This document shows positions 1 through 39,950 of a DNA stretch of 39,950 bases, piece by piece. The notes under the pieces are model-generated. The model saw only the letters and a program-made list of their open reading frames with translations. It was not told where the DNA came from and did no database searches. A program made the translations under genes and the position numbers. The stretch spans positions 1-39,950 of the forward strand of contig JADGRJ010000007.1 in NCBI GenBank assembly GCA_017881025.1, given 5' to 3'. This DNA comes from Rhizobacter sp. Lineage in GTDB: Bacteria > Pseudomonadota > Gammaproteobacteria > Burkholderiales > Burkholderiaceae_C. Positions within the stretch are counted from its first letter, which is position 1. Each line of letters opens with the position of its first letter.

Positions 1-1290
1 CTCGCCGGCAACGAGGAGTTCTTCATCGATCCGCTGAACGTCTTCCTGGTCACGCTGACCGCCTTCGTCGGCCTGACCACCGCGATCTTCTCGCGCCCGT
101 ACATGCGCGTCGAGCAGAACCACGGCAAGATGACGCCGGCGCGGATGCGCCTCTATCACAGCATGTACCAGCTGTTCAGCTTCACGATGCTCGTGGCGCT
201 GACGACCAACAACATGGGCATCCTGTGGGTGGCGATGGAAGCGGCGACGCTGACGACGGTGCTGCTGGTGAGCGTCTACCGCACCGCGGCCAGCCTCGAG
301 GCGGCGTGGAAGTACTTCATCCTCTGCGGCGTCGGCATCGCGCTGGCCCTGTTCGGCACGGTGCTGCTCTACATGGCTGCCGAGAAGGTCCTCGGCGCCG
401 AGGGCGGAGCGCTTCTCTGGACCCACCTCGACACGGTGAAAACCCGGCTCGACCCGAACATCATCACCCTCGCCTTCGCCTTCCTGTTCATCGGCTACGG
501 CACCAAGGTCGGCCTGGTGCCGCTGCACAACTGGCTGCCCGACGCCCATGCCGAAGGCCCGACGCCGGTGTCGGCGGTGCTCTCGGGCCTGCTCCTGAAC
601 GTGGCGATGTACGCCCTGCTGCGCTGCAAGGTGCTCACCGACGGCGCCCTGAACAACGCCCTGGCCGGCCAGCTGCTGATGGGCTTCGGCCTGGCGTCGG
701 TCGTCGTCGCGGCGTTCTTCCTCTCGCGCCAGAAGGACGTCAAGCGCATGTTCGCCTACTCGTCGATCGAGCACATGGGCCTGATCGCATTCGCCTTCGG
801 CCTCGGCGGGCCGATCGCCAACTTCGCCGGGCTGCTGCACATGACGGTGCATTCGCTCACCAAGTCGGCGATCTTCTTCGCCGTCGGCCATGCGACGCAG
901 AAGGCCGGAACGCAGGTGATGAGCGAGATCCGCGGCCTGATCAAGGTCAGTCCCACCGTCGGTTGGGGGATGATGCTCGGGACGCTCGCGATCCTCGGCA
1001 TGCCGCCGTTCGGCGTCTTCGCTAGCGAGTTCCTGATCCTCACCACCGCGATGCGCGAACAGCCCTGGGCCACGCCGATCCTGCTCCTCGCGCTCGGCGT
1101 CGCCTTCGCCTCGGTGCTCGGTCGGGTCCTGCCGATGGTCTTCGGCGAAACCTCGGTGAAGCCGCTGCCGCACCCGCCGGCACTGCTGCCGGTGTTCGTC
1201 CATCTCGGGCTCGGCCTGATGCTGGGCCTCTACGTCCCGCCCTACCTCGTCGGCTGGTACACCCAGGCGGCGCGGATGCTCGGAGGTTGA
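1..1290 (+). CDS. hyfF: Hydrogenase-4 subunit F-like membrane antiporter subunit (5' partial)
   Basis: Proton-translocating membrane subunit of the Mrp-antiporter/NuoL-M-N family, of the HyfF branch. The frame is open from base 1, so the true start lies before the window; at least 429 residues are present. Family signatures are visible: the PLHNWLPDAHAEGPTPVS segment, the KRMFAYSSIEHMG segment and the HSLTKSAIFFAVGH segment, all with the conserved Lys, His and Glu residues of the proton path, between many hydrophobic helices. The gene ends 4 bases before a hydrogenase large-subunit homologue, which places it in a hyf-type operon. HyfF is known to sit in the membrane arm of group 4 hydrogenases. 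Because the downstream large subunit has no NiFe site, the role here is inferred to be ion translocation driven by a non-hydrogenase reaction. The family assignment is firm, the coupled reaction is not. Confidence 0.9.
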   Translation, partial: LAGNEEFFIDPLNVFLVTLTAFVGLTTAIFSRPYMRVEQNHGKMTPARMRLYHSMYQLFSFTMLVALTTNNMGILWVAMEAATLTTVLLVSVYRTAASLEAAWKYFILCGVGIALALFGTVLLYMAAEKVLGAEGGALLWTHLDTVKTRLDPNIITLAFAFLFIGYGTKVGLVPLHNWLPDAHAEGPTPVSAVLSGLLLNVAMYALLRCKVLTDGALNNALAGQLLMGFGLASVVVAAFFLSRQKDVKRMFAYSSIEHMGLIAFAFGLGGPIANFAGLLHMTVHSLTKSAIFFAVGHATQKAGTQVMSEIRGLIKVSPTVGWGMMLGTLAILGMPPFGVFASEFLILTTAMREQPWATPILLLALGVAFASVLGRVLPMVFGETSVKPLPHPPALLPVFVHLGLGLMLGLYVPPYLVGWYTQAARMLGG

Positions 1291-1294
1291 GGCC

Positions 1295-2857
1295 GTGCGG
1301 ATTCCCGGGATAGATCTCGAATTCGATCGCCTCTCGGCACCCGTGCCAATCTGGCGCGCGAGCGTGGACGCCGACGCCTGGCAGGTCGCCGCTCGTGCCG
1401 TCGCCGCCGCCGGCGGTCGTCTCGTCGCGCTCTGGGGCGCGGACCGGGGCTGGCGCGAGACCGGGGGCTTCGCCGTCTGCGCGGCGTATGCGCTCGCCGA
1501 TGGGATCGCCTGGCTCGACCTGCCGCTCGCCGCCGATGCGCCGGCCTATCCCGATCTGTCGGCGCAGTTCTCGTGTGCGGTCCGAATGCAGCGCGCCGCT
1601 GCCGACCTGCTCGGGATCGTAGCGATCGGCGCTCATGACACGCGGCCGTGGCTGGACCATGGTGCCTGGCCCGCGGACCGGTTTCCATTGCACGAGCAGG
1701 CACCGGATGGCGCGGTCGGGGAAAGAGCGAAGGTCGTCGACTACCCCTTCGTCCGCGTTGCCGGCGACGGTGTCCACGAGATCCCGGTCGGCCCGGTGCA
1801 CGCGGGGATCATCGAACCGGGGCATTTCCGCTTTTCGGTCGTCGGCGAAAAGGTGCTGCGCCTCGAGGAGCGCCTCGGCTACACCCACAAGGGAATCGAA
1901 AAGCGATTCACCGAGCTGGCTCCGCTCGACGCGCATCGCCTCGCCGGGCGCGTGTCCGGCGATTCGACGGTCGCTTACGCGTGGGCCTACTGCATGGCGC
2001 TGGAAGCCGCCGCGGCCTGCGCGATTCCGCCCCGCGCCGCCTGTCTGCGGGCGCTGCTGCTCGAGCGCGAACGCGTCGCCAACCACCTCGGCGACCTCGG
2101 CGCGCTCGGCAACGACGCCGCGTTGACGTTCGGCCTGGCCCAATTCTCGCGCCTGCGCGAGAACTGGCTGCGCGTGTCGAAGGAGGTCTTCGGCCACCGG
2201 CTGATGATGGATGCCGTCGTTCCCGGCGGAACCGCCTGCGATGTCGACGGCGTGGCGGCGGAGCGGATGCGTATTCAATGCGAAGCCACGCTGTCCGAAG
2301 TCAGGGAGCTGCGCTCGATCTACGACGAGCACGCCGGCTTGCAGGATCGCTTCATGGGCACCGGACACGTGAGCGCGGAGCTGGCGGCCAATCTTGGCCT
2401 GACGGGGCTCGCGGCCCGCGCCAGCGGCCGGACGATGGACTTGCGGTCGGATCACCCGTGGCCGCCCTACGACACCCTGGCCGTGAAAACCGCGACCCAC
2501 CACGGCGGCGACGTCGCGGCGCGCGTCGCCGTGCGCTTCGTCGAGCTGTTCGAATCGTTGCGCCTGATCCGGGCCATCCTCTCCGCGCTGCCGGGAGGCG
2601 AGCGTCGCGGCACGGTCAGCCTGGCCGCGGGTTCCACGGTCGGCGCCGGCTGGGTCGAAGGCTGGCGCGGCGAAGTCTTCGTCGCGCTCGAGCTCGACGG
2701 CGAGGCCCAGGACCACCGCATTCGCCGCTGCCACTGCCACGATCCCTCCTGGCAGAACTGGCCCGTGATCGAGCATGCGGTGATCGGCAACATCGTTCCC
2801 GACTTTCCGCTGATCAACAAGTCGTTCAACCTCAGCTATTCGGGGCACGACCTGTGA
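1295..2857 (+). CDS. hyfG: Hydrogenase-4 large-subunit-like protein without NiFe ligands (Ehr type)
   Basis: 520-residue fusion of an N-terminal NuoC/30-kDa-like region (about 1-150) and a NuoD/49-kDa/hydrogenase large-subunit region (about 160-520). GTG start is supported by GGAGG at 1282-1286, 8 bases upstream. LGYTHKGIEKRF and the AGRVSGDSTVAYAW block identify the HyfG/HycE branch. In catalytic enzymes the first nickel motif is RxCGxCxxxH; here the same spacing reads R219-V-S221-G-D-S224-T-V-A-Y228, so both cysteines and the histidine are replaced. The C-terminal DPCxxC pair is D483-P-S485-W-Q-N488. The protein therefore should not bind a NiFe centre. It matches the known class of energy-converting hydrogenase-related complexes, whose substrate is generally unknown. 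The neighbours encode the membrane subunit HyfF and the iron-sulphur subunit HyfI. It is unlikely to be a pseudogene because the frame is full length. Confidence 0.88.
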   Translation: MRIPGIDLEFDRLSAPVPIWRASVDADAWQVAARAVAAAGGRLVALWGADRGWRETGGFAVCAAYALADGIAWLDLPLAADAPAYPDLSAQFSCAVRMQRAAADLLGIVAIGAHDTRPWLDHGAWPADRFPLHEQAPDGAVGERAKVVDYPFVRVAGDGVHEIPVGPVHAGIIEPGHFRFSVVGEKVLRLEERLGYTHKGIEKRFTELAPLDAHRLAGRVSGDSTVAYAWAYCMALEAAAACAIPPRAACLRALLLERERVANHLGDLGALGNDAALTFGLAQFSRLRENWLRVSKEVFGHRLMMDAVVPGGTACDVDGVAAERMRIQCEATLSEVRELRSIYDEHAGLQDRFMGTGHVSAELAANLGLTGLAARASGRTMDLRSDHPWPPYDTLAVKTATHHGGDVAARVAVRFVELFESLRLIRAILSALPGGERRGTVSLAAGSTVGAGWVEGWRGEVFVALELDGEAQDHRIRRCHCHDPSWQNWPVIEHAVIGNIVPDFPLINKSFNLSYSGHDL

Positions 2858-2888
2858 GCTGCCGTCGCGAGCGCGAGACCTAGACGCC

Positions 2889-3407
2889 ATGTGGAAGATC
2901 CTCCGCCAGATCGGCCGCGCCGGCATCCGCAGCGAAGCCGCGCCCCCGTACGACGACGCGCTGCGGGTCGAGGCCGAGCAGATCCAGCGCGACCTGCTCG
3001 CCACCCTGGGCCGTGCCCTCGCGATCCGCCAGGTCGACGCCGGTTCGTGCAACGGCTGCGAGCTCGAGATCCACGCGCTCGACAATCCCTACTACAACCT
3101 CGAGGGGCTCGGCATCCGGTTCGTCGCCAGCCCCCGCCACGCCGACCTGCTCCTGGTGACCGGCCCGGTGTCGCGCAACATGGAGCTTGCGTTGTCGCGC
3201 ACCTACGAAGCGACACCGGCACCCAAGCTGGTCGTCGCGGTCGGCGACTGCGGGTGCGACGGCGGCATCTTCGGCACGAGCTACGCGACCTGCGGCGGGG
3301 TCGCGAGCGTCCTCCCGGTCGACGTCGCCGTGCCGGGCTGCCCGCCGGCGCCGATCGAGATCCTGCGCGGCATCCTGACGGCGGTACGCCGCGGCCAACC
3401 GAAATAG
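2889..3407 (+). CDS. hyfI: Hydrogenase-4 subunit I-like / NuoB-family iron-sulphur subunit
   Basis: 172-residue homologue of the NuoB/HyfI/small hydrogenase subunit that binds one [4Fe-4S] cluster next to the active site of group 4 hydrogenases and complex I. Candidate ligands are C54 and C57 (SCNGCE), C121 (GDCGCDGG) and C151 (PGCPPAP). The CxxC spacing is the hydrogenase form, not the adjacent Cys-Cys of NuoB. The cluster site is thus intact although the partner large subunit has lost its nickel ligands. The gene lies 31 bases after the large-subunit stop and is the last gene of this operon; the next gene starts 67 bases later and is unrelated. The Shine-Dalgarno sequence is weak, so translation may depend on the upstream gene. 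Confidence 0.88.
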   Translation: MWKILRQIGRAGIRSEAAPPYDDALRVEAEQIQRDLLATLGRALAIRQVDAGSCNGCELEIHALDNPYYNLEGLGIRFVASPRHADLLLVTGPVSRNMELALSRTYEATPAPKLVVAVGDCGCDGGIFGTSYATCGGVASVLPVDVAVPGCPPAPIEILRGILTAVRRGQPK

Positions 3408-3474
3408 TCCACGGATCGGCACCTGCCGGCGCGAAGGCCGTGCGATATCCTCGTCCCCCAGGACAAAGAAGCCG

Positions 3475-4146
3475 GTGGGATACCTCGAAGAACTGAAGCG
3501 CCAGGCCGACGCGGCGCTGGCGCAGCAAACCCAGGACATCGGCGCGCTGCAGCGCAATGCCTTGCTCACCGACTCCGCCTGCCAGTCGGCGGCGCGCTAC
3601 TTCGGCACGCTCGCGCGCCAGCTCAACGTCCTGCAGCCGGTCTCGAAGGCGGTCTGGCGCTTCGACAACCGGACTTCGTTCAGCCAGCTCCGCTTCACCG
3701 ACTTTCGCGCCGACTCGCGCCTCAAGAAGCTGCGCGATGCCGAGGTCTTCGACCACGTCGTCCTCAGCTTCGCCGCCAAGACCGGCACGCGGGTGACGAT
3801 CGCCAAGGATTTTCCGCCCGAGATCGAAAAGCTCGAGGCGCGCCTGTGCCAGTGCGGCGCGCACTACGACAGCGAGGTGATCCGCGATCCCGAGAACGGC
3901 CGCTTCGTCGAGAAGCGCTTCGAGCTCCTCGCCGATTTCCAGAGCAGCGTTCGCCTGCTGCCCGACCACGACGCCGGCCGTGTCACCTTCCACATCGCCA
4001 ACCTCGACGGCTTCGAGACGGTGAGCGTGGTCTTCCCGGCGTTCGAGGTCGGCACCGCCCGGCTCGACGAGCTGGCGCGCTGGATCAACGGCGAGCCGCA
4101 CGCCTTCCTGCGCGACGGCCAGCACCTGCGCCGGGTGGTCGCCTGA
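3475..4146 (+). CDS. Conserved protein of unknown function
   Basis: 223 residues, soluble, no signal peptide or membrane segment seen. GTG start chosen at 3475 because the protein-like sequence (GYLEELKRQADAALAQQ) begins there and an AGGA lies about 10 bases upstream. The N-terminal third is helical and charged; the middle holds two Cys in LCQCGAH (around 123-127) and the C-terminal third alternates strands (RVTFHIANLDGFETVSVVF). Third codon positions are strongly G/C, as in real genes here. I do not recognise a named domain. It sits between the Ehr operon and the DUF3460-scpA pair, which gives no functional hint. A TATCCT at 3446-3451 could be its -10 box. Confidence 0.75.
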   Translation: MGYLEELKRQADAALAQQTQDIGALQRNALLTDSACQSAARYFGTLARQLNVLQPVSKAVWRFDNRTSFSQLRFTDFRADSRLKKLRDAEVFDHVVLSFAAKTGTRVTIAKDFPPEIEKLEARLCQCGAHYDSEVIRDPENGRFVEKRFELLADFQSSVRLLPDHDAGRVTFHIANLDGFETVSVVFPAFEVGTARLDELARWINGEPHAFLRDGQHLRRVVA

Positions 4147-4160
4147 GACATCCGGCGCCC

Positions 4161-4187
4161 GGCCGGCGCCCGCCGGCCGCTTAGACT
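4161..4187 (+). promoter_or_regulatory. Stem-loop and possible -10 box ahead of DUF3460-scpA
   Basis: GGCCGGCG (4161-4168) and CGCCGGCC (4171-4178) form a perfect 8-bp inverted repeat with a 2-base gap, and TAGACT (4182-4187) resembles a -10 hexamer 25 bases before the DUF3460 start codon. No convincing -35 box is present. The hairpin may end transcription of the upstream gene, with a few T residues at 4191-4196, or be incidental in GC-rich DNA. Confidence 0.3.
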
Positions 4188-4212
4188 CGCTCTTTTCGCC
4201 CCGTCTGACGCC

Positions 4213-4416
4213 ATGCCCTGGTTCTGGAAGCCGTACACCTCCGACATCACCTCGTTCATCGACGGGCTGAAGGCGAAGAAGCCGACCCTCGAGGACGAGC
4301 AGCGGCGCGGCCGCGCCATCTTCTGGGACCGGCGCATCGACCCCACCGCCGAGGGCGAATACCAGGACGCGCGCGTCCCGCAGCAGCCCTACGTGTATCA
4401 GAACCGCGTGCGCTGA
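4213..4416 (+). CDS. DUF3460 family protein
   Basis: 67-residue basic protein. The pattern of conserved blocks, Y-x-S-D-I-T near the N-terminus, KKPTLEDEQRRGRAIFWD in the middle and QQPYVYQ near the end, is that of DUF3460, a small family known from Betaproteobacteria and typically found directly before scpA. No signal peptide or metal motif. It ends 19 bases before scpA and is probably co-transcribed with it. Function unknown; the constant linkage to the condensin subunit suggests, but does not show, a link with chromosome maintenance. Confidence 0.88.
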   Translation: MPWFWKPYTSDITSFIDGLKAKKPTLEDEQRRGRAIFWDRRIDPTAEGEYQDARVPQQPYVYQNRVR

Positions 4417-4435
4417 GCGCGCCGCGGGACCGCCG

Positions 4436-5257
4436 ATGGAAGATCTCGCCGAGGTCGCGGAAGAGGAGGTGGTCGACAGCATCGCCGTGGCGCGCCTGTA
4501 CGGCGAGCCTTTGTTCGACCTGCCGCACGACCTCTACATCCCGCCCGACGCGCTCGAGGTCTTTCTCGAGGCCTTCGAAGGGCCGCTCGACCTGCTGCTC
4601 TACCTGATCCGGCGCCAGAACTTCAACATCCTCGACATCCCGCTGGCGAGCGTGACTCGCCAGTACCTCACCTACGTCGAGCAGATCCGGTCGCGCAACC
4701 TGGAGCTCGCCGCCGACTACCTGCTGATGGCGGCGATGCTGATCGAGATCAAGTCGCGCATGCTGCTGCCGCCGAGGAAGAGCGCCGACGGCAAGGAGCC
4801 CGACGATCCGCGCGCCGAGCTCGTGCGCCGGCTGATCGAGTACGAGCAGATGAAGCTCGCCGCCGCCCGGCTCGACGCGCTGCCGCTGCTCGGGCGCGAC
4901 TTCCTGCGCACGCAGGTCACGGTCGACGAGTCGGCCGCCGAACGCCTCCCCGACGTCGACCCCATCGACCTGCGCAATGCCTGGATCGAGATCGTCAAGC
5001 GCGCCAGGCTCAACCAGCACCACCTCATCTCGCGCGAGCACCTGAGCGTGCGCGAGCACATGAGCATCGTCCTGCGCGCGCTGCAGGGACGCCGCTTCGC
5101 CCTCTTCGAGGACCTCTTCGACGCGGCGCGCGGCGCACCGGTCGTCGTCGTCACCTTCATCGCCCTGCTCGAGCTGGCGCGCGAGCACCTGCTCGAGGTG
5201 ACGCAGGCCGAGGCCTTCGCACCGATCTACGTCAGGCTCGCCTACCAGGCGACCTGA
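4436..5257 (+). CDS. scpA: Segregation and condensation protein A
   Basis: 273-residue kleisin subunit of the SMC-ScpAB condensin, a cytoplasmic complex that compacts and separates sister chromosomes. The N-terminal SMC-head-binding region is clear: FEGPLDLLLYLIRRQNFNI followed by DIPLASVTRQYLTYV and a long helix ending in LLMAAMLIEIKSRMLLP. The C-terminal winged-helix region contains FEDLF and VTFIALLELAREH. The usual length is 240-290 residues. It starts 19 bases after DUF3460. About 70 residues at the N-terminus and the middle segment are less conserved. scpB is not in the window. Recognition is confident. Confidence 0.95.
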   Translation: MEDLAEVAEEEVVDSIAVARLYGEPLFDLPHDLYIPPDALEVFLEAFEGPLDLLLYLIRRQNFNILDIPLASVTRQYLTYVEQIRSRNLELAADYLLMAAMLIEIKSRMLLPPRKSADGKEPDDPRAELVRRLIEYEQMKLAAARLDALPLLGRDFLRTQVTVDESAAERLPDVDPIDLRNAWIEIVKRARLNQHHLISREHLSVREHMSIVLRALQGRRFALFEDLFDAARGAPVVVVTFIALLELAREHLLEVTQAEAFAPIYVRLAYQAT

Positions 5258-5321
5258 GCCGGGGCGGCGCCGCGACAGGCGCCCGCCCGCCCGCGCGCGC
5301 CGGCATTCGGCCGTCGCCTCT

Positions 5322-5966
5322 TCAGAGACGGGGCAAGGCCTGCAGATAGGCCGCCACGTTGCGGATGTCCTGCGCGGTGAGTTCGTGCGCCACCGACTTC
5401 ATGACGCCGCCCTCGGGTCGCTCGTCGGTGCGCTGGAACACCAGCAACTGCTTCATCACGTAGTCCGCATGCTGACCCGCGAGGCGCGGAAAGGTCGCGT
5501 CGCCCTTGCCTTCGGCACCGTGACAGGTCTTGCACGCCGGAACGCCTTTGTCTGCCACGCCGCCGGAGAAGATGGCCTTGCCGGCCTCGAACCTGCCGCG
5601 GTCGCCCTCGATCGGCTGTGCTTCCGGCGCCTGGTTGGCGTAGTAGGTGGCGAGCCCCTTGATCTGGTCATCGGTCAGGCTGCGGCTCAGGCCCCACATG
5701 TACTCGAAACCCGCCGGATCGCTGCGGCGATGGCTCCGAAAGCCCTCGAGCTGGGCCACGAAGTACGCCTCTTGCTGCCCAGCCAGGTTCGGGAAGTTGG
5801 GCGACACCGAGCTGCCCGTCATGCCGTGGCAGTTGGAACACACCTGTTGCGCCATCGTGGTAGCGGAGACCGCCGGGTTCGCCAGATCGCGCGAACGTTG
5901 CGGATGGGAACAGCCGGCCGACAGCACGACCGCTGCGGCGACGAGGGCGAGAGTCGCGGACTTCAT
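5322..5966 (-). CDS. Diheme cytochrome c lipoprotein (cytochrome c4-like)
   Basis: 214-residue exported electron carrier with two c-type heme motifs, C43SNCH and C145KTCH, each in its own cytochrome c domain with a following NLAGQ/RLAGQ segment, as in cytochrome c4. M90 and a Met near 190 are likely axial ligands. The N-terminus is a lipoprotein signal with LSAGC (lipidated C19), so it is membrane-anchored in the periplasm. The ATG at 5966 was chosen over an upstream ATG at 5996 because GGAGGTA stands 5 bases before it. It lies 37 bases downstream of the porin-cytochrome gene on the same strand, and so is probably the periplasmic partner that takes or gives electrons at the outer membrane. 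Confidence 0.92.
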   Translation of the reverse strand: MKSATLALVAAAVVLSAGCSHPQRSRDLANPAVSATTMAQQVCSNCHGMTGSSVSPNFPNLAGQQEAYFVAQLEGFRSHRRSDPAGFEYMWGLSRSLTDDQIKGLATYYANQAPEAQPIEGDRGRFEAGKAIFSGGVADKGVPACKTCHGAEGKGDATFPRLAGQHADYVMKQLLVFQRTDERPEGGVMKSVAHELTAQDIRNVAAYLQALPRL

Positions 5967-6003
5967 GAAATACCTCCGGATGCAGGGACCGCGCACGACG
6001 CGC

Positions 6004-7461
6004 TCAGTACGCCAGCCACGTGTAGAGGAAGAGCGTGTTGTTGTCGCGGGCGTTGCGGCCGAAGCCGTCGTAGTTCGTCGACGCGCCGTTGAAGCGGCTG
6101 TACGCCGTGTACTGCGCGCCGACGCGCAGGTACTGGATCGGCATCCAGAACGCCTCCAGCGTGAGGCCCCGAGTCGCCGGGTTGCCGGACAGGTTGCTGG
6201 CGGCGCCGTTGGTCTTGACGAGCGTGCCGGTGGCGTCGAAGCCGGCGGTCTGGTTGGCCGTGTTGGTGGTGCCGGTGAGGTTGAACAGCCCCAGGGCGCC
6301 GCCGTACTTCGCTTGGTAGACGTAGCTCACCTTCGCGCGCAGCACATTCGTGGTGTCGACGGCGTTGGAGTTGGCGAGCGTGGCGGCGCCGGTCGCATCG
6401 AAGAAGGACGCCGGCTGGTCGGCCAGTGCCGCGGGATAGCGGTGGCGATCTCGCGCGTAGACCAGCTGCGCCGTCACCGCGTGCGGGTCGAGCAGGTATT
6501 GGTACTGGCTGTCGATCATGAGGTCGGTGAACCGGTGCGTGCTCGCCGGGTCCGACGTATCGAGCGGATCGTCGTACACGCGCGCGACCATTCCCGAGGT
6601 GCCGACCATGAGGCTGTGCGGCCCCCATTCTCGATTTACCGCCAGGCGCCAGTAAGGGTTGACGCCGTGCAGCTTGGTGGTGCTCGCGTTGTCGAGCCCG
6701 GCGCTCATGAACGAGGTCGGTCCGCGCGACGTGCCGTAGCCGCCGAGCTCGGCGTAGATCATCCGGTTCCAGAACGCGTAGGCTGTCAGCCCGGCGATGT
6801 TGCCGCCCGCCGCGAAGCCCGGGTACGGCGAATTGCCGTCGATGAAGCGGCTGCTCGTCGGACTGGGCACGGGCACGTACTGCATCCAGGCAGCGACCGT
6901 GTTCCATGGATCCGATACCGACGGGTTGTTGTTCGCGCTGAGGCCAACGATCAGATCGCGCTTGTCGCTGATGAAGCGATCGACGAGGCGAATGTCGATG
7001 TTGTCGGCGTTACTGTGACCGTGGAAGTTGCCGTTCGCATCCTGGGTGGCGTAGGGGTCGTAGGTGACCTGCGCGAACGCACCGACGTTGTCGGTGACCT
7101 TGCCGCCGAGCAGGAGGCTGGCGGTGGCGAGGATGGCGCGGTTGTTCTTCTGGAAGTCGCCGCCCGGATCGTCGGACTTCGAGGTGTCGGCCACCTTCGA
7201 CAGGGTGGCCACGGCCATCGCCGAAATCGGCAGCGCGCGCTCGCCGATCGTGTAGCCGCTCAGCTTGAACATCCGTCCGTAGGGCGTGAGCTCCGGAAAC
7301 TGTCCGCCCGCGTGGCAGGCCATGCAGTTCTGCCCGGTCTGGCGGTTGAAGGCCGGGATCGCGCCTGCAACGTTGGGCAGCAGCGTCAGGCAAAGCGCCG
7401 AAACCGCAAGCAAGGCGCGCAATCGTCGCGCGGTGGCGTTGTTGCCTTCGACTTCGAACAT
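6004..7461 (-). CDS. Cyc2-like outer-membrane monoheme cytochrome fused to a porin
   Basis: 485 residues. A signal peptide (RRLRALL then a hydrophobic run to AGA34) is followed at once by a single heme motif, C46MACH50, in the context IPAFNRQTGQNC and FPELTPYGRMFKLSGY. The rest alternates short amphipathic strands with polar loops and ends in an aromatic strand (NNTLFLYTWLAY), as outer-membrane barrels do. This architecture and length are those of Cyc2, the fused cytochrome-porin known for iron oxidation at the cell surface; related proteins of unknown role exist in many bacteria. The second ATG (7461) is preferred over 7467 because AAGGAA then has proper spacing. An FNR-like box lies upstream and a diheme cytochrome downstream. 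Whether it oxidises iron is inference; a general outer-membrane electron conduit is safer. Confidence 0.78.
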   Translation of the reverse strand: MFEVEGNNATARRLRALLAVSALCLTLLPNVAGAIPAFNRQTGQNCMACHAGGQFPELTPYGRMFKLSGYTIGERALPISAMAVATLSKVADTSKSDDPGGDFQKNNRAILATASLLLGGKVTDNVGAFAQVTYDPYATQDANGNFHGHSNADNIDIRLVDRFISDKRDLIVGLSANNNPSVSDPWNTVAAWMQYVPVPSPTSSRFIDGNSPYPGFAAGGNIAGLTAYAFWNRMIYAELGGYGTSRGPTSFMSAGLDNASTTKLHGVNPYWRLAVNREWGPHSLMVGTSGMVARVYDDPLDTSDPASTHRFTDLMIDSQYQYLLDPHAVTAQLVYARDRHRYPAALADQPASFFDATGAATLANSNAVDTTNVLRAKVSYVYQAKYGGALGLFNLTGTTNTANQTAGFDATGTLVKTNGAASNLSGNPATRGLTLEAFWMPIQYLRVGAQYTAYSRFNGASTNYDGFGRNARDNNTLFLYTWLAY

Positions 7462-7522
7462 ATCCATTTCCTTGCTCCGTCAGCGATGGCCGCCATCTGG
7501 CGCCCTTGCCGGCAAGCCAGCG

Positions 7523-7536
7523 TTGACGCAGATCAA
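7523..7536 (-). promoter_or_regulatory. FNR/ANR-type box upstream of the porin-cytochrome operon
   Basis: On the plus strand TTGACGCAGATCAA, on the minus strand TTGATCTGCGTCAA. This matches the palindromic FNR/ANR consensus TTGAT-N4-ATCAA at 9 of 10 defined positions. Its centre is 68 bases before the preferred start codon at 7461, a distance that fits a box at about -41.5 with a leader of about 25-30 bases. It lies in the 140-base non-coding gap 7468-7607, where nothing else was recognised. It predicts oxygen-responsive control of both cytochrome genes. Confidence 0.6.
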
Positions 7537-7607
7537 GGTCGGCGTGCCACGACCGCGCCGCGGCCGAGGGGTTGGGTGCGGAAGTCACGCACCGGCTCTG
7601 CCCGCCC

Positions 7608-9479
7608 CTACCTGGCCAGCTTGAAAGCGATCATCGCCCGCAGCTTGTTGGGCAGCACCGGCTTGATGAGGAGATGGAAGTCGTGCTCGAGGGCTTCCTT
7701 GTCGTGCCCGGTCATGCTGCTGCCGGTGACGACGATCGCCGGAACGTTGCGGCCGAAGCGCTCGCGCACCGCGTCGATCGCGGCGACGCCGGTCTCGCCG
7801 TTGTCGAGCCGGTAATCGGCGATGACGAGCGAAGGCGGCGCCGCGGCGTCGGCCGCCTGCGCCCAGGCACCGGCGGCGCCGACGCTGTCGAGCGAGACGA
7901 TCGCCGCACCCCAACCCCTGAGCAGCACCTCGAGGCCTTCGCGCACCGCCGGCTCGTCCTCGACGATGACGATCAGGCGGCCGTCCAGGGTGATGCCGAT
8001 CGGCCCCTTGCCCGGAATCGATCGTGCCGTCGTTCGTGGCCCCTTGCCGAGCGGCAGCTCGACCGTGAAGACCGAGCCACGGCCTTCCTCGGAGCGCAGG
8101 TCGAGCGGTGCGACCATCAGCGCGCACAGCCGCTTGACGATCGCCAGGCCGAGGCCGAGACCCTTCTTCTGCTCGACCGCGACCGCTGGCGCGCCCGGCA
8201 CCTGATAGAACTCCTCGAAGATGCGCGCGCACTCCTCGGCGCGAATGCCGGGGCCTGTGTCCCACACCTGGAGCAGCAGCCGATCGCCCCGGCGCCGGCA
8301 GCTGAGCAGCACCGAACCGTCGCGGGTGTAGCGGATCGCGTTCGAGACCAGGTTGCGGACGATCCGCTCGACGAGCAGCGGATCGGCGAGGGCGACGTGC
8401 TTGCCGCCGCGGATTCGCAGCGCCAGGCCCTTCTCGAACGCGGCCGGCTCGAAATGCAGCCGGACCTTGCGAAAGATGTCGGCGAGCTCGAAGTTCTCGG
8501 GGTTGACCTCGACGCCGCCGCTGTCGATGCGCGTGATGTCGAGCAGCTCGGAGAACAGGCCCTCGAGCGCGTCGACCGATTCGTTGATGCTGTTGACGAG
8601 CTGCGCGACCTCGGGGTCGTGGGCACGCGCGCGCAGCGCCTCGGCGAACAGGCCCATCGCGTGCAGCGGCTGGCGCAGGTCGTGGCTGGCGGCGGTGAAG
8701 AACTGCGTCTTGGCACGGTTGGCGACCTCGGCCTCGTGGCGCGCCGCGTCGGCGACCGCCTTCTCGGCGCGCAACTGAACGGCGAGCGCCTCGTTGCGCA
8801 GCTTCAGGCCGACGACGCGTTCGAACGACTCGCGGTAGTTGCGGCCGAGCAGCAAGGTCATTCCCATCGCCACCGTCATGACCGCCGCCAGCTCCCAGCC
8901 GAGGGTGCTGCCCGCGAGGGCGACGCGGGCGATCGCGGGCGCGAAGATCATGAGCACGAAGAGGGCGAACAGGCGGTACTGCGGGCCGAGGATCGGCACC
9001 GAGGCGACGCAGAAGGTGTAGACGACGAGGACGAGCGCGACCTGGTGCGGGCCGCTGCCGAACGCCGAGAAGAACCAGGCCGCGATGCCCCAGAGCGCGC
9101 CCGAGGCGAGGACGCCCGCCTGCCACGCGCGCAGGCGCCGCTCGAGGCCGGCCGTCGACCTCGGCTCGCGCCGCTCGAAGCGGACGGCGAGCCAGGCGCG
9201 CAGCAGCCAGACGATCGCGAAGCCGGTTCCCCAGACGATGCGCAGCGACCGCGGCGCGACGCCGGCGAAGATCATCTCGATGATGATCGCGCCGATGGCG
9301 TGGCCGGCGAGCGAGGTGCGATTGAACGCGAACAGGCCGCGGACGTGATCGCGCAGGAGCAGGAACTCGTCGAGCGGCGCGTCGCCTTCGCCTGCCGGCG
9401 CCGCGGCCGTCGCGTTGCCCGCCGGCGCGGGCAGGGGCGCCGCCGCGACCGCGCTCAATGGAGCGGTCGCGTCAGCCAT
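7608..9479 (-). CDS. Hybrid sensor histidine kinase with C-terminal receiver
   Basis: 623 residues. About residues 40-225 hold roughly six hydrophobic helices (MIFAG, TGFAIVWLLRAW, SGALWGIAAWFF, ALVLVVYTFCVASV, RLFALFVLMIFAPAI, LAAVMTVAMGMTLLLG), so the sensor region is membrane-embedded and has no large periplasmic loop. A coiled coil leads to the HisKA box ASHDLRQPLHAMG with phosphoacceptor His266, then the ATPase with NLVSNAIRYT, DTGPGI and GLGLGLAIV. A receiver domain follows with D555 in IADYRLD and the Lys of LIKPV. It overlaps the regulator gene upstream by 25 bases, so the two are co-translated and very likely cognate. The signal is unknown. Confidence 0.93.
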   Translation of the reverse strand: MADATAPLSAVAAAPLPAPAGNATAAAPAGEGDAPLDEFLLLRDHVRGLFAFNRTSLAGHAIGAIIIEMIFAGVAPRSLRIVWGTGFAIVWLLRAWLAVRFERREPRSTAGLERRLRAWQAGVLASGALWGIAAWFFSAFGSGPHQVALVLVVYTFCVASVPILGPQYRLFALFVLMIFAPAIARVALAGSTLGWELAAVMTVAMGMTLLLGRNYRESFERVVGLKLRNEALAVQLRAEKAVADAARHEAEVANRAKTQFFTAASHDLRQPLHAMGLFAEALRARAHDPEVAQLVNSINESVDALEGLFSELLDITRIDSGGVEVNPENFELADIFRKVRLHFEPAAFEKGLALRIRGGKHVALADPLLVERIVRNLVSNAIRYTRDGSVLLSCRRRGDRLLLQVWDTGPGIRAEECARIFEEFYQVPGAPAVAVEQKKGLGLGLAIVKRLCALMVAPLDLRSEEGRGSVFTVELPLGKGPRTTARSIPGKGPIGITLDGRLIVIVEDEPAVREGLEVLLRGWGAAIVSLDSVGAAGAWAQAADAAAPPSLVIADYRLDNGETGVAAIDAVRERFGRNVPAIVVTGSSMTGHDKEALEHDFHLLIKPVLPNKLRAMIAFKLAR

Positions 9480-10174
9480 GGCGCGATCGCTCCCTGGCTC
9501 GACATCTGGCTCACGGCGAGGACCGCCTGGGTGCGCGAGTTGACGCCGAGCGCGCGCAGCACCGCGGCGACGTGATCCTTGACGGTCTCGACCGAGAGGT
9601 CGAGCTCGCGCGCGATCAGCTTGTTCGACTGGCCGCGCAGGAGCAGGCCGAGGACGTCGGTCTGGCGCGGCGTCAGCTTGAAGTTGGCGAGCGCCGTCGG
9701 CCGCAGCGTGTCCATGCCCGGCGGCCAGGTGTGCGAGCCGCCGCTGTCGCGGCCGGCATCGGGCGCGCCGGCGTCGCCCTCGCCCATCGTCATCGGCGGC
9801 ACGTAGATGCCGCCCGACATGACGACCTTGAGCGCCTCGGTGAGCGTCTCGTTGCTGGCGCGCTTGGGAACGAAGCCCATCGCGCCGAGGTCGATCGCGC
9901 GGATCACGTCGGCGCTGCGGTCCGACGCCGAGACGACGACGACCGGGATCGCCGGCCAGCCGTTGCGCAGCTCGATCAGCAGATCGAAGCCGTCGGCATC
10001 GCCCAGGCGCAGGTCGAGCAGGACGAGGTCGAAGGCACCGTCGGCAGCGAGCGCCTCGCGCGCGGCGCGCGCGCCGGCGACGCCGACGACGCTGACATCG
10101 CTGCCCATGCCCTGGATGACGTTCTGCAGCGCGGTGAGGATCAAGGGGTGGTCGTCGATGAGGAGGACTTTCAT
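9455..10174 (-). CDS. LuxR/NarL-type response regulator
   Basis: 239-residue DNA-binding response regulator. The N-terminal receiver has the acidic pair in LLIDDHP, the phosphorylated Asp in LVLLDLRLGDADG and the Lys in GFVPKRAS. A linker of about 40 residues precedes a LuxR-type helix-turn-helix with LTPRQTDVLGLLLRGQSNKLIARELDLSVETVKDHV read in two parts. The ATG at 10174 has GGAG eight bases upstream, whereas one at 10195 has none. It overlaps the hybrid kinase gene by 25 bases and starts 13 bases after the maoC-like stop, so it belongs to a four-gene run with parA-, maoC- and kinase genes. Confidence 0.92.
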   Translation of the reverse strand: MKVLLIDDHPLILTALQNVIQGMGSDVSVVGVAGARAAREALAADGAFDLVLLDLRLGDADGFDLLIELRNGWPAIPVVVVSASDRSADVIRAIDLGAMGFVPKRASNETLTEALKVVMSGGIYVPPMTMGEGDAGAPDAGRDSGGSHTWPPGMDTLRPTALANFKLTPRQTDVLGLLLRGQSNKLIARELDLSVETVKDHVAAVLRALGVNSRTQAVLAVSQMSSQGAIAPWLTRPLH

Positions 10175-10187
10175 GGCAGCGCTCCAG

Positions 10188-10640
10188 TCAGGCATAGCGG
10201 CGCGAGAGCGACTCGGCGACGCAGACCGGCTTGTCGGAGCCCTCGCGTTCCATCGTCACCTGCACCGTCAGCTGTGCGCCGCCTTCGAGCGGCTCGTAGT
10301 CGACCAGCTTGAAGCGGCCGCGCAGGCGGCTGCCGCTCGGCACGGGCGCCGGAAAGCGGACCTTGTTCAAGCCGTAGTTGACGCCCATGCGCGTGTCGCG
10401 CACCTCGAACGCGGAGAAGCTCATCTCGGGCAGGAGCGAGAGCGTGAAGAAGCCGTGCGCGATCGTGGCGCCGAACGGCCCGGCCTTCGCTCGCTCGGCG
10501 TCGAGGTGGATCCACTGGTGGTCGCGGGTCGCGTCGGCGAAGAGCTGGATCCGCTCCTGCGTGACCGTGATCCACTCGCTGACACCGATCTCCTGGCCGA
10601 CGAGCTCTTTCATCGCCGCGATGGTTTCGAAGCTTCGCAT
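10188..10640 (-). CDS. MaoC family dehydratase (hotdog-fold enoyl-CoA hydratase-like)
   Basis: 150 residues with the MaoC/NodN hydratase core: an Asp-His-type motif in ADATRDHQWIHLD, then GPFGATIAHGFFTLSLLP. These residues form the hydratase 2 motif (Asp, His) in (R)-specific enoyl-CoA hydratases. The downstream NYGLNKVRFPAPVPSG segment is also typical. It is cytoplasmic and may act on an acyl-CoA in fatty-acid or polyhydroxyalkanoate metabolism; the exact substrate cannot be read. The ATG lies 4 bases after the parA-like stop codon, and the stop is 13 bases before the response-regulator start. A hydratase within a signalling operon is unusual. Confidence 0.9.
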   Translation of the reverse strand: MRSFETIAAMKELVGQEIGVSEWITVTQERIQLFADATRDHQWIHLDAERAKAGPFGATIAHGFFTLSLLPEMSFSAFEVRDTRMGVNYGLNKVRFPAPVPSGSRLRGRFKLVDYEPLEGGAQLTVQVTMEREGSDKPVCVAESLSRRYA

Positions 10641-10644
10641 TGAA

Positions 10645-11259
10645 TCAGTTCACCCAGGTGATGATCGGTTCCCATTGCTCGCGGTCGCCCTGGAAGCGGG
10701 TCGAGGCGACGTCCCACAACGTCAGCCCGTGCGCGGCGAGGTGCACGTAATTCTGCGTGTCGCGCAGGAAGCCGAGCAGCGGGACGTCGACGCTCTTCAG
10801 GAAGTTGCGCAGCTGGTCGGTCGAGATCGTGCCCTCGCGCGTTCGCATGCCGACCACCACCATCTGCACCTTCGCGCTGCGCCGATGGGCGAGCAGCTCG
10901 GCGATGAATTCGTGCGTCGCGTGGATGTCGAAGATGCTCGGCTGGAGCGGGATCAGCACCTTGTCGGCGAGCTTCATGACCTCGTCGAGGCGCTTGCCGT
11001 GCAGGCCGGCGGGGGTGTCGAGGACGATGTGCGTCGTTCCCTTGGGCGGCCGGACGACGTCGCCCTCGGTCACCTCCCAAGACGCGATCTTCGGCAGGCC
11101 CGCCGGACGCAGGCCGAGCCAGGTGCGCGACGATTGCTGGCGGTCGACGTCGCCGAGCATGACGGCGCGGCCGCGCGAGGCGAGGTAGCCCGCGAGATTC
11201 GTCGCCAGCGTCGTCTTGCCGACGCCGCCCTTGGGGTTGGCGACCACGATCACCGGCAT
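10645..11259 (-). CDS. ParA/MinD-family ATPase
   Basis: 204-residue deviant-Walker ATPase. The N-terminal [13 protein letters not shown] carries the signature lysine K10 and K15, the switch region contains [12 protein letters not shown], and Walker B is [11 protein letters not shown]. It lacks the N-terminal helix-turn-helix of plasmid ParA, and no parB lies next to it, so it belongs to the short orphan type that positions proteins or complexes rather than plasmids. It is the first gene of the minus-strand run parA-maoC-regulator-kinase, and its promoter must lie in the 71-base gap shared with the divergent kefF gene. Its cargo is unknown. Confidence 0.9.
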
Positions 11260-11330
11260 GCAGCGCTCCCTTCTCGTTTTGCGGGTATGTTAGCGGCGCC
11301 CGGCGCCTGCGCCATCCTTCCTTTCCAGCC

Positions 11331-12017
11331 ATGGCCTCCACCGATCCGCCTGCCGCGGCCGCCGATCCGGCGCCGCGGACCGACGCCGAGATCCTCGTCG
11401 TCGTCGCCCATCCCGAGCTCGAGCAGTCGCGCGCCAACCGGCGCCTGCTGCAGGCGGCGCGCGCGCTGCAGCAAGAGAGTCCGGCCGGGCGGCTCGCCGT
11501 GCGCGACCTCTACGCGCTCTACCCCGACTACCTGATCGACGTCGGCGTCGAGCAGGCGGCGCTCGCCGCGGCGAAGCTAGTCGTCTGGCAGCAGCCGATC
11601 CGCTGGTACGGCATGCCGCCGCTCCTCAAGCTCTGGCTCGACGACGTCCTTACCTTCGGCTGGGCCTATGGTCCCGAGGGCAGCGCGTTGCGGGGCAAGG
11701 ACCTCTGGCTGGTCGCGAGCACCGGCGGCCCCGAGGAGTCGTACCGGCCCGACAGCTACAACCGCTACTTCTTCGATGCCTTCCTGCCGCCGTACGAACA
11801 GACGGCGGCGCTGTGCGGCATGCGCTTCCTGCCGCCGCTCATCCTCCACGGCGCGCACAAGGCGAGCGAGGCCGAGCTCGGCGCGCATGCCGACACCTAT
11901 GTGCAGCGGCTCGCCGACTATCCGGTCTGGCCGGAGATCGACCAGGTCGAGGAGTGCGTCGAGTGCGCGGTGCCGGCGAGCGCTCGACCGGCCGAGCGTC
12001 TGCCGGTGCCCGCCTGA
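11331..12017 (+). CDS. kefF: KefF-like NAD(P)H oxidoreductase, ancillary to KefC
   Basis: 228-residue flavodoxin-fold quinone reductase. ILVVVAHPELEQSRANRRLL is the nucleotide-binding start, and QQPIRWYGMPPLLKLWLDDVLTFGWAYG, split across the middle, is the KefF/MdaB substrate-pocket segment. KefF is known to bind the cytoplasmic face of KefC and activate it. The stop TGA (12015-12017) overlaps the ATG of kefC by one base, so the two are translationally coupled. The N-terminal 20 residues are Ala/Pro-rich and not conserved. The C-terminal tail has Cys in ECVECAVP, a feature I cannot interpret. Confidence 0.9.
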   Translation: MASTDPPAAAADPAPRTDAEILVVVAHPELEQSRANRRLLQAARALQQESPAGRLAVRDLYALYPDYLIDVGVEQAALAAAKLVVWQQPIRWYGMPPLLKLWLDDVLTFGWAYGPEGSALRGKDLWLVASTGGPEESYRPDSYNRYFFDAFLPPYEQTAALCGMRFLPPLILHGAHKASEAELGAHADTYVQRLADYPVWPEIDQVEECVECAVPASARPAERLPVPA

Positions 12018-13852
12018 TGGAGCACGGCGCCTGGCTGACGGGCAGCCTCATCTACCTCGCCGCCGCGGTGATCGCGGTGCCGGTCGCGCGCTTCCTCGGC
12101 CTCGGCTCGATCATCGGTTACCTCGGTGCCGGCATCCTGATCGGCCCGTGGGGGCTGAAGCTCGTGACACGGCCCGAGGACATGCTGCAGTTCGCCGAGT
12201 TCGGCGTCGTCCTGATGCTCTTTCTCGTCGGCCTCGAGCTCGAGCCGCAACGACTCTGGGCATTGCGCAAGCCCATCTTCGGCTGGGGCACGGTGCAGCT
12301 GTTCGGCTCGGCGCTGCTACTCGCCCTCGGCGCGCTCGCCTGCGGCATCGACTGGCGCCTGGCCGTCGTCGCCGCGCTCGGCCTGGCGATGTCGTCGACG
12401 GCGATCGGCCTCGGCGTCCTTGCCGAGCGCAACGTGATGGCGACGACTTCCGGCGAAGCGATCCTCAGCGTGTCGCTGCTTCAGGACATCGCCGCGATCC
12501 CGATCCTCGCCTTGCTGCCGTTCCTCGCCGTCGGCGTCGGCGGCGAAGCCGGCGCTGGCGGCGGCTGGCTCGGCGCGGCGAAGGCGATCGGCACCATCGC
12601 GATCGTCATCCTCGGCGGCCGCCTGCTGCTGCGCCCGGCCCTGCGCTGGATCGCCAAGAGCGAGACGCCCGAGATCTTCACCGCGGCGTCGCTGCTCCTC
12701 GTCGTCGCCACCGCGGCGCTGATGAACGCCGTCGGCCTGTCGATGGCGCTCGGCGCCTTCCTCGCCGGCGTGCTGCTCGCGGAAAGCGAGTACCGGCGCG
12801 AGCTCGAGACCGACATCGAGCCGTTCAAGGGCCTGCTCCTCGGCCTCTTCTTCATCGCAGTCGGCATGAGCATCGACTTCGCCGTCGTGCTCGCGCAGCC
12901 GGTGTCGATCGCCGCCGTCGTCGTCGCCTTCCTGCTCGTCAAGGCGGCGGTGCTCTGGGCGATGGCGCGCCTGATGCCGATCCCGCAGCTCGAGCGGCCG
13001 GTCTTCATCATCCTGCTCGCGCAGGGCGGCGAGTTCGGCTTCGTCGTCTTCCAGACCGCGGCGCAGGCCGGCGTGATCTCGGCGCCGGTCTCGTCGTTCC
13101 TGCTCGCGGCGGTCACCATCTCGATGCTGCTCACGCCGCTCATGCTGGTCGCCGCCGACCGCTGGTGGATCCCGTTCCTCGCCGGCGGCCGCAAGCCAAC
13201 GGCCGGCCTCGAGCTGAAGGAGCCGCAGCACGCGCCGGTGATCATTGCCGGCTTCGGCCGCTACGGGCAGATCGTCGGCCGCATGCTGTTCGCCAACGGG
13301 GTGACGCCGACCGTGCTCGACCACGACGCCGAGGCGATCGAGGCGCTGCGCAAGTTCGGCTGGCGCGTCTACTACGGCGACGCGACCCGGCTCGACCTGA
13401 TGCGCACCGCGGGCGCCGACCAGGCGCGCGTGATCGTCGTCGCCATCGACGACGTCGAGCAGAGCGTCGACTGCGCGAAGATGATCCGCGCCAACTTCCC
13501 GAACGCGAGCGTCGTCGCGCGGGCGCGCAACGTGCAGCACTACTACGAGCTCCACGAGCTCGGCGTGACGCTGATCGAGCGCGAGACGCTCGACTCCGCG
13601 CTGATGAGCGCGCGCAGCGCCCTCGAGCTGCTCGGCTGGCAGCCGCACCAGGCGAGGAACCTGTCGCTGCGCTTTCGCCGCCACAACGTCGCTCAGCTCG
13701 CGGCGCTGGCGCCGCATCGCCAGGACGAGGCGCGCCTCATCGCCGCCGCCAAGCAGGGGCGCCAGCAGCTCGAGGAGCTGTTCGCGATCGAGCGCCAGCA
13801 GGCCGCCGAGCGGCAGTCGCGCGCCGGCTGGAGCGGGACTGCCGAGCCCTAG
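12017..13852 (+). CDS. kefC: Glutathione-regulated potassium-efflux antiporter KefC
   Basis: 611 residues. About 1-385 form a CPA2-type sodium/proton exchanger domain of 12 or so helices with LGSIIGYLGAGILIGPWG, EFGVVLMLFLVGLELEP and the LLQDIAAIP segment containing the ion-binding Asp. About 400-540 form the cytosolic KTN/Rossmann domain with VIIAGFGRYGQIVGRML, VLDHDAEAIEALR and VYYGDATRLDLM. Such domains bind glutathione or its adducts, which gate potassium efflux and protect against electrophiles by acidifying the cytoplasm. The start is the ATG overlapping the kefF stop; longer upstream reading would run through kefF in another frame and is not used. It ends one base from the convergent rutE-like gene. 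Confidence 0.93.
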   Translation: MEHGAWLTGSLIYLAAAVIAVPVARFLGLGSIIGYLGAGILIGPWGLKLVTRPEDMLQFAEFGVVLMLFLVGLELEPQRLWALRKPIFGWGTVQLFGSALLLALGALACGIDWRLAVVAALGLAMSSTAIGLGVLAERNVMATTSGEAILSVSLLQDIAAIPILALLPFLAVGVGGEAGAGGGWLGAAKAIGTIAIVILGGRLLLRPALRWIAKSETPEIFTAASLLLVVATAALMNAVGLSMALGAFLAGVLLAESEYRRELETDIEPFKGLLLGLFFIAVGMSIDFAVVLAQPVSIAAVVVAFLLVKAAVLWAMARLMPIPQLERPVFIILLAQGGEFGFVVFQTAAQAGVISAPVSSFLLAAVTISMLLTPLMLVAADRWWIPFLAGGRKPTAGLELKEPQHAPVIIAGFGRYGQIVGRMLFANGVTPTVLDHDAEAIEALRKFGWRVYYGDATRLDLMRTAGADQARVIVVAIDDVEQSVDCAKMIRANFPNASVVARARNVQHYYELHELGVTLIERETLDSALMSARSALELLGWQPHQARNLSLRFRRHNVAQLAALAPHRQDEARLIAAAKQGRQQLEELFAIERQQAAERQSRAGWSGTAEP

Positions 13853-13853
13853 C

Positions 13854-14429
13854 TCATTCGATCCGGCAGGCTTCGGCGAACGGCAGGCGCGGGCTGCGCG
13901 CGAACAGCTTCGACGGGTCGCCGTGGCCGAGGTTGCAGATGAAGTTGGTGCGGACCGTCGTCCCGGCCCAGAAGGCCTCGTCCATCCTGGCATGGTCGAA
14001 GCCGCTCATCGGCCCGCAGTCGAGGCCGATCGCGCGCGCCGCGATGATGAAGTAGCCGCCCTGCAGGCTCGAGTTGCGAAACGCGGTGGTGTCGGCGAAC
14101 TCCTTCTTGCCGACGAACCACGACTTCGCGTCGGCGTGCGGGAACAGGAAAGGCAGCTTCTCGTAGAACGCCATGTCGGTGCCGATGATCGCCGTCACCG
14201 GCGCCGAGCGCGTCTTCTCGACGTTGCCGGGCGAGACGCAGCCGAGCAGCTTCTCCTTGGCCGCCGCCGAGCGGACGAAGACGATCCGCGCCGGCGACGA
14301 GTTGGCCGACGTCGGCCCCCACTTCATCATCTCGTAGAGCTGCCGCAGCTTCTCGTCGGCAACCGGCTCGGCGCTGAAGCCGTTGTGCGTGCGGGCGTGG
14401 TCGAAGAGTTGTTCGGTGTCGATGTTCAT
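13854..14429 (-). CDS. rutE: RutE-like malonic semialdehyde reductase / nitroreductase
   Basis: 191-residue FMN-dependent nitroreductase-fold enzyme. The stretches [50 protein letters not shown] and [11 protein letters not shown] follow the RutE sequence closely along the whole length. RutE is known to reduce malonic semialdehyde to 3-hydroxypropionate at the end of the Rut pyrimidine pathway, and related enzymes reduce other small substrates. No rut genes are near, so a stand-alone aldehyde or quinone detoxification role is equally possible. The ATG at 14429 was chosen because homology begins there; the frame is open far upstream but through a divergent region. Confidence 0.88.
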
Positions 14430-14555
14430 GAAAGACCGCAGCCGCGGCAGGTCGGGTGACGATCGCGCATTCTGGTTGGCGGCCGGCGCCGGCGCATGGA
14501 AGGGTTTCGTCGGCAGCGTTCGTGCGCCGTGAAGGATCGCCCGACAATCCTGGCC

Positions 14556-14987
14556 ATGTTCGCACCGACGCCAGGCGACGTTCGCGATTTCTTCGTCGAG
14601 GCGCGGCGCAAGCGCCACGAGCGGCTGCCGCTGACGCCGCTCGAGACGATCGCCGCCGACTGGATCGAGGCGCATCCGGAATACGCCGGCGACCTCGCCG
14701 ATGCCGAAGCGGCGCGGACGGCCGCCTACACGGCCGAGGCCGGCCGCGAGAACCCGTTCCTGCACCTGTCGATGCACCTGTCGATCAGCGAGCAGGTGGC
14801 GATCGACCAGCCTGCCGGGATCCGCCCCGCGTTCGCTTCGCTCGTCACCCGCCTCGGCTCGGCCCACGCCGCGCAGCACGAGGTGATGGAGTGCCTCGGC
14901 ACCATGCTCTGGGAAGCGCAGCGCGCCGGGCGTCAGCCCGACGGCGCCGCCTACGTCGACTGCGTGCGCCGGCGCGCGACGCGTTGA
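14556..14987 (+). CDS. DUF1841 family protein
   Basis: 143 residues, cytoplasmic. Start at [13 protein letters not shown] because the family begins with this pattern. Conserved blocks are [44 protein letters not shown] and [18 protein letters not shown]. The several His residues in HLSMHL and [10 protein letters not shown] could bind a metal, but this is only suggestive. DUF1841 is a betaproteobacterial/gammaproteobacterial family of unknown function. It is transcribed away from the rutE-like gene across a 126-base gap in which I see no clear site. Confidence 0.88.
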
Positions 14988-15074
14988 GCTCGCGCCGACC
15001 CTCGGACGGGTGGTTGATTCCGGCGACCGATCGCGCCGACACTTGGCGGGGAATCGCGGGGCGGGAGCATTTTC

Positions 15075-17104
15075 TTGGACGAGCGCGAATCGGAGGGTGC
15101 GGATCGACGCGTCGTCCAACGCGGCGGGCTGACGCGACGCTCGTTCCTCGAGGCGTTCGGCGGCTTCGGCGTCGGCGTCTTGCCGGGCGGCGCGGCGCTC
15201 ACCGTCGTCGCCTGCGGCGGCTCGAGCGACACCGTGACGGGCGCGGCGCCCGCCGGCACCCCCGCGCCCAGCGTCGATGTCGCCGTGCTCGAGAACCCGA
15301 CGGCGATGACGATGTCGATCGAGGCGCGCCAGGTGCAGTGGGTGATCGGCAAGAGCCCCGCCGACGTGAACGCCTGGGTCTACACCGCGAGCGGCGTCAC
15401 GCCGGCGAGCGGCGTTCTCGGCAACGCGCTCGGCCCGTTCTTCAACGTGCGCCGCGACACGCCCTGCACGGTGACGTGGACCAACACGATCGGCGCCTCG
15501 ATCCGCGAGCCGACGCGGCTCGCGTCGCCGCCGATCAACGTTCCCCTCGACCTCGGGCAATGCGGCCGGGTGCGCACCCAGTCGCCGGTCGGCCTGGCCG
15601 TCCACCTGCACGGCGCGCGCGTGCAGGCAGCCGCCGACGGCTGGCCGCTGACGCCGATCAGCTTCGCCGGCAACCCCTACGGCTTCGCGCTGAGCCAGCA
15701 GGACTTCTATCCGAACGCGCAGCGCGGCACGCTGCTCTGGTACCACGACCACGCCATGGATCGCGTCGGCCGCCATCTCTATGCCGGGCTGGCTGGGGCG
15801 TACTGCATCCGCGACGGCGCCGACGACGCGATCCTCGCCCTGATCGGCGGCCGCTCGCAGGAGCTGCTGTGCGCGGTCCAGGACCGTCTGCTCAGCGCCG
15901 ACGAGACCCGGCTCGACTACGACGCCGGCATCCCCCACGACCCGAGCACCTCGCTGATCGGCTCCGACGACGCCGTCGGCCGCCCGGAGTTCCTCGGCCG
16001 CTCGGTCTATGTCAATGGCCATCCGGCGCCCGACCTGGGCCTGACCCGACGCACCTGGCGCCTGCGCTTGCTCAACGTCTCGAGCGTCGTGACGTCCTGG
16101 TCGATCTCTCCGGATTGCCGGCGTCCGCGCAGCGGCTGCGCCTGGTCAATCTGTCGCTCCGCTATCTCCTCGCCGTCGACGCCCAGACCCTCGAGGCGAT
16201 CTACACGACCTTCTACGACTCGGTGCTCGCACCCACGAGCGTGACCTTCAGCGCCGACGACCAGATCCTCTACGACGCGCTCGAGCATCCGCTCGCGATC
16301 GTCGCCCGGGTAACGCTCGGGGTGCTGCCGGCACCGGGCGCCGCCGCCCTCCCCGCACCGAGCGCGGCGGCGATCGACAAGGTCCTCGCCGACGCCGCCG
16401 ACGGCGACGACTTCGCCTGGGACGGTACGCGGACGGGCCCGCTGGCCGGAGTGCCTTTCGGCCCGAACCGGCTGGTCCTCCTGATCAGCAACACGCTGCG
16501 CGTCGAGATCAACCGCACGGTCAACGCCGTCAGCGGCTTCGCCGACGTCCAGATCTTCGAGATGGAATCGGGCGGCGCGGACTGGCAACTGCCGTTCGCG
16601 GTCGACCTCGTCACGACCTCGAACCCGGGCGCCGGCGCGCCGGCGCCGGCGCAGGACTACAAGCTCGCCCGGCGCAGCTTCTTCGCCCAGGAGCTCAACG
16701 CCGACATCATCCTGGCCAAGACCTACCCGCCGCTGCATGCGCCGACGATCCGCGCCAAGGCGGGAACCTACGAACGCTGGTACGTCGCCAACCTCAACAA
16801 CAGCCAACCGCTCGACGCGGCCGCGGGTGCGGCCGACATGCACCCGTTCCACATCCATCTCGTCAACTTCATCGTGACGCGGCGCTGGCAGCTCGGCGAC
16901 GACGGCAGCTTCACCGAGGTCGCGCCTTCGGTGATCGATCTCGACGGCATCGGGCGGCAGGACACGGTCGCGATCCCGTCGAACCAGATCGTCGAGCTGC
17001 TCGTCCACTACCCGCTCGGCTACAGCGGCGACTACGCCTATCACTGCCACATCCTCGAGCACGAGGACATGTGCATGATGTCGCACTTCCACGTCGACGC
17101 GTAG
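15075..17104 (+). pseudogene. Tat-exported multicopper oxidase, disrupted by internal deletion and frameshift
   Basis: A multicopper oxidase split over two frames. The first part (TTG start at 15075, GGGAG 7 bases upstream) has a twin-arginine signal, [10 protein letters not shown], ending in a lipobox-like VVACGG, then copper motifs HLHGA and WYHDHAMD. After [11 protein letters not shown] at about 16079 the reading must switch to the +2-shifted frame at 16082, which resumes at [14 protein letters not shown] and continues to HPFHIH and HCHILEHEDMCMM. In intact relatives about 40 residues separate LLNVS from the ERxDVLVD motif; they are missing here. So about 120 bases, not a multiple of three, appear deleted in cupredoxin domain 2. 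All four copper motif groups survive, implying recent loss. A sequencing error alone would not remove that segment. Confidence 0.82.
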
Positions 17105-17129
17105 CGCGGCTCGCGCCGCCGCGCCGGCG

Positions 17130-17765
17130 CTAGTTGCCGACGAGCCCCTGGCGGATCGCGTAGACCGTCATCTCGGAGTTGTTGGCGAGGCCGAGCTTCT
17201 CGAGCACGCGCGCGCGGTAGACGCTCACCGTCTTCGGGCTCAGCATCAGCTCCTCGGCGATGTCGGAGAGGCGCTTGCCCGATGCGATCATCACGAGCGT
17301 CTGCATCTCGCGGTCGGAGAGCCTGTCGTGCGCGTTCTCGACCGACGGCGTGGTCAGGCTCTCGACCAGCATCTGCGCGATCTCGGGGGTCACGTACTTG
17401 CGCCCCTGCGCGACGGTTCGCACCGCGCTGACGATGAGCGCCGGATCGCCGCCCTTGTTGACGTAGCCGAAGGCGCCGGCGCGCAAAGCGCGAATCGCGT
17501 ACTGGTCCTCCGGGTACATCGAGACGACGAGCACGCGCATCGCCGTGCCCTCGTCCTTGAGGGCATGAAGGACGTCGAGGCCGCTTCGGCCCGGGAGGTT
17601 GATGTCGAGGACCAGGACCTCGGCGCTCTTCTCGCGCATCAGCGCGCGAAGCTCGCCGTAGTCGCCGGCCTCGCCGACGACCTCGATGTCGGGGGCGTCC
17701 GAGAGCGTGTCGCGGATGCCGCGCCGGATCAGGGCGTGGTCATCGCAGAGAAAAACCTTGATCAT
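17130..17765 (-). CDS. NarL/FixJ-type response regulator
   Basis: 211 residues. Receiver: FLCDDHALIRRGI, the phosphorylated Asp in VLVLDINLPGRSG, and the Lys in GYVNKGG. Output: LuxR-type helix-turn-helix with LSDREMQTLVMIASGK and MLSPKTVSVYRARVLEKL. The layout and sequence resemble UvrY/GacA-like regulators of the NarL group. It starts 10 bases after the histidine-kinase stop, so the pair is one operon, with the kinase first. Targets are not evident. The gene lies convergent to the broken multicopper oxidase with 25 bases between them. Confidence 0.93.
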   Translation of the reverse strand: MIKVFLCDDHALIRRGIRDTLSDAPDIEVVGEAGDYGELRALMREKSAEVLVLDINLPGRSGLDVLHALKDEGTAMRVLVVSMYPEDQYAIRALRAGAFGYVNKGGDPALIVSAVRTVAQGRKYVTPEIAQMLVESLTTPSVENAHDRLSDREMQTLVMIASGKRLSDIAEELMLSPKTVSVYRARVLEKLGLANNSEMTVYAIRQGLVGN

Positions 17766-17775
17766 GTCGGCGACC

Positions 17776-18915
17776 TCACACGTCGGCCCACTGGCTCGGG
17801 TCGTAGGACTTGTCGGGGGGCTCGGGCACGTAAGCGCTGTCGGGAACGTCGAGCGGCACCGAGAGGATCAGCGTCGTGCCGTGCGGCCCGCTCGACAGGT
17901 CGATCCAGCCGCCCACCGTCTTCGCCCGCTCGTGCAGGCCGCGGATGCCGAACGAGCGCGCCTTGGCGAGGTCGTCCTGGCTGACGCCGCAGCCGTTGTC
18001 GCTGATCTCGAGCGAAAGCACGCCGCCGGCGAGCGACAGATCGATCTGCACCCGCGTCGCCTGCGCGTGCTTGCTGATGTTGGTGAGCGCCTCTTGCGCC
18101 GTCCGGTAAGCGACCAGCGGCACCAGGGGCGGCAGCTCGAGCGGTTGCTTGGGCAGGCGGATCTGGCACTCGACGCCGCTCCGGCGCTCGAAGCGCAGCG
18201 CGATCCAGTGCAGCGCCGCCGCCAGGCCTTGCTCGAGGATGGCAGGGCGCAGGTTGTGCATGATCCGCTGGCTCGACTCGACCGCATGGGTCACCGTCTC
18301 GAGCGCCGACTGGACGCGCGAGACGATCTGCGGCGAGCTCGAATGGCGCGCGATCCAGGCAAGGTCGAACTTGAGCGCCGTCAGCGACCCGCCGACGTCG
18401 TCGTGGATCTCGCGGGCGATCGCCGCGCGCTCCTGCTCGACGCTGGTCTGCAAATGCTGGGCGAGCTCGTGCAGGCGCTGCTTCGAGGCGACCAGGTCGC
18501 GGTCGGCCCTGACGCGGGCGCGCCGCGTCTCGGCGGCATCGACCGCGTGCAGCAGCGCCGGCACCAGGCGCGCGAGGTGGCTCTTCTGGAGGTAGTCGCT
18601 GGCGCCGCTCCGCATCGCCTCGACGGCGGTGTCGTCACCGATCTCGCCCGAGACGAGGATGAACGGGATCTCGCGCATGCTCGCCTTCAAGAGCTCGAGC
18701 GCGACCAGGCCCGAGAAGCCGGGCAGGTTGTAGTCGGAGACGACCGCGTCCCAGGGCTCGTCGAGCGCTTCGAGGAACGCGCTTTCCGAATCGATGCGCC
18801 GCGTCTGCGCATTGAGCCCGCCGCGGGCGAGGTGGGCGACGAGCAGCTCGTGGTCGAGCTCGGAGTCCTCGAGGTGGAGGACGCGAAAGACGCGCTCGCG
18901 GGAGGTCCCTGGCAT
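17776..18915 (-). CDS. Soluble histidine kinase with N-terminal receiver domain (HisKA_3 type)
   Basis: 379 residues, no membrane segment. About 10-130 form a receiver domain (VLHLEDSELDHELL, phosphorylatable Asp in VVSDYNLPGFSG, Lys in YLQKSH). A coiled coil leads to a HisKA_3 dimerisation box, AIAREIHDDVGGSLTALKFD, with the phosphoacceptor His in EIHDD, then an ATPase with EALTNISKHAQA, DNGCGV and GIRGLHERAKTVGG. The input must come from phosphorylation of the receiver or from a partner protein, so it probably acts as a relay. The partner regulator follows after 10 bases. The ATG at 18915 has a GGAGGTC-like sequence nearby and begins MPGTSRERVFRVLHLED. Confidence 0.92.
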   Translation of the reverse strand: MPGTSRERVFRVLHLEDSELDHELLVAHLARGGLNAQTRRIDSESAFLEALDEPWDAVVSDYNLPGFSGLVALELLKASMREIPFILVSGEIGDDTAVEAMRSGASDYLQKSHLARLVPALLHAVDAAETRRARVRADRDLVASKQRLHELAQHLQTSVEQERAAIAREIHDDVGGSLTALKFDLAWIARHSSSPQIVSRVQSALETVTHAVESSQRIMHNLRPAILEQGLAAALHWIALRFERRSGVECQIRLPKQPLELPPLVPLVAYRTAQEALTNISKHAQATRVQIDLSLAGGVLSLEISDNGCGVSQDDLAKARSFGIRGLHERAKTVGGWIDLSSGPHGTTLILSVPLDVPDSAYVPEPPDKSYDPSQWADV

Positions 18916-19002
18916 GGCGCGCAGTATGCCGGCGGCAACTGCGCAGATCGTTGCGGAGGCGCCCTTCGCGCGCCGGCCGATGAGCGATTTCCCGCGCTGG
19001 CG

Positions 19003-21594
19003 TTACAAATCCGCAGCCTGGCGCAGCGTCTGCACCACCGGCCGCGTCAGCACCTCGCGCAGGCCCCACCAGCCGGCGGCGAGCGCGAGCACCGCGCCGG
19101 CCGCTGCGCCGAGGAGCGGAACGAGCGGCGACGGGCTCCAGCTGAACTCGAACACCCAGCGCGCGAGCGCCCAGCTCACGGCAATCGCGGCGAACGACGC
19201 GAGCAGGCCGGCGAGCGCGCCGACGCCGAGCAGCTCGGCGCGCTGCACCTGCGCGAGCAGCTTGCCGCTGGCGCCGAGCGCGCGCATCACCGCGAACTCT
19301 CGCGCCCGCGACTCGCGCGTCGCGCTGACCGCGGCGAAGAGGACGACCAGGCCGGCCGCGAGCGTGAAGCCGAACAGGAACTCGACCGCGCGGACGACCT
19401 GGTCGAGGACGCGCTGCACTTGCGCGATCGACGCCGAGACGTCGATCGAGGTGATGTTCGGGAAGTCGCGGCTGATCGCATTGTCGAAGCCGGGGACTGC
19501 GGGCGCGCGGTAGGCGGCGATGTAGCTCACCGGCGCGTCGACCATCGTCGCGGTCGGGAAGAGGACGAAGAAGTTGACGCGCATCGACGACCAGTCGACC
19601 TTGCGCAGGCTCGTGATGCGGCCTTCGATCGGCGTGCCGCCGAGGTCGAAGCGGAGCGTGTCTCCGAGCTTCAGGCCGAGCGTCTCGGCGAGGCCTTCCT
19701 CGACGCTCAGGCCGCCCTTCTCGTCGGCCGTCCAGCGACCGGCGGCGATGGCGTTGTGCGGCGGCAGGGTCGCGCTGTGGCTGAGGTTGAACTCGCGGTC
19801 GACGAGGCGGCGCGCGCGCGGATCGGCGTAGTCGTCGGGCGCGACGTTCCTGCCGTCGACGGCGACCAGGCGGCCGCGGATCATCGGGAACCAGTCGTAG
19901 CGCGCGACGCCCGAGGCGCGCAGCTTGGCCTGGAACGCGTCGGCCTGCGGCGGCTGGACGTTGATGACGAATCGATTCGGCGCGTCCTTCGGCGTCGCCT
20001 GGCGCCAGCTCGAGACGAGGTCGGTGCGCAGGAGGGTGAGCAGGACGAGCGCGAGCAGGCCGACCGCGAGCGCCGACACCTGCAGCACTGCGAACGCCGG
20101 CCGCGCCGCCAGCTGACGCGTCGCGAGGATCAGCCAGCGCGGCGCGCCGGCCTCGGGCACCGAGCGGCGCAGGACGACGAGCGCGAGCCACGACATCAGC
20201 GCGAAGACGCAGACCGCGCCGGCGAAGCCGCCGACCGCGATCAGGCCGAGCTTCAAGTCGCTCGAGACGGCGAGCAGGAGCGCCGCGAAGCCGAGCGCGC
20301 CGGCGCCGAGGACGGCGAGCGAGGCCGGCTTCATCGCGCCGACGTCGCGCCGGATGACGCGCAGCGGCGGCACGCGCGCGAGCTGCAGCACCGGCGGCAG
20401 GCCGAAGCCGAACAGCAGCGTGAAGCCGACGCCGGCGCCGAACAGCGCCGGCCAGACGCCGGGCGGCGGCAGAACCGCCTCGACCAGGCCGGCGAGCAGC
20501 CAGACGAAGACGTAGTGGACGGCGAAGCCGATGACGAGACCGGCGATGCTCGCGACCAGGCCGACGAGCGCGAACTCGACGAAGTACTGCAGCGCGATCG
20601 TCCGCTGCGGCAGGCCGAGGACGCGCAGCATCGCGCAGTCGTCGAGGTGGCGGCCGGCGAAGTCGCGCGAGGCGATGCCGACCGCGACCGCGGCGAGCAG
20701 CGCCGCCAGCAGGGCGACGAGGTTGAGGAACTTCTCGGCGCGATCGAGCGTCTGGCGCATCTCGGGCCGGCCGGTGGCGAGCGACTCGATGCGCAGGCCG
20801 CGCAGGCCCTTGGCTTTGATCTCGGCCTCGGCCCAGTCGACGAACTCGGCGACCTTGGCGTCCTTGGCCGCGTCGGCGGCGACGGCGAGGCGGTACGAGA
20901 TGCGGCTCGCCGGCTGGACCAGGCCGGTCGCGGTGAGGTCGGCTTCGTTCAGCATCACGCGCGGTGCCAGGCTCGCGAAGCCGGTGCCGCGGTCGGGCTC
21001 GATGACGATGACGCGGGCGATCTTGAGGCTCGCATCGCCGAGCAGGAGCGGGTCGCCGACCGCCAGGCCGAGCGAGTCGAGGATGGCGGCATCGACCCAC
21101 GCCGTGCCCTTCGCCGGCGCGGCGGCGACGTCGACCTCCTTCGCTCCGGTCGCGTCGCGCACGCGCAGCTTGCCGCGCAACGGGTAGGCGTCGCTCACCG
21201 CCTTGACGCTCACCAGTCGCGTCGCGCCGCCCTTCCCGTCGGGAGCGCGGCCCATGCTGGGGAAATTGGCGGTCGTCGCCGTGACGAGGCCGAGCGCGCG
21301 CGCCCGCGCCGTGAAGGTCGCCGGTGCCGGCTGGTCGCTCGAGACGATCGCGTCGCCGCCGAGCATCTGGCGCGCGTCGCGGGCCAGGCCGCCGTTGATG
21401 CGGTCGGCAAAGAAGCCGACCGCCGTGAGCGCCGCCACCGCGAGCGTCACGGCGACGACCAGGAGGCGCAGCTCGCCGGCGCGAAAGTCGCGCAGCAGCT
21501 GGCGCCAGCCGAGCGGCCACGCCGACGGCGAGCGTGCCTGCCGCGGCGGGGCGGCGTCGAGCGGAGCGGGTTGCGTCAGCGAAGGTGTCGTCAT
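19003..21594 (-). CDS. FtsX-type ABC transporter permease (YbbP-like)
   Basis: 863 residues. An N-terminal helix (LRLLVVAVTLAVAALTAVGFF) precedes a large periplasmic domain, then an FtsX permease core (three helices near 250-400), a second periplasmic domain, and a second FtsX core near the C-terminus (VEFLFGFTLAAGLVVLFAAV, ELLGVGALAGLLASF). This duplicated layout is that of the YbbP/lipoprotein-type permeases. These work with an ATPase such as YbbA, but none is encoded next to it. The start at 21594 was chosen because the frame is open upstream only across the divergent dioxygenase gene. Substrate unknown; a role in lipid or lipoprotein handling is family-based inference. Confidence 0.88.
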   Translation of the reverse strand: MTTPSLTQPAPLDAAPPRQARSPSAWPLGWRQLLRDFRAGELRLLVVAVTLAVAALTAVGFFADRINGGLARDARQMLGGDAIVSSDQPAPATFTARARALGLVTATTANFPSMGRAPDGKGGATRLVSVKAVSDAYPLRGKLRVRDATGAKEVDVAAAPAKGTAWVDAAILDSLGLAVGDPLLLGDASLKIARVIVIEPDRGTGFASLAPRVMLNEADLTATGLVQPASRISYRLAVAADAAKDAKVAEFVDWAEAEIKAKGLRGLRIESLATGRPEMRQTLDRAEKFLNLVALLAALLAAVAVGIASRDFAGRHLDDCAMLRVLGLPQRTIALQYFVEFALVGLVASIAGLVIGFAVHYVFVWLLAGLVEAVLPPPGVWPALFGAGVGFTLLFGFGLPPVLQLARVPPLRVIRRDVGAMKPASLAVLGAGALGFAALLLAVSSDLKLGLIAVGGFAGAVCVFALMSWLALVVLRRSVPEAGAPRWLILATRQLAARPAFAVLQVSALAVGLLALVLLTLLRTDLVSSWRQATPKDAPNRFVINVQPPQADAFQAKLRASGVARYDWFPMIRGRLVAVDGRNVAPDDYADPRARRLVDREFNLSHSATLPPHNAIAAGRWTADEKGGLSVEEGLAETLGLKLGDTLRFDLGGTPIEGRITSLRKVDWSSMRVNFFVLFPTATMVDAPVSYIAAYRAPAVPGFDNAISRDFPNITSIDVSASIAQVQRVLDQVVRAVEFLFGFTLAAGLVVLFAAVSATRESRAREFAVMRALGASGKLLAQVQRAELLGVGALAGLLASFAAIAVSWALARWVFEFSWSPSPLVPLLGAAAGAVLALAAGWWGLREVLTRPVVQTLRQAADL

Positions 21595-21676
21595 CGGCGC
21601 GAAACTTACCCGACTTGTGAACGTTGTGTGCAAGCGGGTTGAATCAGCGCCGCCGCCGGCGGTGCTCCAATGGCAC

Positions 21677-22540
21677 ATGAACACCCCCCTGCCCTCGCTA
21701 TTCGTCTCGCACGGCTCGCCGATGATCGCGCTCGAGCCGGGCGAAGCCGGTGCCTTCATGCAGCGGCTCGGCCCGGCGATCGACGCCACCTTCGGCCGGC
21801 CGAAGGCGATCGTCACCGTTTCGGCGCACACCGCCGCGCGCGTCCCGGTCGTCCTCGCCGCGCTCCGGCACGAAGCGATCTACGACTTCGGCGGCTTCGA
21901 TCCGAAGCTGCGCACGCTGCGCTACGACGCGCCGGGCGACCCCGCCCTCGCCGCCCGGATGCTGAAGCTCCTGCACGCGGCCGGCATCGACGCGCAAAGC
22001 GTCGACCAGGGCGGCCTCGACCACGGCGCGTGGACGGCGCTGCGCTTCATCTATCCCGACGCCGACATCCCGGTCGTGCCGCTCGCCTTCGTCCCCGACG
22101 AGTCGCCGGCGGCGCAGTTCAGGCTCGGCGAGGCGCTCAGGCCGCTGACAGGTGAAGGCGTGCTCGTCGTCGGCAGCGGCAGCATCACCCACAACCTGCG
22201 CCGCGTGTTCGCGAACGGGCTCAGGCCGCGCGAAGACCAGCCCGAGGCGGCTGACAACGCGGCATTTCGCCACTGGATCGCCGAGCGCGGCAAGGCGCGC
22301 GACTGGGACGCCCTCTTCGCCTACCGGACGAAGGCGCCGCACGCGGTCGAGATGCACCCGACCGACGAGCACCTGCTGCCCTGGTACGTCGCCGCCGGCG
22401 CCGGCGGGCGCGAGGCCGTGCCGCTGCGCATCCACGACAGCGCGACGATGGGCAGCCTCGGCATGGATGCGTACGCGTTCGGCCCAGGCGCGGGCGAGCT
22501 CGCCGACGCCATCGCGCAAACCGAGCCCCAGCCCGCCTGA
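21677..22540 (+). CDS. ygiD: DODA-type extradiol aromatic ring-opening dioxygenase (YgiD-like)
   Basis: 287-residue LigB-superfamily protein. The start at 21677 gives PSLFVSHGSPMIALEPG, in which the His is a zinc/iron ligand. Further ligand-type residues lie in VTVSAHTAARVP, LDHGAWTALRFIYPDADIPV and GSGSITHNLRR. Such proteins (YgiD, plant DODA) open catecholic rings; the true bacterial substrate is generally unknown. The gene is divergent from the FtsX permease gene across 82 bases and convergent with the BMP receptor gene, ending 5 bases from it. It has no neighbouring aromatic-degradation gene. Confidence 0.9.
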   Translation: MNTPLPSLFVSHGSPMIALEPGEAGAFMQRLGPAIDATFGRPKAIVTVSAHTAARVPVVLAALRHEAIYDFGGFDPKLRTLRYDAPGDPALAARMLKLLHAAGIDAQSVDQGGLDHGAWTALRFIYPDADIPVVPLAFVPDESPAAQFRLGEALRPLTGEGVLVVGSGSITHNLRRVFANGLRPREDQPEAADNAAFRHWIAERGKARDWDALFAYRTKAPHAVEMHPTDEHLLPWYVAAGAGGREAVPLRIHDSATMGSLGMDAYAFGPGAGELADAIAQTEPQPA

Positions 22541-22545
22541 GGCGG

Positions 22546-23688
22546 TCAGCGCACCTTCGGCACGTTGCCGACGACGCCGGCGACGAACCAGTCCATCGCC
22601 TTGATGTCGGCATCGCCGAGCGCGCCGAGCGCCAGGCGCGTCGTACCGGCGTTGTCGACCAGCGGCGCGGCGAACGGCACGAGCGTTCCGGCGACGATCG
22701 CGGCGCGGCGCGTCTGCAGGCCGGCGCGGGCCTCCTTCGCCAGCGTCGCGTCGACCGCGTCGATGTCGACCATGCCGCTGGCGATTCCGCCCCACACCGG
22801 CTCGGGGCGCCAGCTGCCGTCAATCACGCTCTGCGCGACGCGCGTGTAGAAGCCGCCCCAGCGGTGGACGATCGCCGCCAGTTGCGCGTCGGGCGCGAAC
22901 GCGCGCATGTCGCTCGGGTACGAGACGACGCGGACGCCGCGCGAGCGAAAGTTGGCCTGCGCCGCCTGCGCGACCGCGGGCGACGCGCTGTGGTGGGTGA
23001 GCACGTCGGCGCCTTGGTCGATCAGCGTTTGCGCGGCGTCCCGCTCCTTGGCCGGATCGAACCACGTGTTGAGCCAGACGACGCGCACGCTCGCCTTCGG
23101 GTTGGCCGCGCGCATTCCCAGCGTGAAGGCATTGATGCCCTGGACGACCTCCGGCACCGGGAAGCCGGCGACGTAGCCGGCGACGCCGCTCTTGCTGGTG
23201 CGGCCGGCGAGCCAGCCGGCGAGCCAGCGGGCCTCGTAGTAGCGGGCGTCGTAGGTAGCGAGGTTGGGCGCGCTCTTGTAGCCGCCGGCATGCTCGAAGG
23301 TCGCGAGCGGGAACTCGGCGGCGACGCGCAGCGCCGGGTCGAGGTAGCCGAAGCTGGTCGCGAAAACGAGCGTCGCGCCCTGCTGGGCGACCAGGTCGCG
23401 CATGACGCGCTCGGCGTCGGCGCCTTCGGCGACCGACTCGACCGCGATCGTCCGGACGCGCGCGCCGAGCGCGCGCGCCATCTCGCGCCGGCCGAGCTCG
23501 TGCTGGTACGTCCAGCCCGCCTCGCCGACCGGCGTGACGTAAACGAAGCCGACGACCAGCGGCGCCCTGGCGGCGGGTGGCCCCGACACGGGTGCCGACG
23601 TCGCGGCGATCGACAAAGCTGAGGCGGCCCACGCCGCAATTCCCGCGAGCAGCGCGCAGGCGCTGCCGCGGATGAGGTTTTTCATCAT
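22546..23688 (-). CDS. BMP-family (PnrA-like) ABC substrate-binding protein, orphan
   Basis: 380-residue periplasmic receptor. Signal peptide MMKNLIRGSACALLAGIAAW..., then VVGFVYVTPVGEAGWTYQHE, ALRVAAEFPLATFEHAGG, GVAGYVAGFPVPEVVQGINAF and GADVLTHHSASP, all typical of the BMP/PnrA nucleoside-binding family. Start at 23688 because GAGG stands 6 bases before it. BMP proteins feed purine nucleosides or related compounds to an ABC importer, but no ATPase or permease genes adjoin it, unlike the normal arrangement. It may use a transporter encoded elsewhere, for example the one belonging to the second BMP gene at the window end. Compared with that one it has diverged considerably. Confidence 0.92.
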   Translation of the reverse strand: MMKNLIRGSACALLAGIAAWAASALSIAATSAPVSGPPAARAPLVVGFVYVTPVGEAGWTYQHELGRREMARALGARVRTIAVESVAEGADAERVMRDLVAQQGATLVFATSFGYLDPALRVAAEFPLATFEHAGGYKSAPNLATYDARYYEARWLAGWLAGRTSKSGVAGYVAGFPVPEVVQGINAFTLGMRAANPKASVRVVWLNTWFDPAKERDAAQTLIDQGADVLTHHSASPAVAQAAQANFRSRGVRVVSYPSDMRAFAPDAQLAAIVHRWGGFYTRVAQSVIDGSWRPEPVWGGIASGMVDIDAVDATLAKEARAGLQTRRAAIVAGTLVPFAAPLVDNAGTTRLALGALGDADIKAMDWFVAGVVGNVPKVR

Positions 23689-23799
23689 GGTTGACCTCGA
23701 CATGGCCCGACGGATCGATCCGTTCGCCGCACGGGCGGGCCGGCGAACGGTCCGATTGTCTCGCGCCGGCCCGCGCGGCCCGTGCGAAACGATTTGGCG

Positions 23800-24357
23800 C
23801 TACTTTGCGCGCACGTAGCGGCCGTCGAAGAGAACGGTCCAGCTCTTGCCGGCGTCGCTCGACAGCTCCCAGAGCTGGCGCACCGAGCCGTCGTTGGCCG
23901 GCGTCCAGGTGATCCGCTGCAGCACCGTCGCCTTCGGGTCGGTCGGGCTCGGCCCCGACATCGACAACACCATGCTGCGTTCGACCAGCCTGCCAGCGAG
24001 CATCAGCAGGGTGCCGCTGTTGTCGACCCAGGTCTGGTGCCACCGGCGATCGATCGCGTCGTAGATGTTCAGGCTCTTGCCGGTGACGCCGCCGTTGCCG
24101 GTCCATTGCTCGAGGAGCGCGCAGCCGTCGGCGATGAGCTCGATCCGGTTCTCGCCGACCTTCTTGCCCGAGGTCGCGAAGACGTCCCAGGTGCCGACCC
24201 AGAAATCGAATTGGCGGTGCTCGCTCGACTGGCAAGGCTTGGTGTCGGCGCCGGACACCGATTGTGCCGATGCCGGCACGACCGGGAGTGCGAGCGCAAG
24301 GGCCAATAACGCCGCGAGCCGGCCAGGCTGCGAAGGCGAACGAAGCGGGAACTTCAT
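23800..24357 (-). CDS. Secreted protein of unknown function (DUF1579-like)
   Basis: 185 residues with a clear signal peptide (RLAALLALALALPVVPASAQ), so it is periplasmic or released. The mature part begins with a Cys (KPCQSSEHRQFDFWVGTWDVF) and continues with strand-rich sequence: ENRIELIADGCALLEQW, KSLNIYDAIDRRWHQTWV and WTVLFDGRYVRAK. The HRQFDFWVGTWDV pattern resembles the DUF1579/lipocalin-like beta-barrel proteins that bind small ligands; that is tentative. It lies 111 bases downstream of nothing related and divergent from the FAH-family gene. Confidence 0.78.
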   Translation of the reverse strand: MKFPLRSPSQPGRLAALLALALALPVVPASAQSVSGADTKPCQSSEHRQFDFWVGTWDVFATSGKKVGENRIELIADGCALLEQWTGNGGVTGKSLNIYDAIDRRWHQTWVDNSGTLLMLAGRLVERSMVLSMSGPSPTDPKATVLQRITWTPANDGSVRQLWELSSDAGKSWTVLFDGRYVRAK

Positions 24358-24432
24358 GGCGCAAGACTAACCAGAAATCACCCGGGCGCGGCGCGTTTTC
24401 GCTCGCCGTTTCGCGTTCCGCGACGGCGCGCT

Positions 24433-24438
24433 TATCCT
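24433..24438 (+). promoter_or_regulatory. Putative -10 box of the FAH-family gene
   Basis: TATCCT, 23 bases before the ATG. No good -35 is seen (TTTCGC at 24409-24414 would give an 18-base spacer). Similar hexamers stand before three other starts: TATCCT before 3475, TAGACT before 4213 and TATACT before 32208. The likeness is the only support. Confidence 0.28.
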
Positions 24439-24461
24439 CCACGACACCACTTTCGACCGCC

Positions 24462-25415
24462 ATGAGACTGCTCACCTACCGCGACCCCGACGATGGCCGG
24501 CCGACGCTCGGCGTCCGCTACGGCCAGCGCGTTCTCGAGATCGCCGCGGCGGCGCGCATCGCCGGCATCGCCGGCATGCCGACGACCCTGAGGGCCTTGC
24601 TCGCGGCAGGACCGAACGCGATGTCGCGCGTGCGCGAGCTGAGCGGCGCGTCGCAGGCGCACGACGGCGGCCGCTTCGAGGCCGCCTGGCGCGACGAGGC
24701 GACCCTCGAGTACATGGCGCCGATCGACGACGCCGACAAGTTCCTGTGCGTCGGCAAGAACTATCGCCAGCACCTCGAGGAGCTGCAGCGCACCAACCTG
24801 ATCAAGGAGATTCCCGAGGAGCCGACCGGCTTCGTCAAGCTCAACTCGAGCCTGGTCGGCCACCGCGCCAAGGTCGTCCGGCCCGAGGGCATCGTCCGCC
24901 TCGACTACGAGCCCGAGCTGGTGTTCGTGATCGGCCGGCGCGCCCTCGGCGTCAAGAAGGCCGAGGCCTTCAACTACGTCGCCGGCGTGACGATCCTGAA
25001 CGACCTCACCGACCGCGATTCGCAGGAGCGCGAGGTGAAATCGGGCTCGCGCTTCTGGACCGGCAAGAACATCCCGGGCTTCGGCCCGCTCGGCCCCGAG
25101 CTGATCACGCTCGACGAGATCGCCGATCCCTACGACCTCTGGATGACGTGCACCGTCAACGGCCAGCTGCGCATGCGCGTCAACACGCGCGACCAGATCT
25201 GGAAGCTGCCCGACATCGTCGAGCACTTCTCGCGCTACATCCCGATCGAGCCGGGCGACATGTTCTCGACCGGCGCGCCCGGGGGCGTCGCCGTCGGCAA
25301 GCCGAACGCGGCCGAGCTGTACCTGAAGCCGGGCGACGTCGTCGAGTGCGGCATCGAGGGCTTCGCGACACTGCGCACGACGATCGTCGCGCCGCCGGCG
25401 CGCAAGGCGCCCTGA
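24462..25415 (+). CDS. Fumarylacetoacetate hydrolase (FAH) family protein
   Basis: 317 residues. The C-terminal FAH domain (about 80-310) starts at LCVGKNYRQHLEELQR and has metal-binding acids in RLDYEPELVFVIG and NDLTDRDSQ, then SGSRFWTGKNIPGFGPLGP and FSTGAPGGVAVG. These fix a divalent metal in C-C-bond hydrolases or decarboxylases acting on beta-keto acids, for example oxaloacetate or acylpyruvates. The N-terminal 75 residues form the usual small domain. ATG chosen at 24462; a TATCCT (24433-24438) upstream could be its -10. The VOC-like gene converges with it, ending 5 bases away. Exact substrate not determined. Confidence 0.93.
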   Translation: MRLLTYRDPDDGRPTLGVRYGQRVLEIAAAARIAGIAGMPTTLRALLAAGPNAMSRVRELSGASQAHDGGRFEAAWRDEATLEYMAPIDDADKFLCVGKNYRQHLEELQRTNLIKEIPEEPTGFVKLNSSLVGHRAKVVRPEGIVRLDYEPELVFVIGRRALGVKKAEAFNYVAGVTILNDLTDRDSQEREVKSGSRFWTGKNIPGFGPLGPELITLDEIADPYDLWMTCTVNGQLRMRVNTRDQIWKLPDIVEHFSRYIPIEPGDMFSTGAPGGVAVGKPNAAELYLKPGDVVECGIEGFATLRTTIVAPPARKAP

Positions 25416-25419
25416 GCCG

Positions 25420-25896
25420 CTAGCGGCCGTCGTGCGCCGCCTGCAGCGCGGCGATGTCGATCTTCACCATCTTCATCATGGCGTCCGATGCCCGCCTGGC
25501 CTTGGCGCGGTCGGGATCGCCCATCAGCGTGCCCAGGGCCTTCGGGATGATCTGCCAGGACAGGCCGAAGCGGTCTTTCAGCCAGCCGCACTGCTCGGCC
25601 GTGCCGCCTTCGAGGAGCGCGTTCCAGTAGCGGTCGACCTCGGCCTGGTCGTCGCAGTGGACGACGAACGAGACGGCGTGGTTGAACGGGTCGAGCGGGC
25701 CGGCGGTCATGGCCGTGAACTCCTGCCCGAACAGGACGAACTCGACGATCTTCACCGAGCCCGGCGGGCCGCTCGGCGATTCGCTCTGCATCGCCGTGAC
25801 GCGAACGACGCGCGAATCGGGAAATATCGAAGCGTAGAAGCGCGCCGCCTCTTCGGCCTCCTTGGCATACCAGAGGAAGGGAGTGATCTTTTGCAT
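25420..25896 (-). CDS. PhnB-like VOC-superfamily protein
   Basis: 158 residues of the glyoxalase/bleomycin-resistance fold, of the PhnB/3-demethylubiquinone type. MQKITPFLWYAKEAEEAARFYASIFPDS split over the first 28 residues, HAVSFVVHCDDQAEVDRYW, and GWLKDRFGLSWQIIP are the signature blocks. Members are small cytoplasmic enzymes or binding proteins without a known common substrate. The ATG at 25896 is preceded by AGAGGACACC, a good ribosome-binding site. It is followed by 143 bases to the divergent Bug gene. The start codon far upstream in the same frame would run through that region and is not used. Confidence 0.9.
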   Translation of the reverse strand: MQKITPFLWYAKEAEEAARFYASIFPDSRVVRVTAMQSESPSGPPGSVKIVEFVLFGQEFTAMTAGPLDPFNHAVSFVVHCDDQAEVDRYWNALLEGGTAEQCGWLKDRFGLSWQIIPKALGTLMGDPDRAKARRASDAMMKMVKIDIAALQAAHDGR

Positions 25897-26039
25897 GGTG
25901 TCCTCTTGCGATGATGGAAAACCGTGGCGAGACGGAAGCCGCTTCGAGGATAGACAAGTCCGCGCCCGCGCCGTCGCGGCCGCGGGCACGGCATCGCTCT
26001 TGCCGTAACCTTGCGCGCCCTCTTCCGTTCCTGCCATCC

Positions 26040-27002
26040 ATGATCACTCTCCTCAGCCCTGCCCGGCGCACGATCGCCATCGCCTTGGTTGTCGCATTGC
26101 AGCCCTGGGTCGTCACCGATGTCGCCGCGCAGGACTTTCCCAACCGGACGGTGACGATCGTCGTCCCTTTCCCGCCGGCCGGCGGCGCCGACACCTTGGC
26201 GCGAACGCTCGCGCCGAAGCTGAGCGCGCTGTGGGGGCAGACCGTGGTCGTCGAGAATCGGCCCGGCGCGAGCGGGCGGATCGGCACCGAGCAGGTCGCC
26301 AACGCGCCCGCCGACGGCCACACGCTGGTGATGGCGTCGACCGCGGCGATCACCGAGAAGAACATCGCCCGGCTCGCGCCGGTGGCGCTCGTCTCCGCCG
26401 AGGCCTACGTGATCACGGTCAACGCCGCGGTGCCGATCAACAACGTGCGCGAGCTGATCGCCTACGCCAAGGCCAACCCCGGCAAGCTCCGCTTCGGCTC
26501 GTCGGGGATCGGCGCGGCGTCGCACCTCTCCGGCGAGCTCTTCAAGGCGCAGGCGCATGTCGACCTGCAGCACGTCCCCTACAAGGGCACGGGCCAGGCG
26601 CTCACCGACTTGCTCGGCGGCCAGATCGAGCTGATGTTCGCGCCGACGCAGACCGTGATCCCGCAGCTGCAGTCGGGCCGGTTGAAGGCGATCGCCGTCA
26701 CCGGCATCCGGCCGCTCGAGGCGCTGCCGAACCTGCCGACCGTCGCCGCGTCGGGCCTCGCCGGCTATCAGGCGCAGGGCTGGTTCGGCCTGCTCGCGCC
26801 GAAGACGACGCCGCCGGCGGTCGTCGCCAGACTGCACGACGACGTCAACAAGGTGCTCGCCCTGCCCGAAGTGAGGAAGGACCTGATTGCCAAGGGGGCC
26901 GAGCCGGGCCACCAGAGCGCCGCCGAGTTCGGCCGCTTCATCGGCGAAGAGCAGGCGAAGTGGGCCCGCCTCGTCAAGGAGGCGGGAATCGTGATGGAGT
27001 GA
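26040..27002 (+). CDS. Bug-family tripartite tricarboxylate transporter receptor
   Basis: 320-residue periplasmic receptor. Signal peptide ends at VAAQ; the mature part opens with the family-defining FPNRTVTIVVPFPPAGGADTLAR, here split, then VVENRPGASGRIGTEQVA and LRFGSSGIGAASHLSGELF. Bug receptors bind carboxylates or aromatic acids for TctAB-type carriers and are massively expanded in Burkholderiales. No tctA or tctB adjoins it, which is common for orphan Bug genes. The ATG at 26040 was selected because the signal peptide begins there. It stands alone between convergent and same-strand unrelated genes. Confidence 0.95.
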   Translation: MITLLSPARRTIAIALVVALQPWVVTDVAAQDFPNRTVTIVVPFPPAGGADTLARTLAPKLSALWGQTVVVENRPGASGRIGTEQVANAPADGHTLVMASTAAITEKNIARLAPVALVSAEAYVITVNAAVPINNVRELIAYAKANPGKLRFGSSGIGAASHLSGELFKAQAHVDLQHVPYKGTGQALTDLLGGQIELMFAPTQTVIPQLQSGRLKAIAVTGIRPLEALPNLPTVAASGLAGYQAQGWFGLLAPKTTPPAVVARLHDDVNKVLALPEVRKDLIAKGAEPGHQSAAEFGRFIGEEQAKWARLVKEAGIVME

Positions 27003-27015
27003 GCCGGGCCGGCGC

Positions 27016-27459
27016 TCAGCGCCGCTCGGCGGCGGCCTTGTCGGCGCCGAGCTCGACGACGTTGCCCGCCGCCGCCGGCGCGGCGACTCGCAGCAGGTGC
27101 CCCTGCACGGTGGCGCCGACGTCCATCTGCAGCTGCCGGTAGCGGATCGTTCCGGTGACGCGCGCGTCCGACTGCAGCTCGAGGCGGTGCTCGACGTCGA
27201 GGTCGCCGATCACCGTGCCGTTGATCACCGCGTCGCCGCAGCGGATGCTGCCTTCGATGTGGCCGTTGGCCGACAGGACGAGCAGCGACGGGCTCTTGGC
27301 GTCGGCCGCCGGGCGGCCGGTGACGTCGCCCTTGACGCGGCCGTCGATGCGCATGCCGCTCGTGAAGAGCAGGTTGCCGATGATCTCGACGCCTTCGGCG
27401 ATCAGGGTCGAGAGTTGCGCCATCTTGATGAACGGCTGCTTCTTGAGGCTCGCGAACAT
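27016..27459 (-). CDS. Bactofilin (polymer-forming cytoskeletal protein)
   Basis: 147 residues. The middle (about 18-125) is a right-handed beta-helix of short repeats: STLIAEGVEIIGNL, TSGMRIDGRVKGDVTG, LVLSANGHIEGSIRCGDAVINGTV and RLELQSDARVTGTI. This is the bactofilin fold, which makes nucleotide-independent filaments beneath the membrane that position wall enzymes. It is the last gene of a minus-strand run after the M23 peptidase and coiled-coil genes, the arrangement in which bactofilins organise a LytM-type peptidase. The tail is Ala/Pro-rich. It converges with the Bug gene across 13 bases. Confidence 0.93.
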   Translation of the reverse strand: MFASLKKQPFIKMAQLSTLIAEGVEIIGNLLFTSGMRIDGRVKGDVTGRPAADAKSPSLLVLSANGHIEGSIRCGDAVINGTVIGDLDVEHRLELQSDARVTGTIRYRQLQMDVGATVQGHLLRVAAPAAAGNVVELGADKAAAERR

Positions 27460-27473
27460 GGCTCGGATTCCTT

Positions 27474-27866
27474 TCAGTGCTTCTTGCCCTCGCGGGCCTT
27501 GCGGAAGAAGGTCAGCTCGTCCTGCGATTCGGTGAGTTTCTGGTTGAGGGTGTCGATCTGCTTCTCGAGCTCCAGGCTGCGCGCGTCGGCGACGACGAGG
27601 CCCATGCGCGCCTGCTCGAGTTGCTGGCGCAGCTGCGCGAGCTCGGGGGTCGGCGCCGCCGGCGCGCGCACGACGACCGCCGGGGCGCGCTCGCGCAACA
27701 GCTCGGCGGCGCCGAAGCCGGCCGCGAAGGCGCCGGCGGCGAGCAGCGCGACGACGACGGCGCTCCGTCCGGAACGGCGCCGCGGCGCGAGCGTCAGTCC
27801 GACGCGGGTCAGGTCCCGGGTCGCCTTGCGCCCGAATCCGATCGACATCGCGAGGGCCCCCGTCAC
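27474..27866 (-). CDS. Small single-pass membrane protein with coiled coil
   Basis: 130 residues, with GTG at 27866 forming a GTGA overlap with the peptidase stop; an ATG at 27848 is an alternative start. A basic N-terminal part (about 12-35) precedes one membrane helix (AVVVALLAAGAFAAGFGAAE), then a coiled coil (ELAQLRQQLEQARMGL, SLELEKQIDTLNQKL). It has no recognised domain. Its place between an M23 peptidase and a bactofilin, with an overlapping start, suggests that it links the cytoskeletal filament to the periplasmic peptidase, which is inference from position. Confidence 0.78.
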   Translation of the reverse strand: MTGALAMSIGFGRKATRDLTRVGLTLAPRRRSGRSAVVVALLAAGAFAAGFGAAELLRERAPAVVVRAPAAPTPELAQLRQQLEQARMGLVVADARSLELEKQIDTLNQKLTESQDELTFFRKAREGKKH

Positions 27867-28756
27867 AGCCCGGCCAGATAGCGCCTGGGATCGACGTGGT
27901 CGCCCGAGCGAAGGACCTCGAAGTGCAGGTGCGGGCCGGTCGAGCGTCCGGTCGAGCCGACCATCGCGATGCGGTCACCGGGGACGACGACCTGGCCGGT
28001 GCGAACGAGCAGCTCCGAGGCGTGGGCGTAGCGAGTCGCCAGGCCGTTGCCGTGGTCGATCTCGACCACCCAGCCGTAGTCGCGCTTGAAGCCGGCGAAG
28101 GCGACGATGCCGCCCGCGGCCGAGGCGATCGGCGTTCCGGCGCGCGCCGCGAAGTCGAGTCCGGCGTGGAAGGCGTGCGTGTGCGCGAACGGGTCGACGC
28201 GGTTGCCGAACGACGAGGTCAGCTCGGCACCGACGATCGGCAGGCGCGTCGGCAGGCGCATCAACGCGAGCGACTGCTCGGCGGCGGCGCTCGCGACCGA
28301 GGCGATCTGCTGCTCGACGCGGCCGAGCTGCGCGTCGATCGTGCCGAGGGGCGACGACTCGCTCCGCTCGGGCAGCAGCGGGCCGCCGGCGGGGCCGGCC
28401 GGCTCGGCGGGCGACCTCGCGTTCCGCCCAGCCGGCGCGCGCGCCGACGCCGGCACTTCGGTGTTCATCACGCCGATCCGCTTGCTCAGCTGCGCCGCCT
28501 CGCTTTCGAGTCGGAACAGGCGCGCCGAGATCGCGCCGACCTGCTCGAGCGTGAACGGCAGGGCGAGCGGCTCGGGCGCGGCCGCCGCCGACGGCATCGG
28601 CCTGAGCGGCGCCTCGGCGAGCCAGTAGCCGAGCGCGCCGCCCGAGCCGAGCAGCGCCAGCGCCGCGACGCCGGCGACGGCGATCAGCGGCCGGACCGAC
28701 AAGGTCCTGACGCGCGAACGACTGGTCGCGCCGGTGGCAATCATCACGAACGCCAT
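27863..28756 (-). CDS. M23 (LytM-type) peptidase, membrane-anchored
   Basis: 297 residues. Near the N-terminus a basic segment and one helix (VRPLIAVAGVAALALLG) anchor it, then a coiled region (LEQVGAISARLFRLESEAAQ) and a Pro/Ala-rich linker. The C-terminal zinc endopeptidase holds HAGLDFAARAGTPI, GYGWVVEIDHGNGL-like residues and GPHLHFEV. The His and Asp of HAGLD and the His of HLH are the zinc and catalytic ligands, all intact. It cleaves peptidoglycan cross-bridges or activates other hydrolases. The ATG at 28756 has AGGAG five bases upstream. It heads the operon with the coiled-coil gene and bactofilin. Confidence 0.93.
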   Translation of the reverse strand: MAFVMIATGATSRSRVRTLSVRPLIAVAGVAALALLGSGGALGYWLAEAPLRPMPSAAAAPEPLALPFTLEQVGAISARLFRLESEAAQLSKRIGVMNTEVPASARAPAGRNARSPAEPAGPAGGPLLPERSESSPLGTIDAQLGRVEQQIASVASAAAEQSLALMRLPTRLPIVGAELTSSFGNRVDPFAHTHAFHAGLDFAARAGTPIASAAGGIVAFAGFKRDYGWVVEIDHGNGLATRYAHASELLVRTGQVVVPGDRIAMVGSTGRSTGPHLHFEVLRSGDHVDPRRYLAGL

Positions 28757-28937
28757 GCCCACTCCTTCAGACCGATGCGGCGAGCGGTTCGACACCTCGC
28801 CGGTCGCAGGCCCGTATCCGGCGCCCCCGATGAAGTCAATCCTAGGGCTGAGGGGGGCGATGAGGAGCACCCGGCGCTGCAACGGTTTGTTCGGCGCAGA
28901 AACGTTGGCGCAAGTTCACGCTCGCCGGAGGCGAGGT

Positions 28938-28981
28938 GTTGCAAGTCGTTGCGGTTCGCAAGCGAATGGCGGACTTGCAAC
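28938..28981. repeat. 10-bp inverted repeat in the intergenic gap
   Basis: GTTGCAAGTC (28938-28947) and GACTTGCAAC (28972-28981) are perfect inverted repeats 24 bases apart. A 9-base word, GTTCGCAAG, occurs at 28954-28962 and 28998-29006. The 312-base gap 28757-29068 holds no gene I can support; besides this repeat and the hairpin below it, it contains a short CTCGCC/GGCGAG hairpin (28921-28935). It may be a regulator site for the peptidase operon. Confidence 0.35.
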
Positions 28982-29011
28982 GTCGCGTTGGCGAGAGTTC
29001 GCAAGGTGAAG

Positions 29012-29041
29012 AAGGCCCGCCGGCTCGCGCCGGCGGGCCTT
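29012..29041. terminator. Perfect 12-bp hairpin after the TonB receptor gene
   Basis: AAGGCCCGCCGG (29012-29023) and CCGGCGGGCCTT (29030-29041) form a perfect stem that may extend by one C-G pair, leaving a 4-base TCGC loop. It lies 27 bases past the receptor stop codon on the minus strand. The AA/TT ends and the following T-rich minus-strand bases suit a Rho-independent terminator that works in both directions. Confidence 0.7.
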
Positions 29042-29068
29042 GCGGAGCGCTCGATCGCGGCCGCGGCG

Positions 29069-31921
29069 TCAGAAGAAGCGGTACTTGAGGCCGAGCGTGT
29101 AGAAGCGGCCGACCGCGCCGGCGTAGTCGAGCGGGTTGAACGACTGCTGGCCGTAGCTCAGCGGATCGAGCGGCGCGACCCGGTCGAAGACGTTGCGGAT
29201 CGAGCCGTAGACCTCGAGGTTCTTCATCGGCATCCAGCGGCCGATCAGGTCGACCGTCGTGAACGATGCGATCCTGCAGCCTCCCGGCGCGTCCGAGCCG
29301 TCGGCGAAGGTCGAGGCGCAGCCGGCCGGATCGTTCTTGAAGTTCTTGTTCTCGATGCTGGCGCGGTAGTTGACGTTGGCACCGACGCGCAACGGCCCGG
29401 TGTCGACGAAGGCGCCGAAGTTGGCGCGGTCGGCGGGCGTGCCGATGCAGTTCGTGACATCGCAATTGCCGTGCGTTCCGGCGAAGTCGCGCGACGAGCC
29501 GTCGACTTCGGTGCGCTTGAAGGTGAACAGGTGCGTCCACTGCGCCGTCATGGTCAGCTTGCCGAAGCCGCCGCCGAGGTCGAACCCCTGCTTCGCGTCG
29601 ACGTCGAAGCCGCGCACCTTGGTCCGCGACGAATTGACGTACTGGCCGAGGACCGCGACGATCTGCCCCGGGTCGCCCGGCACGGCGGTCGCCGTCGTCG
29701 GGTCGCGCGCGATGTGGCCGGCGGCGACGGCAGCGTCGGTCTGCTCCTGGTTGATCTCGCCCTTCCTCGTGATGTCGAAGTAGTCGATGGCGATGCTCGT
29801 CTTCGCCGTCGGCTCGAACACCAGGCCGAGCGTGTAGTTGTCGGACTTCTCGGGCTTGAGCGCCGGGTTGGGAGACGTGATCACGGCGACCGCCGCCGGC
29901 GCGCAGGCCGCGGCGATGCCGAGGTTGCAGCGCAGCGGATCGGTCGCGGTCGAGAATACCGCCAGGCCGCCGCGGCCGTTCTCGGCCGAGCTCGGCGCGC
30001 GAAAGCCCTGCGCATACGTGCCGCGCAAGGCGAGCTCGCGGATCGGCGTGTACTTGAGGCCGAGCTTGGGCGTCGTCGAGCTGCCGGCATCGGAGTAGTG
30101 GTCGTAGCGGATCGCGGCCGACGCCTCGAGCTGCTTCAGCACCGGTGCCAGGATCTCGACGTAGCCGGCGGCGACGGTCCGGCCGCCGTCGTAGGCCGAG
30201 TAGCCGAGGCCGATGATGTTGCCGCGCTCGGTTCCCGTCACCGGCGTCAGCTGGATGCTCTCGCGGCGCAGCTCGGCGCCGACGGCGACGCCGAGCGGGC
30301 CGCCCTGCAGCTGACCGAGCTCGCGCGACGCCTTGACGTCGACCTGGGTGACCTTCGCGAGCGAGCTGTCGGTGATCGCGGGCGAGAGCGCGGCGTAGAG
30401 GGCCGGCGAGTTCAGGCCCGCGTTCTCGGCGATGCGCCAGAAGGTTCCCGGCGGCAGCGCCGCGTAGGCCGCGCTGCCGGCCGTTGCCGCGGCAACGTTG
30501 GCGGCGCTCGGGTTCAGGAGCGCGAAGGCGACGTCGCGCTGCAGATAGCCCGTGCGCAGCTCCGAGCCCTTGGTCTCCGAGTACAGGAAGGCGGTGTCGT
30601 AGTCCCAAGCGGCGACCGTTCCCTTGAGGCCGACCAGGACGCGATAGAAGTCCGACTCGCCGTTCTTGACCCGCGGACCGTTGTCGGTGGCGAGGTAGCG
30701 CAGACGCGCATCGGTGCCGAAGTAGGGGTTGTCCGGGTGCGCGGCCCCCAGAGACACCCCGGCATTGCTGACCGGGCCGCCCGGAAAGCCCGCCGAGCTG
30801 CTGACCTGCGACGGCGTCGTGTACGCCTGATTCTTGTTGTTGTACCAGTTGAACTCGGCATAGCCCTGCAACGCCGGCAGGATGTCGAGCGTGCCGCGCG
30901 CGAAGAAGTTGATGTACTTCTGCGAGGGCTGGATCTGGCCGTAGTCCTGCGCGGCGTCGTTCAGGCAGCCGCCGCCCGGGTCGCCCTGCGGATGACTCGT
31001 GAAGTTGCTGCACGCCGCGCCGGGAAACGTCCGCGTGAAGCCGAGCCCGGCGAGGTTGCCGCGGTTGTAGTAGTCGAGCGTGGCCGGATTGCGGACGTTG
31101 CCGTTGATCGCGCTGCCGGCCGCGTTGTTGGTCGTGATCGCGCCGTTGCCGCCGGCGGAGATGCTGGCGACCGTCTCGTTGGCGCTGAAGCCGAGGTAGC
31201 GCAGGTCCTGACGGCCGATGTAGTCGCGATCGGTGATGTCGCGGTTCCAGATCTCGCCCTGGCGACCGACCTCGAGGTTGGCGAGCACGTTGAAGCCCTG
31301 CTTCTGCAAGTCGCCGAAGCCGCCGGTGATCGACGCCCGCCTCTCCTGGCCGTTCCAGTACTGGGTCGTCGCGTAGCTCGCGTTCACCGCGAGGCCCTGA
31401 TAGTCCTTGCGAAGGATGACGTTGACGACGCCGGCGATGGCGTCCGATCCGTAGATCGCCGAGCCGCCGTCCTTGAGGATCTCGACGCGCTCGACCGCCT
31501 CGAGTGGGATCAGGTTGAGGTCGGAGAACACCTTCTGGCCGTCGTCGGCGAGGCCGAACGGCGCGATGCGGCGGCCGTTCAGCAGCACCAGCGTCGAGGC
31601 GGCGCCGAGGCCGCGCAGCGAGATGCCGGAAGCGCCCGAGGCGAAGCCGGCGCCGAAGTTCTTCGGCACCGAGCCCTGGTTATCGACCGCCAGCGTCTGC
31701 AGCAGTTCGGCCACGCTGGCGCGCCCCGACTTGTCGATGTCCTCGCGCGTCAGCGTCTGCACCGGCGACGCCGTCTCGGAATTGATGCGGCGGATGTTCG
31801 AGCCGGTGATCTCGACGCGCTCGAGCGTCGTCGTGTTCTGGGCCAGTGCCGCCTGACCTGCGCTCAGCATCACGCCGCCGCAGGCCACCATCAACGCTGT
31901 GCAGAGCCGTGTCTTTCTCAT
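29069..31921 (-). CDS. TonB-dependent outer-membrane receptor
   Basis: 950 residues. Signal peptide to AALAQ, then the TonB box-like region TTLERVEITGSNIRR and a plug domain (about 45-165) with LAVDNQGSVPKNFG, GISLRGLGAASTLVLLNGRR, and AVERVEILKDGGSAIYGSDAIAGVVNVIL. The rest is a 22-strand barrel with a final aromatic strand ending in GLKYRFF, needed for insertion. Several loops hold Cys pairs, for example CSNFTSHPQGDPGGGC, which may be disulphide-bonded. The GSNIRR-type receptors carry peptides, sugars or metal chelates; the ligand is unknown. GGAG precedes the ATG. It is divergent from marR. Confidence 0.93.
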   Translation of the reverse strand: MRKTRLCTALMVACGGVMLSAGQAALAQNTTTLERVEITGSNIRRINSETASPVQTLTREDIDKSGRASVAELLQTLAVDNQGSVPKNFGAGFASGASGISLRGLGAASTLVLLNGRRIAPFGLADDGQKVFSDLNLIPLEAVERVEILKDGGSAIYGSDAIAGVVNVILRKDYQGLAVNASYATTQYWNGQERRASITGGFGDLQKQGFNVLANLEVGRQGEIWNRDITDRDYIGRQDLRYLGFSANETVASISAGGNGAITTNNAAGSAINGNVRNPATLDYYNRGNLAGLGFTRTFPGAACSNFTSHPQGDPGGGCLNDAAQDYGQIQPSQKYINFFARGTLDILPALQGYAEFNWYNNKNQAYTTPSQVSSSAGFPGGPVSNAGVSLGAAHPDNPYFGTDARLRYLATDNGPRVKNGESDFYRVLVGLKGTVAAWDYDTAFLYSETKGSELRTGYLQRDVAFALLNPSAANVAAATAGSAAYAALPPGTFWRIAENAGLNSPALYAALSPAITDSSLAKVTQVDVKASRELGQLQGGPLGVAVGAELRRESIQLTPVTGTERGNIIGLGYSAYDGGRTVAAGYVEILAPVLKQLEASAAIRYDHYSDAGSSTTPKLGLKYTPIRELALRGTYAQGFRAPSSAENGRGGLAVFSTATDPLRCNLGIAAACAPAAVAVITSPNPALKPEKSDNYTLGLVFEPTAKTSIAIDYFDITRKGEINQEQTDAAVAAGHIARDPTTATAVPGDPGQIVAVLGQYVNSSRTKVRGFDVDAKQGFDLGGGFGKLTMTAQWTHLFTFKRTEVDGSSRDFAGTHGNCDVTNCIGTPADRANFGAFVDTGPLRVGANVNYRASIENKNFKNDPAGCASTFADGSDAPGGCRIASFTTVDLIGRWMPMKNLEVYGSIRNVFDRVAPLDPLSYGQQSFNPLDYAGAVGRFYTLGLKYRFF

Positions 31922-32194
31922 CTGGATTCTCCGGGGGAAGAGAGGTCGATAGGTAGATCACCCTGAAGGGCCGCCTCGTGTTTCGAGGGCGTACTTCGCG
32001 CAGGCGAGCGGCGATTGTCTTGACCGCTTGCGCGGCCGACGTTGCAGTTCCTGCGAATCTCGGCGCGCGCATCCGCAGCGCAACGCCGGCGCAACGTCGC
32101 GACAAGTTCGAAACACTTCGGACCGCCGCCGCGGTCGGCACGAGGGCGCACGCGTTCGCCGCGCGGCGCACTCGTCGATCCATGTGCCTGCATC

Positions 32195-32200
32195 TATACT
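32195..32200 (+). promoter_or_regulatory. Putative -10 box giving a leaderless marR transcript
   Basis: TATACT stands 7 bases before the marR ATG (32208), a distance at which transcription would begin at or next to the start codon. No ribosome-binding site precedes the ATG, which fits a leaderless message. The -35 side (TCGTCG or similar) is poor. The 286-base gap 31922-32207 between marR and the TonB receptor also holds a GTGTTTCGA / TCGAAACAC inverted pair at 31978 and 32108; nothing else is evident. Confidence 0.35.
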
Positions 32201-32207
32201 CGCGCCG

Positions 32208-32654
32208 ATGGACCTCGTCGACCAGCTCAGCCCGCGCGGATTCGACTGCGTGTGCGGCAACCTGCGGATGGCCGCACGCGCCGTCTCGAGCGTCTACGAC
32301 CGCCATCTCGCCGCCTCCGGCGTCCAGTCGAGCCAGATGGCCGTGCTGTGGGCGGTCTCGAACGCCCAGGGCATGACGGTCAAGGAGCTTGCGGCGCGGA
32401 TCGCGATGCACGAGACGACGCTGATCCGCAACCTCCGCGTCCTCGAACGCGAGGGCTGGGTCGCGCTCGAGGTCGGCGCCGACGACCGTCGGCAGCGGAT
32501 CCCGTCGCTCACGCGGGCCGGCCGCGCCGTGTTCGCCAAGGCGCTGCTCGGCTGGAAGAAGGCGCAGGCGGAAGTCGCGAGGCTGCTCGACGACAAGGTG
32601 GCCGAGACCAACCGCAAGCTGGTTCGGCTGACCCGCGCGATCTGGAACGACTGA
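32208..32654 (+). CDS. MarR-family transcriptional regulator
   Basis: 148 residues. The winged helix (about 45-115) contains SSQMAVLWAVSNAQGMTVKELAARIAMHETT read in two parts, and ends with the wing motif EVGADDRRQRIPSLTRAG. Dimerisation helices flank it. Two Cys in FDCVCGNLRMAAR near the N-terminus could sense oxidants or metals, as in some MarR proteins, but this is only a possibility. It is divergently placed from the TonB receptor, so the receptor is its likely target. Frame upstream is open but not part of the protein. Confidence 0.93.
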   Translation: MDLVDQLSPRGFDCVCGNLRMAARAVSSVYDRHLAASGVQSSQMAVLWAVSNAQGMTVKELAARIAMHETTLIRNLRVLEREGWVALEVGADDRRQRIPSLTRAGRAVFAKALLGWKKAQAEVARLLDDKVAETNRKLVRLTRAIWND

Positions 32655-32658
32655 GCGA

Positions 32659-32814
32659 TCAGGCGCTCTCCGCGAGCGGCGCTGCATACGCTTCGCCGCG
32701 ACCGGACCGGGTGGTCAGGACGCTGCCGTAGCCGATCGCCGCCAGGCCGGCGAACACCGCCGCCACGGGCGCACTGAAGTTACGCCATCGTCGCCAGGCA
32801 GATCGCGGCAGCAC
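32659..32814 (-). CDS. Possible small hydrophobic protein or gene remnant
   Basis: 51-codon frame with GTG start and GGGG upstream. After the first 13 codons the third positions become almost all G/C and the sequence SAPVAAVFAGLAAIGY reads as one membrane helix followed by GSVLTTRSGRGEAYAAPL. It could be a real micro-protein or the 3' end of a lost gene; codon quality falls sharply on the 5' side, which favours a remnant. It converges with marR, 5 bases away. The rest of the gap, 32815-32943, holds nothing recognised. Confidence 0.3.
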   Translation of the reverse strand: MLPRSAWRRWRNFSAPVAAVFAGLAAIGYGSVLTTRSGRGEAYAAPLAESA

Positions 32815-32943
32815 GGCAACCCCGACGCCAGAGCCATGCCGTTCGGCCGGACTTGTCGGAGGTCCCCGACAAGATCCCGCGCGCGCTGCCGACAGACGTT
32901 CCGGCGCGAAGTCCGTACCTTGGCGTCACTGCCAGGAGACCCC

Positions 32944-33174
32944 ATGAAGCACCTCACCCTGGTCGCGCTCGGCGCGGCCGTGATCATGACCGGCTGTGTT
33001 GCCTATCCGGACGATACGTACCATGATCGTGGCGATCGCGGCGCCTATCGCGACAACGACCGGCGCTACGACCGCGACGATCGCCGCGACGAGCAGCGCG
33101 AGCGCGACAGAGACCGCAAAGACCGAGACAACGACCGGGACGGCGACCGGCGCGACTGGCCCGCCCGCCCTTGA
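32944..33174 (+). CDS. Small Asp/Arg-rich lipoprotein
   Basis: 76 residues. Signal peptide KHLTLVALGAAVIMTGC with lipobox MTGC, so it is lipidated at Cys18 and held in a membrane. After a short AYPDD segment, the remaining 50 residues are built almost only from Asp, Arg, Glu, Lys and Asn (RDNDRRYDRDDRRDEQ, then DRDRKDRDNDRDG). This is a highly charged, probably disordered tail. CAGGAGACCCC provides a good ribosome-binding site. Its stop codon overlaps a TTG that could begin the next gene. Function unknown; surface or peptidoglycan binding by charge is speculation. Confidence 0.78.
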   Translation: MKHLTLVALGAAVIMTGCVAYPDDTYHDRGDRGAYRDNDRRYDRDDRRDEQRERDRDRKDRDNDRDGDRRDWPARP

Positions 33175-33194
33175 AAGCGAAAGGTCCGATAACG

Positions 33195-33437
33195 ATGGAA
33201 GCTCTCGACCCCGTGACATGGCGCAGCCGCTGCGCCCAGCGAATGGCCGAACTCGACCCCGACCTCACCCGAAGCGAGGCCGAGCGCCTCGCCAAGGACG
33301 TCCACGCCTTCGAGCGAACTCGCGCGATGGACCCCGAAGCGGCCGCCGAGTTCGTCTCGATCGAGATGAGCCGCCCCGAGCGGGCGCCGTTCGAGCGACG
33401 ATCGGCGTCGCGGGAGCGCGAAGCCGGCGCCGCCTAG
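33195..33437 (+). CDS. Small conserved-looking protein of unknown function
   Basis: 80 residues from the ATG at 33195; a TTG at 33171 overlapping the previous stop would add 8 residues. The sequence is charged and helical: DPVTWRSRCAQRMAELDPDL, RSEAERLAKDVHAFER, MDPEAAAEFVSIEMSRPE. No signal peptide or metal motif. It follows the lipoprotein gene directly and is probably co-transcribed. Its TAG stop lies inside the left end of the inverted-repeat element at 33434. Confidence 0.65.
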   Translation: MEALDPVTWRSRCAQRMAELDPDLTRSEAERLAKDVHAFERTRAMDPEAAAEFVSIEMSRPERAPFERRSASREREAGAA

Positions 33438-33577
33438 GGCCTGTTGACGCTATGGGAGGGCTCGCGCGGGAGCGCCACCGGGCGGCGACGCTCCTGCCCT
33501 GCGGGTGATCTCGGCAAAGCGGCGCCCGCCGCGTTGCCGAGTCACGCGAGCCCTCCCATAGCGTTAACAGGCCCTAG
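33434..33577. mobile_element. 144-bp miniature inverted-repeat element
   Basis: The ends, 33434-33466 and 33545-33577, are a 33-bp inverted repeat with one mismatch, reading CTAGGGCCTGTTGACGCT inward on the left and the same with A for G on the right. The outermost CTAG occurs at both ends and could be a target duplication of the YTAR kind made by IS5-type transposases. The middle folds as well: CTCGGCAA/TTGCCGAG at 33510 and 33534 around GCGGCG/CGCCGC, and GGAGCG/CGCTCC at 33469 and 33489. It has no gene. It fits a non-autonomous transposon (MITE); a strong two-way terminator is a compatible or alternative role. Confidence 0.7.
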
Positions 33578-34347
33578 CGCAGCCAGCGAGCGGCGATCCG
33601 GTCGTACTCGCCGCTCGCCTTGGCGAGGTGCAGCCACTGGTCGACCCACGCCTTGAAGGCGACGTCGCCGCGCGGCAGGAGCCACGCCATCTCGCCGTAC
33701 TGGAGCGGCTTGTCGGGATTCACGGCGCACAGGCCCGGGCGCAGGCGCTGCTGCACGATCGTCTCGGCCGACTCCGAGATCATCACGTCGGCGTTGCCCT
33801 TCAGGATCTCGTCGAAGATCGTCGTGTTGTCGTTGTAGATGACGATCTTCGCGCTCTTGAAGTTGGCGCGCGCGAAGCGCTCGTTGCTGCCGCCCGGGTT
33901 CTCGATCACCGTCACCGACGGCTTGTCGATGTCGGCGACGGTCTGGAACTTGGCGACGTTCTCGCAGCGCGTGATCGGCGCCTTGCCGTTGACCATGTAG
34001 GCCTGCGAGAAGAAGGCGGCCTTCTGCCGCTCGAGCGTCACCGAGATGCCGCCGACGGCGACGTCGCACTTCTCGACGAAGTCCTTCATCAGCGTCGGCC
34101 ACGCCGACTTCACGAACACCGCCTCGGCGCCGAGCGCCTTGGCGGCCGTCTGCACCAGGTCGACGTCGAGACCCTCGAACATTCCCTCCTGCTTCTGCAG
34201 GGCGAAGGGCGTGTAATCGCCGGGCGTGCAGACGCGCAGCCTGCCGCTCTTCTGCACCGCGTCGAGGCGCGACGACGAGGCCTCCTCGGCAAGTGCCGGC
34301 AGCGCGAACAGAAGCGAAACCAGAATTCCCAACCACCGGCTTGACAT
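33574..34347 (-). CDS. PheC-like periplasmic cyclohexadienyl dehydratase / solute-binding protein
   Basis: 257 residues. Signal peptide to ALA/EE, then a type 3 solute-binding-protein fold. SRLDAVQKSGRLRVCTPGDY, WPTLMKDFVEKCDVAVGGIS, NPGGSNERFARANFKSAK and VDQWLHLAKASG follow PheC, the periplasmic enzyme that converts arogenate or prephenate to phenylalanine or phenylpyruvate, more closely than ordinary amino-acid receptors. The Glu of ADVMISESAE takes the place of the Glu in the TDAIE motif. No ABC transporter genes adjoin it, which also favours an enzyme. AAGGAG precedes the ATG at 34347. Its stop lies inside the right end of the inverted-repeat element. Confidence 0.75.
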   Translation of the reverse strand: MSSRWLGILVSLLFALPALAEEASSSRLDAVQKSGRLRVCTPGDYTPFALQKQEGMFEGLDVDLVQTAAKALGAEAVFVKSAWPTLMKDFVEKCDVAVGGISVTLERQKAAFFSQAYMVNGKAPITRCENVAKFQTVADIDKPSVTVIENPGGSNERFARANFKSAKIVIYNDNTTIFDEILKGNADVMISESAETIVQQRLRPGLCAVNPDKPLQYGEMAWLLPRGDVAFKAWVDQWLHLAKASGEYDRIAARWLR

Positions 34348-34423
34348 GAAACCTTCTCCTTGTGCATCCGGCGGCGCGCGCGCGCCTTGGCCGAGCCTCA
34401 TCCTAGCGCGCCGCGTCGCCTCC

Positions 34424-35287
34424 ATGCTCTGCCTTCTCGCCTGCGGCGTGGCCGGCGCGTCCTGCCCGCCGGGCACGACGACGAAGGTCGCGCTACAGAT
34501 CCTGAAGCAGGTGGAATGGAAGGTCGCCGATGACAACGCGCGTCAGGCGCTGGCCCTTGCGCTGCTCGACTGCCTCGCCTCTCCCGATCCGGTGCTGCGC
34601 GACGAGATCGCCTTCGACGCGATCTCGCACTGGACTCGCGGCCGGGCCCTCACCCCGGCGACTTTGCAGTCGATCCGCACGACCTTGCTGCCGCGCCTCC
34701 TGCCCGACGCCGACAGCAACGGCTTCGCCCAGCCGTTCGCGGCACTCGCTCTCGCCGAGGTCGCACGCGCCGATCGCGTCCAGCCGTTCCTCTCGGATGG
34801 CGAACGCGCCGAGCTCGTCCGTGCGGCCACGAACTACATGACGACCTTGGGCGATTACCGCGGCTTCGACGCGAGCGAAGGGTGGCGCCACGGTATCGCC
34901 CACGGTGCCGATCTGCTCCTGCAACTGTCGCTCAACCTCGCGCTCGACCGGGGCCAGCTCGACGCCATCCTCGCAGCGATCGCCAGCCAGGTGATTCCGG
35001 CGACCGGTCACTTCTACATCTACGGCGAAGGCGACCGGCTGATGGCGCCGGTGTTCTACATCGGCCGGCGCGGCGCGCTCGGTGGCGCCGACTGGAGCGC
35101 CTGGTTCACGGCGCTGAGCGCGAAGCGCAAGAAGGCGGCGCCGGCGACGCAGGCGGCGCTCGCCGCCAACCACGACCTCGCCGCGTTCCTGCTGCCGCTC
35201 TACGCGTCCCTGCGCGAAAGCGGCACGGCCGAGATGCAAGCGCAGATGCTGCCGGCCGTCGCCGCCGCGATCAAGGCTCTCGACTGA
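34424..35287 (+). CDS. DUF2785 family exported protein
   Basis: 287 residues from the ATG at 34424; a hydrophobic start (LCLLACGVAGAS) suggests export, though an ATG at 34346 in the same frame is possible. All-helical repeats fill the protein. The block DYRGFDASEGWRHGIAHGAD followed by LLLQLSLN is the DUF2785 signature. Family members have no known function. It is transcribed away from the PheC-like gene and toward the glycosyltransferase, and its stop lies 33 bases from the small tail segment at 35321. Confidence 0.85.
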   Translation: MLCLLACGVAGASCPPGTTTKVALQILKQVEWKVADDNARQALALALLDCLASPDPVLRDEIAFDAISHWTRGRALTPATLQSIRTTLLPRLLPDADSNGFAQPFAALALAEVARADRVQPFLSDGERAELVRAATNYMTTLGDYRGFDASEGWRHGIAHGADLLLQLSLNLALDRGQLDAILAAIASQVIPATGHFYIYGEGDRLMAPVFYIGRRGALGGADWSAWFTALSAKRKKAAPATQAALAANHDLAAFLLPLYASLRESGTAEMQAQMLPAVAAAIKALD

Positions 35288-35320
35288 GGTCGACGGTCGC
35301 GGCGGCGCGGCGCGGCGTGG

Positions 35321-35461
35321 TCACGGCGCGCGCGCGACCGTCTGCAGCATCCGCGTCATCAGGTACAGGCGCGGCACGATCGAGTCGATCTCGACGAGCT
35401 CGGCACCGAGCTGGGGAGTCGCAAGCGCGAGCTGATGGCAACGCTCGCCGACGAGTAGCGG
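35321..35461 (-). other. In-frame coding-like tail after the glycosyltransferase stop
   Basis: Directly after the TGA of the glycosyltransferase gene the same frame stays open for 46 codons to another TGA. The last 27 codons have strongly G/C third positions and read GAELVEIDSIVPRLYLMTRM and on to QTVARAP, which looks like a true protein end. There is no start codon with a ribosome-binding site. It may be the remnant of a lost downstream gene. Confidence 0.3.
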
Positions 35462-37687
35462 TCACTCCGCGCCGGTGCGTGTCGCGTAGAGGTGGCGCGG
35501 CGGCAGGCCGGCGCGCTGCCGCTCGTGCATCGCGATGTACAGCTGCTCGAGGTCGCGCGCGAAGCCTGCCGCATCGAAGAGCGCCGCCCCGGGCAACGCG
35601 GCGGCGAGCCGATCGCGGATCGACTGCAGCCACGCCGGATCGGTGGCGAGCGCCAGCGCGGCCGCTTCGTAGTCGGCGGCGCTCGCCATGACCAGATCGT
35701 CGAGGCCGACGCTGCGGTCGAGGCTCGCGGCGACGCGCGACGCGAAGGTCGTGCCGAGGCGGGTCAGCACCGGCAGGCCGGCGCGGAGCGAATCGCTCGC
35801 GGTCGTGTGGGCGCCGTAGTGGAAGGTGTCGACGAAGAGGTCGGCGAGGCGGTGCCGGCTCAGGTGGTCGGCGCGGTTCGTCCGCGGCGCGAAGACGATC
35901 CGCTCTGCGGCGACGCCGCGCTCGCTCGCCTCGCGGCGCAGGTTCGCGACCGCGCCGGAATTCGCCTCGATCAGCCAGAGCGCGCTGCCCGGCAACTGCC
36001 GCAGCAGGCTCATCCAGATCGCGAAGACTTCGGCGCCGATCTTGTAGCTGTTGTTGAACGAGCAGAAGACAAATCCGTCTTCCGGCAGCCCGGCCTCGCG
36101 TCGCCCGAGGCGGGGCGGCGCGACCGCCTGCCATGCCGCGTTGGCCTGGTAGCAGCGCGGCAGCCAGGCGATCCGCTCGCTGTAGTCGACGCGCGCCGCC
36201 TCGGGGACGACGACCTCGTCGGCGATCAGGTAGTCGATGAAGCCCGCGCCCATCGTTCCCGGGTAGCCGAGGTAGCTCGCCTGCACCGGCGCCGCGCGCG
36301 CGGCGAAGATGCCCGGTCGGGCGTCCTGGGTGAAGCCCTTGAGGTCGACCGCGATGTCGATGCCGAGGCTGCGGGAGAGCGCGGCGACGTCGCGGTCGCC
36401 GGTCGTGCCGACCTCGTGGAAGCGATCGAACGCCGCCATCGCTCGGGCTCTCATCGGGTCGTCGCCAGTGGGCCCGAACGAGAACGCGTGCAGCTCGAAG
36501 CGGCGCCGGTCGTGGCGCTCGAACACCTCGGCCATCAGGTCCATCGTCGCGTGCTGGTGGAAGTCGGCCGAGAAGTAGCCGAGGCGGATGCGCTCACCGG
36601 CGGCGCTGCCCGCGGTCGCGATCGCCGCGTCATCGGCGGACGCCGGCCAGTGCGCCGCGACGTAGCGTTCAGCGCAGCGCCTCTGCCGCGCCGCGGATGC
36701 GTTCGTCGCCAGCAGCGTGAACGGATGGACGACGGCCTCGCCGGCGTCGATCGCGGCACCGATCCGCGCGATCTCGTCGTCGAGGCCGCGCCAGTCGCAC
36801 AGCAGCATCGCCGTGTGCAGCCGGTCGCCGCGCGCTTCGGCCAGGCCGGGATCGAGCGCGAGCGCGCGATCGTAGGCGGCGAGTGCCTCGTCGTGTCGCT
36901 TGAGCCCGTTCAGCGTCGCGCCGAGGTTGGCCCAGGCGTTGGCCAGGCTCGGCGCGAGCGCGGTCGCGCGCTCGAGAGCGACGATCGCTTCGCCGTCGCG
37001 ACGCAGGTCGTGCAGCGCCAGGCCGCGATTCGACAGCGCTTCGGCGTCGCCGGGATCGATCGCCAGCGCCGCGTCGGCACTGGCGAGGGCATCGGCGAGA
37101 CGGCCGAGCTGGTGCAGGGCGACGCCGCGGTTGGCCCAGGCAGCGCCGAAGTCGGGGGCGAGCGCGAGCGCGGCGTCGAACGATCGCACCGCGTCGTCGT
37201 GCCGATGCGCGCGATCGAGGGCGAGGCCGCGGTTGTTGTGCAGCTCGGAATCCTGCGGCGCCAGCGCGATCGCGCGCTCGTGGCTGCGCAGGGCGGCGTC
37301 GTGCGCGCCGGTCTCGCTCGCGACGACGCCGAGCGCGCTGTGCGCGGCGGCGAGACCGGGCGCGAGCGCGATCGCCTTCTCGTAGCACGCCGCCGCGGCC
37401 GCGCCCTGCCCCGACTGGTAGAGGACGACGCCCTTGTTGTAGTGCGCCTGGAAATGATCCGGGCGGACGGCGATGCTGCGCTCGTAGAAGGCGATCGCCG
37501 CCGCGGACCGGCCGGCGCCCGCGGCCGAATCGCCGAGCTGAAGGCAGATCGCGCCGAGCAGCGCCAGCACGCGCTCGTCGGGCCGGGCGACCCGCGTCAG
37601 CGGTTCGAGCAGCGCCTTCGCTTCCGCGAAGCGGCCCTGCCGGCACAAGGCCAGGGCGCGCTCGGCCGCTCGCTCGACGCCGGCCAC
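35462..37687 (-). CDS. TPR-containing O-GlcNAc-transferase-type glycosyltransferase (GT41)
   Basis: 741 residues. About 1-300 are tetratricopeptide repeats (AHYNKGVVLYQSGQG, LHNNRGLALDRAHRHDDAV, AWANRGVALHQLGRLADAL, LSNRGLALHDLRRDGEAI, AWANLGATLNGLKRHDEAL). About 350-725 form the GT41 catalytic region: IRLGYFSADFHQHATMDL with the catalytic-site His, APVQASYLGYPGTMGAGFIDYLI, FVFCSFNNSYKIGAEVF with the conserved Lys, and TFHYGAHTTASDSLRAGLPVLT. Bacterial GT41 enzymes modify cytoplasmic proteins or glycans with sugars such as GlcNAc or glucose; the target here is unknown. Not near flagellar or capsule genes. Confidence 0.93.
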   Translation of the reverse strand: MAGVERAAERALALCRQGRFAEAKALLEPLTRVARPDERVLALLGAICLQLGDSAAGAGRSAAAIAFYERSIAVRPDHFQAHYNKGVVLYQSGQGAAAAACYEKAIALAPGLAAAHSALGVVASETGAHDAALRSHERAIALAPQDSELHNNRGLALDRAHRHDDAVRSFDAALALAPDFGAAWANRGVALHQLGRLADALASADAALAIDPGDAEALSNRGLALHDLRRDGEAIVALERATALAPSLANAWANLGATLNGLKRHDEALAAYDRALALDPGLAEARGDRLHTAMLLCDWRGLDDEIARIGAAIDAGEAVVHPFTLLATNASAARQRRCAERYVAAHWPASADDAAIATAGSAAGERIRLGYFSADFHQHATMDLMAEVFERHDRRRFELHAFSFGPTGDDPMRARAMAAFDRFHEVGTTGDRDVAALSRSLGIDIAVDLKGFTQDARPGIFAARAAPVQASYLGYPGTMGAGFIDYLIADEVVVPEAARVDYSERIAWLPRCYQANAAWQAVAPPRLGRREAGLPEDGFVFCSFNNSYKIGAEVFAIWMSLLRQLPGSALWLIEANSGAVANLRREASERGVAAERIVFAPRTNRADHLSRHRLADLFVDTFHYGAHTTASDSLRAGLPVLTRLGTTFASRVAASLDRSVGLDDLVMASAADYEAAALALATDPAWLQSIRDRLAAALPGAALFDAAGFARDLEQLYIAMHERQRAGLPPRHLYATRTGAE

Positions 37688-37700
37688 GCCGGGCGGCGCC

Positions 37701-38339
37701 CTAGGCGGCGTTCTGCGCCGCGACGAGATCGGCGTCGATCTTCGCCGCCCGCGCGACCGCCGGCCGCGACGTGACGCGGGCGATGTAGCCGGTGACGACC
37801 GGCGTCTCCGGCACGAGCTTGAACATCGTCGTCCAGCGCAGCGCCGTTCCCCAGAGCACGTCGGCGGCGGTGAAGCGCTCGCCGAGCAGGAACGGGCCGG
37901 CGGCGAGCTGGTCGGTGAGCGTCTTCAGCATCGTGTCGTAGTCGCCGTACGGCGACGTCGACGCGGGCGCCGGCTCGCGCTTCAACGAGCGGTCGATCAG
38001 CGCCGGCTCGAACGACGAGCCGTAGTAGAAAAGCCAGCGCAGGTACGGGCCGCGCAGCGGGTCGCCGATCGCCGGCGTGATCCCGGCCTCGGGGTACAGG
38101 TCGGCGAGATAGGCGTAGACGGCGCCCTGCTCGGTGACGAGGGCGCCGTCGTGGACGATCGCCGGCACCTTGCCCATCGGATTGACCGCGAGGTAGTCGG
38201 GCTGGCGCTGCTCGCCCTTCTTCAGGTTCAGGACGTGCAGCTCGTAGTCGGCGCCCAGCTCCTCGAGCAGGATGAGCGCGCCGGCCGAGCGCGACTGCGG
38301 CGAGTGGAAGAGCGTGACGTGGCGGCTGGTGGTCGGCAT
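37701..38339 (-). CDS. Glutathione S-transferase family protein
   Basis: 212 residues. N-terminal thioredoxin-like domain: VTLFHSPQSRSAGALILLEELG, with a Ser in place of the Tyr of some classes, NPMGKVPAIVHDG (cis-Pro), and LVTEQGAVYAYLADLYPE for glutathione binding. C-terminal helical domain: PFLLGERFTAADVLWG, the N-capping box. Such cytosolic enzymes conjugate or isomerise electrophiles with glutathione. GGGGAGACCTCG precedes the ATG. It ends 13 bases before the glycosyltransferase start and starts 20 bases after the deaminase, so the three may share a transcript. Confidence 0.92.
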   Translation of the reverse strand: MPTTSRHVTLFHSPQSRSAGALILLEELGADYELHVLNLKKGEQRQPDYLAVNPMGKVPAIVHDGALVTEQGAVYAYLADLYPEAGITPAIGDPLRGPYLRWLFYYGSSFEPALIDRSLKREPAPASTSPYGDYDTMLKTLTDQLAAGPFLLGERFTAADVLWGTALRWTTMFKLVPETPVVTGYIARVTSRPAVARAAKIDADLVAAQNAA

Positions 38340-38359
38340 CGAGGTCTCCCCGGATCAGG

Positions 38360-39406
38360 TCAGGCGAAGCGCGCGAACTCGGCGTCGAGGCGCGCCGTCA
38401 TCGCCGCCCTGGCGGCGGCGTCGACGAAGCTGGCGTCGAAGCTGTTCTTCGCCAGGGCATAGGCGTCCGCGGCGCCGAGCTGCGGCAGCGCCTCGAAGGT
38501 GGCGATGAAGTTGTCGTTGACGTAGCCGCCGAAGTACGCCGGGTCGTCGGAGTTGATCGTCGCCTTGATGCCGGCGCGCAGCAGGTCGGCGAGATTGTGG
38601 TCGGCGAGCTTGTCGAAGACGCGCAGCTTCAGGTTCGAGAGCGGGCAGACCGTCAGCGCGACGCCCTCGCGCGCAAGCCGCGCGACCAGCGCCGGGCTCT
38701 CGACGCAGCGAACGCCGTGGTCGATGCGCTCGGCGTGCAGCACGTCGAGCGCGGCTTCGATGTAGCTCGGCGGCCCTTCCTCGCCGGCGTGGGCGACGCG
38801 GTGCAGGCCGAGCGCGCCGGCACGCGCGAACACGCGCGCGAACTTTTCCGGCGGGTTACCTCGCTCGCTGCTGTCGAGGCCGACGCCGATGAAATGCTCG
38901 CCGTACGGCAGCGCTGCCTCGAGGGTGGCGATCGCCTCGTCCTCGCTCAGGTGGCGCAGGAAGCACAGGATCAGCTCGCTCCTCAGGCCGAGCTCGCGCC
39001 GGGCCCGCGCGCGCGCCGCGGCGAGCCCGCGGATGACGGTGCCGATCGACACGCCGCGCGCGGCGTGCGTCTGCGGATCGAAGAAGACCTCGGCGTGGAC
39101 GACGTGATCGGCGGCAGCGCGCTCGAAGTACGCCATCGCCATCGCCTCGAAATCGCTCTCGTGCAGCAGCACGCTCGCTCCGGCGTAGTAGATGTCGAGG
39201 AAGCTCTGCAGGTCGGTGAAGGCGTACGCCGCGCGCAAGGCGTCGACGCTTGGATAGGCGAGCGCGACGCCGTTCTTCTTCGCGAGCGCGAAGATCAGCT
39301 CGGGCTCGAGCGTGCCCTCGATGTGCAGGTGCAACTCGGCCTTGGGCATCGCGCGCAGCAGCTCGGGGAGCCGCTGGCGCGGGATGCGCGAGAAATCGAC
39401 CGCCAT
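38360..39406 (-). CDS. add: Adenine/adenosine deaminase (adenine-deaminase-like branch)
   Basis: 348-residue zinc-dependent amidohydrolase. Metal ligands and catalytic residues are intact: HLHIEG, VAHAGEEGPP, RIDHGVR and INSDDPAYFGG. The HLHIEGTLEPEL, FFDPQTHAARG, DSSERGNPP and CPLSNLKLRVF wording is that of bacterial/fungal adenine deaminases (Pa0148/Aah1 type), not of classical adenosine deaminases such as E. coli Add. I therefore favour adenine, giving hypoxanthine and ammonia, although databases often call the family adenosine deaminase. It follows a BMP-type nucleoside receptor gene by 55 bases, which supports a purine import and salvage operon. Confidence 0.9.
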   Translation of the reverse strand: MAVDFSRIPRQRLPELLRAMPKAELHLHIEGTLEPELIFALAKKNGVALAYPSVDALRAAYAFTDLQSFLDIYYAGASVLLHESDFEAMAMAYFERAAADHVVHAEVFFDPQTHAARGVSIGTVIRGLAAARARARRELGLRSELILCFLRHLSEDEAIATLEAALPYGEHFIGVGLDSSERGNPPEKFARVFARAGALGLHRVAHAGEEGPPSYIEAALDVLHAERIDHGVRCVESPALVARLAREGVALTVCPLSNLKLRVFDKLADHNLADLLRAGIKATINSDDPAYFGGYVNDNFIATFEALPQLGAADAYALAKNSFDASFVDAAARAAMTARLDAEFARFA

Positions 39407-39461
39407 TGTCCCGACCGGACCGTTCGCTGCGCTCAGGGCGACTTGCGCCCTCCCGCGCGGG

Positions 39462-39950
39462 TCACTTCTTTTCGGCGCCCGGAACCTTGCCTTCGACGCC
39501 CTTGACGAAGAAGGTGATGCCGCCGAGGAACTTGTCGTCGGCGTTCGTGCCCGAGGCGACCATCTCCTTGCCGTCGTTGCTCGTGATCGGGCCCTTCCAG
39601 ATCACGAAGCTGCCGTCCTTCAGGCCGGCCTTGACCTGCTCGACCTTGGCCTTGACCTCGGCCGGCACCTTCTCGGAGATCGAGACGATGTCGATCGCGC
39701 CTTCCTTGACGCCCCACCACGTCGCGCCGCCGCCCTTCCAGCTGCCGTCGAGCGCTTCCTGCGTCGCCTTCTTGTAGTACGGCGCCCAGTTGATGATCGC
39801 CGACGCGAGGTGCGCGTTGGGCGCGTAGGCGGTCATGTCGCTGTCCCAGCCGAAGGCGTACTTGCCGGCCTTGCCCGCCGTCTGCAGCACGGCCGACGAG
39901 TCGGTGTTCTGCATCAGCACGTCGGCGCCGCCGTTGATGAGCGACTGCGC
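39462..39950 (-). CDS. BMP-family ABC nucleoside-binding protein (5' partial)
   Basis: At least 162 residues; the frame is open to the window edge, so the N-terminal half is missing. GGADVLMQNTDSSAVLQTA, GKYAFGWDSDMTAYAPNAHL, INWAPYYKKATQEALDGSW and GGITFFVKGVEGKVPGAEKK are the C-terminal blocks of PnrA/BMP receptors. A Trp in GATWWGVKEGAIDI may stack on the purine. These proteins deliver purines or nucleosides to an ABC importer; the transporter genes are expected just outside the window. The deaminase gene follows by 55 bases in the same direction. Confidence 0.93.
   Translation of the reverse strand, partial: AQSLINGGADVLMQNTDSSAVLQTAGKAGKYAFGWDSDMTAYAPNAHLASAIINWAPYYKKATQEALDGSWKGGGATWWGVKEGAIDIVSISEKVPAEVKAKVEQVKAGLKDGSFVIWKGPITSNDGKEMVASGTNADDKFLGGITFFVKGVEGKVPGAEKK

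Follow-up and report, generated by a model that had tools for sequence, protein, structure and literature searches.

Cyc2 is one of the main markers of iron oxidation by microbes, and the role of cluster 2 and distant Cyc2 homologs outside known iron oxidizers is left open in PMC10734462 and PMC5566968. What, then, does a Cyc2-like gene do beside a diheme cytochrome gene in the genome of a Rhizobacter sp.? The two genes lie on the minus strand of a 39,950-nt stretch of contig JADGRJ010000007.1 (the window). A preliminary description of this DNA had proposed an outer-membrane electron conduit and had left its donor or acceptor open. The interpretation as a Cyc2-like conduit is supported by the analyses reported here, which also bear on the likely source of the electrons.

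A porin-cytochrome gene and its diheme partner

The first gene of the pair (6004..7461, minus strand) encodes a porin-cytochrome of 485 aa, P0001, or of 487 aa with the ATG at 7465-7467 as its start; the open frame, 6004-7467 on the minus strand, holds 487 codons counted from the first ATG. The 485-residue start (ATG 7461) is the better choice because AAGGA, a Shine-Dalgarno-like sequence read from the DNA (7469..7473, minus), stands 7 nt before it, which bears out the length first given. A signal-peptide-like segment, recognized by eye, covers residues 3-36 (7360..7461, minus) and ends in AGA. The sequence has a single CXXCH heme-binding motif, CMACH, near the N-terminus (residues 48-52; 7312..7326, minus), so that both the signal peptide and the lone N-terminal motif that had been described are present. 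The two cysteines and the histidine of the heme motif do not vary in a 74-row alignment of the family, and no other region type in the comparison reaches the mean conservation of the heme segment. Met84 and Lys68, which are also well conserved, are candidates for the distal heme ligand. P0001 had no match in Pfam, NCBIfam or PDB sequence searches, and the family was therefore built from its relatives. PADLOC returned nothing for either protein of the pair. Third-position GC is strongly biased in both genes (0.90 in the porin-cytochrome gene, 0.85 in its partner).

The second gene begins 37 nt after the porin-cytochrome stop, with GGAGG 6 nt before its ATG. Based on its ORF, Pfam and PDB matches it encodes a diheme c4-type cytochrome lipoprotein of 214 aa, P0002 (5322..5966, minus). 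We identified a lipobox-like SAGC at residues 16-19 (within LSAGC; 5910..5921, minus) and two heme motifs, CSNCH (5826..5840, minus) and CKTCH (5520..5534, minus), in agreement with the earlier claim of a lipid-anchored diheme cytochrome 37 bases away. P0002 matches the Pfam family Cytochrom_C in two stretches, giving two c-type domains in about 200 aa, as in c4 cytochromes. Its best solved match is cytochrome c-552 (1h1o, E 2e-36), presumably the A. ferrooxidans protein, followed by chains named cytochrome c4. The c-552 match has modest weight because c4 cytochromes are general, widespread carriers. In two other solved entries, 8smr and 8snh, a c4 cytochrome occurs together with cbb3 oxidase subunits. 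Its lipobox indicates a lipid anchor in a membrane, probably the outer one.

In the rus operon of A. ferrooxidans, a diheme c4 gene (cyc1) directly follows cyc2, as in the window (PMC2754497, PMC10654088). The preliminary description had stated that the operon holds no other iron-oxidation marker, and this part has to be corrected: the diheme lipoprotein is c4-type and Cyc1-like, and is therefore itself a context marker. Gene order and family are both established, which makes this a cyc2-cyc1-type pair of a known and common kind. P0002 has a lipobox; the Cyc1 of A. ferrooxidans is described as membrane-bound (PMC2754497). A narrow literature search yielded no description of a lipid-anchored c4 partner of cyc2; the lipoprotein treated in PMC5371394 is a different, hexaheme protein.

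Placement within the Cyc2 family

A search for rusticyanin in 369 genomes of the class identified one genome, G302 (locus L129), in which a porin-cytochrome heads a same-strand rus-type gene run. The order is porin-cytochrome, a 195-residue protein, coxB, coxA, an unassigned gene, ctaA, a UbiA-family gene and a rusticyanin-like gene. The 195-residue protein has no family match and occupies the place that cup has in rus operons, and the UbiA-family gene stands in the ctaB place. The rusticyanin-like gene, ~7 kb from the first gene, scores 136-137 bits versus a curated cut-off of 146.7. The run is similar to the rus operons of Acidihalobacter and others (PMC10654088), and the rus operon of T. 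prosperus, as given in PMC2754497, also has no cyc1 at that place.

P0001 aligns with the G302 porin-cytochrome over its whole length (29% identity, E 2e-51). Both proteins fall inside a fully supported 72-row clade of a 103-row tree and, in a more careful 67-row tree, inside a 53-row clade with support of 100/99; apart from the latter lie nine cluster-1-like rows (100/98) and five rows of KY and related types (96/85). A position outside the Cyc2 clades, which had been named as a ground for rejecting the description, is thus not what either tree gives. Because its clade-mate heads a rus-type operon, P0001 appears to be of the Cyc2 cluster 2 type; the cluster names used here are inferred. Among the four genomes with the best rusticyanin matches, only G302 has a porin-cytochrome homolog. 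The other three, including the sole one above the curated cut-off, have none at E 0.001, which argues against a tight link between rusticyanin and this family.

Other sequence features were compared with those of Cyc2. At 485-487 aa, P0001 is longer than the 365-residue minimum used for Cyc2 (PMC8406198). Its AIPAFNRQT fits six of the seven specified positions of the consensus AXPXFAR[Q/K][T/Y], with N for A, and a strict PXFAR screen would therefore miss it. The same FNR occurs in 18/93 homologous ORFs, while the close clade relatives L028, L030 and L037 have FAR. The PXL after the CXXCH is present (CMACH-AGGQF-PEL), with five residues between H and P versus three in relatives that lack the GG (such as L014).

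Compared with cluster 2 systems (the A. ferrooxidans rus operon, Ferrovum, Thiomonas and Sulfuriferula), P0001 shares the fusion of a monoheme cytochrome to a 16-strand porin and, with the rus-operon member, full-length homology, clade and the motifs of loops 3 and 8 described below. It differs in the FNR and in the extra GG between CXXCH and PXL relative to some relatives. The pair also lacks rusticyanin, cup or cox genes alongside, and RuBisCO was not detected in the genome. Like A. ferrooxidans Cyc1, P0002 is a diheme c4 encoded directly after cyc2, with c-552 its best solved relative. Cluster 1 Cyc2 (Gallionellaceae, Zetaproteobacteria) shares the N-terminal cytochrome motif with P0001. 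In contrast, the rows that we take to be cluster 1 align mostly at the N-terminus only, form a separate clade and include none with a loop 3 or loop 8 motif (0/21). The MtoAB and PioAB systems also combine an outer-membrane porin with a cytochrome. Those, however, consist of a 26-strand barrel and a decaheme protein (PMC8406198), as against 16 strands and one fused heme in P0001. We found no match to MtrB/PioB (PF11854) in the genome to which the window belongs, and P0001 itself has no Pfam match of any kind.

Barrel fold and predicted extracellular loops

An AlphaFold2 model of P0001 has a mean pLDDT of 88.1, a pTM of 0.84 and 16 long strands between residues 81 and 486; its 74 input sequences came exclusively from the window and the loci of the named-genome contig scan. 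The 16-stranded porin barrel covers residues 81-487 (6007..7227, minus). Solved porins match the model with a Foldseek E of 2e-9 and, in a second comparison, with Z ~22 over residues 75-487, and a 16-strand barrel has also been predicted for Cyc2 (PMC8406198). The remainder of the protein had been called beta-barrel-like, with structure prediction as the check; a barrel is predicted with good confidence, and the model without a barrel that would have spoken against the description did not occur. The model holds no heme, residues 31-47 have pLDDT < 50 and the heme segment, the putative plug at the periplasmic mouth of the barrel, is poorly modelled. Signal peptide and barrel together place P0001, most plausibly, in the outer membrane.

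Loops 1-8 were taken as outward-facing, with strand 1 presumably rising from the periplasm. Two predicted extracellular segments are conserved across most of the P0001 clade: the first part of loop 3 (residues 180-195; 6883..6930, minus) and loop 8 (residues 460-477; 6037..6090, minus). This was first seen in 72 rows, partly picked by DNA patterns that include the loop motifs, and was recomputed on the 46 rows not picked by DNA pattern. In these 46 rows the loop 3 segment has a conservation of 0.655 and loop 8 one of 0.573, versus 0.14-0.39 for other loop parts and 0.52 for strands. Relative to equal stretches of the barrel, the loop 3 segment is in the top 1.5% and loop 8 only in the top 10%. 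Among A2-hit rows the loop 3 motif is present in 29/38 and the loop 8 motif in 30/38, and neither motif was found in any of the 31 cluster-1-like or cluster-3-like rows. The rus-operon Cyc2 of G302 carries both; a second homolog in G302 lacks the loop 8 motif. That loops 3 and 8 are shared with a rus-operon Cyc2 argues for a common substrate, and conservation on the outer face suggests an external one.

Conservation of the gene pair and its surroundings

A survey of 94 loci yielded 93 homologous porin-cytochrome ORFs in 92 loci, chosen as the best matches to the query and not at random. Among these best matches, 85/93 ORFs are followed within 600 nt by a c4-like gene of the same orientation, and 2 of the 93 had < 700 nt of room downstream. 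The pair is therefore not a chance layout. Both heme motifs lie in one frame in 83 of the 85 downstream genes. The eight ORFs with no c4-like gene in that span lie in L013, L016, L020, L022, L024, L025, L068 and L092. In three of these loci (L022, L024 and L025) the downstream gene encodes instead a cytochrome that is one-heme or annotated as c-type. In L020 there is a diheme gene 3.7 kb upstream, and L013 and L068 appear to hold one and the same gene.

A lipobox pattern is present in 75/83 of the c4 partners: in 74/76 where the porin-cytochrome has the GG (the CHAGGQFPEL type) and in 1/7 where the GG is missing, the single match there (L100) being probably spurious. GG and lipid anchor may have arisen together once, so their co-occurrence is not independent evidence. 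The window's genome holds four other matches that span both halves of P0002, and its other c4-like matches are at most 36% identical to P0002. In a tree of the c4 partners and these four proteins, which is poorly resolved and has very long branches, the window c4 is nearest to the other partners and far from the four.

Clustering of 87 loci revealed no neighbor that looked conserved besides the c4 gene and a YceI-like gene, which follows the c4 gene in 19 of the 87 (L047, L054-L061, L064, L067, L069-L071, L074, L076, L081, L083 and L089; one tested against Pfam). Three of these loci have two YceI genes. The window has no YceI gene at this place; its c4 gene is followed by scpA in convergent orientation. 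A narrow literature search found no paper on cyc2 with YceI.

Upstream of the pair and on the same strand (7608-10195, minus) are genes for a NahK/ErcS-related hybrid sensor kinase and an ErdR-related response regulator of the LuxR type. We rejected these as regulators of the pair since they were not found conserved beside it in the other loci: kinase matches near the pair in other loci are general only (28-34% identity, eight loci), and no response regulator match was found near it in loci of which some have only ~1.5 kb of flank. Scanning for promoters and terminators gave no promoter-like site and one terminator-like site, inside the gene and no more than in shuffled sequence. On the plus strand, 103-3407 encodes a Proton_antipo_M protein, a fused 30/49 kDa complex I-like subunit and a 20 kDa subunit, perhaps parts of a hydrogenase-4 or formate-hydrogenlyase-like membrane complex. 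Between these genes and scpA lies a gene for a 223-residue protein (3475-4146, plus) with no Pfam or NCBIfam match.

Several observations concern individual loci. In L021, on a Caballeronia plasmid, the porin-cytochrome and c4 genes have a HiPIP gene (5924-6235) upstream, whose product may act as an alternative carrier in the periplasm. An A. ferrooxidans plasmid record (L024, 1001-9637) and the Acidiphilium cryptum plasmid pACRY03 (L025, 1-8637) share, at 100% identity, an 8.6-kb stretch that encodes a distant porin-cytochrome together with a c-type cytochrome; either the DNA was transferred recently or one of the records stems from a mixed culture. The homolog at L017/L018 (G026:C27) has a large internal deletion and a different C-terminus and is probably a decaying copy.

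Distribution of relatives

Matches to the porin-cytochrome occur in nine of 40 genomes (its own, which is counted, and 39 relatives). A scan of named-genome contigs confirmed at least 578 relatives, of which the best 80 were kept. Matches also occur in nine plasmid records, with an Ideonella dechloratans plasmid at the top (69% identity). Relatives were found in Roseateles, Ramlibacter, Ideonella and Pseudomonas, heterotrophs that are not known for iron oxidation. Culture-collection strains with relatives include Roseateles saccharophilus, Ramlibacter aquaticus, Ideonella dechloratans and Thiobacillus thioparus.

In even samples, matches are present in 93/399 genomes of the order and 89/398 of the phylum, counts that include the genome itself and mix several Cyc2 types. 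Among the 89 phylum-sample genomes, 65 share a single family code (f247), and their matches are mostly confined to the N-terminus. This family is probably Zetaproteobacteria, because it has both cluster-1-like and KY-type copies, as McAllister et al. report for that group (PMC7029218). Cluster 2 cyc2 has been placed in Sulfuriferula, some Leptothrix/Sphaerotilus relatives and Ferrovaceae (PMC12285272, PMC11412304, PMC13386937, PMC13390463).

Proposed source and fate of the electrons

We favor, with moderate confidence, electron uptake from dissolved Fe(II) via the c4 cytochrome to a cbb3 oxidase. A dissolved donor, most likely Fe(II), would enter the barrel from outside and pass an electron to the P0001 heme, which would sit at the periplasmic mouth. 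The lipid-anchored c4 would take up this electron and hand it on towards the oxidase. With a ccoN match over the curated cut-off, the genome (98.6% complete) offers a route to oxygen. The Cyc1 c4 of M. ferrooxydans is thought to feed a cbb3 oxidase (PMC5371394), and growth on Fe(II) in gradient tubes is reported for Sulfuriferula strains that have both Cyc1 and a cluster 2 Cyc2 (PMC12285272). The caution about the donor in the preliminary description was right: PMC10734462 does not accept cluster 2 homologs that lack supporting context as iron oxidases. The FNR in the motif, the missing RuBisCO and MtrB/PioB matches in the genome and the occurrence of relatives in heterotrophic genera also weigh against Fe(II) uptake.

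Calvin-cycle autotrophy is not indicated, as we found no RuBisCO match in this 98.6% complete genome. Iron would hence at most supplement growth, and we rejected a reading of the organism as a dedicated Fe(II) autotroph. The electrons may supplement or protect a heterotroph rather than feed autotrophic growth. In the order sample, strong RuBisCO matches (E < 1e-100, a threshold set after the list was seen) occur in 148/399 genomes, in 42/57 with the full-length type and in 20/20 with the N-terminal-only type; nine more genomes that match to ~model position 426 all have RuBisCO (9/9), and seven genomes with broken matches were left out. This comparison lends weak support only, because kinship confounds it.

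The same uptake conduit could serve another donor, such as reduced humics or phenols, flavins, sulfide, Mn(II) or other cells, which we regard as possible although rather unlikely. Consistent with this are the relatives in heterotrophic genera, and a Pyr_redox_2 protein encoded upstream in L085, L086, L087 and L091, two of them named Thiobacillus; this protein (one of the four, L087, was tested) looks like a sulfide:quinone reductase. Non-iron roles are also left open for distant Cyc2 homologs by PMC5566968 and PMC10734462. The conservation of loops 3 and 8 with a rus-operon Cyc2 nevertheless argues for a common substrate, and beyond the c4 gene and YceI (19/87) none of the neighbors looked conserved in the clustering of 87 loci.

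Readings that depart further from Fe(II) uptake fare worse. Heme conduits can in principle run both ways, and the four other genome matches covering both halves of the c4 protein would be compatible with electrons leaving via c4 and porin-cytochrome to Fe(III) or another extracellular acceptor. Export of this kind is improbable, however, given the high potential measured for Cyc2PV-1 (208 mV; PMC8406198), the association of c4 with cbb3 oxidase subunits in 8smr and 8snh, and the absence of a MtrB/PioB match in the genome. Cyc2PV-1 was produced in E. coli with the aid of a ccm helper plasmid (PMC8406198). The barrel fold alone resembles general porins, and a solute porin with a vestigial heme domain would conduct no electrons at all. 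Yet the invariant heme cysteines and histidine in 74 rows, the heme segment as the most conserved region type and the c4-like gene kept in 85/93 homologs make this scarcely credible.

Possible implications for iron oxidation in Burkholderiales

Beyond Fe(II) uptake by this one pair, we can offer a broader and more speculative proposal, which we hold with low confidence. This branch of Cyc2 may be widespread yet scarcely noticed, and may give ordinary heterotrophic Burkholderiales of fresh water and soil access to the electrons of Fe(II) without CO2 fixation. The GG insertion and the outer-membrane, lipid-anchored c4 may go together in a lasting complex of the c4 with the plug, and motif screens would have missed part of the branch through the FNR for FAR.

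If the pair oxidizes Fe(II), heterotrophic Burkholderiales would commonly draw a side income from iron; if it does not, the Cyc2 marker over-predicts. The conserved loops 3 and 8 and the departure to FNR are practical points for better markers.
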